From: an uncultured Planctomycetaceae bacterium
GTDB lineage: Bacteria > Planctomycetota > Planctomycetia > Gemmatales > Gemmataceae
Assembly (NCBI GenBank): GCA_937888715.1
Contig: CALARU010000126.1
Span: 1 to 63,662 of the forward strand
Direction: 5' to 3'
DNA: 63,662 nucleotides
The notes under the pieces were generated by a model, which saw nothing but the letters and a program-made list of their open reading frames with translations, was not told the origin of the DNA and ran no database searches. Shown one piece after another: positions 1-63,662 of the stretch. The position numbers and the translations under genes were made by a program. The first letter of the stretch is position 1, and each line of letters begins with the position of its first letter.

Positions 1-199
1 ATGCGGTTGCCATCTTCGCATCAAGTTCGATAGCTTTATTGAAATTGATGATTGCGTTGGGAAAGTCATTCTTTTTGAGAGCTTCAGCACCTTTGGTGAA
101 GGCATCGATTGCGGCTTTATTGGCTGCGGGGGCTTGCGCCATTACCGAGAAAACGGCAACCATAAAAATTGAGATACAAAGGCTGAAAACTCTTTTCAT
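1..199 (-). CDS. Secreted TPR-repeat protein, cut by the window edge
   Basis: Only the N-terminal 66 residues are in the window; the gene runs off the left edge. Translation from the ATG at 199 gives a basic start (MKRVF), a hydrophobic stretch and a likely signal-peptidase site after VMAQA. A TPR-type helix pair follows, with AFTKGAEALKKNDFPNAI and then NFNKAIELD. TPR modules bind proteins, so this is probably an exported scaffold protein, but the rest is unseen. It lies 122 bp downstream of, and in the same direction as, the FGE-fold gene ending at 322, so the two could share a transcript. The TPR call is firm; the function is unknown. Confidence 0.7.
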   Translation of the reverse strand, partial: MKRVFSLCISIFMVAVFSVMAQAPAANKAAIDAFTKGAEALKKNDFPNAIINFNKAIELDAKMATA

Positions 200-321
200 A
201 AATCACCATTAATTCGCAAAGGTTTATTAATCTAGATGTATATTAGGGCAGATTGAGAGCGAAATAAAGGGAAAAATAATGATAAGGATGCATTGATAGG
301 TACCAGGATGTTTCCTGGGTT

Positions 322-1083
322 TTACTTGGCGATGCGGAAGCCCCTTACGCTGCTTCCAACCGAGGCTAGATCCAGATTACGATTGGAAGAGCGTGAGTTG
401 GAAGAATTAAGAACGCAGGTTCCGCCCCTTACAATTCGGTATTCGCCATTGGCTGGCCCTATTGGGTCGGTAACAGAATTTGTTGGGTAGGCTTTAAACC
501 AATCATTGCACCACTCGTTCACATTGCCATGCATGTCGTAAAGGCCAAAAGCATTGGGTTTATAAGTGCCAACTTTTACCGGGGAATAAATGTTTGATGC
601 AGCATGATTTGCTTCGGTTGGTTTAAGTTCATTGCCGAAGGAGAAGGATGTAGTAGTGCCTGCCCTGCACGCATATTCCCACTCGGCCTCGGATGGCAAA
701 CGGAATTCGCTCTTGGTTTTTTCGTTCAACTTTTTGAGAAACTTTTGGCAATCATTCCAAGAAACATCGGTAACGGGAAGCATGGGGCCTTTGTCGCCTG
801 AACTTGGGTTGTTGCCTATGATTGTTTCCCATTGGGATTGAGTCACTTCGTATTTGCCGATTAAAAAAGGTTTGGTGAGGATCACTTCGTGTTGAATTTC
901 ATTGGGTGAGCGGCCCTGTTCAGTGGTGGGAGAACCCATGACGAATTTACCTGCAGGAATTAAAACCAGTTCGATTTTTACTCCTGCGCCCAGATCGATA
1001 ATTTCTTCTTTGGGAGTTTGCGCCAATCCTATGAAAGGTGAAACTAAACATAGAGCAATACAGAAAAAAGAAAGAGTTCGCAT
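322..1083 (-). CDS. Secreted FGE-sulfatase (SUMF1-like) domain protein
   Basis: A 253-residue protein with a signal peptide (cleavage near GLAQ, residue 22), almost all of it one formylglycine-generating-enzyme-like domain. Family landmarks are visible: IPAGKFVMGS, the KYEVTQSQWE strand, PVTDVSWNDC, RLPSEAEWEYACRAG, the GLYDMHGNVNEWCND segment, and a C-terminal RGG...RGFRIA. True FGE uses a pair of cysteines in the C-terminal GGS-F-L-C...C-R-Y-R region to oxidise sulfatase cysteine. Here that part reads RGGTCVLNSSNSRSSNRN and lacks the pair, so sulfatase activation is unlikely. Many proteins of this fold act as binding or non-heme-iron modules. It is paralogous to the C-terminal half of the gene at 7804-8955. 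The start has no better internal alternative. Confidence 0.9.
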   Translation of the reverse strand: MRTLSFFCIALCLVSPFIGLAQTPKEEIIDLGAGVKIELVLIPAGKFVMGSPTTEQGRSPNEIQHEVILTKPFLIGKYEVTQSQWETIIGNNPSSGDKGPMLPVTDVSWNDCQKFLKKLNEKTKSEFRLPSEAEWEYACRAGTTTSFSFGNELKPTEANHAASNIYSPVKVGTYKPNAFGLYDMHGNVNEWCNDWFKAYPTNSVTDPIGPANGEYRIVRGGTCVLNSSNSRSSNRNLDLASVGSSVRGFRIAK

Positions 1084-1238
1084 GCTGCACCAGTAATGGA
1101 GGGTTCAACCAATAGCCTAAAGTTTAGACTAAAGCAGTTTGATATGGGAAGGAAGTAAAAAAGAGCATTGATGTGTTGAATGTTGTTTATGGTAAAGTGA
1201 GTGCCTTGAACGATCTTCAAATAAAAGGATAAAAGTAT

Positions 1239-2507
1239 ATGACAGTAATGCGGAAAATGTTTCTAGCAGCGATCGTTTTTTTTCTTTTTGGTGGGATGTT
1301 ATTTGCTGAAGAGAAGTTGGGTGTGAAAGCTGATTTTGAAGGCGCATCGGTAACTGTTCTGGAAATAAATGAGAAGGAAAGAAGCATCAGCTTTATGCCA
1401 GGGGGTGACCCTTTGCGAGGTTGGCCCTGCTGGTGGTACTTCCGCGTGACCGGGATTATGCCCGGTGAAACAATAACTTTGAAACTTAAAGGTTCAACTG
1501 CAACGGTAATGAAACCTGGTGCCCCATTAAGTAAACCATTGGCATCTTTATGGGCTATGCCAATGCGGGCGACTTATTCAGTTGATAACGCTGTGTGGAA
1601 GCATACCGAAAAAGGTGTGCGAGATAATGAGTGGATGATTTACAAGATCAAACCTGAGGCTGAAACCTTTATGGTTGCATGGGGGCCAGCGTATACTCCT
1701 AAAGATGCAGAGAAATTCATGCGCAATCTTAGCCAGAAGTGTCCACAGGCTAAAGCAACGGAACTTTGTCTTTCCTTGGGAAATCGAACTGTACCGATGT
1801 TGCATGTGAAAGATGGCGATCTTGTTGAGAAGAAACGATTTGGCGTCTGGGTCCAGGCTAGGCAACATGCTTGGGAAAGTGGATCGAGTTGGGTGGCACA
1901 GGGATTTGCTGAGTGGGTAGTAAGCGATCACCCTGATGCTATTTGGCTTAGGAAGCATGCTGAGATTTTTATTGTACCGATCATGGATATAGATAACACC
2001 GCCACCGGTAATGGTGGCAAAGATGCCTTTCCTCAGGATCATAATCGTGATTGGTCGAGGGAGCCGCACTGGAAAGAAACAGCGGCAGCACAACGCATGA
2101 TCGAGAAGTTGGTGACGGAAGATCGCATGGATATCTTTCTGGATCTTCATAACCCTGGCCCGGGGGATCCGACTTTTTTCTTCACCCTGCCTGATGATCA
2201 ATTAAACAAGATAGCGATACCGCTGCGCAATCGGTTTATTGAATTGACTTATTCGAGAGTCAGTAAAATCAATCCGCCTTTTCTGATGAACGACAAACCT
2301 AAGCCTGCGGGGGTAGGATACACACCTAAGTGGCAAGAGATGAGTGCCAATTGGGTCAGTATGAAAGGCAACCCGCATACGGTTAGTTTATGTTTGGAGA
2401 CAAGTTGGGATACGCCTAGTAGTACAACCGAAGGGTATCGAAAAGTTGGAGCAAGCCTTGGCAAAGGCCTTAAGGATTATCTTAAAGAACGCCCTTTGAA
2501 GCCTTAA
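1239..2507 (+). CDS. M14-like zinc carboxypeptidase family protein, secreted
   Basis: A 422-residue exported protein (signal peptide to about residue 23, FAEEK). The first 190 residues are a beta-rich domain like those preceding the catalytic domain of cytosolic-carboxypeptidase-type M14 enzymes. The catalytic part shows the HxxE zinc motif as H210-A-W-E213, an N-R-D-W segment near residue 269-272, the third zinc histidine in DLHNP (about residue 304), and a late CLETSW that may hold the catalytic glutamate. M14 enzymes remove C-terminal residues from peptides or cleave muropeptides; the substrate cannot be told here. It opens a run of exported degradative enzymes on the plus strand. The upstream ATG MTVMRKM is used; MRKM four codons in is also possible. 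Confidence 0.85.
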   Translation: MTVMRKMFLAAIVFFLFGGMLFAEEKLGVKADFEGASVTVLEINEKERSISFMPGGDPLRGWPCWWYFRVTGIMPGETITLKLKGSTATVMKPGAPLSKPLASLWAMPMRATYSVDNAVWKHTEKGVRDNEWMIYKIKPEAETFMVAWGPAYTPKDAEKFMRNLSQKCPQAKATELCLSLGNRTVPMLHVKDGDLVEKKRFGVWVQARQHAWESGSSWVAQGFAEWVVSDHPDAIWLRKHAEIFIVPIMDIDNTATGNGGKDAFPQDHNRDWSREPHWKETAAAQRMIEKLVTEDRMDIFLDLHNPGPGDPTFFFTLPDDQLNKIAIPLRNRFIELTYSRVSKINPPFLMNDKPKPAGVGYTPKWQEMSANWVSMKGNPHTVSLCLETSWDTPSSTTEGYRKVGASLGKGLKDYLKERPLKP

Positions 2508-2616
2508 TTGCTCTCGCAATTTATGAGCGCAGATTGTTTTGTTGCCATCGCAATTGTTTGTGATAATAATGGCGGAGACAAAATACCCACCAAGTTGCAC
2601 GCCATTAGGGGTAATC

Positions 2617-5043
2617 ATGAAGCATAATGAATCAATAATCTCGTTGACATCAGAAACCAAGGTTGAATTCACAACACCATTTGTAGGATGGTTAAAGGGG
2701 TTAACGCTTGCCTTTGGATTGTTTTTTTTATTGGTAGAACCTATTTGGGCGTTGGAATTGGTTAAAGATGGCAAGCCAATTGCAGTGATTATTACCAGTG
2801 TTCCGCGTGAAATTTTTAATCCTGCGCCTGCCAAGGGCAAGAATACGAAGCAAAATGCAGCTCTAAAAAGTGATGAAGCTTTGGCGGTACACACATTGAT
2901 TGACTGGGTTAAGAAAATCACTGATGTGGAATTGCAAATAGCAGATAAGGGCGTGGAAGGTGTTCCAGCTATCTACATTGGTCAGGCAGCAATCAAGGCG
3001 GGATTGGATTTGGATAAAGTTGTCAGCCCCAGCAAGGAAGGTCTTCGCATTGTTGCTGATGGCAAAAGATTGTTGATTGCAGGGCAAAACGAAGCTGCGA
3101 CATTAAAAGCTGTGTGCAGGTTTTTGGAGGAATTGGGGTGCAGGTATCTGATGGATGGGCCTTTGGGTGAGGTTTTTCCTCGTTCGACTAGTCTTAATAT
3201 TGGATTGATGGATATCACCGAAAAGCCTGGTTTGCGATGGCGTAATCCCAAGGGGCCTAGTTGGAATGCACGATTATGGAAGGCTTGGAATGGCGCGGGC
3301 GGAGAACCTTTCGGGCATTCGCATTCATGGAACAATTATGTTTCTCCTAAGGAATTTTCTAAGAACCCGGAATTCTTTGCTATGGGGCCTGATGGCCAAA
3401 GGAAGGCGGGTGGCTGGATATGCACCTCAAACCCTGAATTGCGCGAGCATTTTGCATTGAATGTATTGGCAGCGATCGAGCGCGGTTCACGCAACCCTTC
3501 GCTTTCCCCTACTGATGGGCGGGGTTATTGCCAATGCACAACCTGTAAGGCGCAGGACGATCCTAAATCGTTGGAGCCTTCAAGTGGGACTATTTCTGTT
3601 TCCAATCGTTATGTTGATTTCTTTGATTGGGTAGGTCGAAGAGTTGCCAAGACCAACCCCGAATCTGTGCTAAGTTTTTATTGTTATGCAGACTACACGC
3701 AACCTCCAACTGTAGAGCGCAAGCTTTCTCCGAATTTATGTGCGATGGTTGCTCCCATTCGATATTGCAGGCTTCATCCCCTCGGGCATCCGGGGTGTGC
3801 CACACGCGAACAGCAGGTAACGATGATGAATGGTTGGGCTGGGGTTGCAAGCAAGATAGGTTATTACAACTACATGTATAATCTTGCAGATGGCACTCTT
3901 CCTTTCTTTAAATTTAGCGCATGTAAGAAAGAGTTCCCCTACCTTGCAGACAAGGGCCTTTCGTACATGACGATCGAAGTGCTTTCGAACTGGCACATAT
4001 ATGGGCCGCAGATTTACCTTAGTTTGCGCCTTGCTTACGATCCCCATGCTGATGCCAACGCGATCATGAATGATTATTGGGTTAAGTTTTATGGTGTGAA
4101 GGCTGCGCCTGCGATGAAGGAATATTGGATGGGTTTGGATGAGGCGCAGCAGAAGTTGAAGACCCACGCAGGAAGCTTTTTTGGATTGGCTCAGATATAC
4201 ACACCCGAGTTTCTGACACAGTGTGAAGCCTTGGTTGCAAAGGCGGCAAATGCTGCTAAGGGTGATGCAGTTTATGAACAGCGTGTTGCACTTCATGCAG
4301 AGGGACTTCGTAGCGCCCGTTCTTACAGGGTGATGAATGATGCTATGAATCTCGGAGACTTTGCCTCTGCACAGATGGAATATGATAGAACCATCGAGCG
4401 TCTTAAGGTTGCGGTTTCAAAGGGTTGGGCCAATCCCGAGTATGGCACCGCTTATCTTGAGCGATTCTTTAGCAAGACGGTGCGCATGGGTGCCCAGATA
4501 ACTGCTGCACCTAATCGTGTGTTACAAGTATTGCCCGACCGCTGGCGCTTCAGTTTTGATGAATCCGATAGCGGTAATGAGAAGGGCTTTCATACTTCAA
4601 ATTTTAATGATCAGGCATGGCCCTTAGTTGCTACTCAAAATATTACTCTTGATGCTCAGGGGTTTGATAAGAATGCTGTGATGTGGTATCGCACTAGTTT
4701 TAATGTACCTGCAAAGCATGAAAAACTGATTCTTTTTTTTGGTGAGGTGGATGGTGCAAGTGAGGTGTATGTAAATGGTAAAAAGATATTGATTACGATG
4801 CCTCCAGTAGAAGGAAAGAAGCCCGCACCTACATCAACAAAGCCAAATATTGCTGTGGTTCCTGCTGGTAAACCTGTGCGCGAAGGGATGGCCAAGGCTC
4901 GTACTCCTTTTGAACTTGATATAACTTCCGTGGTCAAACCAGGCGAAAACATTATCGCTCTGCGGGTTGATCATACGAAAATTACTGATCTTGCATTGGG
5001 TGGCATACTTCGCCCAGTGCTTCTTATCAACAAGCCTGAGTGA
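2617..5043 (+). CDS. DUF4838 glycoside-hydrolase-like secreted protein
   Basis: About 808 residues. The ATG at 2617 is preferred because AGGGG precedes it at good spacing; the frame is open upstream to a TTG at 2539. A membrane segment (residues about 25-45) ends at IWALE, so the protein is exported or anchored. Next comes an alpha-glucuronidase-like N-terminal domain ending in AATLKAVCRFLEELGCRYLM. A DUF4838 region follows, with a CQCTTCKAQDDP cysteine cluster and the YADYTQPP strand. The last 150 residues form a galactose-binding-like beta-sandwich (WYRTSFNVP, VYVNGK). DUF4838 proteins are common in planctomycete carbohydrate loci, but their substrate is unknown. The next gene follows within 40 bp and is probably co-transcribed. 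Confidence 0.85.
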   Translation: MKHNESIISLTSETKVEFTTPFVGWLKGLTLAFGLFFLLVEPIWALELVKDGKPIAVIITSVPREIFNPAPAKGKNTKQNAALKSDEALAVHTLIDWVKKITDVELQIADKGVEGVPAIYIGQAAIKAGLDLDKVVSPSKEGLRIVADGKRLLIAGQNEAATLKAVCRFLEELGCRYLMDGPLGEVFPRSTSLNIGLMDITEKPGLRWRNPKGPSWNARLWKAWNGAGGEPFGHSHSWNNYVSPKEFSKNPEFFAMGPDGQRKAGGWICTSNPELREHFALNVLAAIERGSRNPSLSPTDGRGYCQCTTCKAQDDPKSLEPSSGTISVSNRYVDFFDWVGRRVAKTNPESVLSFYCYADYTQPPTVERKLSPNLCAMVAPIRYCRLHPLGHPGCATREQQVTMMNGWAGVASKIGYYNYMYNLADGTLPFFKFSACKKEFPYLADKGLSYMTIEVLSNWHIYGPQIYLSLRLAYDPHADANAIMNDYWVKFYGVKAAPAMKEYWMGLDEAQQKLKTHAGSFFGLAQIYTPEFLTQCEALVAKAANAAKGDAVYEQRVALHAEGLRSARSYRVMNDAMNLGDFASAQMEYDRTIERLKVAVSKGWANPEYGTAYLERFFSKTVRMGAQITAAPNRVLQVLPDRWRFSFDESDSGNEKGFHTSNFNDQAWPLVATQNITLDAQGFDKNAVMWYRTSFNVPAKHEKLILFFGEVDGASEVYVNGKKILITMPPVEGKKPAPTSTKPNIAVVPAGKPVREGMAKARTPFELDITSVVKPGENIIALRVDHTKITDLALGGILRPVLLINKPE

Positions 5044-5079
5044 GTTTAAAATCCAATCGTTCTTTTGGTGGTTGTATCT

Positions 5080-7797
5080 ATGAAACCTTCGCTGTTCGTT
5101 TTAATGTTGTTTCTAGTTACGCCTTTACTTTCCCAAGAGCAGGTCGATAAATCCGATCCTACAGGGAAAGGTTCTACTATTATTGCCAAACTTGCAATGC
5201 GGGTGCGTGTTGCTAAATCGCTTCCTGAACAAAAAAGTGTCAGGGTGGTTTGGCGCAGAGGTGGAGAAGGTTTGGGTGGCTTGGTTGTGCGTGGCGAGTT
5301 TGTCAGTTCTGATAAAACCGTTCAGATACCCATGGGAACTTGGTCTTCATGGATGCCCATGAAGGATGTTGTTGCTAACACCAAAGGTTGGGATTTTCCA
5401 AGTGTTGTTGTCACCAGTGAGCCAGTCGTGAAAGGTAAAAATACTTCGCCCGGCATTCCCCTGACAGATGTTCGAGTTGATTTTGAATTTGCAGAGAATG
5501 GTAAAGTGCTTAAGCAGTTCACTGAGATTGCTCCGAAAGGTGCCACGGTTGGATTTGCCTTTCATGGGGCAGCCTTGGCGATAAAAACTAAAGACGGTGC
5601 TGTGTCACCTGAGTTTATTTCGCAGCTTAATGGTTTAAGTGTTCATGCGAAGAATAGGCGAGAGCGACTCGAAAAGTCTTTTTCGGTTGTTGTTCCCCTG
5701 CCCAAACAGTTTGGCATCATCGGGCATATGGGTGGCTATGGAGAAGGCCCGCCCGGCTTGCGCGGTGGATCAGGTTATGGCACACGCCATTGCAACCCTG
5801 CGATTCTTGCGGATGAATTTCGCACTCTTGAATTACTCGGAGTGAATGGCATGGTGGATTCTTTGAAGCTTGCAGATGCAGCGGGAGTAGGCAAGAAATT
5901 TCGCAATATCTATTGGGGAGGCCCGGGCTCGGGAGACCCGATGGCATTCTTTCAAAAGCCTGGCAAAGTTGTTGAGATGCCTGATGGGTGCCCTTATGAC
6001 CCGGAGTTGAAAACTTATGTGATGAAGCGTGTTGCAACTGCGATTGAAGAACATCAAAAAGTTGGTGCTAGAGATTCCTGGGCACTCTGGGATGATGAAA
6101 TGGGCGTTTATGCCAAGGACCACATTGTGCGTTGTGACCGTTGCAGGGAAGTTTTTCGCACTTACCTTAAGGGGCAAAAAGTCTCTCTCGAGGAGCTAGG
6201 CAAAAAATCTTGGGATGAGGTTGTACCTTATAATGTCTGGCTTCCTGCTAGCACCGCGGTCAAGGGAGTTAAAGTTGCACCAAGCACAGGCATGGCGGCC
6301 ATACCTGATAATCCCGGCGATGCTCTGCGTTATTATTACACTTATCGGATGATGTCGCATGCCAATGGTCAGGTTTTTCCCGAAGCAGCTCTGAAGTTTA
6401 AAGAATCGAATATTAATCTTTACGCAATGCAGGGGCCGACCCCCAGTTGGAATGGGGCGAGTCTTGATTGGCATGAGTTCTACGATCTGAAACCCAACAC
6501 TGCATTTGTTTTTGAAACCTCGAATCGGGATGCCCGTACCTGGCAGTGGGAATCGTATCTTGCAGACATAGGCAGGGGTATTGCAAACCGGCATAAGATG
6601 GTGATGGGATGCTTGGTGAAACCGCATCGAGGCGCAGTTGCGCAGCGTATGTTGACAGTGATTGGTAGGGGAACCAAGGCGTTGGAATGGTACACCTATG
6701 GGCCTGATTATTCAAAGGGTGATAGTTTTTCGCAATCTCCCGAACTGCTGGAACAAGTTGCTCGGGCAGCACGGTTTCTTGGATTGGCGGAGCCTCTACT
6801 CTATGATGCAAAATTTCTCAAACAGCCCGAAGTTGCTTTTGTTTCGCCACGATCTTCTGAAATCTGGAGCAGAGCCACGGACACCAGCCTTACTACTTTT
6901 GAAAATGCTAAGTGGGTTTATCTTGCACTAATGCATGCGCATATCCCTGTTGATATTCTTAGTGAGCAACAACTTGCTGAAGGAAAGCTTGAAAGATATA
7001 AGGTCATTTACATTCCCGGAACACACTTAAGGCGGGATGCAGGCAAGGTGGTTCGGGATTGGGTGCAGGCGGGTGGAACGGTTTTTACCGATGCATTTGG
7101 GTTGGCTCGAGATGAAGCAAATCAAAAGTCGCCTGAGATGAACGAAATGCTCGGCCTCGCAGATCGTTCCCTAAAAACTTGGGGAAGTGTTGAGCAATAT
7201 CGTGCTTCCGATCTTAAGCCATTAAGTGAAATTGCTGTTTCAGCGAAGGAAGCGGAATTTGGGTGGGATAACAAAAAGTTACAAGCCAGAGTTGGGCGTG
7301 AAGCATTGAATGTAAAAACCGCTGAGGTGGTTGCAACTTTTGCTGATGGTAAACCCGCGGTTGTGCGCAATCGATTTGGCAAGGGCGAAGCTATTGTTGC
7401 GGGATTATGGACAGGCATCACTTATTCTGCAACAGTGCGCAGAAATGATTTTAACATGCAAACCGATTTTGATTCTGTATTGCGTAAGTTGATAGCTGCA
7501 CCTGCAATTGATCGCAAAGTTTATCGCCCTGCGATTGCTAATAATCCCATGGTGGAAACAATTGTACTTACCAAGGAAGGCAGGCGATCAGTTTCGCTTT
7601 TAAATTGGAGTTATCACAGGCCTTTAGGGGAGACCAGCAAAGGTATCCTGCAAACTATCGAAAAGCTACGGGTGGATTTATCTGACATGGGCCCCATTAA
7701 ATCTGTGAGATCGCTTGTTCATGGCCCGCTTAATATTACCAATGGATCAGTAATGATTCCCAAAATGGCGGAGATCGATCTGCTTATTATTGATTAA
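5080..7797 (+). CDS. Beta-galactosidase/GH42-like secreted glycosidase with trimerisation-like domain
   Basis: About 905 residues, starting at the ATG at 5080 (MKPSLFVLMLF); an in-frame TTG lies at 5065. A signal peptide ends near LLSQEQ. A beta-rich N-terminal part is followed by a probable TIM barrel with DSWALWDDEMG and a cysteine pair, CDRCREVFRTYLK, often seen in planctomycete beta-galactosidase-like enzymes. Toward the C-terminus, KVIYIPGTHLRRDAGKVV and WVQAGGTVFTDAFG match the class-I-amidotransferase-like fold of the beta-galactosidase trimerisation domain. The likely role is hydrolysis of a beta-linked sugar outside the cytoplasm. The acid/base residues cannot be assigned with confidence. 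It probably forms an operon with the DUF4838 gene 36 bp upstream. Confidence 0.8.
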   Translation: MKPSLFVLMLFLVTPLLSQEQVDKSDPTGKGSTIIAKLAMRVRVAKSLPEQKSVRVVWRRGGEGLGGLVVRGEFVSSDKTVQIPMGTWSSWMPMKDVVANTKGWDFPSVVVTSEPVVKGKNTSPGIPLTDVRVDFEFAENGKVLKQFTEIAPKGATVGFAFHGAALAIKTKDGAVSPEFISQLNGLSVHAKNRRERLEKSFSVVVPLPKQFGIIGHMGGYGEGPPGLRGGSGYGTRHCNPAILADEFRTLELLGVNGMVDSLKLADAAGVGKKFRNIYWGGPGSGDPMAFFQKPGKVVEMPDGCPYDPELKTYVMKRVATAIEEHQKVGARDSWALWDDEMGVYAKDHIVRCDRCREVFRTYLKGQKVSLEELGKKSWDEVVPYNVWLPASTAVKGVKVAPSTGMAAIPDNPGDALRYYYTYRMMSHANGQVFPEAALKFKESNINLYAMQGPTPSWNGASLDWHEFYDLKPNTAFVFETSNRDARTWQWESYLADIGRGIANRHKMVMGCLVKPHRGAVAQRMLTVIGRGTKALEWYTYGPDYSKGDSFSQSPELLEQVARAARFLGLAEPLLYDAKFLKQPEVAFVSPRSSEIWSRATDTSLTTFENAKWVYLALMHAHIPVDILSEQQLAEGKLERYKVIYIPGTHLRRDAGKVVRDWVQAGGTVFTDAFGLARDEANQKSPEMNEMLGLADRSLKTWGSVEQYRASDLKPLSEIAVSAKEAEFGWDNKKLQARVGREALNVKTAEVVATFADGKPAVVRNRFGKGEAIVAGLWTGITYSATVRRNDFNMQTDFDSVLRKLIAAPAIDRKVYRPAIANNPMVETIVLTKEGRRSVSLLNWSYHRPLGETSKGILQTIEKLRVDLSDMGPIKSVRSLVHGPLNITNGSVMIPKMAEIDLLIID

Positions 7798-7803
7798 AAC
7801 TTC

Positions 7804-8955
7804 TTAGGGGTTAATAGTTTGAGCGATGCGGAAACCCAGATCATTGCTCTGAAAATGGGGCGCACCACTATTGCGTAGCGCAGAACGAACGCTTGAAGCT
7901 TTTACACAAAAAGAACCACCACGCATCACATGGTCTTTGCCATTAGTTGGCCCCTGTGGATCTGTTGCACCTCCCTTGGCGTAATCACCATACCAATCCC
8001 AGCACCACTCGAAAACATTACCATGCATATCGTATATCCCAAAAGAGTTGGGTTCATAGCTTCCCACTGCAATAGGCTTGCGGATTTTATAATCGCAATT
8101 AGCATCCACCGTGGTGATTCTATTGCCAAAAGAAAAAGAGGTGTCAGTTCCCGCCCTGCATGCATATTCCCACTCTGCTTCGGTGGGCAGGCGAAAACAT
8201 TCTTCAGAATCTGCGTTAAGGTTATTGATAAACTTTTGGCAATCCTCCCATGAAACATTAGTAACAGGCAGGTCGGGCCCTTTTATTTTGCTTGGGTTAT
8301 ACCCCATCACCACTTCCCATTGTGCCTGAGTTATCTGGTGCTTTCCGAGATAAAAAGGCTTGGAGATGCTTGCTTCGTATTGGGTTTCATCCTCGTTGTG
8401 ATCTTCATCCGAGGGGTCAGATCCCATTTGGAACTTACCTGCGAGGATTAAAACGAGTTGAAGTGAAATGCCTTTGCCCAGATCGATCGATTCCTCTTTG
8501 GCCCCTTTGGTTTTTCTTTTCTTTACTGGTGCTGTCTTTTGTGCCATTGCAAGGTCTTTGTCACTAAGAGCTTTGTAAGCTGCAGCACGGTTAATGTAGG
8601 CCTTTGTGTCGTTTGGGTTTAAATTTATGGCTTTTGTAAAAGCAGCGATCGCTTCGTGCAAATCTTTTGTTTGCATCGGTTCCGCATTTTCATTGGCAGT
8701 CGTTGTTCGATGAGATTTTGGTGGCGTATTTGGTTTGTTTTTAAATAAGGTTTCATCATGCTCTTTTCGCAACTTTGAATCTGAAAGTGTGCGAAGAGCT
8801 TGATTTAGCTTTTTCATCATTGCTTCTGCAATTGGATCACCTAAGTTTCGGTCAGGATGATATCGCATTGCAAGTTTGTTGAATGCAGACTTGATGGCTG
8901 AAAGATCGGCATTGGCTTCGATTTCAAGTATTTCGTAATGGTTGATGAATGTCAT
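7804..8955 (-). CDS. J domain - TPR - FGE-sulfatase-fold fusion protein
   Basis: A 383-residue protein with three parts. Residues 1-70 are a J domain with its HPD tripeptide at 33-35 (MRYHPDRNLGDP), needed in J proteins to stimulate Hsp70. Residues about 95-140 carry a TPR pair (AIAAFTKAINLNPNDTKAY). Residues about 155-380 are an FGE-sulfatase-like domain with LAGKFQMGSDP, HQITQAQWEVVMG, PVTNVSWEDC, RLPTEAEWEYACRAG, GIYDMHGNVFEWCWDW and RGGSFCVKASSVRSALRN. The catalytic cysteine pair of genuine FGE is not present. No signal peptide is seen, so unlike the paralogue at 322-1083 it should be cytoplasmic. It may recruit DnaK to a target bound by the C-terminal domain. The stop lies 6 bp from the stop of the convergent glycosidase gene. 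Confidence 0.9.
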   Translation of the reverse strand: MTFINHYEILEIEANADLSAIKSAFNKLAMRYHPDRNLGDPIAEAMMKKLNQALRTLSDSKLRKEHDETLFKNKPNTPPKSHRTTTANENAEPMQTKDLHEAIAAFTKAINLNPNDTKAYINRAAAYKALSDKDLAMAQKTAPVKKRKTKGAKEESIDLGKGISLQLVLILAGKFQMGSDPSDEDHNEDETQYEASISKPFYLGKHQITQAQWEVVMGYNPSKIKGPDLPVTNVSWEDCQKFINNLNADSEECFRLPTEAEWEYACRAGTDTSFSFGNRITTVDANCDYKIRKPIAVGSYEPNSFGIYDMHGNVFEWCWDWYGDYAKGGATDPQGPTNGKDHVMRGGSFCVKASSVRSALRNSGAPHFQSNDLGFRIAQTINP

Positions 8956-9082
8956 GAATGTTTGGATGTCTCGTTAATTGTGAATCAATGATTATGTTTT
9001 AGCGGAAGTGAAGGTAATAAGCAAAGAACAAAACCCGAAGCATATTTAAGACTTTACCCACCACCGAACCCATCACAATAAT

Positions 9083-9104
9083 TAGAAAAACCAAGTGTTT
9101 TCTA
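9083..9104. promoter_or_regulatory. 7-bp inverted repeat between divergent genes
   Basis: TAGAAAA and TTTTCTA form a perfect 7-bp inverted repeat separated by 8 bases, in the 251-bp region between the J-domain fusion gene (leftward) and the acetylesterase gene (rightward). It could be an operator or simply an AT-rich hairpin. No matching regulator is recognised. Confidence 0.3.
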
Positions 9105-9124
9105 GGTGATTTGCGAACATTTGT

Positions 9125-9151
9125 TTGAGATAATGATTTTCAATGTATACT
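9125..9151 (+). promoter_or_regulatory. Putative sigma70-type promoter for the acetylesterase gene
   Basis: A good -10 hexamer, TATACT (9146-9151), is preceded by TTGAGA (9125-9130) with a short 15-bp spacer, about 55 bp before the start codon at 9207. The spacer is shorter than ideal, so confidence is limited. Confidence 0.35.
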
Positions 9152-9206
9152 ATTTAGCCACCACCTTGGGCAGGTTGCATCTAAGGTCGAATTCTTTTGC
9201 GGAACC

Positions 9207-12173
9207 ATGATAATGAAATCTAGACTGCTGCTTTTGGTGTTGTCGTGCTTAATTACAGCTCCACCTGTTTTTGCCCAATATCCAGCTTGGCAGGCATCAG
9301 GTTCCTTGTATATTTTAACCACGCCCGAAGGTGCCAACCTCCCTGAATCCGCCAAGCTTTCAGACTTCCCCCTGCTTGTCAGGCTTCATAAAGATTTTTT
9401 TAACTTCACTAAAGCCAAGTCTATGGGAGAGGATATTCGCTTTTCCTCTGTAGAGGGCAAGCCCCTTAAATACCAGATTGAACAATGGGATAGCGCCAAT
9501 GGTTTTGCAACCATCTGGGTTCGTGTCCCTCTCATTCAAGGTAATCAAAGGCAACGCATTAACCTTCACTGGGGAAACCCTAATTGCGAAAGTGAATCAG
9601 ATGGCAAGGCCGTGTTCAATGAATCAAATGGTTATGCTGCTGTGATGCATATGAGCGAAAAGATGGAAGATTCCACTGGTTCAGTAACGGTTAAAGATCA
9701 GGGAACATCTGATGCTTTAGGAATGATTGGAAGGGGCAGACATCTTGCGGGCAAACAGGGATTGTTCCTAGGGGAGAATATTTCCTCGTTTCCAGTGGGG
9801 GCCAATGGTAGTAGCACCGAAGCTTGGTTCCGGGCAGAAAAACCCAATGGCACTGTTGTTGCATGGGGCAAAGAGCAAAGGCCGGGCAAAGTGATGATGA
9901 ATGTTTTAAGCCCACCGCGTGTAGCTATTCAGTGTTATTTTGCGGATGTTGATGCCAAGAGCGGTATTGCAATGGAGCGCTGGGTACATGTGGCTCACAC
10001 TTATGAAAAAGGTGATTCCCGGGTTTATGTGGATGGCGTTTTAGATGGGAATACCAAGCCTATTTTAGATATTCCTACGCCTGCACGCATGTGGATTGGT
10101 GGTTGGTACAACAACTATAACTTTGTGGGCGATGTGGATGAAGTGCGGATTTCTAAAGTGGCTCGCTCTGCAGACTGGATCAAATTGCAGTACGAGAATC
10201 AAAAACCCATGCAAACTGTGACAGGGTTGCTTGTGGAGAAGGGCGATGCATTTTCAGTTTCGAAGAAAGACCTCAAAATCAACGAAGGAAAAAGTGAAGT
10301 TATTGCCGCAGAGGTAAAAGGCGCACAAAAACTGTATTGGATTTTGAAGCGAGATGGGATTGACGCCGTTGTTGCTGTTGACCGACTTGGGTTTAACTTT
10401 GAAGCCCCAAGAGTAACTCAAGACACTAAGCAGATGCTTCAATTAAAAGCGATCTTCCCTAATGAGATCAAGACGATCGATATTCCAATCATCATTACCG
10501 AGGATATTCCAGAACCTCTTTTCACGCTGAAGGCGCCTTTACAATGGGATGGCAGAGAAACCATCGAGGTTGTTCCAACTATTTCAAATCAATCTGAAAT
10601 GACTGCCAAGGGGGCGAGTAAAGTTAACTATCGCTGGAATGTTTCAGGCCTTGCAGTAATCAAGGAAGTAGCTGGCGATAAATTAATCCTCAAGCGTGCG
10701 CAGAACAGTGGAAAAATGACGGTAACATTATCAATGAATAATGGCGGTGCGCAGACAACCAAGTCGGTTACCGTGGAAGTGACTGAGCCTAAAAAAGATC
10801 CTTGGGTTCAGAGAGTTTCTTCCAAGGAAGAGCGGCCTATGGATAATCAATTCTTTGGCAGGGATGACAAAAACGAAGGAACGCTATTTTGTAATGGAAC
10901 GATTTCCGGGCCCACTGGTGAACTTGTTCTGAAAGTTTTTGCTGATGAAAAAATTTATAAGACTGAAACTCAAAAGCCCGGTGCTGGAGGGACTTATGCC
11001 TTTACCGTAAAGTTAAAGCCCGGCTTAATTAAATATCGCATGGAACTTGCAACCAAAAAAGATGGTAACGATGTTGTCGTGCACAAGGCAGACAATCTTG
11101 TTTGTGGCGATGCCTACTTGATTCAGGGTCAATCCAATGCTGTTGCTACAGATATTGGCAAGGAAGACCCTGAATTTAGTAGCGAATGGATTCGAAGCTT
11201 TGGAAGCACCTCTACGAACCCTGATGGTTCCAGATTAAAATATTGGGGCAATGCGATTCATCGTGGGCGCAAAAACGAAAATGCCCAAATTGGGTATTGG
11301 GGCATGGAGCTTGGCAGAAGATTGGTGGAAGCCCACAAGGTTCCCATTTGCTTTATCAATGGCGCAGTGGGAGGCACCCGCATTGATATGCACCAGCGCA
11401 ACCCGTTGAGCCCTGAAGATGCTAGCACCATTTATGGCAGATTGCTTTGGCGTGTGAAAGAAGCAGGGCTTACTTATGCGATCAAAGCCGTGATCTGGCA
11501 TCAAGGCGAAAATGATCAGGGGGCAGATGGCCCGACAGGTGGTTATGGCTGGGAAACTTATCTCCAATACTTTGTTGATCTTTCCGCTTCTTGGAAAAGT
11601 GATTTTCCCAATATCCAGAATTATTATCTGTTTCAGATATGGCCCAAGTCTTGTTCGATGGGGGTTGCGGGTTCGGATAATATGCTTCGGGAAATTCAGC
11701 GAACTCTTCCCAGATACTTTTCAAACATGGGTGTCATGTCCACCTTGGGAATCAATCCCCCCGGTGGATGCCATTTTCCTCCTGCTGGCTACGCAGAGTT
11801 TGCCCGCATGATTTGCCCTTTGCTTGAAAGAGATCTTTATGGCAAGAATTCTTTGGTTTCAATCACTCCTCCCAATCTTGAAAATGTAAGTTACTCCAAT
11901 TCGGAGAAGACTGAAATTACTCTGAAGTTTGATCAAGCTGTTGTTTGGTCAGATTCGTTAGTTAGCGAGTTTTATCTTGATGGGGTAGCAGGCAATATTG
12001 CGTCTGGAACTGTTTCGAATAATGTTCTTACGCTTAAGTTGAAAAACCCCTCTCAAGCAAAGAAGATCATGTACCTTGATAGCAAGGCTTGGAACGGGAA
12101 GAATCTTTTGTTGGGTGCGAATGGTATTGCAGCACTTACTTTTTGTGATGTGCCTGTGTTTTCTAAACCATAA
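9207..12173 (+). CDS. DUF2341 / LamG / sialate O-acetylesterase multidomain protein, secreted
   Basis: A 988-residue exported enzyme with a signal peptide cleaved near VFAQ (about residue 24). Residues about 35-140 resemble DUF2341 (DFPLLVRLHKDFFN, INLHWGNP). A concanavalin-like LamG domain follows (WFRAEKPNGTVVAWG, RVYVDGVLDG, DEVRISKVAR). After Ig-like spacers, the C-terminal 350 residues are a SGNH esterase of the sialic-acid acetylesterase family: the nucleophile is Ser643 in IQGQSN, then GAVGGTRID, then WHQGENDQG. Enzymes of this family remove acetyl groups from sugars such as sialic acid or xylan. The following gene, 21 bp downstream, is sialidase-like, which supports a role in decorated glycans. 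ATGs at 9207 and 9213 are both possible starts. Confidence 0.88.
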   Translation: MIMKSRLLLLVLSCLITAPPVFAQYPAWQASGSLYILTTPEGANLPESAKLSDFPLLVRLHKDFFNFTKAKSMGEDIRFSSVEGKPLKYQIEQWDSANGFATIWVRVPLIQGNQRQRINLHWGNPNCESESDGKAVFNESNGYAAVMHMSEKMEDSTGSVTVKDQGTSDALGMIGRGRHLAGKQGLFLGENISSFPVGANGSSTEAWFRAEKPNGTVVAWGKEQRPGKVMMNVLSPPRVAIQCYFADVDAKSGIAMERWVHVAHTYEKGDSRVYVDGVLDGNTKPILDIPTPARMWIGGWYNNYNFVGDVDEVRISKVARSADWIKLQYENQKPMQTVTGLLVEKGDAFSVSKKDLKINEGKSEVIAAEVKGAQKLYWILKRDGIDAVVAVDRLGFNFEAPRVTQDTKQMLQLKAIFPNEIKTIDIPIIITEDIPEPLFTLKAPLQWDGRETIEVVPTISNQSEMTAKGASKVNYRWNVSGLAVIKEVAGDKLILKRAQNSGKMTVTLSMNNGGAQTTKSVTVEVTEPKKDPWVQRVSSKEERPMDNQFFGRDDKNEGTLFCNGTISGPTGELVLKVFADEKIYKTETQKPGAGGTYAFTVKLKPGLIKYRMELATKKDGNDVVVHKADNLVCGDAYLIQGQSNAVATDIGKEDPEFSSEWIRSFGSTSTNPDGSRLKYWGNAIHRGRKNENAQIGYWGMELGRRLVEAHKVPICFINGAVGGTRIDMHQRNPLSPEDASTIYGRLLWRVKEAGLTYAIKAVIWHQGENDQGADGPTGGYGWETYLQYFVDLSASWKSDFPNIQNYYLFQIWPKSCSMGVAGSDNMLREIQRTLPRYFSNMGVMSTLGINPPGGCHFPPAGYAEFARMICPLLERDLYGKNSLVSITPPNLENVSYSNSEKTEITLKFDQAVVWSDSLVSEFYLDGVAGNIASGTVSNNVLTLKLKNPSQAKKIMYLDSKAWNGKNLLLGANGIAALTFCDVPVFSKP

Positions 12174-12194
12174 GTTTTTTAAGAGGTTTGTAAA

Positions 12195-13190
12195 ATGCGA
12201 ACGCCTTTGCTTGCTTTGTTTGGATGCATGATGATTGCTGGTGCTCTTGGCGCCCAGAGCACTCAATTACCAATACCGGTGCGGATTGATTCGGGCGTTA
12301 GCGGGCATATTCATCCCGCACTTTGTATTTCTAAAAAAGGAACTCTTATAGGGGTTTATTGCAAAAGTGAATACAAGCCTTATTTGATCACTCGTTCTTT
12401 AGACATGGGTAAAACCTGGTCGAAGCCCTTACTTTTTCCACATACTACTGAGACTCAGGTTTATCCTGGTTCCCTCACCACACTTTCCGATGGCAGGCTC
12501 GTTCATGCCTGGAATGTTTGGTTTAATGTGGATGAAAAAAAGAAATCTCGACATGTCGCTTTTTCTGTCAGCGATGATGATGGCATCACTTGGAGTAAAC
12601 CAAAAAACATCAACAAGAACAAGGACCAAAAAATTGAAAGTGTGATTCGCCATCCCATTGTGGAGCTTGCCAAGGATAAATGGTTGCTACCCTTGATGGA
12701 TAGAACGGTTTTGTACAACCCAATCACAGAGGAAGAAAGTGCTTTTGGCGATGGCAGGAACCATGGATTGGTTCCAATTGTTAAAACCCCTAAAAGTACT
12801 TTAGTCAGCGGCAAGGGGATGCGCTCAACCGATGAAGGTAAAAATTGGATTGAGGTAAAACCTTTTCCTGATGTTTCCACGCAGGGTTGGAGGCATCAGA
12901 TGATCTGCTTAGAGAATGGATTATTGTTAGCATCGCAAATTGTTGGCCCTGGCGTGGGGGGCGATGTGATTAATTACCTTGTTTCAAAGGATGATGGTAA
13001 AACTTGGCTCATGGATAATCCTGTTGAGTTTTATAACCCCAGCAGGCCTATTGGTGGCAGAGCGTGCCCAAGATCTGTAATACTCGATGAACAAACCCTC
13101 GGAACTATTTACTACGATACCGATGCAAAACAAGCAGGCGGTTCAGGTGTTTTTTTTCGTACCATGCCCATTGCACTATTAATAAAGTAG
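12195..13190 (+). CDS. Sialidase-like BNR-repeat protein, secreted
   Basis: 331 residues with a signal peptide ending near LGAQ (about residue 20). At least four Asp-box motifs are present: SLDMGKTW, SDDDGITW, STDEGKNW and SKDDGKTW, which mark the six-bladed beta-propeller of the sialidase/neuraminidase superfamily. An arginine-bearing strand, PIPVRIDSG, precedes the first blade, and further arginines (GRACPRS) occur near the end, as in exo-sialidases. The fold is secure; cleavage of sialic acid is an inference helped by the preceding sialate-esterase-type gene, since many planctomycete BNR proteins act on other glycans. The start at 12195 follows a GAGG 11 bases upstream. Confidence 0.85.
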   Translation: MRTPLLALFGCMMIAGALGAQSTQLPIPVRIDSGVSGHIHPALCISKKGTLIGVYCKSEYKPYLITRSLDMGKTWSKPLLFPHTTETQVYPGSLTTLSDGRLVHAWNVWFNVDEKKKSRHVAFSVSDDDGITWSKPKNINKNKDQKIESVIRHPIVELAKDKWLLPLMDRTVLYNPITEEESAFGDGRNHGLVPIVKTPKSTLVSGKGMRSTDEGKNWIEVKPFPDVSTQGWRHQMICLENGLLLASQIVGPGVGGDVINYLVSKDDGKTWLMDNPVEFYNPSRPIGGRACPRSVILDEQTLGTIYYDTDAKQAGGSGVFFRTMPIALLIK

Positions 13191-13245
13191 AGCGCGCCCG
13201 TAGTTCGATTTCATTCTTTGATATTTATTTCATGTAAGGATTATT

Positions 13246-16200
13246 ATGCTTCGTAGTAACCATGTCAGTAATATTTTAGTTGCCATGTTCATCTTGGTGG
13301 TTTTGGTTGAATCCTGCCTTGGTGCAGATCCTACGCCTACTTTGCAGCAACAGTTGGTCAAGGAAAACATTTCGAATCTATCGCGCGATGCCAGAGAGAA
13401 GGGCAACCCCTCTCGAGGTGCCTTGGCTTTTTATAGGCAGGATATGGCTTGTATTCGTTGCCATTCGGTTGGGGATGATAATAATAAGTATGGCCCAGAT
13501 CTTACCAAATTAGGGAAGGATGCTACGGATATCTATCTTGTGGAATCCATGATTCTACCCTCCAAGGTAATCAAGAAAGGTTTTGAAACCGTAGTTATTA
13601 CTACTAAAGCAGGAAAGACCATATCGGGGCTTTTGGCAGAAGATAAAAGTGATGCGGTTGTCATCCGTGATAATGCAATCGATGGAAAACTCATCACGAT
13701 TTCGAAAAACGAAATTGAAGAGCGAAGTGATAAGGGGCCATCATTGATGCCTGATGGTTTGATTAATGTCCTTAGTGGCAGACAAGAGTTTTTGGACATG
13801 GCTCGGTTTTTGATGGAGGTGGCTGAAAAGGGGCCAGAATATGCTAAACAAATGCGCCCAGCATCATCTCTCTTTGCGGCTCTTCCCCTGCCTGAATATG
13901 AAAAAGATATTGACCATGCTGGCTTCTTGAAATCGATTGATGCGAAAAGTTTCAAAAGGGGTGAAGCCATTTATTTGCGAGTTTGCGCCAACTGTCATGG
14001 CACCAAAGATCAAGTCGGTTCCATGCCTACTTCGTTAAGGTTTGCAGAGGGCAAGTTTAAAAATGGTTCAGATCCTTTTCGCATGTATCAAACTTTGACA
14101 CATGGTTATGCGGTTATGACTCCGCAGGCTTGGATGGTCCCCGAGCAGAAGTATGATGTGATTCATTACATCCGCGAAGCTTTTTTAAAGCCTTATAACC
14201 CAGAGCAGTATGCAAAGGTGGATGAAACTTACATCGCAGCGTTGCCTAAGGGCTCCACTCGCGGGCCCAAACCTTCCAATATTGAACCATGGGTGATGAT
14301 GAATTATGGCCCTAGTTTAATGTTAACTTTAGAGGTTGGTGATAAAGGGAATTTTGCCTACAAGGGGATTGCATTGCGGTTGGATAATGGCCCGGGCGGA
14401 ATCACCCGAGGCAGGCATTGGATGATGTTTGATCACGATACCATGCGCATGGCTGCAGCATGGGAGGGTGAAGGGTTCATGGATTACAACGGCATCAATT
14501 TCAATGGCAGACACCAGGTGCATCCAAGGGTTGTGGGGAATGTGAAGTTCGCAAACCCTGTGGGGCCTGGTTGGGCCAATCCGGAAACTGGATCTTTTGA
14601 AGATCCAAGGTTTAAAGGTCGTGATGGCAAACCTTATGGCCCGCTGCCTAATTCATGGTCGAAGTATTTGGGCATGTACCATTATGGTAGTCAATCCATT
14701 ATTTCTTATAGCGTGGGCGATGCCAAAATTTTGGAGATGCCCGCATACGAAATCGCTTCATCAGGCAAGGTTGTTTACACCCGCAATTTAAATGTGGGCA
14801 AGTCCTCTCGTGATTTAACCTTGAGAGTAGCACCTATGGGAACACCTTGTGCGATCGTAGCAGCTAACGCCAAGCTTGTGGAAAAAGATGGGTATACGGT
14901 GCTTCAAATTCCTGCATCGAATACACCCCAGCTTATTAAAGTACTGCAATCAGATGGCCCTTTGGATCTTTTACAAGCGTTTGCCAAGGGGGCTACTAGC
15001 GCAGTTTCTTTGGAACCTTTTATGCAAGGTGGGCCGAAGCGTTGGCCAGATTTGATTAAGACCCAAGCGGTTGTTGGATCTAATGATCAAGCTTTTGCAA
15101 TCGATGTGTTGAACCATCCGACGAACAACCCTTGGAATTGCCAAATGAGGCTGACGGGTTTTGATTTTTATGCAGATGCAAAGCGTGCGGCGGTTTGCAC
15201 ATGGGATGGCGATGTCTGGCTTGTGGATGGTTTGAATGCGATTGATAAAGGCCTTACTTGGAAAAGGATTGCATCTGGATTATTTCAGCCTCTTGGGCTT
15301 AAACTGGTGAACGATGTTGTTCATGTGACTTGCAGGGATCAACTTGTAATCTTGCGCGATCTCAACGGCGATGGCGAAACAGATTTCTACGAATGCTTTA
15401 ATAATGATCATCAGGTGACCCAGCATTTTCATGAGTTTGCGATGGGTCTGCAAGTTGATGCAGAGGGGAACTTCTATTATGCCAAGGCTGCTTGCCATGC
15501 TCTAAAAGCCGTGGTTCCTCACCATGGAACACTCTTAAAGGTTAGCAAGGATGGTTCGAAGACAGAAATTTTGGCCACTGGTTTTAGAGCGCCCAACGGC
15601 GTGTGCCTAAACCCCGATGGCACTTTCTTCTTAACGGATCAAGAGGGTTTTTGGATGCCCAAGAACCGCATCAATCTTGTCGAGAAGGGTAGTTACCATG
15701 GAAATTTCTGGGGCTATCACGATGTTACAGATTCATCCGATGCTGCAATGAAAAACCCACTCTGCTGGATCACGAATGAGTTTGATCGATCACCTTCTGA
15801 ATTGCTTTGGGTTACCGGAAATGGTTGGGGGCCTCTTAAGGGTTCGCTTTTAAATTTTTCCTATGGTTACGGGAAAGTGTATGTTGTCCCCCACGAAAAA
15901 GTTAATGGCGAATGGCAGGGCGGAATGTGCGCATTACCTTTACCTCAATTCCCCACCGGTGTTTCGCGGGGCAGATTCAATCCTGAAGATGGCCAGCTTT
16001 ATTGTTGTGGTATGTTTGCTTGGGCGGGTAATCAAACTGCTCCGGGCGGGTTCTACCGAATTCGTTTTACAGGTAAACCTGTTCAACTCCCTGTTGAATT
16101 ACATGCGATGAAGAAAGGTGTTTCGATTAAGTTAAGCGGAGAAGTTGATTCTAAGTCTGCCACTAACCCAGAGAATTATGCCGTCAAGATATGGGGGCTA

Positions 16201-16413
16201 AAACGCAGCGAGAAATACGGTTCCAAACATATTGATGAGAGAACGCTCAAAGTTACATCAGCAAAGTTGTCTGCAGATAATAAGACCATTGAATTACAAA
16301 TCGAAGGCATCGAGCCTACTTGGGGAATGGAAATCAAGTATTCTTTGGTCGCTGCAGATGGGCAGAAGTTTAACGGAGTGATACACAATTCGATTTTCCG
16401 CCTTGCTGATTAA
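13246..16413 (+). CDS. Diheme c-type cytochrome fused to DUF6797-like and beta-propeller domains
   Basis: A 1055-residue exported protein (signal peptide ends near CLGAD, residue 27). Residues about 50-195 form a planctomycete-type heme-binding domain with C69-I-R-C72-H73 and the GLLAEDKSDAVVIRDN beta part. A second heme site is C247-A-N-C250-H251 (CANCHGT). The middle region (about 330-560) resembles DUF6797. The last 450 residues look like a glucose/sorbosone-dehydrogenase-type propeller (GFRAPNGVCLNPDG, DVTDSSDAA) ending in an Ig-like domain. Such fusions probably oxidise a sugar or alcohol in the periplasm and pass electrons through the hemes; the substrate is not evident. AAGGA precedes the ATG at 13246, and the gene follows the sialidase-like gene by 55 bp. 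Confidence 0.85.
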   Translation: MLRSNHVSNILVAMFILVVLVESCLGADPTPTLQQQLVKENISNLSRDAREKGNPSRGALAFYRQDMACIRCHSVGDDNNKYGPDLTKLGKDATDIYLVESMILPSKVIKKGFETVVITTKAGKTISGLLAEDKSDAVVIRDNAIDGKLITISKNEIEERSDKGPSLMPDGLINVLSGRQEFLDMARFLMEVAEKGPEYAKQMRPASSLFAALPLPEYEKDIDHAGFLKSIDAKSFKRGEAIYLRVCANCHGTKDQVGSMPTSLRFAEGKFKNGSDPFRMYQTLTHGYAVMTPQAWMVPEQKYDVIHYIREAFLKPYNPEQYAKVDETYIAALPKGSTRGPKPSNIEPWVMMNYGPSLMLTLEVGDKGNFAYKGIALRLDNGPGGITRGRHWMMFDHDTMRMAAAWEGEGFMDYNGINFNGRHQVHPRVVGNVKFANPVGPGWANPETGSFEDPRFKGRDGKPYGPLPNSWSKYLGMYHYGSQSIISYSVGDAKILEMPAYEIASSGKVVYTRNLNVGKSSRDLTLRVAPMGTPCAIVAANAKLVEKDGYTVLQIPASNTPQLIKVLQSDGPLDLLQAFAKGATSAVSLEPFMQGGPKRWPDLIKTQAVVGSNDQAFAIDVLNHPTNNPWNCQMRLTGFDFYADAKRAAVCTWDGDVWLVDGLNAIDKGLTWKRIASGLFQPLGLKLVNDVVHVTCRDQLVILRDLNGDGETDFYECFNNDHQVTQHFHEFAMGLQVDAEGNFYYAKAACHALKAVVPHHGTLLKVSKDGSKTEILATGFRAPNGVCLNPDGTFFLTDQEGFWMPKNRINLVEKGSYHGNFWGYHDVTDSSDAAMKNPLCWITNEFDRSPSELLWVTGNGWGPLKGSLLNFSYGYGKVYVVPHEKVNGEWQGGMCALPLPQFPTGVSRGRFNPEDGQLYCCGMFAWAGNQTAPGGFYRIRFTGKPVQLPVELHAMKKGVSIKLSGEVDSKSATNPENYAVKIWGLKRSEKYGSKHIDERTLKVTSAKLSADNKTIELQIEGIEPTWGMEIKYSLVAADGQKFNGVIHNSIFRLAD

Positions 16414-16451
16414 AGCATTAACAGCAAGACGGGGTTTGAATGAGACTAAGC

Positions 16452-17807
16452 TTAAACCAGTTCGGGCATCGGTTGCGCATTATCTTCGACTAGGAATTGA
16501 GGCCTCCCGTTGATATCGTTCAAAGTTACTTCGTTCGTATTGATGCCCAAGTTGTGGTAAAGGGTGGAATAAAGTTCGCCAAACTTGACAGGGCGCTGAG
16601 ATGCTTCTCCACCGATGCGATCGGTTGCACCGATTACTTGTCCCATTTTCATGCCGCCCCCTGCAACTAATGCGCAGTTGACTTGAGGCCAGTGATCGCG
16701 GCCTACGATATTGCTGATTTTAGGCGTACGCCCAAATTCGCCCATGATGACCACACTGCAATCTTTATCCATGCCGCGTTGGTGAAGATCTTCAATCAGT
16801 GCGCTGACGCATTTATCAAAGATCGGGAAGTCTTCTTTTTCTCTAACGAAGATCGAGTTGTTGTCTCGGCCTTCTGCTTTCATTCCGCCATGCCAATCCC
16901 ATTTACTGTAGTTAAGGGTAACAACGCGAGCGCCAGCTTCAATTAATCTTCGGGCGATTAGCATGCTTTGTGGAACTCGTGGTGCGCCATTACCATCGAT
17001 GAACTTGGTCGGGTCGCCTGTGCCATAGCGTTCAACGGTGTGTGGGTGTTCCTTGGATAAATCTAGCGCATCTGCAAGACGCGAAGATGTCAGCAAACCA
17101 AAAGCTTGTTCGTTGAAAGTATCCATGCCTTTGAGCATGCCCTTGGCATCGACATCCCTGCGCATGTGATCAAAGCTGCGCAATAGGTTTTTTCTTTCCG
17201 CAAGGCCGTTAAGGTTAATCCCTTGAAGGATCATATCTTTTCGTGAGGGGCCCATTGGGCGAAAAGGTGTGTAGGAAGATCCGAGGAAGCCTGGGCCGGG
17301 TTCATTGTAAGGGCCGTGGGTGCAGGTGTAGCACATGCTGATGAAGGGCGGAGTTGCTTGATCAACAGGGCCCTGGATTTTTGCTACGGTGGATCCAAAT
17401 TGGGGCCATCCACCTGCAGGGGTCATCTTTTTTGGATGGTGCCCGTTGAAAACTTGAATCGCATCGTGCCCATCTTGATTGCCAACGATGGATCTAATGA
17501 TGGTTAATTTATCCATCATCCCAGCAAGGAGAGGGAAAGCTTCGCAGATTTTGATGCCGTTGACATTAGTTGCTATTGGTTTCCAGGGTCCAGCGATTTC
17601 TTTTGGGGCGTCAGGTTTTAGATCGAACATATCTTGATGGGGCGGGCCACCAACAAGGTAAATCAGGATGACTGATTTTTGCGAAGACTTGATTCCTGCT
17701 TTAGCTTCGGCTTGCAAAAGTTGGGGTAATGTAAACCCTGCAGCCCCAAAGGCACCTATTTTAAGGAAACTTCTTCTTGCGAGCTTATGGTTGGATTGGG
17801 TTGGCAT
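16452..17807 (-). CDS. DUF1501 family protein with Tat-type signal
   Basis: About 451 residues from the ATG at 17807; an in-frame ATG at 17840 would add 11 hydrophobic residues ahead of the signal and is less likely. The N-terminus LARRSFLKIGAFGAAGF is a twin-arginine signal. The body is DUF1501, an alkaline-phosphatase/sulfatase-superfamily fold abundant in planctomycetes: LVGGPPHQDMFDLKPD, RSIVGNQDGHDA, GEFGRTPKIS, GRDHWPQ. DUF1501 genes often pair with DUF1549/DUF1553 cytochrome-like genes; this copy stands alone and faces the cytochrome fusion gene, 38 bp from its stop. Biochemical function is unknown. Confidence 0.9.
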   Translation of the reverse strand: MPTQSNHKLARRSFLKIGAFGAAGFTLPQLLQAEAKAGIKSSQKSVILIYLVGGPPHQDMFDLKPDAPKEIAGPWKPIATNVNGIKICEAFPLLAGMMDKLTIIRSIVGNQDGHDAIQVFNGHHPKKMTPAGGWPQFGSTVAKIQGPVDQATPPFISMCYTCTHGPYNEPGPGFLGSSYTPFRPMGPSRKDMILQGINLNGLAERKNLLRSFDHMRRDVDAKGMLKGMDTFNEQAFGLLTSSRLADALDLSKEHPHTVERYGTGDPTKFIDGNGAPRVPQSMLIARRLIEAGARVVTLNYSKWDWHGGMKAEGRDNNSIFVREKEDFPIFDKCVSALIEDLHQRGMDKDCSVVIMGEFGRTPKISNIVGRDHWPQVNCALVAGGGMKMGQVIGATDRIGGEASQRPVKFGELYSTLYHNLGINTNEVTLNDINGRPQFLVEDNAQPMPELV

Positions 17808-18054
17808 TATAAGTCTGCTCCAGAAAACGAAAAGAATCATTAGGCGGGATGAATAACTTATCTCATAAATATATCGTATGTTGAAGGCCGAAAGAATTAA
17901 AAATCGTCAAAGATACCGTCTTTTTTTTGTTATTGACCCTTATCTTAGTCAAACATTGTCTGTTTATCTGAAAATAACTACTCTTTTTGCTTTTGTTCGA
18001 TCCGTATTGCCATTAATCTAAATGTTCCTTCCCTTGTATTAAGAGATCCTCATC

Positions 18055-19101
18055 ATGCTTAGTTTTCATCCCGTTCGCTTCACAGCTTTCCTTGTTTTGG
18101 CCCTTTCCTTTGGAACTCTCGTTGCCCAGGAATCGAAACCGGTTCGGGTAGGCATCCTTGGAATTGATAACTATCAGTCTGTTGCTTACACCCAGTTGTT
18201 TAATGATGCCAAGGCGACAGGCGATCTCGGTGGCCTGAAAGTGGTTGCGGCATTTCCCTCAACTCCTAGCAATGATATTCCCGAGAGTGTTGATAGCTTG
18301 CCCAAATGGAAAGAGGCACTGAGTAAATACGGTGTAAAAATGGTTGCTTCTGTAGATGAGTTGCTTGCAAATTGCGATGTGGTGATGATCATGAGTTTGG
18401 ATGGGCGCAGGCACCTTGCTGAAGCATCTTTGGTTTTAAAAGCTGGGAAACGACTTTACATTGGTCGGCCTATTGCTGCCAATTTTAGTGATGCAGTTTC
18501 AATCATCCGCCTTTCTGAACAAACAAAAACCCCTTGCTGGACGAGTTCCCAACATCGATTCAGCCCAGGTTTCATAGGTATGAAAAATCATCCAGAGGTT
18601 GGTAATGTTCTGGGTTGCGAAATGTATGGTGGTTGCCCTACGGTACCGCACCATTCAGAACTTTACTGGCATGCCTTGCATAGCATCGAAACAATTTACA
18701 GCATCATGGGGGCGGGATGTGTGTCGGTATCTTGTACATCAACCCCGATTGCGGAATCGATTACCGGAACCTGGGCGGATGGCAGGGTTGCAACTTATCG
18801 GGGCATCAAAAAAGGGGCTATCAAATACAGTGGCACCGTGTTTGGGGAAAAAGGCGTTTCGGTTGCTGGAGTATATGGCCATGGCGTTCCCGTGAAAGGT
18901 GTTGTTCCTACGAATGATAAATACATGGGTTATGAGGGGATAGCGATCGAGATAGCCAAGTTTTTCAAGGGAGGCCCGGTTCCCGTTAGCGCCAATGAGA
19001 CCATGGAAATCCTTGCGTTCATGGAAGCTGCGCATGAAAGCAAAAGTAAGAATGGCGTCAATGTTCAAATTGCAGAGATGATGAAAAAAGCGCAAAAGTA
19101 A
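18055..19101 (+). CDS. Gfo/Idh/MocA-like oxidoreductase family protein, secreted, atypical motif
   Basis: 348 residues with an N-terminal signal (cleavage near LVAQE, residue 24). The Rossmann start reads VRVGILGIDNY, a weak form of the GxGxxG nucleotide loop. The segment that normally carries the EKP motif reads LYIGRPIAANFSDA, so the usual lysine is arginine and the glutamate is glycine. The C-terminal beta-sheet domain of this family is recognisable (YGGCPTVPHHSELYWH, AFMEAAHESK). Canonical members interconvert sugars or glycosides with bound NAD(P). The changes here suggest altered chemistry or a binding role. The export signal also implies it does not draw on cytoplasmic cofactor. It may act with the sugar isomerase-like gene at 19676. 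Confidence 0.8.
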   Translation: MLSFHPVRFTAFLVLALSFGTLVAQESKPVRVGILGIDNYQSVAYTQLFNDAKATGDLGGLKVVAAFPSTPSNDIPESVDSLPKWKEALSKYGVKMVASVDELLANCDVVMIMSLDGRRHLAEASLVLKAGKRLYIGRPIAANFSDAVSIIRLSEQTKTPCWTSSQHRFSPGFIGMKNHPEVGNVLGCEMYGGCPTVPHHSELYWHALHSIETIYSIMGAGCVSVSCTSTPIAESITGTWADGRVATYRGIKKGAIKYSGTVFGEKGVSVAGVYGHGVPVKGVVPTNDKYMGYEGIAIEIAKFFKGGPVPVSANETMEILAFMEAAHESKSKNGVNVQIAEMMKKAQK

Positions 19102-19116
19102 GTTGTCAGGAAAGTA

Positions 19117-19572
19117 TCAGACTCCGATATCTTCGTTCCATAGTGTTGGTTTTTCCAGAATAAATTGCTCCATCATTTCGATGCAGCGGTGATCCTGTAG
19201 AACCATGGTTTTCACATTTCGGCTTTCGAGAAGTTTCTCATCCCCCATGAAGGTTTTGTTTTCCCCGATGATGACCCTTGGGATTTGATAAAGCAGAATT
19301 GCCCCGGTGCACATGGGGCAGGGTGAAAGCGTGGTGTACAAGGTGCATTCGCGATAAACACTCGCAGGCAAGCGGCCTGCGTTTTCCAAGGCATCCATTT
19401 CGCCATGGAGGATTGCACTGCCATTTTGTACCCTGCGATTGTGGCCACGCCCAATGATTTTTCCATCGTGTTCAACTACAGAACCTATTGGGATGCCTCC
19501 TTCAGTGAGCCCTTTTTTTGCTTCATCAATTGCTTCGAGCATGCAGCTTTCTTCAAAGGGTGTAAGTTTCAT
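19117..19572 (-). CDS. Cytosine deaminase of the yeast FCY1 type
   Basis: 151 residues from the ATG at 19572; an in-frame start at 19605 adds 11 residues and is less likely. It is a zinc-dependent deaminase with H56-G-E58 (zinc ligand and catalytic glutamate) and the PCxxC ligands C85 and C88 (SPCPMCTGA). Similarity to fungal cytosine deaminase is obvious by eye over the whole length: EGGIPIGSVV, GRGHNRRVQNGSAILHGE, YTTLSPCPMCTGAI, PRVIIGENKTF, and an ending W-N-E-D-I-G. In yeast, that terminal aspartate helps cover the active site. The reaction is probably cytosine to uracil in pyrimidine salvage. A tRNA adenosine deaminase (TadA) is the alternative but fits less well. Transcribed opposite to both neighbours. 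Confidence 0.88.
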   Translation of the reverse strand: MKLTPFEESCMLEAIDEAKKGLTEGGIPIGSVVEHDGKIIGRGHNRRVQNGSAILHGEMDALENAGRLPASVYRECTLYTTLSPCPMCTGAILLYQIPRVIIGENKTFMGDEKLLESRNVKTMVLQDHRCIEMMEQFILEKPTLWNEDIGV

Positions 19573-19675
19573 GATCGTTTCCTTAGGGGTTTTTATTAGT
19601 TGCATCCCGTTACCACTACTTTATAATGTAATTGGTTTGATTGAGTAATTATCTCCCCTTTTTACAGGACAAAAC

Positions 19676-20569
19676 ATGAATCGTAGAGAGTTTGTTGCTA
19701 GCCTTGCTGCGGCAGGCATTGGTTCCAGCTTTGCATTTGCCTCACAAAAAAAAGAACTGTTTGAAATCTCACTTGCGCAATGGTCGCTTCATAAGGCGAT
19801 CTTTGGCAAGAAAATGGATGCAGGCGATTTCCCTAAAGTTTCCAAGGAAGAGTTTGGTATCAACGCAGTTGAGTATGTCAACCAGTTTTATAAAGACAAG
19901 AAAAAAGATGATGGGTATGTAAAAGAACTTCGCAAAAAGTGCGACGACCTTAATGTAAAAAGCGTTTTGATCATGTGCGATGGCGAAGGCCAGTTGGGTG
20001 ATGCAGATGAAAAGAAACGCAAACTCGCAGTCGAAAATCATTACCGCTGGGTTGAATGGGCCAAGACTCTTGGCTGCCATTCCATTCGGGTGAATGCGGG
20101 CAGCAGCGGTTCCTACGAAGAGCAGATGAATCGTGCCTCGGATGGCTTGCGTATGCTTTCCGAATGGGCAGGGAAAATGCAGATTAATGTGATTGTTGAA
20201 AATCACGGTGGTTTATCAAGCAATGGCGCATGGCTTGCTGCAACCATTAAAAAGGTTGGTCATCCTGGTTGCGGTACACTTCCCGACTTTGGGAATTTCC
20301 GCGTCAGCAAGGATGAAGAATACGATCGGTATAAAGGTGTGTTGGAATTGATGCCCTATGCCAAGGGCGTTAGTGCTAAAACCCACGACTTTGATGCAAA
20401 GGGTAATGAAACCAAAACTGATTATCGCAAGATGATGAAGATTGTTATGGATGCTAATTATCATGGTTTTGTTGGCATTGAATACGAAGGAAGCAAGTTA
20501 AGTGAAGCCGATGGTATTCGAGCAACAAAGAAGTTGTTGGAAACCGTGCGAACAGAATTTGCAAGCTAA
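19676..20569 (+). CDS. Sugar phosphate isomerase/epimerase-like TIM-barrel protein, exported
   Basis: 297 residues. [23 protein letters not shown] is a short twin-arginine-like signal. The body is an AP-endonuclease-2/xylose-isomerase-like TIM barrel: [72 protein letters not shown]. The Glu, His and Asp residues at strand ends fit a divalent metal site. Exported homologues are frequent next to Gfo/Idh/MocA and DUF1080 genes and are thought to handle keto-sugars; that role is inferred here. A strong hairpin terminator follows the stop. Confidence 0.88.
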
Positions 20570-20583
20570 GATGGTTTGGAAAT

Positions 20584-20624
20584 AAAAGAAGGCTTCCCAG
20601 ATAATATCGGGGAAGCCTTCTTTT
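20584..20624. terminator. Bidirectional intrinsic terminator
   Basis: A 15-bp perfect stem (20584-20598 with 20610-20624; core GAAGGCTTCCC / GGGAAGCCTTC) with an 11-base loop and an A-tract and T-tract on either side. It lies between the convergent stops of the isomerase gene (20569) and the alpha/beta hydrolase gene (20644) and can serve both. Confidence 0.93.
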
Positions 20625-20643
20625 ATTTAAAGTAATGAATTAA

Positions 20644-21888
20644 TTAGTGGACGCCCATAAACCAAAGAGGCAGTGGCTGGATTCTATCTTGGTCGTAGGT
20701 GAACTTAGCAGGGAATCCGATTTGGTTGGCAGGGATATTTGGATTTCCTGTTTTGGGATCCAATGGGCCAAAAAACCAACTGTAGGAGGCATCTTCAATC
20801 CTTTTTCTACTAAAGGTGCGCAAGGTGTTTTCACCTTTTTTTGTCATTAGCATGACATAATTTTTGACAATATCATCGTTGGCTTCCTCTAATAACTTAC
20901 TTCCCACATTCTTAGATTTGTATTTGAATTCGCCTGTAAATTTTTGATCAGGCGAAGTGGAAGATTTTGCTTTCGGATCAGCTTTTTTCTCATCGCGTGT
21001 ATAACCACGCTTTACCCTCTTTAATAAATTCTGGGAAAAATCGTCCCTAGTTTTGTCGTCTGTGCCGGTTACAAATGCCATTTGCACCCTTCGAGTCCTA
21101 GGCATGGTGATATCCTTCAGCCAACTTTGAATTTGAGTGGAATAATTTTTGCCTGCAATGGTTGGACTGATAGAAAGCCAAATTGCTGCAAGTTGCGCAC
21201 TGCCCTCAGCATCTTCTGCTGCATTTGCTTTCAAATATATTTTTTTTGGTCCAACAGGTTTGAGATTTAATATTCCGCCATTTTGGGGTATATCCTCAAC
21301 AGTACAAGAAAGCCTGCGCCATTCGCTTGCCATCCACAGCGCCCCAAGAGTTGCGCCTTCACCTGCACCAATAACAATGATATTTGAACTGTTCGCGTCG
21401 CCATCATCATTTTTAATATCAAGGAAGGACTTGGCTGCAGCGATATCGTTGACAAGGTTTGGATAATAAGCAGTGGTAAATTCACTCGAGTTGATTTTGG
21501 CAGGTTTATTTTGCATTTTGGCGCCCGGCAAAACCAGGTTGTGTGGCTGTAGCCAGAAGTTTGGGGACACGCCAACACTCTTGCCATGCCCACGAAAATC
21601 AAAACTTAATACACTTTGGCCTGCGGCCTGAAGATCAAGCGCTAGTTTTTCCCAACCGTCTTGCGAACTATCGCCGCCTTTACGGTAAGTGAAATCGTGC
21701 AAAAGAATTATGGAAGCGCCATCTTTAGGCTTGGCGCTGGGGTAAAATTTCCCTGAGAGCAATACGCCATCATGAGTCCGAAAATTGATGGGTTCGCTTT
21801 CAGCCTTGGCTGAAGAAGGAACTGCTAACAAAGTCGAAAAGCTGATGAGTAGGGCTAGTGAACCAGCTTTAAATTTAAAGTGTGTCAT
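20644..21888 (-). CDS. Secreted alpha/beta-hydrolase-fold protein with Glu at nucleophile elbow
   Basis: About 414 residues from the ATG at 21888; a TTG at 21912 would add eight residues. A signal peptide ends near SSAKAES. The fold is indicated by NFRTHDGVLLSGKFYP, SIILLHDFTYRKGG, VLSFDFRGHGKS (oxyanion and substrate-loop region) and the strand before the elbow, NIIVIGAGEGATLGAL. In active hydrolases the elbow is G-x-S-x-G; here it is G-A-G-E-G, so the catalytic serine is replaced by glutamate. The protein is therefore either non-hydrolytic or uses different chemistry. The C-terminal 120 residues are lysine-rich and not assigned. It ends against a shared terminator. Confidence 0.8.
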   Translation of the reverse strand: MTHFKFKAGSLALLISFSTLLAVPSSAKAESEPINFRTHDGVLLSGKFYPSAKPKDGASIILLHDFTYRKGGDSSQDGWEKLALDLQAAGQSVLSFDFRGHGKSVGVSPNFWLQPHNLVLPGAKMQNKPAKINSSEFTTAYYPNLVNDIAAAKSFLDIKNDDGDANSSNIIVIGAGEGATLGALWMASEWRRLSCTVEDIPQNGGILNLKPVGPKKIYLKANAAEDAEGSAQLAAIWLSISPTIAGKNYSTQIQSWLKDITMPRTRRVQMAFVTGTDDKTRDDFSQNLLKRVKRGYTRDEKKADPKAKSSTSPDQKFTGEFKYKSKNVGSKLLEEANDDIVKNYVMLMTKKGENTLRTFSRKRIEDASYSWFFGPLDPKTGNPNIPANQIGFPAKFTYDQDRIQPLPLWFMGVH

Positions 21889-21989
21889 GTTTGTAACCTT
21901 GGTAATGGCCAAAATATTATCTACTTAAATATTCCATCTTCCGAAAGAACAGGCAAGAGAAAAGCGGTGTTTTAAAAGGAACTTGCGTA

Positions 21990-22039
21990 AAAAAACCGAT
22001 TATTCGCGAGCGAAGGGGTTTTCGCAGGCGCATAATCGG
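21990..22039 (-). terminator. Intrinsic terminator with long rod-like stem
   Basis: The outer stem CCGATTAT/ATAATCGG spans 21996-22003 and 22032-22039, continued by CGC/GCG and an inner GCGAA/TTCGC stem with small symmetric internal loops. On the minus strand it is followed by six T (21990-21995). It would end transcripts coming from spoVG or from the candidate RNA. Confidence 0.75.
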
Positions 22040-22330
22040 AATTTTAAGAAAGGTTCCCGGCCTTTCCAAAGCTAAACCCAGCCAGAATTCTCTGAAGGAG
22101 ATCATCCTGTTGTTCGTTATTTTCAGGTACGCCATTTCCCAGCAGGGCCAGCCAAACCAAACTGGCAATGATTCTCTTTTAGCAGAAAGAGCCATGAAGT
22201 TGATGCACCCCAAACTTCATGAACATTGCCCGACCCAGACCACTTTTGCTCCACCCTTTCTCAGAAGTGGCATGGGCCCTTTTCGAGTACCTTACCCGAA
22301 CCTCTCCTTGCAACTTGGTGCAAAGGTAAA
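21990..22330 (-). ncRNA. Candidate structured RNA downstream of spoVG (unrecognised family)
   Basis: No convincing gene fills the space between spoVG and the next leftward gene, but the sequence forms a series of nested perfect helices. Outer to inner, with plus-strand coordinates: 22322-22326/22061-22065 and 22315-22318/22066-22069; 22303-22309/22095-22101 (7 bp); 22287-22292/22125-22130 (6 bp); 22275-22280/22144-22149 (6 bp); a side hairpin 22265-22270/22240-22245; 22224-22230/22164-22170 (7 bp). The last encloses two hairpins, 22213-22221/22193-22201 (9 bp) and 22186-22191/22174-22179 (6 bp), as a three-way junction. On the minus strand it ends in a long hairpin followed by six T, which sets the strand. 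Sequence signatures of RNase P, SRP, 6S and tmRNA were looked for and not found. The 5' end is a guess. Confidence 0.5.
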
Positions 22331-22349
22331 TCTATCCAATTAAGGATGA

Positions 22350-22380
22350 GGGGTGCCTGACACTGTACGATTTACTGAAC
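22350..22380. repeat. Possible REP-like motif
   Basis: The segment around GTGCCTGACAC and GTACGATTTACT resembles, from memory, short repeats found scattered in many bacterial genomes. Only one copy was noticed in this window, so repeat status cannot be shown here. Confidence 0.2.
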
Positions 22381-22452
22381 TTAAAAGTTTTTTCGAAGAG
22401 GTTGTTAAAGCAGGGAAAATAGGAATTCGGGGAAGAGTTGTCGGAGTGATTT

Positions 22453-22950
22453 TTAGGTTGGGTCGCCGGTTTGGTAGCCACGAGTTTCTCTCGTTTTTTC
22501 GTCAGCGTAGCTCGCGGGTTCAAAATCATGATCAATGTCTTCATAATTGCAAACATAACCAGGCAATTTAGACTTTTCAACTTCAGCATGGAAAGAACTT
22601 AAGACAGATTGTTGAATGTTTTCCCTGCATTCAGGGTTGATGGGGTGTGCAATGTCTGCATGCATTTTCTGCTTGCCATTAGAGTCGCGTCCCATGCCCC
22701 TAAACTCTGCGAGTTTGCATCCGCATTGGTTGCAGAAACGGGCACGGAGTTGATTTTTGCCTGAACACTTGGTGCAGCGATCCATTAATTTACGGCTCGG
22801 CATAGCCACAAACCAACCCCGGGTGCCTTCAATGATTTTCAAGTCGCGGATGACAAAAGCATTGTCAAAGGTGATGGAGCAGAATGCTTGAAGTTTTTCG
22901 TTGTCGTTACCCGATTCCATGAGTTTGATTCGAACTTCCGTGATTTTCAC
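22453..22950 (-). CDS. spoVG: SpoVG-family RNA/DNA-binding regulator with zinc-ribbon insertion
   Basis: 165 residues, starting at GTG 22950 behind a clear GGAG. The SpoVG core is at the N-terminus (MKITEVRIKLM, AFCSITFDNAFVIRDLKIIEG, GWFVAMPSRK) and resumes after an insertion at HADIAHPINPECR. Between them, C59-x2-C62 and C73-x2-C76 form a rubredoxin-like zinc ribbon that is absent from Firmicute SpoVG (about 85-100 residues), and the C-terminus carries a further acidic tail. SpoVG proteins bind nucleic acids and are reported as post-transcriptional regulators in Firmicutes and spirochetes. The gene follows ispE by 11 bp in one operon, a linkage similar to the ispE...spoVG region of Bacillus. 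The candidate structured RNA lies just downstream. Confidence 0.93.
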   Translation of the reverse strand: MKITEVRIKLMESGNDNEKLQAFCSITFDNAFVIRDLKIIEGTRGWFVAMPSRKLMDRCTKCSGKNQLRARFCNQCGCKLAEFRGMGRDSNGKQKMHADIAHPINPECRENIQQSVLSSFHAEVEKSKLPGYVCNYEDIDHDFEPASYADEKTRETRGYQTGDPT

Positions 22951-22961
22951 AACAACTCTCC

Positions 22962-23879
22962 TTAATTGTCGCAGGATTTTATTGCCTGCCTAGTGATAAA
23001 AGTATGCGCAATAAAGTTCCTAGCAGGGCCATGAATGAGAGATTTTGCGACTTCAAGAGCTCGTTCATCGTGTTCAAAAAGCGCAAAAATTGCAGACCCG
23101 CTACCACATAGTAAGGGCTTTTTAGCCCCGGCCTTTCGTAAGGCTTCGAACAATACCCCAAGTGCAGGCTCTAATTCAAGTGCCGGTTCCTGCAACCTGT
23201 TAAATAACCCATCGTTCACTTTGCTAATTTCTGAACCAACAAATGAGCACTTGGCTTCCGCTTGATCCCTTGGAGAGGTGGGGATTTTTAAATGCGAATA
23301 AACACTTGCTGTGGAGAGACCGAAAACAGGCTTTACAATCAAGATACTTAGATCACATCGAAAAGCAGAAGGCAAGATTTTTTCGCCCCGGCCAGTGCAC
23401 CAAGCTGCCTTCTTTTGAAGGAAAAATGGCACATCACTGCCTAGCTTTGCAGCTTTTTCTTCTAATGTTTTTTCAGTTAGATTCAGCTTCCAGAGTAGAT
23501 TCAAAGCCCTAAGTGTGGCAGCTGCATCTGAAGAACCACCGCCTAATCCTGCCTGCCATGGAATGTGCTTGAATAAACGAATTTCAGCACCCAATGGCTT
23601 TTTGCTTTCTTCCTGCAGCAAGGTTGCAGCACGAACTATCAGATTATCTGGCCCCGTGGATAACTCTTTCGAATCGCACCAGAGCCTGATCGAGCCTGTG
23701 GTATCCTCACGAAATTCTAAAACATCGTGTATCCGCACAGGCACCATGAAGGTACTTAATTCATGATAACCATCGGGGCGCTTGCCTGAAATCTCCAAAT
23801 AGAAATTCAGCTTGGCATTAGCCCAAACCTGCAACCCATTTGTAATAGAAACCATGCGCATTTCAAAAGCTGCTTTCAT
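22962..23879 (-). CDS. ispE: 4-diphosphocytidyl-2-C-methyl-D-erythritol kinase
   Basis: About 305 residues from the ATG at 23879. ATGs at 23861 and 23855 are also plausible because the family usually begins just before the conserved ANAKLNFYLEISGKRPDGYHEL segment. It is a GHMP kinase: the ATP loop is PWQAGLGGGSSDAAATLRALN, with PVFGLSTASVYSHL in the middle and CGSGSAIFAL near the end. It phosphorylates CDP-methylerythritol in the MEP pathway of isoprenoid synthesis in the cytoplasm. It is the first gene of a short operon with spoVG. Confidence 0.95.
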   Translation of the reverse strand: MKAAFEMRMVSITNGLQVWANAKLNFYLEISGKRPDGYHELSTFMVPVRIHDVLEFREDTTGSIRLWCDSKELSTGPDNLIVRAATLLQEESKKPLGAEIRLFKHIPWQAGLGGGSSDAAATLRALNLLWKLNLTEKTLEEKAAKLGSDVPFFLQKKAAWCTGRGEKILPSAFRCDLSILIVKPVFGLSTASVYSHLKIPTSPRDQAEAKCSFVGSEISKVNDGLFNRLQEPALELEPALGVLFEALRKAGAKKPLLCGSGSAIFALFEHDERALEVAKSLIHGPARNFIAHTFITRQAIKSCDN

Positions 23880-24050
23880 CCTTGAAACCAACCACCCAAG
23901 TACTTCGTACCTTTTGCTTTAATTCAAATGGTACATAAATACTTCAAGACCTTATTTCGACTTGTCGAATTTTAGTTCTTAATAAGGAAGTTCGTCAAGA
24001 GGGATACAAGATCCCCCGATCTGTTCTAGATAAAAAAGTTGCTTGGTTTG

Positions 24051-24920
24051 TTACTTAGAGGGAATCATATCCCTGTTTTTTAACCAACCAACCAACCGGT
24101 CTGGCCAACTTGCTGTTTCACCCATCTTTGTTGCAAGCCCCACGCCATGTCTGCCTTTTTCGTAGATGTGAAGCTCTGCAGGAACTTTGTGTTTTTTCAA
24201 AGCAAGGTAGAACAAGATACTGTTTTCAGGCGGAACCCCGGTATCTTCATCCGTGTGAAAAAGAAAAGTCGGCGGGGTTTGTGCGGTTACGCGGGTGTGG
24301 TTGCAAAGGCTTTCTACAAGCTTGGCATCTGCATCTTTGCCCAAAAGATTATTTCTAGAACCCATGTGCGCAAAAGGTGGTTCAAAGGTAATCACTGGAT
24401 AGCAAAGAATCAAAAAATCTGGCCTGCAACTGGCTTTATCGATGGCATCTGCGGCATTGGGGTTGCCAGCATCAAACTGAGTGCCCGCAGTGGATGCAAG
24501 GTGCCCGCCCGCAGAAAAACCCCAGATTCCAATCTTTTTTGAATCCACCCCATAGCTGGTTGCATTCGCCCTTACCGTTCGTATTGCGCGTTGCGCATCC
24601 ATCAAGGGTGCGGGATGTCGATACTTTGGCCCAAGTCTGTATTTAACTACAAATGCAGAAATACCCTGAAGATTAAGGAATTCTGCGATCTCTTTTCCTT
24701 CATGGCCCATTGCCAAACCACCATATCCACCACCAGGGCAAACTACCACCGCGGTGCCGTTTGCTTTTTCCTTAGTAGCCAAATAAATGGTTAGAGAGGG
24801 TTTATCTTTATCTTCGGTACCCATTGCGCCAGGCGCACCATTAGGCCAAAGCGGGATGGTTTGGGGTTCAACATGTGTTGCCAATAGGGCAAAAGTGAGG
24901 AAAGTAGGCAGTGAAATCAT
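24051..24920 (-). CDS. Secreted alpha/beta hydrolase, acetyl-esterase/xylan-esterase-like
   Basis: 289 residues with a short signal (MISLPTFLTFALLATHVEP). It carries the marks of the BD-FAE/acetylesterase group: IPLWPNGAPGAMG at the mature N-terminus, VVVCPGGGYGGLAMGHEG as oxyanion region, WGFSAGGHLAST with the nucleophile serine in G-x-S-x-G, a late aspartate in HTDEDTGVPPEN, and the histidine in KGRHGVGLA. All three triad residues are present, unlike the hydrolase at 20644-21888. The likely role is removal of acetyl or feruloyl groups from plant-type polysaccharides. The gene is alone and divergent from the tmRNA gene. Confidence 0.92.
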   Translation of the reverse strand: MISLPTFLTFALLATHVEPQTIPLWPNGAPGAMGTEDKDKPSLTIYLATKEKANGTAVVVCPGGGYGGLAMGHEGKEIAEFLNLQGISAFVVKYRLGPKYRHPAPLMDAQRAIRTVRANATSYGVDSKKIGIWGFSAGGHLASTAGTQFDAGNPNAADAIDKASCRPDFLILCYPVITFEPPFAHMGSRNNLLGKDADAKLVESLCNHTRVTAQTPPTFLFHTDEDTGVPPENSILFYLALKKHKVPAELHIYEKGRHGVGLATKMGETASWPDRLVGWLKNRDMIPSK

Positions 24921-24980
24921 GATTTTTCCTAAAAAAGAGAGAATAGTTGAAATAATAATACCGTAATTACGAAAAATACT

Positions 24981-25011
24981 ATATCTCGAGAAGTAATTCG
25001 AGAGATATAAT
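24981..25011 (+). promoter_or_regulatory. Putative ssrA promoter with inverted repeat
   Basis: A consensus -10 box, TATAAT, lies at 25006-25011. ATATCTC (24981-24987) and GAGATAT (25002-25008) form a 7-bp inverted repeat covering the -35 region and running into the -10 box. No good -35 hexamer is visible. It sits 28 bp before the mature tmRNA 5' end. Confidence 0.5.
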
Positions 25012-25038
25012 AGGAAGAGATGGTGATTTGTATTTTTC

Positions 25039-25429
25039 GGGGGCGATCCGGTTTCGACCGGGCTTACGGAAATGCAGGTTGCGTGCCGTGGTTGATCAGA
25101 TGGCCACGTAAATATCTGATCAAACTTAACTGCAGAACCGCAGTTTTCTATGGCTGCTTAATAATATAGCAGTCGCGCGTCTGAGAGCTTAGCCAGAGAG
25201 GTTTTAGCGCGCTAGTTAAATCTGGATCGTGGGGGTTAGAAGTCACGCAAGTGGCTGATACTGAGGGCAACCCCTGCTAGACTTTACACTCGGTTAGCTT
25301 GAAGTGGCTTTGCAATTTGAATCCACCAGAGTGAACGCGGCAGAGTAAGACTGCCAAATCAGTTTGCTACGCACGTAGACGCCGGCATGGAAGGGCTTCG
25401 GGACCGGGGTTCAATTCCCCGCGCCTCCA
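25039..25429 (+). ncRNA. ssrA: tmRNA (transfer-messenger RNA)
   Basis: The 5' end GGGGGCGATCCGGTTTCGAC and the 3' tRNA-like end GGGTTCAATTCCCCGCGCCTCC pair as an alanine-tRNA-like acceptor stem of 7 bp that includes the G3-U identity pair. The tag reading frame begins at GCA 25132 and runs to TAA 25159-25161, followed by a second TAA. It encodes AEPQFSMAA, added after the charged alanine. The AA end is the usual protease degron. Encoded bases after the discriminator are CTA, so CCA must be added after transcription. tmRNA with SmpB rescues stalled ribosomes. The tag resembles the AEPQYSLAA type I recall from Gemmata. Confidence 0.97.
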
Positions 25430-25432
25430 CTA

Positions 25433-25468
25433 AACAGAGGGGTCTGGTTATCCAGATCCCTCTGTTTT
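25433..25468 (+). terminator. Intrinsic terminator of ssrA
   Basis: A 15-base stem with one mismatch (ACAGAGGGGTCTGG / CCAGATCCCTCTGT, 25433-25447 with 25452-25466) and a 4-base loop, followed by a T run. It starts four bases after the tmRNA. Confidence 0.93.
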
Positions 25469-25956
25469 CATTTGTGCCAATAACATTTCGTTGCTCCCAT
25501 AATTTCAATTAGAGAGTAATAAATGGTACCGAACATTTCTGAAAATCGATTTCAAACAATAGTTGATCGGGGCCCCAAATTGGCTATTTGCTGCATCTTC
25601 AGGCGGAATGGTGGGGCAACTCAGAACTAAAGGATTAATTTTTCCATTCATTTTTAAACCCAAAGCAAAATCTTACCCGTGAGAAGTCGGTTGAATTGAT
25701 TTAGATCAGCATTGCAAATAGCACTTGTTTTAAAGCTTAAGAGGAGATTTTAAAAGATACAGGGGTTGAGTGTTGAGGTTGATGGTGTTTTAAAATAAGG
25801 GGTCTGGGTTGGCGAGATAAAACCATCCCATTTTAAAATCAGCTGAAAACTATTCTTTACTATTGCTTCCAGCTGAATCAAAGTTATGATACCCGCTTGA
25901 TTACAAGGATGTATGTCTAGGGTTGATTTGAGTTACTGCATGGAGGCAGTTTTATT
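25469..25956. other. Gene-free stretch of 488 bp
   Basis: No open reading frame with family features and no stable long hairpin was seen. It holds AT-rich blocks, two copies of an ATTTTAAAAT-type palindrome near 25790 and 25835, and two CAGCTGAA copies near 25843-25880. A purine-rich GGAGG at 25942 precedes the next start codon. Confidence 0.5.
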
Positions 25957-26736
25957 ATGACTTCATTATTACCTATCGTTGATCAATCATTTGTTGCAGC
26001 AGTCAAGTATCGTTCGTTGGGATTGGATTTCAAAGCCGCAAAACTATTTCGCTCTTTAATGCGCTTTCAGGATCTCCCAAGAGTGATGGCAGAACAAACC
26101 CAGCTTCACTTGGGTGAAATTGCTCTGAATCAAAAACGCTTCAAACAATCAGCACGTCATTTATCCGTAGCCCTCTCCTATAATGAAAATAATGCAACCT
26201 ATCATCTGCTATTAGGTAAGGCGATCGCTGCAGGTGGTAATGGCAATTTGAACCAGGCGATGATTCATTTTAGGGCCTGCCTGAAAAATGACCCAAAAAA
26301 TGTCAAGGCATTAAGATTCTTAGGTGTCAGTCTGATTCATACCAATAAAGCAATAATGGGTCTAAGTTATCTAACCCGGGCCTGCAAATTGCAGCAAAAC
26401 AATCTCGAGCTTTTGAAATTATTGGTAAGGCATCTTCAAGAACAAAACCTTCATGATGAAGCTAGGGCCAGCATAACCAAGGCCTTGTTTCTTAACAACA
26501 ATAACCCAAAATTCAAATGCTTATGGAATAGCTTTTTGTTTCATGAAGCGAGAATCAGTCAACAAAACACCAACGATCCCAGCCTAGAACAAAGACAAGT
26601 AGTCCTGCCATTTCTAAAAATAGTAACCAAGAAAAAGAACCCACCTGCCCAGGGAAGAAACGATAGCCCTGAATCGTTGCCTACGCCCCATGCAAATCGT
26701 TCCAAGTGGAAGAAGAACCAACGCAGGGTGAAGTAA
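25957..26736 (+). CDS. TPR-repeat protein, cytoplasmic
   Basis: 259 residues without a signal peptide or membrane segment. Four to five TPR-like helix pairs are visible: AEQTQLHLGEIALNQKRFKQ, ATYHLLLGKAIAAGGNGNL, VKALRFLGVSLIHTNKAI and LLKLLVRHLQEQNLHDEA, with N-N-N type turns between them. The C-terminal 60 residues are basic and probably disordered, ending RSKWKKNQRRVK. It presumably binds proteins; the basic tail could touch nucleic acid. It has no clear operon partner and is followed by a degenerate repeat region. Confidence 0.75.
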   Translation: MTSLLPIVDQSFVAAVKYRSLGLDFKAAKLFRSLMRFQDLPRVMAEQTQLHLGEIALNQKRFKQSARHLSVALSYNENNATYHLLLGKAIAAGGNGNLNQAMIHFRACLKNDPKNVKALRFLGVSLIHTNKAIMGLSYLTRACKLQQNNLELLKLLVRHLQEQNLHDEARASITKALFLNNNNPKFKCLWNSFLFHEARISQQNTNDPSLEQRQVVLPFLKIVTKKKNPPAQGRNDSPESLPTPHANRSKWKKNQRRVK

Positions 26737-26759
26737 AAACCCAGCGCAGAAGAAGAAGC

Positions 26760-26945
26760 AAAAATAAGATTTAGCCAAGAAATAACACGGAAAAAAGGCA
26801 GGGGAAATGCTCCGTGCCTCTTCCGTATAATTTTCCTGGCAAGTCTTCTCTTCTTCTTGTTTTGTTCCGTTCCGTGTAATTCCGTGTAATTCTGTGGCTA
26901 GTTTTTTCTTGGCGTCTTGTTTCGTGGCGAATGACACCATGCTTT
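26760..26945. repeat. Degenerate CACGGA-type repeat cluster with inverted arms
   Basis: TCCGTGTAAT occurs as a perfect tandem pair at 26871-26880 and 26881-26890, followed by a decayed copy (TCTGTGGCTA). Related pieces are TTCCGTATAAT near 26821 and TTTCGTGGCGAAT near 26921. An inverted arm upstream (GCCAAGAAATAACACGGAA, about 26774-26792) mirrors the TTCCGTGTAAT and TTCTTGGC pieces downstream. It fills the gap between two convergent genes. Similar CACGAA/CACGGA repeats are, as I recall, scattered in other genomes, but this is not checked. Confidence 0.55.
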
Positions 26946-26947
26946 AT

Positions 26948-28129
26948 TTAGTTGGCACAGAATTGCAAAATACGAGCAGCATTGCCCGCACCTTTAGTTT
27001 CTTTAGCAATCACAAGTTTCAAAGTATGTTTGCCCGGCTTAAGATCTGTGCCGAACATAACAGTGCGTGGGTAATGCAAGCCCTTGCTGTAAGAATGTAA
27101 TAAGTCCACAGGCTTGGGTTCTGAACCATCGATGCTTGCAAGTACGATGCCTGCATCGGGTCCAGCGACGATAAAAGCACCAACCGCAGACCCTTCAAAT
27201 TCCAAGGTAATTTCTGCGCCAACTTTCGAAGCATAAAGAACTGGAACCGAGGTGAAGCGATCGCGTTTTCCTCCTTGCAGAGATTTCCAATCTGGTACGC
27301 CAAGAGTCCAACCTGATTTAATCACAGCATTCTTGGGGTCAATAAACCTTCCCGTTTCATAGCTAAGTAGGTCTAAGGGTACGGGCAACTCATGAGATTT
27401 GGGCGAATCGGTTTTTCCCCATGGGGTTTTCCATGCTTCGTTGAAAAGATTGTCGATCATGGTTGCAGCGATTGCATTGCCAAAAGGTGCTGGATGTACG
27501 CCACCATATTGTTTCCAAGTAAGGGAGTTTGCGGAAATTTTTTCTGCAACTTCTCTAGCAAGGTTGATGGTGGAAACTTTGTAATTCTTGGCGACGGATT
27601 CATGGGCCTCGATGGTCAAGGGTGTTTTTCCATCTTGAAGCGTTTTTAACATGCCTTCGTTAACAAAGTAAGTAACGATGATATCCACGTTCGGGTTGGA
27701 TTTACGGGCATGTCTGATGATGCCTTCAAGTCCGCGAATACAATCCTTGCGTGAGTGGTGTGCATCTTGATCATCATTGACTGCAAATTCGATGAAGAAC
27801 AAATCGATGGGTTTGCTTAATACATCGCGTTCGAGCCGAAAAGCGCCTGTGTTGGAACAAGTCGAGGATATACCCGCATCAATGAAAGTAAAGTTAGTTT
27901 CAGGGAAACGCTTTTTGAGTTGGTCTGCAACCATCGGGCGATAGCCATTCATTTCGGTAATCGATCCGCCCATGAAGGCGACATTACCCTTTTTGTTTTT
28001 GAGGAACTGAATGCGGGAGTTTTCTAGATTGCCTCGAAATTGAATATTGTTTTCCGCAGCTTGAGAGTAATTCAAGCAAGGAAAAACCAAAGCGAATAAA
28101 AGAGGTAGAAAGAAGCGTATGGGTTTCAT
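26948..28129 (-). CDS. Secreted SGNH/GDSL hydrolase
   Basis: About 393 residues from the ATG at 28129 (MKPIRFFLPLLFALVF), which places the signal peptide at the N-terminus; the frame stays open to 28351 but that part has no features and overlaps the next gene. SGNH blocks are visible: FMGGSITEMNGY (nucleophile serine, block I), a glycine-containing DAGISSTCSNTGAF, EFAVNDDQDA (block III asparagine) and KQYGGVHPAPFGNA (block V histidine). The last 120 residues are a beta-sandwich (GAFIVAGPDAGIVLA, KPGKHTLKLVIAKETKG). The likely role is deacylation or deacetylation of an extracellular sugar. It is last in a leftward run starting at the pseudouridine synthase, 43 bp behind DUF1445. Confidence 0.88.
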   Translation of the reverse strand: MKPIRFFLPLLFALVFPCLNYSQAAENNIQFRGNLENSRIQFLKNKKGNVAFMGGSITEMNGYRPMVADQLKKRFPETNFTFIDAGISSTCSNTGAFRLERDVLSKPIDLFFIEFAVNDDQDAHHSRKDCIRGLEGIIRHARKSNPNVDIIVTYFVNEGMLKTLQDGKTPLTIEAHESVAKNYKVSTINLAREVAEKISANSLTWKQYGGVHPAPFGNAIAATMIDNLFNEAWKTPWGKTDSPKSHELPVPLDLLSYETGRFIDPKNAVIKSGWTLGVPDWKSLQGGKRDRFTSVPVLYASKVGAEITLEFEGSAVGAFIVAGPDAGIVLASIDGSEPKPVDLLHSYSKGLHYPRTVMFGTDLKPGKHTLKLVIAKETKGAGNAARILQFCAN

Positions 28130-28172
28130 TTGTAATCCTAGATGAAAGAGTAAGTGGTTGGGGAAAGTTGTT

Positions 28173-28973
28173 TTAGCGAACCTTTTCTTCGCCTTCAAGT
28201 TGATTGTCTGTCCAATCGGAAACAAACATATGGCCTGGGCTGTGGGTGATAAGGAAAGGTATTTTCGAAGCCACTGCAACAGCTTGTGGTGTAACTCCGC
28301 AAGCCCAGAAAACTGGGATTTCATTGGGATGAATCGTAACACTTTCGCCATAATCAGGGCGGTTAATGTTGCTTATCCCAATTTGGGAAGGATCGCCTTG
28401 GTGCACGGGGGAACCATGTGCGCGCGGGAAACGCCCGGTAATACGGGAAGCTTGCAATGCAAAGTCTGCCGTCATGGGCCGCATGGAAACCACTAATGGA
28501 CCTTGGAAAACTCCAGCGCTTTTGCACGGAATATTAGTGCGATACATCGGAACATTTCTGCCTTCATCTTCGTGCCTAACGGGGAGACCATTTTCTCTTA
28601 GGGCCCTATCGAAGGTGAAGGAACAACCCAGAAGAAAAGAAACGAGGTCGTCACGCCAATACTTATTAATGTTGGTTGGTTCATCAATGATTTTATCTGA
28701 TTCGTAGACTCGGAATTTTGGGAGGTCGGTGCGCAGGTCTGCATCTGTTGCAATTAATCTGGTTCGTGGCGAACCTTTATCAAGCACTTCGAGAATGGGG
28801 CAGGGCTTTGGATTACGCTGGCAGAAAAGTAGAAAGTCGTAGGCAAATTCTGCGGGAAGGATAACGAGGTTTGCCTGAACAAAACCCGGAGCTTGCCCTG
28901 CAGTGGGCGAAGTGAAATCACCTTTTCTACATTGTGCCCTGACTTCGGAACCAGTGTTGAGATTTAGGCTCAT
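28173..28973 (-). CDS. DUF1445/UPF0317 putative hydro-lyase (D-glutamate cyclase N-terminal-type)
   Basis: 266 residues from the ATG at 28973. The DUF1445 family is recognised from TSPTAGQAPGFVQANLVILP, the FLLFCQRNPKPCPI segment, DIRTDLPKFRVY-like DADLRTDLPKFRVY, FLLGCSFTFDRAL, VSMRPM and GVTPQAVAVAS...ITHSPGHMF. Bacterial members are annotated as putative hydro-lyases. The human DGLUCY protein joins this family to DUF4392 and acts as D-glutamate cyclase. Here the two are separate genes overlapping by ATGA (28970-28973), which suggests coupled translation and a joint function. Cytoplasmic, no signal peptide. Confidence 0.88.
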   Translation of the reverse strand: MSLNLNTGSEVRAQCRKGDFTSPTAGQAPGFVQANLVILPAEFAYDFLLFCQRNPKPCPILEVLDKGSPRTRLIATDADLRTDLPKFRVYESDKIIDEPTNINKYWRDDLVSFLLGCSFTFDRALRENGLPVRHEDEGRNVPMYRTNIPCKSAGVFQGPLVVSMRPMTADFALQASRITGRFPRAHGSPVHQGDPSQIGISNINRPDYGESVTIHPNEIPVFWACGVTPQAVAVASKIPFLITHSPGHMFVSDWTDNQLEGEEKVR

Positions 28974-29962
28974 GCTGTTTCCTTGAGAGTTTTTGTAAGG
29001 TAGTCGATCACGCTTGCATGAATAGACCAATCAATGCCATCGACGGAAGCAATTCTTTGACCCAATCTGCCATCTACTAAGCCACCTTTTTTTACCATGA
29101 GTTCGAGTATCTCTAATTCTGTTACAGAGTCAAGCGAAGAGAGTGCAGGGCGATCCGCATTTAGTAAAAGCCCAGAGCCAAGAGCATAGCCACCCCAATT
29201 GCTTACCCCTGCAACGATGAGATAATCTACAGTTGTGGTGCAAGCTATTTTTGCGCCATTATGGATGTTTGCTGCAATCACAGTCCAAGGGATATTTCCC
29301 ATACCAATTTCGTTGCCCCCATCGCCAATGCCTAAGCGGGTGATGTTGTTTGCGCTACAGAAATTTGCATCGAAGAGGAGGTGTATAGGCGCGGTGTAAG
29401 GGGTGATATCTTTGCCACTCATGGTGAGTATTTTACCACGGGATGATTCTTCGGTTGAATCAAGGAATGCGCTGATGTTTTGTTCGGGGATGGATGCTGA
29501 AAGGTGTGAGGGGCCACACTTTTCGATTGCGATAAAATGACTGATGTCGCCTATCTTTTCTTTAAGTTGTGATAAGAAACTCTGGGCGTAATCAGCACTG
29601 GCTTCGATAGGTGACTCTATCAAAGCGATTTTATCACCCAAGCCAAGGTGTTGCAGACTTACTTCAAAAGCGAGCAGGCAGCTTTTTTCGCAAGTGATGG
29701 CAACTTTTCTGCCTAGGCTTAAAAGAGTTCGAGCGATAAACAGCGCCCCAAGCGGGCCATCTGTTTCTGGGGCAGGAGGCGTTGCTGAAGGAATATAAAA
29801 CCCTGTGAAAATTACCACCCCTGCACTTATTGCAAGTGACTGGCAAGCATTTTCGAAATCACCTTTGGAACGACTTATAAGATTATCTTCAAGCCTAGCT
29901 AGGCCCCGGTCTCCTGCATCTTGTTGTACTGCATGCAGTATATTTTCAAGCTGCAATTTCAT
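28970..29962 (-). CDS. DUF4392 protein (D-glutamate cyclase C-terminal-type)
   Basis: About 330 residues from the ATG at 29962, chosen because it overlaps the upstream stop as ATGA; an ATG at 29980 is the alternative. DUF4392 signatures: VVIFTGFYIPSATPPAPETDGP, GALFIARTLLSLGRKVAI, SHFIAIEKCGPS, RLGIGDGGNEIGMGN and VSNWGGYALGSGL. Families joined in human DGLUCY convert D-glutamate to 5-oxo-D-proline. In this window the two halves are adjacent, translationally coupled genes. The likely role is catabolism of D-glutamate, for example from peptidoglycan or D-amino-acid turnover; this is inferred from the family only. Confidence 0.88.
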   Translation of the reverse strand: MKLQLENILHAVQQDAGDRGLARLEDNLISRSKGDFENACQSLAISAGVVIFTGFYIPSATPPAPETDGPLGALFIARTLLSLGRKVAITCEKSCLLAFEVSLQHLGLGDKIALIESPIEASADYAQSFLSQLKEKIGDISHFIAIEKCGPSHLSASIPEQNISAFLDSTEESSRGKILTMSGKDITPYTAPIHLLFDANFCSANNITRLGIGDGGNEIGMGNIPWTVIAANIHNGAKIACTTTVDYLIVAGVSNWGGYALGSGLLLNADRPALSSLDSVTELEILELMVKKGGLVDGRLGQRIASVDGIDWSIHASVIDYLTKTLKETA

Positions 29963-30654
29963 GTGGGGACTTTGATCCATGGGCCAAAATGCTTTAGCCA
30001 TATCTTCGGAAGATCCAGCTTCATGTTTATCGTTTCATCTTTGACGGGGTGCTTGAAGGTGATGGCATGTGCATGAAGAGAAATACCATGAACGAAGTTG
30101 AAACTTGAACCGTATTTTTTATCACCCATCACTGGATGCCCGCTTGCAGAAAGCTGAATTCGAAGTTGATGTTTTCTCCCCGTCTTCGGGTTGAGCATTA
30201 GAAATGCATGGCCATCGTGGGTTGCAAGGACGGTGTAATGAGTGATGGCTTCCTTGGCAAGGGGGTTGTTCTGGTTGGATACCAGTGCAATTCGTTCTTC
30301 ATCATCGTTGATAAGGAAATGATGCAGGGTGCCACTGCGAGCATTGGGAATGCCTTCGACAACTGCAAGGTAAGTTTTTTCAACTTGTGTATCGCGGAAT
30401 TGCTCTGAGAGTCTGGAAGCTGCTTTACTTGTTTTTGCAAAAATCACGATTCCTGAAACCGGTTGATCAAGTCGATGAACTACGCCCAGAAAAACATTGC
30501 CCGGCTTGGCATAACGCTTCTTGATGTACTCCTTGGCATAATCGAAAAGCGAATCGCCTTTAATTTCGCCATGGGCGGTAGGCAGCCCGGTGGGCTTTGA
30601 AAGAACGAGAAGATGGTTGTCTTCTAGGAGAATGTCGAAAGCCCATTTATTCAC
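29959..30654 (-). CDS. RluA-family pseudouridine synthase
   Basis: About 231 residues if translation starts at GTG 30654 (MNKWAFDILLEDNHLLVLSKP), which fits the usual N-terminus of short RluA proteins; an in-frame TTG at 30723 adds 23 residues. The catalytic aspartate lies in VVHRLDQPVSGIVIFAKT. Other family pieces are EKTYLAVVEG, NPKTGRKHQLRIQLS and GHPVMGDKKYG. It isomerises uridines in 23S rRNA or tRNA; the exact site cannot be told. No S4 domain precedes the catalytic domain. It leads the ATGA-coupled trio with DUF4392 and DUF1445. Confidence 0.9.
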   Translation of the reverse strand: MNKWAFDILLEDNHLLVLSKPTGLPTAHGEIKGDSLFDYAKEYIKKRYAKPGNVFLGVVHRLDQPVSGIVIFAKTSKAASRLSEQFRDTQVEKTYLAVVEGIPNARSGTLHHFLINDDEERIALVSNQNNPLAKEAITHYTVLATHDGHAFLMLNPKTGRKHQLRIQLSASGHPVMGDKKYGSSFNFVHGISLHAHAITFKHPVKDETINMKLDLPKIWLKHFGPWIKVPT

Positions 30655-30783
30655 TAGAGTCGCACTTTCAGAAAATTGAAATAATGAGAAAACAAGTTGC
30701 TTGACGCTTGCCTGTAATACCAATTTTATGAGAAAAAGATTGATTAATCATGAGTAAATCTATTTTTTTAGCTTGGAGAGCTG

Positions 30784-31688
30784 ATGTTTAATCCACGCAT
30801 ATGCATAAAAACAGTTATCGGGTTGGTTTTGATAGTTGGCGGAAGCCTTGTTATTGCAGAAGAATCCGGGCTAAAAGGGTATAAAACAGTTGCAGAGGCA
30901 CAAAAGTTTAAGCTAGAAAAATCAAGTATTGATGGGTCGAAGAAGCAGGCAGGGAAGCTCGGGTTTCGATTTGATTGGAATAAAGAATTGGGAGCGATAG
31001 GGAATATTCTCTGGCCTCATAAAGGTTTCTATTCTTATAAGGGAAAAAGAATCACTTATTTCATCTGCCCCGAGGGTGGTGAAAAAATGTTTTCTATTAG
31101 TGTGATCGCCCATGAATTCGGCCATATGCTAGGCTTACCCGATCTCTACGCACGCCCTGAAGTTCCTGATATGGAAGGGTTGGGTCGTTGGTGCAGCATG
31201 TCAAATGGCGAGGGGAGGACGGCAGGCCCGTGCATTTCGGCGCCTGGTGCAAAGAACAAATGGGGTGGACTGTTCCAACCCTGATCGATCCAAGGGTGCA
31301 ACAGAAGTTGATTCTTTCGCCTATCGAAGGGAAGAACTCGGAGTGTATTAAAATCCCTGTAAGACCCGATGGAACTGAATACTTTCTCCTCGAAAACCGT
31401 ATTAAAAAAGGGTTTGATCAAAACCTTCCCGGGGAGGGATTATTGATTTGGCGAGTGGTGGACGGGAAACCAAACCTTGAAGAGTCGCATGGTATCGCAG
31501 GGCCTGCCGGCCCAAGTAGGTTTCCAGAATCTGTTCCTTAGCCCAGTAAATCTAACCGCAATTTTACGCCTATGACTACGCCTTCTAGTACCCCTGTGAA
31601 ACAAGGTGGATGGACTTTGCATATCGCGAATATTCAAAGGTTGCCTGATGGCAGGGTGGCTTTCCAGATCGGGTACGAATTTTATTAA
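30784..31688 (+). pseudogene. Decayed M6-family metalloprotease
   Basis: The reading starts at ATG 30784 after GGAGAG, with a signal peptide (VGGSLVIAEE). It runs through WPHKG and the zinc motif in VIAHEFGHMLGLPDLY, then GLGRWCSMSNGEG. There the frame breaks (about 31200-31225) and continues one frame over as GRPVHFGAWCKEQMGW and EYFLLENRIKKGFDQNLPGEGLLIW. A TAG at 31539-31541 then interrupts it, but the same frame goes on (PSKSNRNFTPMTTPSS...GGWTLHIANIQ) to TAA at 31686-31688. The part before WPHK is also much shorter than in intact M6 enzymes. So a deletion, a frameshift and a nonsense codon are all present. The zinc site itself is intact. Sequencing error could explain the last two, but not the deletion. 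Confidence 0.85.
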
Positions 31689-32785
31689 TCTTCTTCTGGA
31701 TCTGCGGTTGCGCCCATATCTTCACGTGCAGCGGGCCCACGATGCATAAGCACTGTGTATCCCCTTGTTTCCGCACCTTCCACCACATATCCAACTTGGG
31801 TCATTAGTTCGACCATTTCGTTTGGCTGTTTGGTCACCATGAAAAAACTTCCGGCTCGTTTCAGCAATTCGAAGGAACGCTGGATGAAAAGAAGTGCGAG
31901 GGAATGGTTGGCAAAATAGGGCAGGTTGGCAAGGGCAATGTCGAATGATTGCGGGATCAAATCCGGGCCTGATACTGAAGAGGTCGCAACCGTTTCAAAA
32001 TTAGTCAAGCCATTTGCCTCTGCATTGATTTTCGTTAACTCTAACGCACGCAAGTTGCTGTCAACGAAAGTAATTTTGCCTTCTGGGCCGGTTATCTTCG
32101 AGGCGTAAATCCCATTGGTGCCACAACCACATCCAAGGTCTACCACATTCTGGCCGGGGCGCAGACTCATGACTTCGCAAAGAGCACGAGAACCCGCATC
32201 AAACTGGCCATAGGAGAATGTGCCAGGTCGGGAAAGAAAACGGAATGATTCGCCCTGATTGATTTTGCATTGGAAAGTAACTTCATGCCTTCTGCGAGGT
32301 CGGTCTTCCATTCGCTGAGACCATAGGAAAGTGGTGCCTTGTTCCTGATGGATATGCACCTTCTTGTAGATTTTTCTCATGGCATCTGGGAAGAGGGAAT
32401 CATTGGGTTGGGCAGACCAAACCATAAACTGCCCCGAGGGATTGAGGATATGAAAACCCTGCTCGAGGATATCGGTTTTTAGTTCACGCTCGCCTGAACT
32501 TGCAGGCAGATAAACGGCAGTGGCAAAGTTTGGTCCGAGATTCCATAAATCGGGCTCGACCCGAACCTGTGCGGGAATGTTGGCATCTTGCAGCATTTGT
32601 TGCAATCGTTCGGCTTGAAACAAATCCATCTGGTAGCAGACTGCTTCTTTATGAGGGCTTGAATGAAGCAGATTCACTACATCAGTGGGAGAACCCATGA
32701 TCACTGCGAAAGGTGGCTTTATCCTTTCTAACAAGGGCTTAGGGGGATAGATTTTACTTAACGATACGAGTTTCTTCTTTGCCAT
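31685..32785 (-). CDS. Class I SAM-dependent methyltransferase, RsmC/RlmG-like
   Basis: 366 residues in two halves. The N-terminal half (to about 170) resembles the degenerate methyltransferase domain of RsmC/RlmG. The C-terminal half carries VVDLGCGCGTNGIYASK (SAM-binding motif I), FVDSNLRALELTKINAEANG (acidic motif II) and ALANLPYFANHSLA in place of the N-P-P-F/Y motif of N-methyltransferases, here N-L-P-Y. rRNA guanine N2-methylation is the best guess, with lower certainty for the target. The acidic tail (EDMGATADPEED) is unusual. The stop overlaps the end of the M6 pseudogene on the other strand by 4 bp. Confidence 0.85.
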   Translation of the reverse strand: MAKKKLVSLSKIYPPKPLLERIKPPFAVIMGSPTDVVNLLHSSPHKEAVCYQMDLFQAERLQQMLQDANIPAQVRVEPDLWNLGPNFATAVYLPASSGERELKTDILEQGFHILNPSGQFMVWSAQPNDSLFPDAMRKIYKKVHIHQEQGTTFLWSQRMEDRPRRRHEVTFQCKINQGESFRFLSRPGTFSYGQFDAGSRALCEVMSLRPGQNVVDLGCGCGTNGIYASKITGPEGKITFVDSNLRALELTKINAEANGLTNFETVATSSVSGPDLIPQSFDIALANLPYFANHSLALLFIQRSFELLKRAGSFFMVTKQPNEMVELMTQVGYVVEGAETRGYTVLMHRGPAAREDMGATADPEED

Positions 32786-32800
32786 TTTGTTTCTCTTTTA

Positions 32801-33826
32801 TCAAGAACCGCACGGTTCAATTCGTAATTCTACAAGGGATTGATGCTTACCTAAAGGAGGAAGTATTAGAAGGCCTGAATCGATACCTTTTTGCTGCAAA
32901 TTAATAGCATCGGTTACGCAGGTATAAGGTTCGATACAAACACTGGTTCTGGAACCCGGCGTAAATACAACCATGTCGCGCCATGAGTTATCGCAATACA
33001 TGACCATGGCATGTTGTTTTCCACCTTGTACCCGGCCTCTTTCCATCATCCCAAATGCGTTGGCATTAAATGCTGGCAGATCGGTTAAAACATCATCTGC
33101 CTGAAAGCCTTTCATTTTGCGAAGCTTGTTGAGATCGCGCGCTGCGTCAACGGGAATCTTTCTTCCATCGGGAAGGCATTCATCCAAATGCCAAAAAGAT
33201 TTTGCACCACATTGCAGGGAACAATCATCGGAAGCCAAGCCCGGCGTAAAAGGCAAATTGAAATAGGGATGGTAACCCAAACCAAATGGTAGGGGCTTAG
33301 AATCGGGATTGATAACAAGGGCTTCAATACCCAGGGAGGTTTCCTTGAGCCTGTAGGTTAATTGCAAGATGGCATCGGCAGGCCAGCAGGCAACTGATGC
33401 TGGGTCGTCTTTTGAAATTTGGAATTCCCCAGTGACCCAGGCTGAATTGAGATCTGCACCTTGATTAATAACTCTCCATGGGTTGCGCACTGCAAAGCCA
33501 TGAATGTTGTGTTTTTGAATATTATCATTTCGGGGTAGGGAATAAGATTTACCTTCCCAATTGAAATGCGCATCTCGAACACGATTGGGGTAGGGGAAAA
33601 GAACGGGAATGCCACTCCGGGTCGGCCTGCCGTCTGGGAAAAGTTCGGGGTCTTGATAAAGGATGTCTAAGTTTCCTTCGGAAGTCGGCACAATCCATGA
33701 ATAACAGTTAAATCCAAGTGCAGGATAAATGGTTGCACTAGCGCCTTTGGGGCTGTGCAAAGTGATTTGCGTACCATCATGGTTGGTAACATCTTGTCTG
33801 ATTGCCGAGTTAATTTTAAATGTCAT
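32801..33826 (-). CDS. Aldose 1-epimerase family protein
   Basis: 341 residues, cytoplasmic. The galactose-mutarotase fold is recognised from ASATIYPALGFNCYSW, GIPVLFPYPNRVRD, KHNIHGFAVRNPWRV (first catalytic histidine), PFGLGYHPYFNLPF (second histidine) and VVFTPGSRTSVCIEPYTC with the catalytic glutamate. It interconverts alpha and beta anomers of aldohexoses such as glucose or galactose. The gene is 15 bp upstream of the methyltransferase start in the same direction, so co-transcription is likely although the functions look unrelated. Confidence 0.92.
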   Translation of the reverse strand: MTFKINSAIRQDVTNHDGTQITLHSPKGASATIYPALGFNCYSWIVPTSEGNLDILYQDPELFPDGRPTRSGIPVLFPYPNRVRDAHFNWEGKSYSLPRNDNIQKHNIHGFAVRNPWRVINQGADLNSAWVTGEFQISKDDPASVACWPADAILQLTYRLKETSLGIEALVINPDSKPLPFGLGYHPYFNLPFTPGLASDDCSLQCGAKSFWHLDECLPDGRKIPVDAARDLNKLRKMKGFQADDVLTDLPAFNANAFGMMERGRVQGGKQHAMVMYCDNSWRDMVVFTPGSRTSVCIEPYTCVTDAINLQQKGIDSGLLILPPLGKHQSLVELRIEPCGS

Positions 33827-33916
33827 GCTAGAATCCTGATTAAGGTAGATGAATTTATGTTAGAACCTTGCAATAGGATTCCATCATAAATAGATAAGAA
33901 TCAAGGAAAAATCGTC

Positions 33917-34981
33917 ATGCCAAGGTTTAATTGTGAGAATGCGCTTGATTTTGCAAGAGAGATGTTTATCGCTGCCGGAGTGCCTCCCATCGAGGCTCAA
34001 AGGGTTGCCACAAGCCTTGTTGATGCAAATTTGTGTGGTCACGATTCCCACGGCATTATCCGAGTGGTGCAATATATCAAGGCGATTGAAGCCGGGATTT
34101 TGAAACCGGGGGCGCCCTTCATTTTACTTTCCGAAACCCCGTCAGCAGTAGCAGCCGATGGCGGCTGGAATCTAGGTCAGGTTCAAGCGTATCGTTTGTT
34201 GGAAAAGCTGATTGCCAAGGCTTCGGTAACCGGGGTGGCTGCGGGTTCATTAAAACAATGCGGGCACATCGGAAGATTGGGCGAGTATGCGGAAGAGGCA
34301 GCGCGACACAAAATGGCTTTCCTTGCAACCGTAAATAATCATGGTTTTGGCCGTGCTGTTGCTCCACCGGGGGGTAAAGTCGGCAGGATATCCACCAACC
34401 CGATTTGTGTGGGGGCGCCCACCAAGGACAACCCTGTTGTTTTAGACATAGGTACCAGTGTTTGTGCGGAAGGAAAAGTCCGCGTTAATTACAACAAGAA
34501 AATACCCACCCCCGAAGGTTGGCTCCTTGATTCCGAAGGAAGGCCCACAACCGACCCAGGCGTTTTATATCACGACCCCAAGGGCACGATTCTTCCGTTG
34601 GGCGGTCAGCAATCCTACAAGGGCTTTGGGCTAGGATTGCTTATGGATATGTTTGCAGGTGGACTTTCAGGTGCCCAGTGCAGTACACCCGGGGTCGAAA
34701 GCAAATCTGCAAATGCTGTTTTCTTTTTGGTGATCGATCCCGCGAAGTTTGCAGGGTTGGATCACTTTTTAAATGAAACCACAAACCTTGCTGCCAATGT
34801 GCTTGCCTGCCCAAAAGCAGATGGTGCAACCGGTGATATAATACTGCCAGGCCAATTAGAAGTTACAGAAAAAAGCAAACGAATGAAATCAGGGCTGAGC
34901 CTTGATGAGGGGACTTGGTCGCAATTAAAAGAACTAGCGCAGAAGTATAAAGTGTCGCTGCCCGACTCTGTCCCTAACTGA
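33917..34981 (+). CDS. Ldh-family (malate/L-lactate/ureidoglycolate-type) NAD(P)-dependent oxidoreductase
   Basis: 354 residues without signal peptide. Family features: LVDANLCGHDSHGIIRVVQY (the conserved Ser-His pair), VAADGGWNLGQVQAY, GAGSLKQCGHIGRLGEYAE-like AAGSLKQCGHIGRLGEYAEEA, TVNNHG, STNPICVGAP and LGGQQSYKGFGLGLLMDMFAGGLSG. This family reduces 2-keto acids to 2-hydroxy acids with a non-Rossmann fold; the substrate cannot be assigned. It is divergent from the aldose epimerase gene and 17 bp upstream of the DUF1559 gene. Confidence 0.9.
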   Translation: MPRFNCENALDFAREMFIAAGVPPIEAQRVATSLVDANLCGHDSHGIIRVVQYIKAIEAGILKPGAPFILLSETPSAVAADGGWNLGQVQAYRLLEKLIAKASVTGVAAGSLKQCGHIGRLGEYAEEAARHKMAFLATVNNHGFGRAVAPPGGKVGRISTNPICVGAPTKDNPVVLDIGTSVCAEGKVRVNYNKKIPTPEGWLLDSEGRPTTDPGVLYHDPKGTILPLGGQQSYKGFGLGLLMDMFAGGLSGAQCSTPGVESKSANAVFFLVIDPAKFAGLDHFLNETTNLAANVLACPKADGATGDIILPGQLEVTEKSKRMKSGLSLDEGTWSQLKELAQKYKVSLPDSVPN

Positions 34982-34998
34982 TTTTAAAAAGGCTGAAT

Positions 34999-36570
34999 AT
35001 GAAAAGATGGATTGCTGGTTTGTTGCTGCTGTTGCCAATGCTTTCGCTTTATGCTCAAACCTCGGCTGAGAAATTATTGCCTTTGTTGGATGAGCAGAGT
35101 TTTTTTCTGGGCAGGATTCAACTAGGGAAGATTGATATAGCCAAGATCATGATTCCGTTGGTTCAGAAAAAGACGATCCCGGCTGCGGAGGCTGCTGCTC
35201 TTGGTTTTTTCTTGAACTTGCAAAAAAGTAGCATCGAGAAAGTGATTGATGAAATATGGTTTTCTGCGAGTGCGAAGGATGCAGCGACCTATTTCCTTCC
35301 TTCCATGATGATCAAAACAAAGCCCTCCGCGAAAACAGAAGATTTGCTAAACCTGCTAAAGAACATGCCTTTGCCCATTAATATTCAAACTCCAAGTGGC
35401 CAAGTGATCAGAAAAGGGCAAAACTCCATACTGCCTCTTTCCTTTGTGATTCGTGAAGAAAAAGGGTTTTATCTGTTAGAGCAAGTGGGCGCAACTAAAG
35501 ACACGAAAAAAACCAAGCGTACTGATATTGTCCAAGGTTTTGATGCCATGGGCAGCCTGCCTTTTGGTGCGATGCTTTTCCCCTCGAAAGATAACCCTTT
35601 GGATCTAGGGAAAATCTTTCCCTCGCTCAAGAAAGCGAATGGAAAAGAGGGCGAAGTTCCCGGAATCTTGAATGGGCTGAAACTTGTAACGCTGGGAATG
35701 TATCTCGACCCATGGCGAATCCAAATGGTTATTCAAACCGAGGATAGGGAACTTGCCAATGATGTGCATAAATCGATTTTAAAAGCTATTCAGGGTATTC
35801 CAGATTTGGTGCAGGCACAGGTGGAAGAAGTGGGGAAAGACCCGGTGTTTAAAGCTTTGGCTGCCATGGTTAAATCCGTTTCAATCATGGATGATAAAGT
35901 GACGATTGTTATTACAGACTTTGATCCTTATTTTGAAATTGCAGCAAGAATTAATGAGCAAAACCAAGCCAAGGCCGCTGCAGCTTCATCCATGAATAAG
36001 GTGAAAAACATTGCGACCGCTTTATTGGCGTATCACAAAGAGAATGGAAAATTTCCTCCCGCAGCAACACTTTCAAAAGAAGGTAAACCATTACTAAGCT
36101 GGCGTGTCCAAATCCTACCCTACCTTGGGCATAATTTTCTGTACAAACAGTTCAGGCAAAATGAACCTTGGGATAGCGAGCATAATAAAAAATTCATCCG
36201 TAGAATTCCCCCAAGCTTTAGAGAGTCGCAAGAAAACTTGGATAAAGGCACAACGCCCTTTCAGGCCCCTGTTGGCATTGCAACACTTTTTACACCTGGA
36301 GGTACTGGGACTAATTCAATTCAAATTATTAATGAACTTTCGAACACTATTATGCTTGTTAAAGTCCCCGAAGATAAAACAGCGATTTGGACTAAGCCCC
36401 AAGATTGGGAAATTGATATCAGCCTGCCTGCCAAGGATCTTTTAAAAGGCTTTACCAATGCAATTGTTATTGCCTGCGCAGATGGGGAGGTTAAAGCCAT
36501 TCCTCTTAAAGAAGCCGAGGAAAAAATTAAAAGCATGCTTGTGATTGATGGGAAACCTAAAACCCCTTGA
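34999..36570 (+). CDS. DUF1559-containing secreted planctomycete protein
   Basis: 523 residues with a signal peptide (cleavage near LYAQ, residue 20). The first 310 residues have no recognised family. They are followed by a DUF1559-like module: SSMNKVKNIATALLAYHKENGKFPPAA, LLSWRVQILPYLG, LYKQFRQNEPWDSEHN, then FTPGGTGTNSIQIINELSNT and an ending with ACADGEV. In planctomycetes DUF1559 proteins usually have a pilin-like N-terminus; this one instead has a cleavable signal and a long extra domain. Function is unknown, but it is probably an envelope protein. Likely co-transcribed with the Ldh-type gene. Confidence 0.85.
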   Translation: MKRWIAGLLLLLPMLSLYAQTSAEKLLPLLDEQSFFLGRIQLGKIDIAKIMIPLVQKKTIPAAEAAALGFFLNLQKSSIEKVIDEIWFSASAKDAATYFLPSMMIKTKPSAKTEDLLNLLKNMPLPINIQTPSGQVIRKGQNSILPLSFVIREEKGFYLLEQVGATKDTKKTKRTDIVQGFDAMGSLPFGAMLFPSKDNPLDLGKIFPSLKKANGKEGEVPGILNGLKLVTLGMYLDPWRIQMVIQTEDRELANDVHKSILKAIQGIPDLVQAQVEEVGKDPVFKALAAMVKSVSIMDDKVTIVITDFDPYFEIAARINEQNQAKAAAASSMNKVKNIATALLAYHKENGKFPPAATLSKEGKPLLSWRVQILPYLGHNFLYKQFRQNEPWDSEHNKKFIRRIPPSFRESQENLDKGTTPFQAPVGIATLFTPGGTGTNSIQIINELSNTIMLVKVPEDKTAIWTKPQDWEIDISLPAKDLLKGFTNAIVIACADGEVKAIPLKEAEEKIKSMLVIDGKPKTP

Positions 36571-36637
36571 GAAAATCCAAGTTCCTCTCTAAGTTTGCGG
36601 ATTTTTCAGCGAATGATTGAAATGGCACGAGTTTAGA

Positions 36638-36664
36638 TGTAATATAGCGGTATTACATTGTAAT
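36638..36664 (+). promoter_or_regulatory. Palindromic operator, probably metal-responsive (Zur/MntR-like)
   Basis: TGTAATA (36638-36644) and TATTACA (36651-36657) form a perfect 7-bp inverted repeat with a 6-base gap. An overlapping second palindrome, TTACA-T-TGTAA, spans 36653-36663, giving three half-sites. It ends 17 bp before the start codon of the metal-binding-protein gene, a position suited to repression. The link to a metal regulator comes only from the gene it precedes. Confidence 0.6.
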
Positions 36665-36681
36665 CCTGACAGGGTTTGAGC

Positions 36682-37644
36682 ATGTTTTGTAATCAAAAAA
36701 ACCGTTTATTTTACTTGTTCCTACTTCTTTTGTCGCTTGCCTTAGGGTGCGCCAAAATGCCGGACCCTTGGCTTGAAGTGCCAGGCAAATTCAAGGTTCT
36801 AGTCAGCTTTCCACCACTTTATAGCATGGTGAAATCTATCGCAGGCGATCGTGCTGCTGTTATCTCTCTTTGCACCACTACTGGGCCCCACGATTACGCT
36901 TTTAATGTCAAAGACACCATCCTATTGCGTAAGGCAGATTTGTTTTTTTATAACGGCTTAGATCTCGACGACCTTTTTGTAGGGCGCCTCGCCAAGGATG
37001 CTTCGAATCCCAACCTCAAGTTTTCAAACTTAGGTAAAAAGGTTCCTAAGAATCTACGCATTGAATCTAAAGAAGCTAAGCCGGGCCATGAAGGCCACAA
37101 CCATGGCAGTTTCGATCCGCATATCTGGCTTGGTATTCGCCAAAGTCTTCTTATGATCAATGCGATTCGTGATGAATTGAGTTTGCTGGACCCCGAGGCT
37201 GCAGAGGAATACAAAAATCGAGCAGCGAGCCTTGCTGCAACTCTTGAAGAAATCCAAAAAGAAGGAATTACTTTATTGGAGGGGAAGAAAAACAAGGTGA
37301 TAGTTACTTTTCACGAGTCGCTTGGGTATTTTGCGTCTTCTTTTGGGATTGAAATTGCAGGAGTGATTCAAAAGGCCCCCGGTGATTCTCCTAATGCCCT
37401 AGAGTTGGCTAAAATTGTGCAGTTGTGTGTTGAAAAGAAGCCATCGTTAATTGCAGTAGAGCCCCAATATCCAAGAACCACTTCTGCCAAATTGTTGCAG
37501 GAAGAGCTTAAGAAAAAAGGGATTGAAATACCCTTGGTTGAAATAGATCCGCTGGAAACTTGTACTCAAGCAGATCTTGCGCCCAAGTGGTATGAGATAA
37601 AATACAAACAAAACCTTGAAGCACTCGCAAAGAACTTGCAATGA
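36682..37644 (+). CDS. Metal ABC transporter substrate-binding lipoprotein (ZnuA/TroA-like)
   Basis: 320 residues from the ATG at 36682 (AGGG upstream; a TTG at 36676 is in frame). The lipobox LALGC gives a lipid-anchored cysteine. The cluster A-I fold is recognised from VLVSFPPLYSMVKSIAGDRA, TTGPHDYAFN (first metal histidine), SFDPHIWLG (second), VTFHESLGYFASSFGI (third) and IAVEPQYPR (acidic ligand region). A short His-rich loop, GHEGHNHG, lies before the second site, as in zinc-binding ZnuA. It captures zinc or manganese outside the membrane for import. It overlaps the ATPase gene by ATGA and lies behind a palindromic operator. Confidence 0.92.
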   Translation: MFCNQKNRLFYLFLLLLSLALGCAKMPDPWLEVPGKFKVLVSFPPLYSMVKSIAGDRAAVISLCTTTGPHDYAFNVKDTILLRKADLFFYNGLDLDDLFVGRLAKDASNPNLKFSNLGKKVPKNLRIESKEAKPGHEGHNHGSFDPHIWLGIRQSLLMINAIRDELSLLDPEAAEEYKNRAASLAATLEEIQKEGITLLEGKKNKVIVTFHESLGYFASSFGIEIAGVIQKAPGDSPNALELAKIVQLCVEKKPSLIAVEPQYPRTTSAKLLQEELKKKGIEIPLVEIDPLETCTQADLAPKWYEIKYKQNLEALAKNLQ

Positions 37645-38375
37645 TTAACAACCTTTTAACTTTAAAAAATGTTGCTGTAAAGTTAGGCCATCTTGAAGTT
37701 TTAAAAGATGTTAATGCTTCGCTGCTTAAAGGTAAAATAACTTCCCTAATCGGGCTTAATGGTTCAGGGAAAAGCACCTTGCTGCGTGCAATTGTCAGAG
37801 AAATATCCTTTGTGGGAGAATTGCATTTTTATTGCGGACATGCCCACAAAACCCCGGATCCCCGGCATGTTGGTTATGTGCCTCAAAAATTGCGTTTAGA
37901 GGCGGGCTTACCCCTTACCGTGCGAGATTTTTTAGCCCTTCCCATGCAGGATGCCCCTATTTTTATGGGCATAAAAAAATCGTTAGAAAGCAAAATGCTT
38001 GCAATGCTCGCAAACGTTGGGTCTTCGCCAAATATGTTAGATAAACCCGTAGACAAGCTTTCTGGTGGGGAATTACAACGCCTTCTTTTGGCCTTAGCCA
38101 TGGAGCCTAATCCAGAGTTGCTATTATTGGATGAACCAGCTGCAGGCATCGACTTTCAAGATCAGGACAAGTTTTATGCTCTGTTAAAAGAATTGAACAA
38201 AAAAACAGGTGTTACAATATTGCTGGTTTCTCATGATTTGGGGCTGGTCCATGATTATGCCGACCAAGTTTGGTGCTTGCATAAAGGCGTAATTGCAGGA
38301 ATCGGAGCCCCCAGCGAGGTTTTAGGAAAAGAAAACTTGCAATTGTTGTTTGGGAGTGGATTGAAAATAGGGTAA
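37641..38375 (+). CDS. Metal ABC transporter ATP-binding protein (ZnuC-like)
   Basis: 244 residues, starting in the ATGA overlap with the binding-protein gene. Walker A is GLNGSGKSTLL, the signature LSGGELQRLLLALAM, Walker B ELLLLDEPAAG, the D-loop IDFQ and the H-loop LLVSHDLG. It powers metal uptake at the membrane. No permease gene follows: the next gene, P-II, is on the opposite strand 10 bp away. A permease of the right family lies at the right edge of the window. Confidence 0.93.
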   Translation: MINNLLTLKNVAVKLGHLEVLKDVNASLLKGKITSLIGLNGSGKSTLLRAIVREISFVGELHFYCGHAHKTPDPRHVGYVPQKLRLEAGLPLTVRDFLALPMQDAPIFMGIKKSLESKMLAMLANVGSSPNMLDKPVDKLSGGELQRLLLALAMEPNPELLLLDEPAAGIDFQDQDKFYALLKELNKKTGVTILLVSHDLGLVHDYADQVWCLHKGVIAGIGAPSEVLGKENLQLLFGSGLKIG

Positions 38376-38385
38376 AACCCGAAAA

Positions 38386-38700
38386 TTAGAATTCTAAAAG
38401 CTCATCTTGGGCCAAATTTAATTGAAATATTTTGCCATCCCCGATCCTTCCGGTGCGCGCAGCTTTAGAAATTTTTTCTGCAACTTCATTAACCCGTTCA
38501 TCTTCCACCGTTACGGTAATTTCCACCTTGGGAATAAAAGCCATATTATATTCGCTGCCTTGATAGCGGTCTAAATAGCCTTTTTGCCTGCTAAAACCCT
38601 TCGCTTCTCGCACTATTACTGAATTTAAACCAAGATTTTGAATTGCTTCCAGTACGGTTTCTGCACAAAAAGGCCTCACGACTACGGTTAGCTGTTTCAT
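38386..38700 (-). CDS. P-II family nitrogen regulatory protein
   Basis: 104 residues. It begins MKQLTVVVRPFCAETVLEAI and has the T-loop GFSRQKGYLDRYQGSEYNM with Tyr51, the uridylylation site of GlnB/GlnK, in the standard E-Y context. The B-loop RTGRIGDGKIF (ATP binding) is intact. P-II trimers sense 2-oxoglutarate and energy charge and control ammonium transport and glutamine synthetase. No amtB or glnD is adjacent; the two glutamine synthetase genes lie 17-20 kb away. The T-loop tyrosine suggests modification is possible. Convergent with the ABC ATPase gene. Confidence 0.93.
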   Translation of the reverse strand: MKQLTVVVRPFCAETVLEAIQNLGLNSVIVREAKGFSRQKGYLDRYQGSEYNMAFIPKVEITVTVEDERVNEVAEKISKAARTGRIGDGKIFQLNLAQDELLEF

Positions 38701-38815
38701 GATTTGCTAAGCCTCTTTTTTCTGTCTATTAATTTTCATGTATGAAAGTTAAAATAACCTCTTGGTAGTTTAGCCTTCAAACGCTATTCTACCAATGGGT
38801 GATTAAACCCACCAC

Positions 38816-38886
38816 TACCCGGTAGTGTAATGGTAGCACAAGAAATTTTGGTTTTCTTTGTCTAGGTTCGAGTCCTAGCCGGGTAG
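38816..38886 (+). tRNA. tRNA-Gln (anticodon TTG)
   Basis: A cloverleaf can be drawn: acceptor TACCCGG/CCGGGTA, D stem GTG/CAC around TAATGGTAG, anticodon stem AGAAA/TTTCT with loop TTTTGGT giving TTG, and T stem CTAGG/CCTAG with loop TTCGAGT. The discriminator is G. CCA is not encoded. An eight-T run follows shortly after and may serve as its terminator. Confidence 0.95.
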
Positions 38887-38908
38887 TTTTTTTTGGCATC
38901 GGTGAGCA

Positions 38909-39154
38909 ATGGATAAAAACATAATAGATTGGCGCTGGATTCCGCGTTACTACAGAAAAGTTGATGATAAAGCCTCTCATGTTGATGTGGTGTATTGGTA
39001 TTTTGGGTTAGAAACAGTTTTTATTGTGGTTATGGGTTTTGTCTTTTATTTTACCACGATAAAAGATGGTTTCCTTAAAAAGAACCAAATGGATAACCAA
39101 GTCGAAGCTCTTCGTAAATCAATCGAATATCAAATCCAACAACCAGCAAAATAA
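38909..39154 (+). CDS. Small single-span membrane protein
   Basis: 81 residues, starting at ATG 38909 after GGTGAG. It has a tryptophan- and tyrosine-rich N-terminus (IDWRWIPRYYRK), one membrane helix around residues 32-50 (LETVFIVVMGFVFYF) and a charged, probably coiled C-terminal tail. No family is recognised. The ORF is open over its whole length and lies between the tRNA and the M16 gene in the same direction, 84 bp before the chosen M16 start. Confidence 0.6.
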   Translation: MDKNIIDWRWIPRYYRKVDDKASHVDVVYWYFGLETVFIVVMGFVFYFTTIKDGFLKKNQMDNQVEALRKSIEYQIQQPAK

Positions 39155-39238
39155 TTTGCAACTTCAGCCTTGATGATTCGGTTCAATTCTCGGATATTTA
39201 CGCTTAGGCCAAAATATCTTTTCTCATTATTCAATGGA

Positions 39239-41986
39239 ATGATTCCCATGATTAGTCCAATCAATCGCTATTCTGTGAAGCTTATGGGCATTGTTTTAGC
39301 CTTGTTAATGGGTGGGCAATTCTCCTTGGCACAAAACCATGCGAAAACTGGCAAAGATGCTGAAACACTCAAAGCTGCCAACGCCATTTTTGATAATGTA
39401 AAGCACGAAAAACTTCCCAATGGTTTGAATGTATATTTAAAACCCATCCCAGGTGCGCCCACTGTAACCACCATGGTTGCATATAAAGTTGGCTCTGCAG
39501 ATGAAAACCTGGATCAAACCGGTCTTTCTCATTACCTCGAACATTTGATGTTTAAAGGGACTGAAAAGTTAATGCCTGGTGATATCGATCGCTTTACCCT
39601 TCGTAATGGCGGGGCAAATAACGCATACACTTCTGAAGATTGTACGGTCTACCATTTTGATTTTTCTGCAGATCGCTGGGAGCAAGCTCTTGCTATCGAA
39701 GCGGACAGGATGCGGAATCTACAGATTGATGATAAGCATGAATTTCAACAGGAAAAAGGTGCAGTGATAGAAGAGCTGAAGCGTAACGAAGATGGCCCCT
39801 GGGATCTGGAATATAAGGCAATTATGCCAAAGATTTTTGGTGCAAACGCTCCGTATGGCCATCCTGTGATCGGGCAGGCTGAACATGTTAAAGATTCCAC
39901 AGCTTTGACAATCAAGGCGCATTACAACCTTTGGTACCACCCCTCAAATGCTTCTTTGGTGATATGTGGTGGATTCGATCCGGCCCAAGCCATGGCTCGG
40001 GTTAAGGAATTGTTTGGAAACATCCCTGCGGGTGAATTGCCTGCAAGAAAAGTTAATGTCCCATTAAAAAGAGAAGGCCAGACCCGCATTGAAATGAAGT
40101 CTAAGTTTGAAGTAGCTAGGCTTTTAATTGCCTTTAATACCGTTGAAATGGTGGATGAAGATGCGCCCGCACTTAGCGTTCTTGAAGCGGTTCTCTCTGA
40201 TGGGAAAATTAGCAGGTTTTATCGCAAATTTATCGAAGGTGAAGAATTAGCCTCGGTTGCTGGAGCCGAAAGCTTCACCGGTCGTTATCCCGGTTGGTTC
40301 GGGATTCAAATGGAACTTATGCAAGGAAAAGATGGAGCCAAGCTTGAAAAAATGATTTTTGAGGAACTCGACAAACTTGCAAACGAACTTGTTTCTGATG
40401 AAGAACTTGAAAGAATTAGACAAAAGATTTTGGCAGGTGCAGTTTTTTCGCGTGAAAGTGTTCACGGGTTGGCGGATGTGATCTCAAGAACGGTTGTAGT
40501 TGCAGACCTTGAGTATTTGAAATCCTACTTATCAAAACTGTTGGCGGTATCACCTGCAGATTTACAAAGGGTTGCCAAGAAATATCTGCTAAAGGATAAG
40601 TCTGTTGTGCTTTGGTCGATTCCTGAAAAGGGCGCTAAGACTTCTTCCATCCATAAACCAGAAAAAAGTAGAAGGCTCTTCAGGCAGAAAGAGCAGGCAG
40701 CGGTCACCCCGTTTTCGCTTACCAAAGCAAAAAGGATCGAGCTTCCTAGCGGAACTGTTCTTCTCTTGATGCCCGATTCCAAAGTTCCTGTTTTGGTTGC
40801 CAACATTGCCATTCGAGAAAGTAAAGGGTACGAAACCCTTGAAAAACAAGGGGTTGCAAGCATGACTGGCTCATTGCTTGATGAAGGTATCCCTAGCCTT
40901 GATGGCCCGCAACTTGCATTGAAAATTGAAGGAGTCGGTGGCGAATTGGAATTCGATGAATCTGGCGGCGCACTTAAAGTTCTCTCCCATCATGGCAAAA
41001 TGGGCATAGATCTTCTTTTAAATTGCATGAGATCCCCGACATTTCCCAAAGAGGCTTTCGAACGCAATAAAGAGCAAACGTTATCTTCGTTGCAAGATCT
41101 GGAATCGCAGGCCAATTTTCTTGCTAAGCGCGAGTTTCTTAAAGAAGTTTATGGGGATCATCCTCGTGGACGATCTTCAATTGGGACAATTAATAGTATC
41201 AAAGCACTCACGAATGAGGATTGCATTGCATTTCACAAGCTTTGTTATCATCCAGCAAATTTGATTATTTCGGTGGTGGGGGATTTTGACATTGCTGAAG
41301 TTGAAGCGCAGATTCGTGAAGGTTTAAAAGGCTGGCCTGTATCTGAAGCTGCGAAAATTAATTTTCCAAAAGTTGCAATGCCCGAAAAATTTACCCAAAA
41401 AATTATTTCGAACCCCGAAGCTGTTCAGATGCAGTTTTACATGGGGCATGTTGGTATTCGTAGAAACGATCCAGATTACTTCAAGCTTTTGGTGATGGAT
41501 TATATTCTGGGAACCGGACCTGGGTTTACCGATAGGCTTTCTGCAAGGCTTCGGGATCGCGAAGGGCTAGCCTACACCGTAAATGCAAATATCACCAGTA
41601 CTGCAGATATCGAACCAGGCGTTTTTACTTGTTACATTGGTACCGATGCTGGCAATTTTGACCGGGTAAAAAAGGAGTTTCTCGAAGAGCTTGAGCGAAT
41701 CCGTACCACCAAACCTACAGAAGATGAGCTTTCAGATGCTAAGAATTATCTACTTGGTAGCCTGGCTTTCCGCTTTACCACCAATGCTGCAATTGCTAGT
41801 CAGTTGTTGATGACCGAAAGACTTGGCGTTGGATTGGATTACCTTGATAAATTTCGCAAGGAAGTTAGTGCGGTAACGGGAGACGATATCAAAGCGGTGG
41901 CATTCAAGCACATACAAACAGATAAATTACTTCTGCTTGCAGTCGGCGCAATTGATCAAACAGGAAAACTTTTGCCCAAAAAATAA
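39239..41986 (+). CDS. M16-family zinc metallopeptidase, double-domain, secreted
   Basis: About 915 residues from the ATG at 39239; ATGs at 39173 and 39248 are alternatives. A signal peptide ends near FSLAQ. The first half holds the inverted zinc motif HxxEH in LSHYLEHLMFKG and the distal glutamate in KGAVIEELKRNEDGP, followed by an M16 C-terminal domain. The second half repeats the N and C domains (GVASMTGSLLDEG, YHPANLIISVVGDF) without a zinc motif, so one catalytic and one structural half are joined in a single chain, like large pitrilysins. It probably degrades peptides outside the cytoplasm. It ends 3 bp from the convergent SRAP gene. Confidence 0.92.
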   Translation: MIPMISPINRYSVKLMGIVLALLMGGQFSLAQNHAKTGKDAETLKAANAIFDNVKHEKLPNGLNVYLKPIPGAPTVTTMVAYKVGSADENLDQTGLSHYLEHLMFKGTEKLMPGDIDRFTLRNGGANNAYTSEDCTVYHFDFSADRWEQALAIEADRMRNLQIDDKHEFQQEKGAVIEELKRNEDGPWDLEYKAIMPKIFGANAPYGHPVIGQAEHVKDSTALTIKAHYNLWYHPSNASLVICGGFDPAQAMARVKELFGNIPAGELPARKVNVPLKREGQTRIEMKSKFEVARLLIAFNTVEMVDEDAPALSVLEAVLSDGKISRFYRKFIEGEELASVAGAESFTGRYPGWFGIQMELMQGKDGAKLEKMIFEELDKLANELVSDEELERIRQKILAGAVFSRESVHGLADVISRTVVVADLEYLKSYLSKLLAVSPADLQRVAKKYLLKDKSVVLWSIPEKGAKTSSIHKPEKSRRLFRQKEQAAVTPFSLTKAKRIELPSGTVLLLMPDSKVPVLVANIAIRESKGYETLEKQGVASMTGSLLDEGIPSLDGPQLALKIEGVGGELEFDESGGALKVLSHHGKMGIDLLLNCMRSPTFPKEAFERNKEQTLSSLQDLESQANFLAKREFLKEVYGDHPRGRSSIGTINSIKALTNEDCIAFHKLCYHPANLIISVVGDFDIAEVEAQIREGLKGWPVSEAAKINFPKVAMPEKFTQKIISNPEAVQMQFYMGHVGIRRNDPDYFKLLVMDYILGTGPGFTDRLSARLRDREGLAYTVNANITSTADIEPGVFTCYIGTDAGNFDRVKKEFLEELERIRTTKPTEDELSDAKNYLLGSLAFRFTTNAAIASQLLMTERLGVGLDYLDKFRKEVSAVTGDDIKAVAFKHIQTDKLLLLAVGAIDQTGKLLPKK

Positions 41987-41989
41987 GTG

Positions 41990-42682
41990 TTAATCCAAGT
42001 AAGAAAATAAATCTCTTGCAGGTGGTAAAAGGCAATCTGGGGAATCGTTGGTTACTTTGTTAACCAAGGTTCTTACCTCTTTTAATTGTAGAAACCCTGA
42101 TGGTGCAGGTTGAAGCAGTGCGGCAATATCTGCTGAGTGCCCCTTTTCGTTATTGAGCCAGGTTTTCCAACTTTCCCGTGGAATTATCAAAGGCATGCGT
42201 TCGTGAAGTTCGTTCATGTCTTGATTGGCAGCAGTTGTAATTATGGAAAAGGTCTCGATAGTTTGTTCGCCAAGATGGGTGTTGGATTCCCAAATACCGC
42301 CAAAACAAAGAAGGCTTTGATCTTTGGGGCTGATGAAAAAAGGCTTTTTGCTTTTTCCGATAGTCTTCCATTCGTAAAATCCGTTTGCAGGGATGATCCC
42401 CCGTCTTTTATTAAAGGCAGATTTGAAAGAAGGTTTTTCTGTAATCGTTTCAGCCCGGGCATTGATCATTTTTTCTGCCATGCTTTTATCCTTAGCCCAG
42501 GCAGGAATCAGCCCCCAAGAAAGATTAGAAGGGCTTAAATTCCCCTCCGTTTCTCCCTTGATAAACAGGCACGATTGGCTGGGCGCAAGGTTGTAGCGGG
42601 CTGAAAATCCCGGGAATAACCTTATTCCAAGAAACAATTCCAGCATGGTTTTGTCAGCATATAATGCGAATCTGCCACACAT
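41990..42682 (-). CDS. SRAP-family abasic-site protein (YedK/HMCES-like)
   Basis: 230 residues. The start must be the ATG at 42682, because Cys2 (MCGRFALY) becomes the N-terminal nucleophile after methionine removal; an open frame continues to 42715. Family residues are present: NARAETITEKPSF (asparagine and glutamate), RGIIPANGFYEWK (catalytic glutamate) and HERMPLIIPRESW (histidine). SRAP proteins form a covalent link with abasic sites in single-stranded DNA and protect them during replication. It stands alone, divergent from htpG. Confidence 0.95.
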   Translation of the reverse strand: MCGRFALYADKTMLELFLGIRLFPGFSARYNLAPSQSCLFIKGETEGNLSPSNLSWGLIPAWAKDKSMAEKMINARAETITEKPSFKSAFNKRRGIIPANGFYEWKTIGKSKKPFFISPKDQSLLCFGGIWESNTHLGEQTIETFSIITTAANQDMNELHERMPLIIPRESWKTWLNNEKGHSADIAALLQPAPSGFLQLKEVRTLVNKVTNDSPDCLLPPARDLFSYLD

Positions 42683-42805
42683 CGTATACCCCGGGGATAA
42701 ATCACCCCTTTTCAAATGTTATAATTGTTTCATATTAATCTATGCGGGTAATTGTTTGATTGTAAATACCTGCTATTAAATATTATTCAGATATGGGGTG
42801 AAGCA

Positions 42806-44689
42806 ATGACCGAGTCTACAAAAAAAATGGAATTCAAAACGGAATTAAAACAGCTCCTTTACCTGATTACGCATTCTCTTTATTCAAATAAGGAGATTTT
42901 TCTTCGAGAATTAATTAGTAACGCAGGCGATGCCATCAATAAGATCCGATTTGATTCCTTAGATCAGCAAGATGATCTTGAAGGGAATAAAGATTGGAAG
43001 ATAAAAATAATAATCAACAAGGAATTGGGAACTCTGACGCTTTCAGACAATGGAATTGGTATGTCCCGGGAAGCGGTGATTGAAAATTTGGGAACCATTG
43101 CCCGCTCGGGTACTAAAAACTTTCTCGATCGGGTCAAAGGTCAGGAAGGAAAAACGAAACCCGAACTCATCGGGCAATTTGGAGTTGGGTTTTATTCCGC
43201 TTTCATGGTTGCAGATAAAGTTGAAGTTTTATCTCGCATGGCTGGGAAAGCAGAGGACGGAATTTGCTGGATTTCTGATGGGCAGGGCGAATTCACCATT
43301 GAATCCAAACCGAAAGCTGAACGCGGTACTGATGTTATTCTTTATTTGAAAGAGACGGACAAGGATTTTCTCGAGAGCTTTAAAATCCGCTCCATCATTA
43401 GGAAGTTTTCTGACTTTATCGAGCACCCTATCGTTCTGGAAGTTCTAGGCGAAACAAAAGACCCTGAAGAAAAAGACGAAGTCCTAAATTCTCAAAAAGC
43501 TTTATGGCTTCGCAGTAAATCCGAAGTTACCCAAGAAGAATACGACACTTTTTACAGGCAAATCAGCAATGATTTTCAGGAACCTGCGAAAGTAATTCAT
43601 TACACTGCAGAAGGTATGAACGAATTTAAGGTGCTGTTATTCATTCCACCAAGCCTGCCTATGGAATTTCAATTTGGGGATGTGAAGATCGGCCCCCGAT
43701 TGTATGTGCAACGCGTTTTGATCATGGATAATTGCGAGCAACTTTTGCCCTCGTATTTAAGATTTGTCAAAGGCGTGGTGGATTGTGCTGATCTGCCATT
43801 GAATATATCGCGTGAAATATTGCAGCAAAATCCCGTGCTGGAAAGGATTCGCAAGGATGTAGTAGGAAGTATTCTAAAAGCTTTGAAAGACATGAAGAAA
43901 TCAGAGCCTGAGAAATACCTTAAGTTTTTTGCAGAGATGGGTTCCATATTAAAAGAAGGGTTGCGTGTAGATTTCGAAAATCGTGAGAAAGTTGCAGACC
44001 TCCTGCTTTTTAACTCTTGGAAAACAAGCGCAGATAAAACCATCACCTTGGAAGAGTATGTTTCTGCAATGCCAGAAGGGCAGACGGAAATCTACTATCT
44101 TGCAGGCGAAAGTCGCGCCCAAGTCGAATTCTCGCCCCTGCTCGAATCGTATAAATCCAAGCAGCAGGATGTCTTATTGCTTTTAGATCCCATCGATGAG
44201 TTTTCTCTGCCTTACTTGCAAGATTACAAGGGTAAAAAACTGAAGGGGATCGATCGAGTTGATAGCAGCAAATCGGATTCCGATGCTGAAATACTGGAGG
44301 CGACCAAAAGCCGTTTTGCCGGCTTTGTTGAACACTTAAAAGCCAAGCTTGGCGTTGTTTCAGATGTTAAATTAACTTCGAGGTTGAAGGAAAGCCCTGT
44401 GGTGCTGGTTTCAGAGTCGGGCGGTTTTTCTGCAAGTCAGGAAAGGTTTTTGAAGAAGATAGGGAAGGCGCAGGAAGGCATGGAATCGAAGAGGGTTCTT
44501 GAAATTAATCCTGAGCATTCGCTGGTGCTAAAGCTTCGTGATTTGTATGAAGAAAAAGCAGATTCGCCCAAATTACAGGCTGGTATCGAAACCTTATACG
44601 ACCTTGCATTGCTTGCGGAAGGCTCTAAAGTGCAAGATCTCGGAGGCTTCATGAAAAGAGTTCAGGAAGCGGTACTGAAAGGTTTGTAA
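42806..44689 (+). CDS. htpG: Molecular chaperone HtpG (Hsp90)
   Basis: 627 residues from the ATG at 42806 (GGGGTGAAGCA upstream). The GHKL ATP site is intact: FLRELISNAGDAINKIRF, LTLSDNGIGMSREAVIENLGTIARSGT and GQFGVGFYSAFMVADKV. The middle domain has LPLNISREILQQNPVL with the catalytic-loop arginine. The C-terminal dimerisation region is present but diverged. ATP-driven chaperone of the cytoplasm. No CIRCE element or other heat-shock operator is seen upstream. Confidence 0.97.
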   Translation: MTESTKKMEFKTELKQLLYLITHSLYSNKEIFLRELISNAGDAINKIRFDSLDQQDDLEGNKDWKIKIIINKELGTLTLSDNGIGMSREAVIENLGTIARSGTKNFLDRVKGQEGKTKPELIGQFGVGFYSAFMVADKVEVLSRMAGKAEDGICWISDGQGEFTIESKPKAERGTDVILYLKETDKDFLESFKIRSIIRKFSDFIEHPIVLEVLGETKDPEEKDEVLNSQKALWLRSKSEVTQEEYDTFYRQISNDFQEPAKVIHYTAEGMNEFKVLLFIPPSLPMEFQFGDVKIGPRLYVQRVLIMDNCEQLLPSYLRFVKGVVDCADLPLNISREILQQNPVLERIRKDVVGSILKALKDMKKSEPEKYLKFFAEMGSILKEGLRVDFENREKVADLLLFNSWKTSADKTITLEEYVSAMPEGQTEIYYLAGESRAQVEFSPLLESYKSKQQDVLLLLDPIDEFSLPYLQDYKGKKLKGIDRVDSSKSDSDAEILEATKSRFAGFVEHLKAKLGVVSDVKLTSRLKESPVVLVSESGGFSASQERFLKKIGKAQEGMESKRVLEINPEHSLVLKLRDLYEEKADSPKLQAGIETLYDLALLAEGSKVQDLGGFMKRVQEAVLKGL

Positions 44690-44708
44690 GGGGGGGGCTT
44701 TAATTCTA

Positions 44709-45356
44709 ATGAATACTAATGCCAGTCGGTTTTTTTTGATGCGCCATGCTGAAACCAGTGTCCCTGGTGTTTTTCATGGTGCTGAATCCGATATTGGGCT
44801 AAGTGAGCGTGGAATTGAACAAGCCAAAGCTGCTGCTCGTTTTTTTCAAAACCTCAAACCAACCAAGCTAATTTCTTCAGGAATGGTAAGGGCGCTAACT
44901 ACTGCCGCTGAAATAGCCTCCGCCTGCAATCTTGAAATTGAAGTTTTCGAGAATTTGCATGAAAGAAAAGTCGGAACACTTTCTGGCACGGTAAATAATT
45001 TGCCTGATGGCCCTTGGAGGCAGACTTTATCCCGCTGGCTGAATGGCGAAACAGGTTTTGCTCCCGAGGGTGCTGAATCCTTGGACCAAATGATTGCTAG
45101 AATTCTTCCTATCTGGAAGGAAATTACGGAGTATAATAAAGGTGAAACGGTTGTGATAGTCGCACATGGCGCAGTACTCAAAGTGCTTTTATTAACCATT
45201 TTGCAGGAGTGGTGTATCAATGATTGGGATAAATTTGGTGTAATTCCTAACGTAGGTATTACGGAATTGGTGTTTAATGATCATTGGGAATCTAAACGGT
45301 TGAATGAGGTTCCCTGCGGTGCCCCAAAACCCTCTGGATTTGTGTTAAACGGTTAA
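44709..45356 (+). CDS. Histidine phosphatase family protein
   Basis: 215 residues, 19 bp after htpG. The phosphohistidine motif is FFLMRHAETSV, with supporting LSERGIEQAKAAA, the ISSGMVRALTTAAEIA segment and the second histidine in VVIVAHGAVLKVL. Members are mutases or phosphatases for sugar phosphates, alpha-ribazole phosphate or other small molecules; the substrate is not determined. Likely co-transcribed with htpG and the MFS gene. Confidence 0.92.
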   Translation: MNTNASRFFLMRHAETSVPGVFHGAESDIGLSERGIEQAKAAARFFQNLKPTKLISSGMVRALTTAAEIASACNLEIEVFENLHERKVGTLSGTVNNLPDGPWRQTLSRWLNGETGFAPEGAESLDQMIARILPIWKEITEYNKGETVVIVAHGAVLKVLLLTILQEWCINDWDKFGVIPNVGITELVFNDHWESKRLNEVPCGAPKPSGFVLNG

Positions 45357-45406
45357 TTCGACTTCTTGCAGGATGGCTTGAAGTTTATCCCTAGGAAAGG
45401 GCGCTT

Positions 45407-46609
45407 GTGCAATTTAGACTTTCAATTCTGATGCTTTTGCAGTTTGCATTGCCGGGCGCTATGTTGCCTCTCTATAGTATGCGCCTTAAAGAATTAGGTT
45501 TTACTCCAATGGAGTTGGCAATGTGTTGTGCGACTCATGGAGTGGGTGCTTTGCTTGCACCTTTGGGTGCACAACTTGCAGACCGATACTTTCCAGCAGA
45601 GAAATGCGTTGCGGTCTTCAGTTTGCTAAGCAGTTTGTTTTTAATTGGTTTGGCTTACGCTGAAAGCTTGTATCTGGTTTGTTTACTGACCCTTTTTTTC
45701 TGGTTGCTTACTGTTCCAATTATTGTGCTTAGCAGTACCATTTGTTTTATTCATTTGAAGGATCCTGAAAAAGAGTTTGGGATTGTTCGTTTATGGGGCA
45801 CCATAGGCTGGATGTTACCTGGCTGGATTCTATTAGCGCTCGTTAGAATTTTTCCCAACAATAATTTAGAAGGGCATGCAAATGAGCAGTTTATCATTGG
45901 AAGTATTTTTGGCTTTCTTGTAGCTGTTTACGCATTGACCTTGCCTACCACACCCCCAAGCCCCAGTAAGGTTGATAAATTTGCTCCGTTGGGCGCATTA
46001 AAGTTGCTCCGAGGTTGGCCTTTTGCCACCTATTGTCTTTGCACTCTTGGTGTTTTTATCACCATGCCCTTCACGACTCAGGGCACGCCTATGCTTTTGA
46101 AATATTTAGGAATTGTTCAGCCTTGGTTAAGCCCTACTCTAACCATATCGCAGGTTTCAGAAGTGATATCCCTTTTTTTTCTGCCGATGTTTCTTCTTAG
46201 GTTGGGGCTTAGAGGCAGCATGCTATTTGGTTTAATCTGTTGGACTATCGCACTTTATGTTCTTTCGGTTGGTCGACCAGTGGGATTAGTTATCCCATCC
46301 CTTGCCTTGAACGGTTTCAGCATTACCTGTTTTCTGGTAACTGGTCAGATATATGTGAATATGCAGGCTAAGGGCGATCTAAAAGCCAGTGTTCAATCGC
46401 TTCTTACTTTTGTGCAAGGTATGGGTTTGGTTTTGGGGCACATTATGATTGGATTGTTGCGTTCCAACAGTCAGAATGCCTCGAACATGCGCGAGGAATT
46501 AGTGCTGGCGTTTCAAGTTGCAGCAGTGATTAACGGGACGCTTTGTTTTATATTTTATTGTTGTTTTCGGCCCGGATTTGGCAAGAAGTCGGTGGTCGAA
46601 GTTAAATAA
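45407..46609 (+). CDS. MFS transporter, nucleoside:H+ symporter-like
   Basis: 400 residues with about 12 membrane helices, starting at GTG 45407 behind AGGAAAGGG; an ATG at 45431 is the alternative. The early FALPGAMLPLYSMRLKELGFTPMELAM, the loop PLGAQLADRYFPAEK and IVRLWGTIGWMLPGW resemble the nucleoside-proton symporter branch (NupG/XapB) of the MFS. Function as a nucleoside importer is a moderate-confidence inference. It ends at a strong terminator shared with the convergent DUF1501 gene. Confidence 0.85.
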   Translation: MQFRLSILMLLQFALPGAMLPLYSMRLKELGFTPMELAMCCATHGVGALLAPLGAQLADRYFPAEKCVAVFSLLSSLFLIGLAYAESLYLVCLLTLFFWLLTVPIIVLSSTICFIHLKDPEKEFGIVRLWGTIGWMLPGWILLALVRIFPNNNLEGHANEQFIIGSIFGFLVAVYALTLPTTPPSPSKVDKFAPLGALKLLRGWPFATYCLCTLGVFITMPFTTQGTPMLLKYLGIVQPWLSPTLTISQVSEVISLFFLPMFLLRLGLRGSMLFGLICWTIALYVLSVGRPVGLVIPSLALNGFSITCFLVTGQIYVNMQAKGDLKASVQSLLTFVQGMGLVLGHIMIGLLRSNSQNASNMREELVLAFQVAAVINGTLCFIFYCCFRPGFGKKSVVEVK

Positions 46610-46638
46610 AAAAGGGAGGGCATTCAAGCCTCCCTTTT
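46610..46638. terminator. Bidirectional intrinsic terminator
   Basis: A 10-bp perfect stem, AAAAGGGAGG/CCTCCCTTTT (46610-46619 with 46629-46638), with a 9-base loop. It starts right after the MFS stop and lies 19 bp from the DUF1501 stop on the other strand; A and T tracts allow termination in both directions. Confidence 0.9.
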
Positions 46639-46656
46639 AGGTTTTAAAAGTAATTA

Positions 46657-47937
46657 CTAAGCTAGCAATTCCTTGATTGGGTTTGCACCCTTTTCAACAA
46701 GGCGGATGGGTCTTCCAATTGGTGTCTGAACTTGCTTCGTGTAATCGATTCCTAGAACACTGCAAGCGGTGGACATAAAATCAATCGTGCTGATGGGGCG
46801 TTCTTCGACTGTTGCGCCTTGCTTGTCGGTCTTGCCAATCACTTGGCCACCTTTAATACCACCACCAACCATTACGCTAGTCCAAGCTTTTGGGTAATGA
46901 TCACGGCCTGGTTTGGTGCCGCGTTGGTTGATTTTAGGTGTTCTACCGAAATCACCCATCCACACGATAAGGGTGCTATCAAGCAAACCACGCTGGTTAA
47001 GATCGCTAATCAAGGTAGACATGCCAGCATCGACTTGTGCAGAAAGAGATTTAACGCGTTCGAAATTGTTTTCGTGGGTATCCCACCCGCCAAGGTTGAC
47101 TTCAACGAAACGAACACCGGTTTCAATAAGTCTTCGAGCAAGAATGCAACCTTCGCCAAACTTGCCTGAACCGTATTCGGAACGAAGGTTAGCGGGTTCG
47201 CCACTGATGTCGAAAGCCCTAGCTTGGGCGGACTTCATCATGGTTACAGCGCGTTGGTAGGTGGTCTGATGAGCGGCCCCTGCTTCGGATGAATAATCTT
47301 TAAGGAAGGCTTTTTCCATTTCATTCAAAAGGGATACTCTGGAATTAAACTGGTTATCTCCAACTAAAGCATTGAGGTTGGAAACTCCCTTGCTAGCATC
47401 AGTGATAGCTAGTGGCTGGTGTTTGGAACCAAGGTAACCGGAACCATAAGACTTTCCACCATTAATGGTAACAAAATTAGGAATAGGCAAATCAGGGTTG
47501 CCTGTTTCCATGGAAGCGATTGCGCCAAGGCTAGGATAGGTTAAACCGCCTTGGCCTTCTTTGTAGCCTGTATGAAGGAAATAAGAGGCCCGAGCGTGAG
47601 CTCCTTCGCCTGTGCTCATACCACGAAGGAGCGCGGATTTGTGCATCCATTTGGCAAACTTAGGGAAGTGCTCGCTGATTTGAATACCACTTACATTGGT
47701 TGAAATGGGCTTGAATTCGCCAGCTCCATCTGAATCGGGTTTTAGATCGAAGGTGTCTTTATGGCTTGGGCCACCGCTCATGTACAAAAGGATACAAGAT
47801 TTGTGTTTTGCCTGAGTTTCAGCAGCATGCCCTGCAAGAACATTCATCCAACCAGAAGCAGAGACGCCACCAACACCCATTGCGCCCAACTTCATAAAAT
47901 CTCTACGATATAAACCGCCCATCATTTCATTATTCAT
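46657..47937 (-). CDS. DUF1501 family protein with Tat-type signal
   Basis: 426 residues. GGLYRRDFMKLGAMGVGGVSASGW is a twin-arginine signal with the arginines at positions 11 and 12. DUF1501 landmarks: LYMSGGPSHKDTFDLKPD, RGMSTGEGAHARASYFLHTGY, VNLGGWDTHENNF, MGDFGRTPKIN and GRDHYPKAWTSVMVGGG. It follows the DUF1549/DUF1553 gene in the same direction (46 bp between start and upstream stop), the classic planctomycete pairing. The pair is thought to act together at the envelope, but no biochemical role is established. Confidence 0.93.
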   Translation of the reverse strand: MNNEMMGGLYRRDFMKLGAMGVGGVSASGWMNVLAGHAAETQAKHKSCILLYMSGGPSHKDTFDLKPDSDGAGEFKPISTNVSGIQISEHFPKFAKWMHKSALLRGMSTGEGAHARASYFLHTGYKEGQGGLTYPSLGAIASMETGNPDLPIPNFVTINGGKSYGSGYLGSKHQPLAITDASKGVSNLNALVGDNQFNSRVSLLNEMEKAFLKDYSSEAGAAHQTTYQRAVTMMKSAQARAFDISGEPANLRSEYGSGKFGEGCILARRLIETGVRFVEVNLGGWDTHENNFERVKSLSAQVDAGMSTLISDLNQRGLLDSTLIVWMGDFGRTPKINQRGTKPGRDHYPKAWTSVMVGGGIKGGQVIGKTDKQGATVEERPISTIDFMSTACSVLGIDYTKQVQTPIGRPIRLVEKGANPIKELLA

Positions 47938-47983
47938 GTTAGCATCCTTGGATAAGTCACAGAGTAACTGTTAAGAGTAACTT

Positions 47984-49669
47984 TTAGTGGTTAAGAGTGA
48001 ATTCACTCGTATTTAGTAAAACCCAAAGCATATCTCCCAGCCCTTTGTTTTTGTCTGAGGATTGGGAAAGAAAGTTAGTCATGCGCGATGATTCTTCATC
48101 GGTAGGCATGCGATTTAGCACAGAAAGGTAAACCTTTTCGATTGCAGTTTTTGTATCTGCGTTTTTATCAACCAGCCTTTGAATGATGTTGGCCGTATTC
48201 ATTTGTGGGGAATTCATCAGGCGAAGAATCTGAGGAATACCCGTTTCATAACTAAGGGCAGAAGTTCCTTCTTCTGGTTGAAAAAAGGTTACAAACTGCG
48301 CTCTAGCGCCTTTCGGTTGATTCTTTGCAGCTTTGACCTTCACAAGTTTTTGATCAGCCTTGCTTGCTGCGCCAAGTACGGTTGTCAAGCTATCGAACAA
48401 CTGTTCGGGAGTCATGTTTTTAATCGGCATGCGTGCCAACAAAGCAATATCTGTTTCTTTGTTCGAAGCGTTGGGCTTGGAACTTCTTTGGTAAGTTTCG
48501 CTATTACAGATGGAACGGATTAAGAATTTAAGATCAAAGTTTGAGGCTGAAAACTGGGTTGCCAAAGCTTCTAATAGTTCGGGGTGTGTTGCAGGATTTC
48601 CATCGTGCATGTCGTCGATAGGGTCTACAAGGCCTTTGCCGAAATACTGTGCCCATACTCGATTTACCATTGCCTTGCTGAAGAAGGGGTTGGTTTTAGA
48701 GGTCAACCAGTTTGCAAGTACGGGTCTGTAAGGTTCAGCAGCGTTTAGGGTTGCTTCGCCAGATGCCAGAAACGTTGCAGGAACAAACTTTGCAGCTTCG
48801 GGTAGGCTCTTTTTATTCTTGTTAATCCCTTTGCCCTCGGTAACCGTAGGGGAGGAGGTGTCTTTTCCACCTGGTGGTTTGGCTTGAACTTTCATGAAGA
48901 ATGCCGCCAATCCCCAATAATCGTTTTGCTTCCAATCAACGAAAGGATGGTTGTGGCATTGAGCACATTGGAGTTGTACTCCGAGAAACAGTTTGCTGAC
49001 GGAGTCGGTGATTTTATCGACAGAAGCATTGGAGATGAAATAAGTGACGGATCCATTTTCATCTTGGGGGCCGGTGGAGGTTAACAGTTCCTTGGTTACT
49101 TGATCCCATCCGGTGTTCACATTAAAATGTTTTTCCAGCCAAAGGGTTAGGGGTTCGGTTTGAATTCTGCGGTTATCGGAAATTCTGGGCAGTAGAAGTG
49201 CTTGCCAAATGTCTGCCATATGCTTGCCAAACGCATCATCTGCAAGCAGATCATCAACCAATTTTACTCTTTTGTCAGGGGTATTGTTTTCAAGGAATGA
49301 TTTGGTTTCAGACGAGGTGGGAATTCTGCCAATGATGTCTAAGTAAGCACGCCTTTGAAATTCAGCATCGGTACTTTTTGCGGAAGGGGTTACTTTTTCT
49401 TCCTTGATCTTTTTGCTGATTTCAGCATCAATCATTGCGGATAAAACCTTGCTTTCAAAGAGTGGTTTTGCTGCAATGAGTTTAGCCGATGTTTTGGCAA
49501 GCTTTCTCTCCTGTTTCTTCTCTTGTTTCTTCTCTTGTATTTTCTTTTCTTGGTTGGTTTGGGGCTTGGTCTCTTTTGCTTCTGGCGTAGCGGCATCTGC
49601 AATTTCAATAATTGCGAAGACCAAGGCTAGCGCTAGTAACTTTGAGGCTATTGTTTTTTTATTTAACAT
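47984..49669 (-). CDS. DUF1549/DUF1553 planctomycete protein, secreted
   Basis: About 561 residues from the ATG at 49669; an open frame reaches 49693. Signal peptide, then a lysine/glutamate-rich linker (EKKIQEKKQEKKQERKLAK). DUF1549 follows: AEFQRRAYLDIIGRIPTSSE, LPRISDNRRI, and LGVQLQCAQCHNHPFVDWKQNDYWGLAAFF, which holds a CxxCH heme-like motif. DUF1553 comes last: RPVLANWLTSKTNPFFSKAMVNRVWAQYFG, HPELLEALATQF, SETYQRSS, LRLMNSPQMN. The CxxCH suggests c-type heme binding. It forms an operon with the DUF1501 gene downstream. Confidence 0.92.
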   Translation of the reverse strand: MLNKKTIASKLLALALVFAIIEIADAATPEAKETKPQTNQEKKIQEKKQEKKQERKLAKTSAKLIAAKPLFESKVLSAMIDAEISKKIKEEKVTPSAKSTDAEFQRRAYLDIIGRIPTSSETKSFLENNTPDKRVKLVDDLLADDAFGKHMADIWQALLLPRISDNRRIQTEPLTLWLEKHFNVNTGWDQVTKELLTSTGPQDENGSVTYFISNASVDKITDSVSKLFLGVQLQCAQCHNHPFVDWKQNDYWGLAAFFMKVQAKPPGGKDTSSPTVTEGKGINKNKKSLPEAAKFVPATFLASGEATLNAAEPYRPVLANWLTSKTNPFFSKAMVNRVWAQYFGKGLVDPIDDMHDGNPATHPELLEALATQFSASNFDLKFLIRSICNSETYQRSSKPNASNKETDIALLARMPIKNMTPEQLFDSLTTVLGAASKADQKLVKVKAAKNQPKGARAQFVTFFQPEEGTSALSYETGIPQILRLMNSPQMNTANIIQRLVDKNADTKTAIEKVYLSVLNRMPTDEESSRMTNFLSQSSDKNKGLGDMLWVLLNTSEFTLNH

Positions 49670-49806
49670 AATGAATCCTATTGCAAAATACACGGCAGGA
49701 TTTACGGTAATAACTATTAAACCCTATTTTTGATGCTATGTTTCGCAAAAGTATTAGTTTTTTAAGATATTTTGTGAGAGTCGTGATTTTTTTTGTAAGT
49801 CTATAT

Positions 49807-51999
49807 TCAGTTACTACTTGTGTCTTTTTTTTGGTCAGATATTTGTTTGCAAAGGGAGAAAAAATGATTTTTTAAGGGTTCGGGAACCGAATCTAGTGCT
49901 CGGTTACCTTCGGGGGTCTTTAAACAGTTAATAAGTGCTTCAAAAAATGGGATGGCAGTAGCAATAAGGTCTGCAGAGTTAAGCGGGTGGGGGTTGGCCT
50001 GTGGTTCTTGGGGTTGAGTCCAGATTTTGGCCTGATTCAAGAATTCTTGCCCTAGGTTGGAACTCAATTCGATTTCGTCCTCGGTTTTACCAAATAGATT
50101 TTCGAATAATTGGTTTTTCTTCTGAAGAGATACCAGAACTTTCTCTTCGATACTTGCTTGCATAATAAACTGGAAGGATTGCACGGGTTTTTTTTGCCCC
50201 ATGCGGTGGATTCGAGCCATGCGTTGTTTTAAAACAGCAGGGTTCCAGGGGATGTCTAAATTAAAAAGAGTGTCTGCAAATTGGAGGTTCAATCCTGTGC
50301 TACCTGCATCGGTGCTCAGGAAAATCATAGTATTCGGGTCGTCTCTGAATTGTTTGATAATATTGGCCCGTGAAACCCCAGGCAGTTGCCCATGTAAAAA
50401 AACATAGCCTAGTGAGTTTTTCTTGAGCATGCTTTCGATAGAAATGAGAAACTCTTTTGATTCACAAAAAACCACAATCTTTTTTGTGCCAGAGACTATT
50501 AGGTCTTTTAGTCGAATCATCAATTCAGTTGTTTTAGGCGAGTCCATTGGGCTGGTTTTATCATCCGCCAAAGATGCGCAGTTGCAAATCAACCTTAATC
50601 GGGCCAGAATTTTCAACAAGCGGGTGCGGTCTATTTGGGTAAGGTTTTTTCTTGCAACTAATTTTGCTAATTGCTCCATAGCTTCGGCATGTAATTTTTG
50701 TTGGGTTGTTGATAATTCTAGGTGGATGGGGGTATCAACTTTTTCAGGCAGATCCTGAAGTATTTTGTCCCGCGATCTTCGCAGTAAAATAGGCTTGAGC
50801 TTTTCCCGAACCTGATCCAAATTGCGGTATCCAATTGTTTTACCCGCAGTATCAATTATGCGATGATCCTCAAGGAATTGAAACGCGGGGCCAAGTCTTC
50901 GGGCGTCCACAAATTCTACAATGCTGTAAAGTTCTTCCAGGCGGTTTTCGAGGGGTGTTCCTGTAAGAACAAAAGCAAATTTGCTTTTTAGTTTTTTAAC
51001 TTCTCGGGTGGTTTCAGCCTCCCAGTTCTTGATTCTTTGTGCCTCATCTAAAATTACGAGGTCGGGTTCCCAAGCATTAAGCTTAAGAAGATCATTTTTT
51101 ACAATGTCGTAGTTTACAATGCGGTAAAAAGTGGGGGTGCTGTAGGCGTTTTCCCTTTCCTTTTCAGAACCATCAATTACCTGTACCTGCCTAGAGGTGA
51201 ACTTTCGGATTTCCTCGACCCATTGGAATTTAAGTGAAGCTGGGGTTACTACCAAAACGCGTTCCAAATTGCGTTCCCGTGCCATTAATTCAACTGCTGC
51301 CATCGCTTGAATCGTTTTTCCCAAACCCATGTCGTCTGCCAGAATACATCTAGATCGATGCGCAAGAAATAATGCGCCTTCGACCTGATAAGGTAGAAGT
51401 TCGGTTTGCAGTAACTTGGGGTGCCATTGGTCGTTTGCATAAAGAGTGCGAAGCTCATTTTCCCTGAGGCCCATTTTGTGTGATTCAAGCTCATCGTTGA
51501 TGAAGTCTAACGCATCTGAATAAACGGTGATTTCTTCCGGGTTTTTTTCAACCTGCCTCATTAGTTCTGCAAGATCTGCATTTGGCTTTATATCGCCATT
51601 GGAATCGAAATAGGTTTGACCAAGGGCAAGCAATGCAGGGGAAGGGCGGTGTGGGAGGAGAATTGCGAGGCGAAGTTTTGTATCATACCGGACGATGATT
51701 TCAGGCCGGGTGACCTGAGCATGTTTTCGCTTGGGTAAACCTTGTGCATTTTTTTGCAGTACATCAAGAACTGCTATAATGTGTTTGCAAGATCCAAGAG
51801 TATTGATTTTAAAGTCAGGGCATTCGCAGAAGTTCTCTCCGGTGTTAAATCCCCGAATGCTGACTCTGTAAGCTGTATTTTTGGGATTGTTGATTACACG
51901 ATAATCACTGAAAACCTTGTTTCTACCAAGGTTCTCAATGCGAAAAAGCGACTGTGCAGCCCGTTGCCGCCTTAAATCAAGCTGTTCTTCTCGTAACAT
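49807..51999 (-). CDS. SWIM zinc-finger SNF2-family helicase
   Basis: 730 residues. A SWIM finger is at residues 58-73 (C58-x-C60...C71-x-H73). Residues about 200-430 hold the SNF2 ATPase lobe: LLPYQVEGALFLAHRSRC (Q-motif-like), ADDMGLGKTIQ (Walker A), LVILDEAQRIKN (DEAQ box) and LTGTPLENRLEELY. Lobe 2 follows with VFLHGQLPGVSRANI, STDAGSTGLNLQFADT and QRMARIHRMGQKKPV. These ATP-driven DNA translocases remodel protein-DNA complexes; the SWIM finger probably aids DNA or protein binding. It is divergent from aroB, with 126 bp between them. Confidence 0.95.
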   Translation of the reverse strand: MLREEQLDLRRQRAAQSLFRIENLGRNKVFSDYRVINNPKNTAYRVSIRGFNTGENFCECPDFKINTLGSCKHIIAVLDVLQKNAQGLPKRKHAQVTRPEIIVRYDTKLRLAILLPHRPSPALLALGQTYFDSNGDIKPNADLAELMRQVEKNPEEITVYSDALDFINDELESHKMGLRENELRTLYANDQWHPKLLQTELLPYQVEGALFLAHRSRCILADDMGLGKTIQAMAAVELMARERNLERVLVVTPASLKFQWVEEIRKFTSRQVQVIDGSEKERENAYSTPTFYRIVNYDIVKNDLLKLNAWEPDLVILDEAQRIKNWEAETTREVKKLKSKFAFVLTGTPLENRLEELYSIVEFVDARRLGPAFQFLEDHRIIDTAGKTIGYRNLDQVREKLKPILLRRSRDKILQDLPEKVDTPIHLELSTTQQKLHAEAMEQLAKLVARKNLTQIDRTRLLKILARLRLICNCASLADDKTSPMDSPKTTELMIRLKDLIVSGTKKIVVFCESKEFLISIESMLKKNSLGYVFLHGQLPGVSRANIIKQFRDDPNTMIFLSTDAGSTGLNLQFADTLFNLDIPWNPAVLKQRMARIHRMGQKKPVQSFQFIMQASIEEKVLVSLQKKNQLFENLFGKTEDEIELSSNLGQEFLNQAKIWTQPQEPQANPHPLNSADLIATAIPFFEALINCLKTPEGNRALDSVPEPLKNHFFSLCKQISDQKKDTSSN

Positions 52000-52125
52000 C
52001 TGTGGGCACCTATGTAATTTTAATCAGAACTTATTCTAGCCTGAAATCTAGTTCTGGGGTGTAAATAAGTTGCTGTGCCCCCGAAGCTTAGTAAATTAGA
52101 AGCATGTTGAATTGCTATTCCCTAG

Positions 52126-53244
52126 GTGAGAAGAACATTGACACAAACTCCAAATCACGCAATTGACAAAGTTCGGGTCAACCTCGGAGTCAGAAGCTAT
52201 GATATTCTGATCGGGCAGGGCTTGCTGACCAATTTGCCTTCGCTATTCCCGAATGTTGCCCAGGCGACTTCCCTTTTTGTTGTTTGCGATGAACATGTGC
52301 AAGCGGATGCTGCCCTTGTTGCGAAGGGTTTTCAAAACCAAAACATTAATGTGACTATTGCAGTTCTTCCCTCAGGGGAAAATCAAAAGTGCCTTGAAAG
52401 TGCCTCAAAACTTTTTGATCAACTTGTGAATATCCATGCTGATCGAAAGACGATGGTGCTTGCTTTGGGGGGCGGGGTGGTAGGCGATTTGGCCGGTTTT
52501 GTGGCTGCTACTTTCAACCGTGGCCTTAATCTTTTCATGGTGCCCACAACCTTGCTTTCGATGGTGGATAGTTCCGTAGGCGGGAAAACCGGGATTAATC
52601 ATCCCAAGGGGAAAAACCTAATCGGTGCATTTCATCAACCTGCTGGTGTAGCTATCGATATTGATGTTTTAAGATCGCTACCCGATCGCGAATATCGTAG
52701 CGGCCTTGCAGAAATCGTGAAGTACGGGATGATAATGGATGCAGAATTGTTCGCTTTTCTCGAATCAAACGCTGCAGGCATCCTCGCACGAAAACCCGAG
52801 TTGCTGATGCATATCATCAAGCGATCATGCGAATGCAAGGCGCAAGTTGTTTCGCAGGATGAAAGGGAAGAAACTGGCCTGCGGGCAATACTTAACTTCG
52901 GCCATACCTTTGCCCATGCCTTCGAAACCATAGGCGGGTATGGTTCATGGTTGCATGGCGAAGCAGTTGCTGCAGGTATGGTGTGTGCTAATAAAGTTTC
53001 GCTTAAGCGTGGCTTGATTGATGCAGATACTGCAAACAGGATGGTTGCTTTGCTGAAAGCTTTTAAACTGCCCACTGAACCCCCAGAGTTATCATCTGCC
53101 GCACTTTTAGAAGTGATGAGGAACGATAAAAAATCGGTCCGAGGAAGTTTGCGATTCATTCTCGCAACTAAGCTTGGTGCAGTTGCTTTGTTTGATGATG
53201 TTACCGAAGAGAATGTTAAAGGAGTTTTGTCACCACTAATCTGA
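52126..53244 (+). CDS. aroB: 3-dehydroquinate synthase
   Basis: 372 residues as read from GTG 52126; a TTG at 52138 behind GAGAAG is another possible start. Family motifs: LALGGGVVGDLAGFVAATFNRG (NAD binding), PTTLLSMVDSSVGGKTGINHPKGKNLIGAFHQP, REYRSGLAEIVKYG, and LNFGHTFAHAFE with a zinc histidine. It makes 3-dehydroquinate from DAHP in the shikimate pathway. dprA begins 16 bp after the stop, so the two are probably co-transcribed. Confidence 0.96.
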   Translation: MRRTLTQTPNHAIDKVRVNLGVRSYDILIGQGLLTNLPSLFPNVAQATSLFVVCDEHVQADAALVAKGFQNQNINVTIAVLPSGENQKCLESASKLFDQLVNIHADRKTMVLALGGGVVGDLAGFVAATFNRGLNLFMVPTTLLSMVDSSVGGKTGINHPKGKNLIGAFHQPAGVAIDIDVLRSLPDREYRSGLAEIVKYGMIMDAELFAFLESNAAGILARKPELLMHIIKRSCECKAQVVSQDEREETGLRAILNFGHTFAHAFETIGGYGSWLHGEAVAAGMVCANKVSLKRGLIDADTANRMVALLKAFKLPTEPPELSSAALLEVMRNDKKSVRGSLRFILATKLGAVALFDDVTEENVKGVLSPLI

Positions 53245-53260
53245 AAGGTTCGCAACGCCC

Positions 53261-54391
53261 ATGTATGAACCCTCTGACGAAGAATTAAAACCTTGGTTAT
53301 TATTAAACTTGGTGCCCGGCCTCGGGCCCAGACTTACTAAAGCCTTGATAGAAAAGTTTATTACCCCCGAAGCAGTTCTTTGTGCAAGTGTGCAAGCACT
53401 ATCTGAGATTCCACATCTTGGTTTTACTACCGCAACCAAACTTTACGATTCATTCAAAAAGTTTAACCCTGATCAAGAACTTTCTTCGATGCGTGCCCAT
53501 GGAGTAAAGGCTTTGTTGCTGAATAAGCCTGATTATCCTGAGTCTCTGAAAACCATCTGGGATCCACCCTCGGTACTTTATTTGAAAGGCGAGATCTTGC
53601 CCGGGGATGGAAAAGCTGTTGCGATTGTAGGCTCAAGATCGTGTACCGAGTATGGAAAAAAGATGGCAAGGAGATTGGCCAAAGGGTTGGCAATGGCGGG
53701 GTATACCATTGTGAGTGGATTGGCGCGGGGAATTGATGGCGAAGCGCATCGCGGGGCTTTGGAAGCAGGGGGTAGAACAATAGCAGTGCTGGCAGGTGGA
53801 CTATCAAAGATTTACCCACCGGAGCACGCTGGCCTTGCATTGGAAATCATTAAAGCGGGTGCAATTGTTTCCGAGGCCACCGTTTTACAAGCCCCACTTC
53901 CGGGGATGTTTCCAGCGCGCAATCGCATTATTAGTGGAATGAGTAAAGCAATTATCCTAGTGGAAGCTGCAGAAAAAAGTGGGGCCTTGGTGACGGCAGT
54001 TCATGCCTCTGAACAAGGCAGGCCTGTGCTTGCTGTGCCTGGAAGTGTTGAATCGTCTGCCAGCGGTGGCACCAATTCCTTAATTAGAAAAGGTGCGATT
54101 TTAATTCGGGATGTAGATGATGTTTTGCAAGAGTTAAAAGATTGGGCTCCATCTTTCACCCAGAAGCTATTGCCTGGTATCTCGGCTGAAGTTACTCCCC
54201 CATCGGTACCTGAAAATCTTGATGAAGCAGAAACGAAGATTTGGCAGGCTCTGGCAAATAGTGAATGTAATATGGATGAACTCATTCGCACAAGCGGGCA
54301 AAACGCAGGGGTTGTTGCAGGAAAGTTATTGGGAATGGAAATGAAGCGCATCATTAAAAGGCTGCCCGGAAGTAGATTTGCCATTTGCTAG
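53261..54391 (+). CDS. dprA: DNA-processing protein DprA
   Basis: 376 residues. An N-terminal helix-hairpin-helix/SAM-like region (LVPGLGPRLTKALIEKF, ALSEIPHLGF) precedes the Rossmann core: VAIVGSRSCTEYGKKMARRLAKG, YTIVSGLARGIDGEAHRGAL, GGLSKIYPPEH, LPGMFPARNRIISGMSKAIILVEA and KSGALVTAVHASEQGRPVLAVPG. A C-terminal winged helix follows (ETKIWQALANSECNMDELIRTSG). DprA loads RecA on incoming single-stranded DNA during transformation; in non-competent bacteria its role is less clear. Confidence 0.96.
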   Translation: MYEPSDEELKPWLLLNLVPGLGPRLTKALIEKFITPEAVLCASVQALSEIPHLGFTTATKLYDSFKKFNPDQELSSMRAHGVKALLLNKPDYPESLKTIWDPPSVLYLKGEILPGDGKAVAIVGSRSCTEYGKKMARRLAKGLAMAGYTIVSGLARGIDGEAHRGALEAGGRTIAVLAGGLSKIYPPEHAGLALEIIKAGAIVSEATVLQAPLPGMFPARNRIISGMSKAIILVEAAEKSGALVTAVHASEQGRPVLAVPGSVESSASGGTNSLIRKGAILIRDVDDVLQELKDWAPSFTQKLLPGISAEVTPPSVPENLDEAETKIWQALANSECNMDELIRTSGQNAGVVAGKLLGMEMKRIIKRLPGSRFAIC

Positions 54392-54473
54392 AAAACTTTT
54401 GTATCTTTCACTCCATGCCCTTAGAATCACTTTTCTGGTTATGATTTCTTTCTCTTTTATTTGAGGATCAAGC

Positions 54474-55286
54474 ATGAGATTTTTATCCCGTTTTGTCATC
54501 AAGCCAATAGCGGCTTCGTTGATTGCTACCTTGCTTTCGAGTTCGGTGGCTTTGGCCCAAAAAGAATTTAAAAGCGGCATTGAATGGCCCGAACCCAAGG
54601 TTGTGACTCCTGGAAGTGCTGAGGTTGCGCCTTCTGATGCCATTGTTCTTTTCGATGGCAAGGATCTTTCCCAGTGGAAAAATGGTGAGAATTGGATTAT
54701 CAAGGATGGCGCTGCTACTGCAAATAAATCCGGTATTTCGACCAAGCAGGCCTTTGGTGATGCACAAGTTCACCTTGAGTGGGCTTCTCCTGAAAAAGCA
54801 GAAGGTACAGGCCAAGGCAGAGGTAACAGCGGTATTTATCTGATGGGTAAATACGAAGTTCAAATTCTTGATTCGTTCGTTAATAAAACTTATTTCGATG
54901 GCCAAGCTGGTTCCATTTACAAGCAGTATCCACCTTTGGTGAACGCCTGTAGGAAGCCTGGCGAATGGCAGACCTACGATATTATTTTTAATGCGCCCCG
55001 ATTTGACAAAGAGGGCAAGGTTTCAAAGCCCGGGCATATCACTGTTTTGCATAACGGTGTGCTGGTACAAAATCATTCGGAGTTGCAAGGCGGAACCATG
55101 TATGATCGCCCTCCAGAATACAAGGCGCATGCTGATAAGCTGCCCTTTGAAATTCAGTTTCATGGCAACCCAGTTAAGTTTCGCAATATCTGGGTTAGGG
55201 AATTTAAGGAACTCCTTCCCCCAGAAAAGGCCAGTGTAGCCAACAAGCTTAAAGAATTGAACAAGTCGCAAGAGCCAAAGAAATAA
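54474..55286 (+). CDS. DUF1080 (3-keto-disaccharide hydrolase domain) secreted protein
   Basis: 270 residues with a signal peptide (SSVALAQ, about residue 28). DUF1080 features: IVLFDGKDLSQWKNGENWIIKDG, QAFGDAQVHLEWASP, GRGNSGIYLMGKYEVQILDS, AGSIYKQYPPLVNACRKPGEWQTYDIIFNAP, and FEIQFHGNPVKFRNIWVRE at the end. This lamin-G-like fold has been linked to cleavage of 3-keto glycosides; in planctomycetes the domain is very common and often of unknown use. It stands alone before a terminator, 82 bp after dprA. Confidence 0.93.
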   Translation: MRFLSRFVIKPIAASLIATLLSSSVALAQKEFKSGIEWPEPKVVTPGSAEVAPSDAIVLFDGKDLSQWKNGENWIIKDGAATANKSGISTKQAFGDAQVHLEWASPEKAEGTGQGRGNSGIYLMGKYEVQILDSFVNKTYFDGQAGSIYKQYPPLVNACRKPGEWQTYDIIFNAPRFDKEGKVSKPGHITVLHNGVLVQNHSELQGGTMYDRPPEYKAHADKLPFEIQFHGNPVKFRNIWVREFKELLPPEKASVANKLKELNKSQEPKK

Positions 55287-55300
55287 AAGGGTTGTTAAAT

Positions 55301-55343
55301 AAAAGAACCCCGGTGGAGATTATCCATCGGGGTTCTTTTTTTG
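55301..55343. terminator. Intrinsic terminator between convergent genes
   Basis: AAAAGAACCCCG (55301-55312) pairs with CGGGGTTCTTTT, extended inward by TGGA/TCCA, with a T7 run on the plus side and an A run on the other. It can stop both the DUF1080 gene and the type III glutamine synthetase gene. Confidence 0.92.
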
Positions 55344-55353
55344 CTATTAACTC

Positions 55354-57540
55354 TTACTTGATGAAGAGCATTTCGCGATAGGTTGGCAATGGCCAGTGAT
55401 CATCTGCAACCATGGTTTCAAGCTTATCGGATACGATTCGAAGCTTGACGATGTTTGCAAGAACATGATCCCGCGCATGAGTTGCATGAGCAAGATCATC
55501 ACCTTCTGGATGATCGCCAACTGCTTTTTCCAGATGAACAATTGCTTTCTGGAAATCGGTGATGGTGGCGGTAAGAGTTTTGAGAAACTCTAGTTGGGCG
55601 CTGTTATCAACCCCAGCAGCTTTGGTCGCATTTACCGAAGTTGCTATTTCACCTTGGTAGCGAATAGCTGCTGGTAAAATCATACCCTTTGCCATCAGTA
55701 AGGCGGTTCTGCCCTCGATTTTGATGGTTTTTACATAGCTCTCGCAAAGAATGACATAGCGGCTCTGCAATTCCTTTTCAGTATAAACCTTATACTTGGT
55801 GAAAAGGTCGATGCTGTCTTTGCGGATGATGACGGGAAGCGCTTCGATGGTGGTGCGAAGGTTTGGCAATCCCCGCTTTTCTGCTTCTTTGTGCCATTCT
55901 TCGGAATAACCATCGCCATTGAAGAGAACTTTTTTGCTTTCCTTGATGATGCCAAGAAGAACTTCCTGAATGGATTTGTGGAAATCCTTTCCAGCCTTGG
56001 CGCTCTTTTCAAGTTCGGTAGCAATAAAGTCAAGCGATTCTGCAACGATGGTGTTGAGCACGCTGTTGGGGCCAGAAACCGATTGGGAGGAACCAACTGC
56101 ACGGAACTCAAACTTGTTACCGGTGAAGGCAAAAGGGCTGGTTCTATTGCGGTCGCCTGCATCACGTGGCAGCTTTGGTAGAACGGTAACACCGATCTCC
56201 ATTTCCCCGCCTTGCTTGGTGGATTTTGCGCCACCTTTTTCAAGCTGATCGATAATATCTTGAAGCTGATCGCCCAAGAAAATCGAAATGATTGCAGGGG
56301 GGGCTTCGTTTGCACCCAATCGGTGATCGTTCGCAGCGCCACTTACTACCACTCTGAGCAGTTCTGGGTACTTTGCTACAGCCCTGATTACGCCAGCACA
56401 GAAAATAAGGAACTGCGCATTTTCGTGAGGAGTGTCACCAGGGTTAAGCAGGTTTTCGCCTGTATCGGTGGACATCGACCAGTTGTTATGCTTGCCCGAC
56501 CCGTTGATTCCCGCAAAGGGTTTTTCATGAAAAAGGCATGCCATGCCATACTTGGAGGCAGTCTTGCGAAGGATTTCCATCAGCAAGTTTTGATGATCCG
56601 TAGCTAGATTCGAATCTTCGAAAATAGGTGCGATTTCATACTGGCTGGGTGCAACTTCATTGTGCCTGGTTTTTACAGGTACTCCTAGTTTAAATAATTG
56701 TGCTTCGCAATCTGCCATGTATGCAATTACTCGCTCAGGAATGTGACCAAAGTATTGGTCTTCCATTTCCTGGCCTTTGGGGGAAGCAGCACCAACCAAG
56801 GTTCTACCTGTGTGAAGCAAGTCGGGCCTTGCAAGGTAGAAGCTACGGTCGATGAGGAAATATTCCTGTTCAGGCCCAACAGTAGTGAAAACTTTTTTCG
56901 CATCTTTGTTGCCAAAGAGTTTGAGAATACGCAGCGCCTGGGTTGAAAGAACTTCCATCGATTTTAGCAAAGGAGCTTTTTTGTCGAGGATGTCACCAGT
57001 CCAACTAAGAAAAACCGTGGGGATAACGAGAGTTGCGCCATTGGGGCTTTCCAAGATGTAAGCAGGGCTGGTTGGATCCCAACCGGTATAGCCGCGTGCT
57101 TCAAAGGTGGCACGAATACCGCCCGAGGGGAAGGAACTGGCATCGGGTTCACCTTTGACGAGTTCTTTACCACTGAATTCGACCATGGCTTTACCCGAGC
57201 TATCTACATTAAGAAAGCTATCGTGTTTTTCTGCGGTAAGGCCGGTCATGGGTTGGAAAATATGCGTGTAGTGGGTTGCGCCTTTTTCGATGGCCCAATC
57301 TTTCATAGCACTTGCAACGCTATCCGCGATTGTTGGGTCAAGAGAAATACCTTGTTTGATGGTTTTTTGAAGAGCTTTAAAGATAGGCTTGGGAAGTCGT
57401 TCGCGCTGAACTTCTTCGTTAAATACATTGCACCCAAAAAGTTCTTTTAAGGGTGTTTCATGAAAGTCTAATCTTTCAAGAACATGTTTGGAATTGGCAA
57501 TTGCTTGAATAGCTTGTGAACGGATATTGTGTGAACTCAT
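55354..57540 (-). CDS. glnN: Glutamine synthetase type III
   Basis: 728 residues from the ATG at 57540 (MSSHNIRSQ), matching the usual length of type III enzymes. The family-specific N-terminus is followed by [106 protein letters not shown] and [23 protein letters not shown]. It makes glutamine from glutamate and ammonia with ATP in the cytoplasm. The type I gene lies 114 bp upstream in the same direction, so the two may share transcripts. Confidence 0.96.
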
Positions 57541-57654
57541 GATAAAAATCCTCAAATCCAGTTGAAAAACACACTCGCGGAAAGTCGCTCCAGTCATTGG
57601 TATTTTGAAGGCCGCGTTTTCCTTCCCATACCGACCGGAACTTGGAGAGGCTGC

Positions 57655-59067
57655 TTATAAATCGTAATATAGCGCAAACTCATAAGGGTGGGGCCTCATT
57701 CTTATTGCCTCCACTTCCTGCTCGCGCTTGTATTGAATCCATGTACGGATTACATCTTCCGTAAATACATCACCTTGTAAAAGAAATTCATGATCTCTTT
57801 CCAAATTATTCAAAGATTCTTCCAAAGAGCTTGGTGTGCCTGGAAGCTTTAATCGCTCTTCTGGCCCAAGGTCGTAAATGTTCCTGTCCATCGGTTCACC
57901 GGGATGAATCTTGTTTTTGATTCCATCCAGCATTGCCATCAGCATACCTGCAAATGCAAGATATGGATTGCTTGAACCATCTGGGCAGCGATATTCAATC
58001 CGCTTCGAATTTGCCTTATGGGAATGAACCGGAATGCGAATAGCAGCAGAGCGATTTCGACTGCTGTATGCCAATCGCGTGGGAGCATCATACCCAGGTA
58101 CCAAACGCTTATAGCTATTCGTCGTAGAATTTGTGATTGCACATAAGGAAGGAGCATGCCTGAGAAGTCCGCCTATGGCATACATTGCAGTATCGCTTAG
58201 GCCCGCATACCCTGTGCCGCCAAAAAGGTTTTTGCCACCCTTCCAAAGCGAACAATGCACATGCAATCCGCTACCATGATCTTGAAACAAAGGCTTGGGC
58301 ATGAATGTCGCAGATTTGTTATGTTTGCGTGCAACATTTTTCACAATGTATTTGTACTTCAAAACGCTATCAGCCATTTCAACCAAGGTGGAAAAGCGAA
58401 TGTCGATTTCGCCCTGACCCGCAGTAGAACCTTCATGATGATGAGATTCAATTTCGATGCCACAATCAAGCATGGTGAGCATCATTTCGCTACGTAAATC
58501 ATGGCTGGAATCGGAAGGGGGGCAATGCAGGTAGCCTTCTTTGTAGCGAATTTTATGACCTAAATTTGGGTCTTCTTTACGGCCAGTATTCCAAGCGCCT
58601 TCGGAACTTTCAATAAAGTAATATCCACTATGTTCGTTTTGATTGAATCGGATGTCGTCGAACACAAAAAACTCGATTTTAGGGCCAAAATAAGCTGCGT
58701 CGCAAATCCCCGAGGCCTTCATGTAATTGGTAGCTTTACGGGCGACATTTCTCGGGTCGCGGGTGTAATCTTCCCGGGTCAGAGGGTCTTGAATATTACA
58801 TATCATGATTAAGGTCTTGTCCTTGGCAAAAGGATCAAGAAATGCGGTTTCTGGAACCGGCATCACCACCATGTCGGATTCATTTATGGTTTGCCAGCCA
58901 CGCATACTTGCGCCATCGAATCCCAACCCTTCTTCAAAGGTGGATTCACGCAAAGCGGAAGCTGGAATGGTGAAATGTTTCCAAAGCCCAGGAAAATCCA
59001 TGAATCGTAAATCTATTGCTCTCACTTCTTTTTCACGGATGTGAGCTAAGATTTCGCGGGGAGTCAC
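57655..59067 (-). CDS. glnA: Glutamine synthetase type I
   Basis: 470 residues from GTG 59067 (MTPREILAHIREKEVRAIDLRF), preceded by GGAG at 10 bases; this matches the standard start and length. A TTG at 59082 would add five residues. Active-site motifs: FDGASMRGWQTINESDM, GPKIEFFVFDD, HHHEGSTAGQGEIDIRF, NKSATFMPKPLFQDHGSGLHVHCSL, TNSYKRLVPGYDAP and NRSAAIRIP. In the region of the adenylylation tyrosine of the beta subgroup, the sequence near MDRNIYDLGPEER retains a tyrosine. It acts in ammonia assimilation, together with the type III gene downstream. Confidence 0.96.
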   Translation of the reverse strand: MTPREILAHIREKEVRAIDLRFMDFPGLWKHFTIPASALRESTFEEGLGFDGASMRGWQTINESDMVVMPVPETAFLDPFAKDKTLIMICNIQDPLTREDYTRDPRNVARKATNYMKASGICDAAYFGPKIEFFVFDDIRFNQNEHSGYYFIESSEGAWNTGRKEDPNLGHKIRYKEGYLHCPPSDSSHDLRSEMMLTMLDCGIEIESHHHEGSTAGQGEIDIRFSTLVEMADSVLKYKYIVKNVARKHNKSATFMPKPLFQDHGSGLHVHCSLWKGGKNLFGGTGYAGLSDTAMYAIGGLLRHAPSLCAITNSTTNSYKRLVPGYDAPTRLAYSSRNRSAAIRIPVHSHKANSKRIEYRCPDGSSNPYLAFAGMLMAMLDGIKNKIHPGEPMDRNIYDLGPEERLKLPGTPSSLEESLNNLERDHEFLLQGDVFTEDVIRTWIQYKREQEVEAIRMRPHPYEFALYYDL

Positions 59068-59139
59068 AGAGAAAAACTCCAATTAAGGATGGCTGCTGGA
59101 TGCCAACCCTAGTTTGCTTCGGGAGAGAAGAGGAACCTA

Positions 59140-59174
59140 CTAATATGTTATTAGTGATTTGCCTTAAAGGCAAA
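59140..59174 (-). promoter_or_regulatory. Two inverted repeats upstream of glnA
   Basis: CTAATA-TGT-TATTAG (59140-59154) and TTTGCCT-TAA-AGGCAAA (59158-59174) are perfect inverted repeats of 6 and 7 bp placed 73-107 bp upstream of the glnA start, in the divergent region shared with the CYTH gene. They could be operators for a nitrogen regulator. They do not match NtcA, GlnR or sigma54 consensus sites. Confidence 0.4.
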
Positions 59175-59343
59175 CAAAACCCAATTATAATGATATTATC
59201 TGTAGTTGGGGGATTTCCCCGATGCTATTAACCTTATGAGTCTGTTCCTATAAGCGCCTATTAAATAACTTCTTGACACATCCGTTTTTTATTACGATGA
59301 TCCGCATGATGATCTTCCTTTTCTGGGGTTTTTTAAACTTACA

Positions 59344-59856
59344 ATGGCAAGAAATGTTGAAATAAAAGCTAAAATCGGCGGAATTGAAGCACTGGTACCC
59401 ATCATCGCTTCCCTCGCAGAAACCGGCCCCTTCGATATTTTGCAGCATGACACTTTCTTTAATTGCCCCTTGGGTAAATTAAAGCTCCGTGCCTTTTCTG
59501 CATCCTCAGGCGAATTAATCTTTTATCAACGCCCCCAACTCGAGGGCCCAAAAGTGTCGCTTTATCATATTTCACCCACCACCGAACCCGATTCCCTGCG
59601 AAATACACTAGCAACGGCCTATGGAATCCTAGGCACTGTGCGAAAACAGCGCACTCTTTATCTCTTAGGGAAAACTCGAATTCATTTGGATCGCGTTGAT
59701 GGCTTGGGCGACTTTCTCGAACTTGAAGTAGTTCTGGAAGACCTTCAAACCATTACTTATGGTGAAAGTATCGCTCTTGATCTAATGGCTAAGATTGGCG
59801 TTTTACCCAACCAACTCATCCCCACTTCTTATCTTGAGTTGTTGAGCAAATCGTAA
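59344..59856 (+). CDS. CYTH-domain protein (class IV adenylate cyclase / thiamine-triphosphatase-like)
   Basis: 170 residues, one CYTH domain. It begins MARNVEIKAKI, the acidic/basic start of the family, then DTFFNCPLGKLKLRAFS, ELIFYQRP, VRKQRTLYLLGKTRIHLDRVDGLGDFLELEVVLE, in which the acidic and basic residues line the triphosphate tunnel. CYTH proteins cleave or cyclise triphosphate compounds, including ATP, thiamine triphosphate and tripolyphosphate; the substrate is unknown. A TTGACA near 59272 may be part of its promoter. Confidence 0.9.
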   Translation: MARNVEIKAKIGGIEALVPIIASLAETGPFDILQHDTFFNCPLGKLKLRAFSASSGELIFYQRPQLEGPKVSLYHISPTTEPDSLRNTLATAYGILGTVRKQRTLYLLGKTRIHLDRVDGLGDFLELEVVLEDLQTITYGESIALDLMAKIGVLPNQLIPTSYLELLSKS

Positions 59857-59894
59857 TACCAAATCATGCTTGCTAGGAAATAGAAATTCAATCA

Positions 59895-60875
59895 TTACCA
59901 ATGACGGCAAGAAAGTTCATGTATCTCAATGTTTGTCAGCGGATCGTGAGCTTGTATTTGAATCGAGCCAGCTTCAAGGCGGAGCCCTTTTCGAGGATTA
60001 TTTGAAATTTCTCTGGTATCTACCCAGGAAACTGTTTGATAACCATTAACCCAAACAGCAATTTTTGGTCCAAGTGCAATCACGGTCATGCTAAAAGGTG
60101 TGAAATCCCTACTGATCAACCTCCTTGCCTGCACGCGATCATCAATAGCACCAGTTGCCCATTTTGTTGGTTTCGCCGGGTCATTGTCATCACAGCTACT
60201 ATAGATTTGAGCTTCGTATCCGTTTGTGAATTCGCCCGGGATCGAGCGGAAAAATAATCCGCCATTGGAGTGTCTTGCATTGCTTGCAACTTTGATCCTA
60301 ATGATCATGTCCGCAAATAGCTGGTCTTCCAATTCAAGAACAGCGGGTCCACCTTTTGCAACAAGCTTTCCCTCTTGAACTTTCCAGCTTGCTGGTGATT
60401 TTCCTTTCCGGATGATTTCTTTCCAGCCTGAAAGGTCCTTCCCATTAAGTTTGGGAGTCAACTTCAAGGGAAGAATTGCAACTTCATATAAACTGCCGGA
60501 CTGAATTTTTAAATTATTATTCGAATCTGAAGAATCAATTACCAGAGGAGTGTTGGGTTCAATAGTGTGGGATTTATTGCCAAGGATTATGGAAGATTTA
60601 ACTTTTGATTTGAGGCGAATTTTGCAATTACTAAGAGGCAGTGTAAAGGTGCCTCCCGAGAGGGAGTTATTCAAAACGGTGCTGTTTTGCCAGCCATAAT
60701 CTGTTTTGAAATCAAATAGGCTCAACCATCCTGAAGTTGCTTCCTCCATGGTAAGGCCGGCCCCTGTTTCAGCAACACCTTCCGGAAGTTTATCCCCATT
60801 AAGGGAGTAGGCGTAGGAAAGTGATTGGATCGAAGAAAGTGTGGCTAAGTAGAATTCTCTGCGGGATAAGAGCAT
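59895..60875 (-). CDS. DUF1080 (3-keto-disaccharide hydrolase domain) protein, exported
   Basis: 326 residues. The N-terminus MLLSRREFYLATLSSIQSLS is twin-arginine-like. The first 150 residues have no clear family but may be a DUF1080-like half (TSGWLSLFDFKTDYGWQN). The C-terminal half is a clear DUF1080 domain: LNGKDLSGWKEIIRKGKSPASW, KLVAKGGPAVLELEDQLFADMIIRIKV, HSNGGLFFRSIPGEFTNGYEAQIYSS, NPRKGLRLEAGSIQIQAHDP. It may therefore hold two related beta-sandwich domains in tandem. It is the last gene of a leftward run with the two membrane genes, 16 bp after the GDYXXLXY stop. Confidence 0.88.
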   Translation of the reverse strand: MLLSRREFYLATLSSIQSLSYAYSLNGDKLPEGVAETGAGLTMEEATSGWLSLFDFKTDYGWQNSTVLNNSLSGGTFTLPLSNCKIRLKSKVKSSIILGNKSHTIEPNTPLVIDSSDSNNNLKIQSGSLYEVAILPLKLTPKLNGKDLSGWKEIIRKGKSPASWKVQEGKLVAKGGPAVLELEDQLFADMIIRIKVASNARHSNGGLFFRSIPGEFTNGYEAQIYSSCDDNDPAKPTKWATGAIDDRVQARRLISRDFTPFSMTVIALGPKIAVWVNGYQTVSWVDTREISNNPRKGLRLEAGSIQIQAHDPLTNIEIHELSCRHW

Positions 60876-60891
60876 GCCAAGTTTCCTAATT

Positions 60892-61470
60892 TTAGGGATT
60901 AATAATGTGAACTTGTTTCATTTGCGCAGAGCCATCTGGTGCGAGATAGACTTCTGCAACCAGTTTCTTTTCTCTGATTGCCTGTTCGTAGATCCGGCCT
61001 TTGCCTTCCTGTAGATAAAAAGATTCAATTCCAAATTCGATTCTGTTGCTTGAGTTTAACTTTCCCCTGAGGTATCTTCCCTTGGTTGGAGGCGTACTAC
61101 CAAAAAAGATGCCTTTGTAAACATCTTCCTTGAGGTTGAATTTCAGGGTTACATAAACATCAATGCTTTTCTGATTGAAATTATTGCTGGTTTTGTACGA
61201 TTTAATTCTTTCATCAAGCAATGCAATATCTTCGGGAAGCCTGGAAAATTCATACCCAAGTATAATGTATTCTCCCCGCATCATATCACGCGGGTCTACG
61301 GGGATGACTTCAAAACGCACTCGATCCGAAGTGATCCGCGGGACAAGGCCCTTGCCACTTAAACCCGAAAGAATTACCAATTGAAAAACGAAGGCGGTAA
61401 AAATTGCTAACCCTATTTTTGCAGGATCCTTCCACGGGGGTAAAATCGGTGTGTTGGTATCAGTTGACAT
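60892..61470 (-). CDS. GDYXXLXY-type membrane-anchored protein
   Basis: 192 residues from the ATG at 61470; a TTG at 61479 adds three. One membrane helix lies near residues 22-42 (IGLAIFTAFVFQLVILSG). The family motif appears as RGEYIILGYEFSRLP, with E in place of D. The rest is a beta-rich outside domain (DVYVTLKFNLKEDVYKGIFFG, KGRYLRGKL). It overlaps the DUF2157 gene by 11 bp. GDYXXLXY and DUF2157 proteins are commonly neighbours, and this overlap supports a joint membrane complex of unknown role. Confidence 0.88.
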   Translation of the reverse strand: MSTDTNTPILPPWKDPAKIGLAIFTAFVFQLVILSGLSGKGLVPRITSDRVRFEVIPVDPRDMMRGEYIILGYEFSRLPEDIALLDERIKSYKTSNNFNQKSIDVYVTLKFNLKEDVYKGIFFGSTPPTKGRYLRGKLNSSNRIEFGIESFYLQEGKGRIYEQAIREKKLVAEVYLAPDGSAQMKQVHIINP

Positions 61471-62839
61471 AAAAGGCAACCTTTCTTAGACGCCAAAAAA
61501 ATGCCAGCCCAATAAGCGCGAGCGAACTCAGGAAAAACAGAAGAGAGGCCCCTAGCATTCCCCCAAAATTCCCAAAAAGATCAAAGTACCTTACGATAGT
61601 CCATAATAAAAAAGTCCCTACTCCAAGAAAGAATTTTGGTGATGAATTGGTTTTTAGGCCTTCATCCATCATTACTGCTGAGTAACCAAGCATTGAGATA
61701 TTCGCAATTATAAACATTGCGAATGAGCATTCTGAACCAAAGTAAAAGCTTATCGCAGGCGCCAAGCTAAACTGTGTGAGAACCGCAAATGCCAAAATCA
61801 TCTCTTTGAATGAGATAGGTTTATAATGAGTTTTTGAAAGTACAGTTTTAAAATAGAAAATAAGAATCGTAATCCCAATCAAGAACATGAAAAAGCCATC
61901 GGCGGTTGCATAACCATGGTTATGCTCAGGTTTGATTCTTTCAGTGATTTCTTTTTGAAAATCATAAAAGCTGATAATACAAAGCATGGGCCAAGTTGCG
62001 AGCAAGCCGATTTGATGGCTAACAAAAATATGCTTTTTTTTAGTTTTGATTACCATTCCGGCAATCCAGTATAAAGCGAAAAGGGATCCCAGCAGGGGCA
62101 AAGCTAGGCTTTGAAAATTCCATGCAATCCATAAACTCAGGCACCAGCATGCGAAACCAATCAAATGCAGTGCCATTGTTGTGGGGCAGTTTTTCAGGTG
62201 CGCCCAAATGAAACCGGGCAATAATAAAAGAGGCATAAGGTAAGCTGCAGAGGGAAGGTGCGTATCTCTTCCAAAAAACAACCAAGTCGAATTAAAGTTG
62301 ACATTCGCTTCAGTAAAACACCAGATGATTTCCAAAACGATGACTAAAAACCAAAGTAGCGAGGATTGGCCAAGAAATGCCAGAGGGAGTGATCCCAATG
62401 CCCACCAATAAAAACCATCGGGATAATGGGCGTTAAGATTAAATATTTGCGCGATAAGCCATATTCCGGAACCATAACTGATACAACTGAGCAAACTGAA
62501 GACTTCAGAAAGCGGGTTGTTTTTCCACCGAAACCGCGAGACCAGAGTTAAGCACTGAAATGATATGGTGATGCCAAATATTATGCCCAGCTTTGCGATG
62601 TAATTGAGTGTTTCCCAATTGTAACCAATTAATAAAAGAAGTGCAGCCCCTGCAAGTATCGACGCCGCGCTTATTAAGGTATAGAAGGCGGTAGATTTTT
62701 TTTGTTCTGAATCAGCTAAGAAATCATATTGGGAAATGATGGAGTTCAACTGGGTTTCTGAGATTGTACCGTCAGACTTCCAGCAATGTACTTCGGTTTT
62801 TAGCCAATCCATCATGTGTTGCGATATCTGTTTTTTCAT
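61460..62839 (-). CDS. DUF2157 polytopic membrane protein
   Basis: 459 residues. A cytoplasmic N-terminal helical region (HMMDWLKTEVHCWKSDGTISETQLNSIISQYD) is followed by about 11-12 membrane helices, beginning FYTLISAASILAGAALLLLIGYNWE, a hallmark of DUF2157. Between helices lie short loops, and the C-terminus WRLRKVAFYVN is basic. The function of the family is unknown. It overlaps its GDYXXLXY partner and starts 20 bp after the stop of the metal permease, so all four genes down to 59895 may form one leftward operon. Confidence 0.88.
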   Translation of the reverse strand: MKKQISQHMMDWLKTEVHCWKSDGTISETQLNSIISQYDFLADSEQKKSTAFYTLISAASILAGAALLLLIGYNWETLNYIAKLGIIFGITISFQCLTLVSRFRWKNNPLSEVFSLLSCISYGSGIWLIAQIFNLNAHYPDGFYWWALGSLPLAFLGQSSLLWFLVIVLEIIWCFTEANVNFNSTWLFFGRDTHLPSAAYLMPLLLLPGFIWAHLKNCPTTMALHLIGFACWCLSLWIAWNFQSLALPLLGSLFALYWIAGMVIKTKKKHIFVSHQIGLLATWPMLCIISFYDFQKEITERIKPEHNHGYATADGFFMFLIGITILIFYFKTVLSKTHYKPISFKEMILAFAVLTQFSLAPAISFYFGSECSFAMFIIANISMLGYSAVMMDEGLKTNSSPKFFLGVGTFLLWTIVRYFDLFGNFGGMLGASLLFFLSSLALIGLAFFWRLRKVAFYVN

Positions 62840-62859
62840 CGGCCTTATCTATTAAAAAA

Positions 62860-63662
62860 TCAGGAGAGATTCGTCCCTATCTGCAATGACTCCAAGGCGA
62901 TGATCCTGCCTTTTGGGGTTAATCTAAGAACCTTATTTTCTTGTGAAGCGCAGAAAGATTCCACAGCTTCAAAAGCCACGGAACGAGTTTCGTACTCATT
63001 CCAACGAAGATGAAGATGAAGGCTTTCAATGTTGCATTCTTCCCGTTCTCTTATTGTACCTTCATGTTGGGTGAGATGTACCAGTAAAAGAGCAAGCTTG
63101 AACTTTCGGTCTCTGATTTTTGCGCGCTGCCAGACTGAGAATAATCCTCTTTCCGGGGCAAAGAAAAATGTCATCCCAAATAAAATTCCAGCAACAGTGG
63201 CCATCGAGCCAGCAATCGACGCATCGAGAAAATGGGCAAGCCAGTATCCTAGTACTGCACAAAGCATCCCAATTATACAGCTCCATACCAACATGATTGA
63301 TAACTTGTCGGTTAATAAATAGGCTGTTGCGGCAGGTGCAGCCATTAACGCAACTACAAGAATCGAGCCAACAGCATCAAAGGATGCCACCGCAGTCGTT
63401 GAAACAGAAAGCACCAACCCAAGATGAATCCAGTAAGGATTAAAACCAATGGCTTTGCTAAATGCCGGGTCAAAAGTTGAGACTTTTAGTTCCTTGAAAA
63501 ATAAGATTATGAATCCAATGTTGACAATTATAATCGCTATCATCAGGGCGAGCGATTTTGGGCCAAAATCATATCCTCCGAATTCAAGTCTTCGTGAGGG
63601 AAGGGGGGTTAATGCGATCTTTCCCACAAGCACTGCGTCCATATCTAGATGAACATTTTTTG
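62860..63662 (-). CDS. Metal ABC transporter permease with C-terminal winged-helix-like extension, cut by window edge
   Basis: The gene runs off the right edge; the frame is open to 63662, so the N-terminal helices are missing. Visible parts: MDAVLVGKIALTPLPSRR, ALMIAIIIVNIGFIILFFKELKVSTFDPAFSKAIGF, VASFDAVGSILVVALMAAPAATAYLL (the family core) and helices to FGMTFFFAPERGLF. It belongs to the ZnuB/MntB/iron-chelate family 9 permeases. The last 90 residues (LALLLVHLTQHEGTIREREE, VLRLTPKGRIIALESL) look like a winged helix of the DtxR/MntR type, as in fused permease-regulator proteins of some planctomycetes and cyanobacteria. Zinc, manganese or iron could be transported. Confidence 0.88.
   Translation of the reverse strand, partial: KNVHLDMDAVLVGKIALTPLPSRRLEFGGYDFGPKSLALMIAIIIVNIGFIILFFKELKVSTFDPAFSKAIGFNPYWIHLGLVLSVSTTAVASFDAVGSILVVALMAAPAATAYLLTDKLSIMLVWSCIIGMLCAVLGYWLAHFLDASIAGSMATVAGILFGMTFFFAPERGLFSVWQRAKIRDRKFKLALLLVHLTQHEGTIREREECNIESLHLHLRWNEYETRSVAFEAVESFCASQENKVLRLTPKGRIIALESLQIGTNLS

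Follow-up and report, generated by a model that had tools for sequence, protein, structure and literature searches.

A conserved structured RNA downstream of spoVG in freshwater Gemmataceae

The spoVG locus and its features

The window, a stretch of 63,662 nt, is contig C126 of a Gemmataceae genome of 4.56 Mb. On its minus strand lie, in this order, a gene for a BD-FAE-like esterase, ispE, spoVG, the RNA stretch considered here and a hydrolase-like gene, beyond which a TIM-barrel gene is found. The entire block, from the BD-FAE gene to the TIM-barrel gene, is collinear in Gemmataceae bacterium Baikal-deep-G161. In that genome an integrase-like ORF (L068:7856-9163) resides past the BD-FAE gene, near the place that the tmRNA gene has in the window.

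The RNA begins about 110 nt past the spoVG stop codon, on the same strand, and roughly 75-105 nt separate its terminator from the hydrolase-like gene, which is always 3' of the RNA (8/8 genomes). The gap between spoVG and the RNA is poorly conserved, except for one upstream element. The features are listed below in the direction of the minus strand. "Both-sided change" refers to pairs in which both nucleotides differ among homologues and pairing is retained.

22453..22950, minus strand: spoVG, upstream neighbor, outside the RNA (Pfam SpoVG, E 3.9e-27)
22362..22382, minus strand: upstream element AAGTTCANTNAANCGTACAGT, found in 7/7 genus members amid diverged DNA, and in Baikal-deep-G161
21989..22328, minus strand: structured RNA, modeled extent, ~340 nt (models R1/R2/R3, eight genomes, covariation)
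22306..22326, minus strand: P1 hairpin, 22319-22326 with 22306-22312; both-sided change in two pairs
22301..22309, minus strand: AAGGAGAGG (AAGGATAGG in G001 and G004), the best-conserved run between both genera in the alignments
22282..22300, minus strand: P2 hairpin, 22294-22300 with 22282-22288, conserved GG in the loop; both-sided change in two pairs
22232..22278, minus strand: P3/P3b, 22274-22278/22232-22236 and 22266-22271/22238-22244; both-sided change in five pairs
22165..22229, minus strand: P4 three-way junction, closing helix 22224-22229/22165-22170; both-sided change in 15 of 22 pairs; present in the minimum-free-energy (MFE) structure of the Baikal-deep-G161 copy
22213-22222/22192-22201, minus strand: P4a hairpin of the P4 junction
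22207..22211, minus strand: P4a loop GGGGU, 5' side of the putative loop-loop contact
22186-22191/22174-22179, minus strand: P4b hairpin of the P4 junction, conserved loop CUGCU
22081..22143, minus strand: P5-P6-P7 arm, 22137-22143/22081-22087, 22130-22133/22097-22100 and 22124-22127/22106-22109; both-sided change in five pairs
22047..22067, minus strand: P8 hairpin, 22061-22067 with 22047-22053, loop with conserved GGGAA; both-sided change in three pairs
21989..22039, minus strand: terminator hairpin T (22021-22039/21996-22014) and U tract; both-sided change in 7 of 16 pairs
22015..22019, minus strand: terminator loop ACCCC, 3' side of the putative loop-loop contact
about 21920-21970, minus strand: conserved promoter-like block, CTTTTCTCTTGCCTGTTC...AATATT (TTGCCT..AATATT), kept to Baikal-deep-G161
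20644..21912, minus strand: hydrolase-like gene, downstream neighbor, outside the RNA (no Pfam match)

The Pfam match of SpoVG covers residues 1-121, and the profile has 82 positions. The protein contains a zinc-ribbon-like CxxC...CxxC stretch that recurs in the three homologues inspected over their whole length (G004, G005 and G034). One relative, G001, carries two spoVG copies (L070 on G001:C172 and L071 on G001:C103), both located at, or close to, the end of a contig, which probably reflects a strain mixture in this metagenome-assembled genome (MAG). The hydrolase-like protein shows alpha/beta-hydrolase-like motifs despite the lack of a Pfam match, and has relatives in other planctomycetes at about 30-42% identity.

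A preliminary description, made from the letters of the window alone, had placed a possible undescribed structured RNA at 21990-22330 of the minus strand and had seen no credible gene there. Indels of 1 and 4 nt among relatives disrupt every frame within this stretch, and no ORF is conserved, which rules out a conserved protein. The AAGGAGAGG run is Shine-Dalgarno-like, yet no conserved start codon follows it. A small ORF behind this run was rejected, because its ATG is present in only part of the genus and its frames are broken.

Homologues and conserved helices

Within the genus (UBA969-like Gemmataceae), a 441-base query matched all seven genomes; none of the 92 other relatives searched gave a hit. 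Relatives recognized by protein search are freshwater MAGs that include UBA969. The RNA is single-copy in each of the seven genus genomes. A profile built from the seven genus copies revealed one further copy, in Baikal-deep-G161 (G034), directly after spoVG and 48-53% identical to the genus RNAs. The RNA lies between spoVG and the hydrolase-like gene in 8/8 genomes.

Two covariance models, R1 for the 5' domain and R3 for the 3' domain, were trained without the Baikal-deep-G161 copy and nonetheless match it. R1 scores 36.7 bits (E 1.4e-7 per genome), and R3 scores 43.8 bits (E 4.6e-10), a value to which the palindromic terminator contributes, giving 20-33 bits on the opposite strand as well. 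A third model (R2), with the Baikal-deep-G161 copy in its training set, recovered the same eight copies and no others from 397 genomes of the class; the filters were stricter in this search and lost weak matches, so that absence elsewhere means absence at the given sensitivity. R2 found no match at 22 spoVG loci in other Gemmataceae genera, the sequences preceding hydrolase relatives of other genera likewise gave no match to the RNA, and a pattern scan of IMG/VR was negative. At the search sensitivity used, the RNA appears to be confined to two related genera of freshwater planctomycetes.

The consensus comprises 12 modeled helices with 85 pairs, of which 39 show both-sided change (controls, 1-5 per domain). 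The 5' domain contributes 24 of its 47 pairs, compared with a shuffle mean of 5.4 and 2-3 in slid controls, and the 3' domain 15 of 38, compared with 2.4 and 1-3, respectively. Covariation is present in every modeled helix, and even in the weakest, P7, 90.6% of cells are paired. Because six of the eight sequences are at least 90% identical, most of this covariation reflects the differences of G004 and Baikal-deep-G161 from the rest.

Alignments of the Baikal-deep-G161 copy were fitted to the model structures, and are therefore biased toward them. The MFE structure of this RNA folded alone, a check that is independent of the alignment fit, includes 71 of 75 projected pairs. In the unfitted seven-sequence alignment, RNAalifold detected both-sided change at 12 pairs. 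A full-length MAFFT alignment with the distant copy misaligned the junction and was excluded from the counts. Both the minus and the plus strand fold with energies below those of shuffles, at z = -2.2 and z = -3.2, respectively; energy alone decides nothing, because the plus strand of self-complementary DNA also folds better than shuffles.

Compensatory changes beyond controls mark this as a conserved structured RNA that is apparently non-coding. Together with the homologues, the covariation in every modeled helix and the absence from Rfam, they strongly support the earlier proposal of an undescribed structured RNA. Evolution has kept its folded shape, rather than its letters.

The complementary segments on which that proposal was based are exact in the window, and part of the proposed fold survives comparison. 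The junction's closing helix (22224-22230/22164-22170) and its two hairpins are present with compensatory changes in 7/7 genus members, and also in Baikal-deep-G161. The minus-strand terminator is likewise real and supported by covariation. By contrast, of the three outer helices, 22303-22309/22095-22101 is intact in the window's genome alone, and 22287-22292/22125-22130 and 22275-22280/22144-22149 are intact there and in the sister genome G003. In every other relative they have one to four broken pairs, without compensation. In the comparative model, their 5' segments fall within P1, the linker from P1 to P2, P2 and P3, and their 3' segments within the P5-P7 arm, which also holds a conserved internal-loop run, UUCRGAGAA. 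The conserved element is thus a chain of domains, not the single nested rod first drawn. An RNA of this kind can be recognized by reading raw sequence, although here the outer part of the fold, deduced from a single sequence, was wrong.

A putative loop-loop contact

The G-rich loop of P4a and the C-rich loop of the terminator are complementary as GGGGN/NCCCC in 8/8 copies. No other five-pair helix can form in all eight copies from unpaired columns outside the U tract. When eight wrong pairing rules were applied instead, no helix reached five pairs, and no helix showed changes on both sides. At the variable position, four copies have C-G, two have U-A, one has U-G and one has A-U. The comparative case rests on this one position and its several changes, because the other four pairs do not vary and are uninformative about covariation. 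We therefore regard the contact as likely, not certain; it could form within one molecule or between two. If the P4a loop does pair with the terminator loop, the terminator would also contribute to the architecture of the mature RNA.

Such contacts are known in other structured RNAs. Kissing loops and homo-oligomers have been shown by cryo-EM for OLE, ROOL and GOLLD (PMC12286853). The RNA described here resembles these three in being an apparently autonomous structured RNA with conserved helices and a predicted loop-loop contact. In contrast, it is shorter (~340 nt), has another layout, lacks an Rfam match and is found in two genera only. It may be regarded as new at the family level and of a known kind, the large structured bacterial RNAs. 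More tentatively, it could represent a new class of autonomous, tertiary-folded RNA of two related freshwater planctomycete genera, with a terminator that is structural through the loop-loop contact; that contact may join two copies into a small homo-oligomer.

Possible function and alternative explanations

We consider it reasonably probable that the locus is a single-copy gene for an autonomous, compactly folded, minus-strand RNA of ~340 nt that acts in trans. The homologues, helices, loop-loop complementarity and restricted distribution are results of computation; transcription, trans action, and a partner and target are inferred. Transcription would probably start at the conserved element at 22382-22362 and would end at the intrinsic terminator at 22039-21989. 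The 5' domain consists of P1, P2, P3 and the P4 junction, and the 3' domain of the P5-P7 arm and P8; pairing of the P4a and terminator loops would join the two domains. The RNA would most likely act in trans, either by forming the core of an RNA-protein particle or by regulating targets independently of Hfq. In the latter role, its C-rich terminator loop could be exposed to G-rich (Shine-Dalgarno-like) targets.

Element AAGTTCANTNAANCGTACAGT probably serves the RNA gene as its promoter or as a site for a regulator. It contains TACAGT, which could be a -10 box; no good -35 box is recognizable at the element. The 5' end of the RNA may lie nearer 22355 than modeled. A role of the element as a genome-wide operator was rejected, because the window's genome holds one copy.

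The foremost alternative, which we judge improbable but worth serious attention, is that the RNA is a cis-regulatory leader, a riboswitch or attenuator, that toggles the terminator in front of the hydrolase-like gene starting at 21912. The invariable position of this gene 3' of the RNA and the strong terminator between them are as expected of a leader. However, candidate antiterminators, that is, upstream duplexes with the terminator 5' arm, are no better than those in shuffles in 8/8 copies, and a transcription-attenuating riboswitch was rejected because no alternative pairing to the terminator is conserved. Moreover, the block at about 21920-21970, 3' of the terminator, is probably the hydrolase-like gene's own promoter, the terminator loop appears to be engaged in the fold, and relatives of the hydrolase elsewhere lack the RNA. 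The upstream element, the promoter-like block of the hydrolase-like gene and the lack of an alternative partner for the terminator arm thus favor an independent RNA over an attenuator. The conserved synteny with the hydrolase-like gene is also compatible with a cis role.

Somewhat less probable still is an origin from spoVG mRNA, with the stretch as its 3' untranslated region or as an RNA processed from it, possibly bound by SpoVG. The shared strand and the short distance from the spoVG stop codon would suit this arrangement, and in Listeria, SpoVG binds RNAs, including Rli31 through its apical loop (PMC4959528). Rli31, reported as one long 5' hairpin and a terminator, has no structural likeness to the RNA studied here. 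The gap between spoVG and the RNA, which diverges save for the upstream element, and the 22 spoVG loci of other genera at which R2 found no RNA argue against a common transcript. The preliminary description took the adjacency as a hint of SpoVG binding; because the whole gene block is inherited, the position gives this idea no support.

It seems quite unlikely that the RNA belongs, in highly diverged form, to a known family (RNase P, 6S or SRP RNA, tmRNA or a described bacterial motif), even though its size and complexity suit a housekeeping-type RNA. The preliminary description had seen no sequence motif of the four named RNAs; none of them matches the stretch, and genuine copies are present elsewhere in the genome. 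RNase P RNA (RF00010; G000:C312:91563-91971, 266.6 bits), 6S RNA (RF00013; G000:C318, 67.9 bits) and SRP RNA (RF00169; G000:C286, 44.8 bits) are on other contigs, with scores above the cut-offs, and the tmRNA gene, as noted earlier, is in the window, at 25039-25432. For this stretch of the window and for two relatives, Rfam 15 gave no family at its gathering score, and a permissive search returned only chance-level matches (for example, to snoRNA and miRNA families). No description of the RNA was found in the open-licence papers searched. Finally, several of the helices first proposed are chance matches and the folding energy is only moderately below that of shuffles, yet chance complementarity in AT-rich intergenic DNA, with no functional RNA, is scarcely credible given covariation in all helices, covariance-model matches to a 50%-identical homologue and the preserved loop-loop pairing.

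The observations on promoters, antiterminators and SpoVG, and those on CsrA and Hfq that follow, led us to choose a trans-acting structured RNA. CsrB and RsmZ are sponges for CsrA with many loop GGA motifs. The host genomes encode CsrA (three to four copies), and a GGA in the P8 hairpin loop is kept in 8/8 RNAs. Unlike CsrB and RsmZ, the RNA has no array of loop GGA motifs; a single fully unpaired GGA is common to all eight copies, and a CsrA-sequestering role was therefore rejected.

Hfq was not found in the six genomes tested. RNAIII of Staphylococcus aureus is an Hfq-independent regulatory RNA with C-rich loops, and sX13 of Xanthomonas is reportedly another. The terminator loop is likewise C-rich and able to pair with G-rich ribosome-binding sites; it differs from theirs in having a conserved partner within the same RNA. 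To our knowledge, structured RNAs of Planctomycetota are little described. If our preferred reading of a trans-acting RNA is correct, the locus would add a new family to the large structured RNAs of bacteria, from a lineage in which Hfq has not been detected, and would offer a defined fold, a predicted loop-loop contact, a clear phylogenetic range and comparative evidence. Typical antisense sRNAs have far less conserved structure than this RNA.
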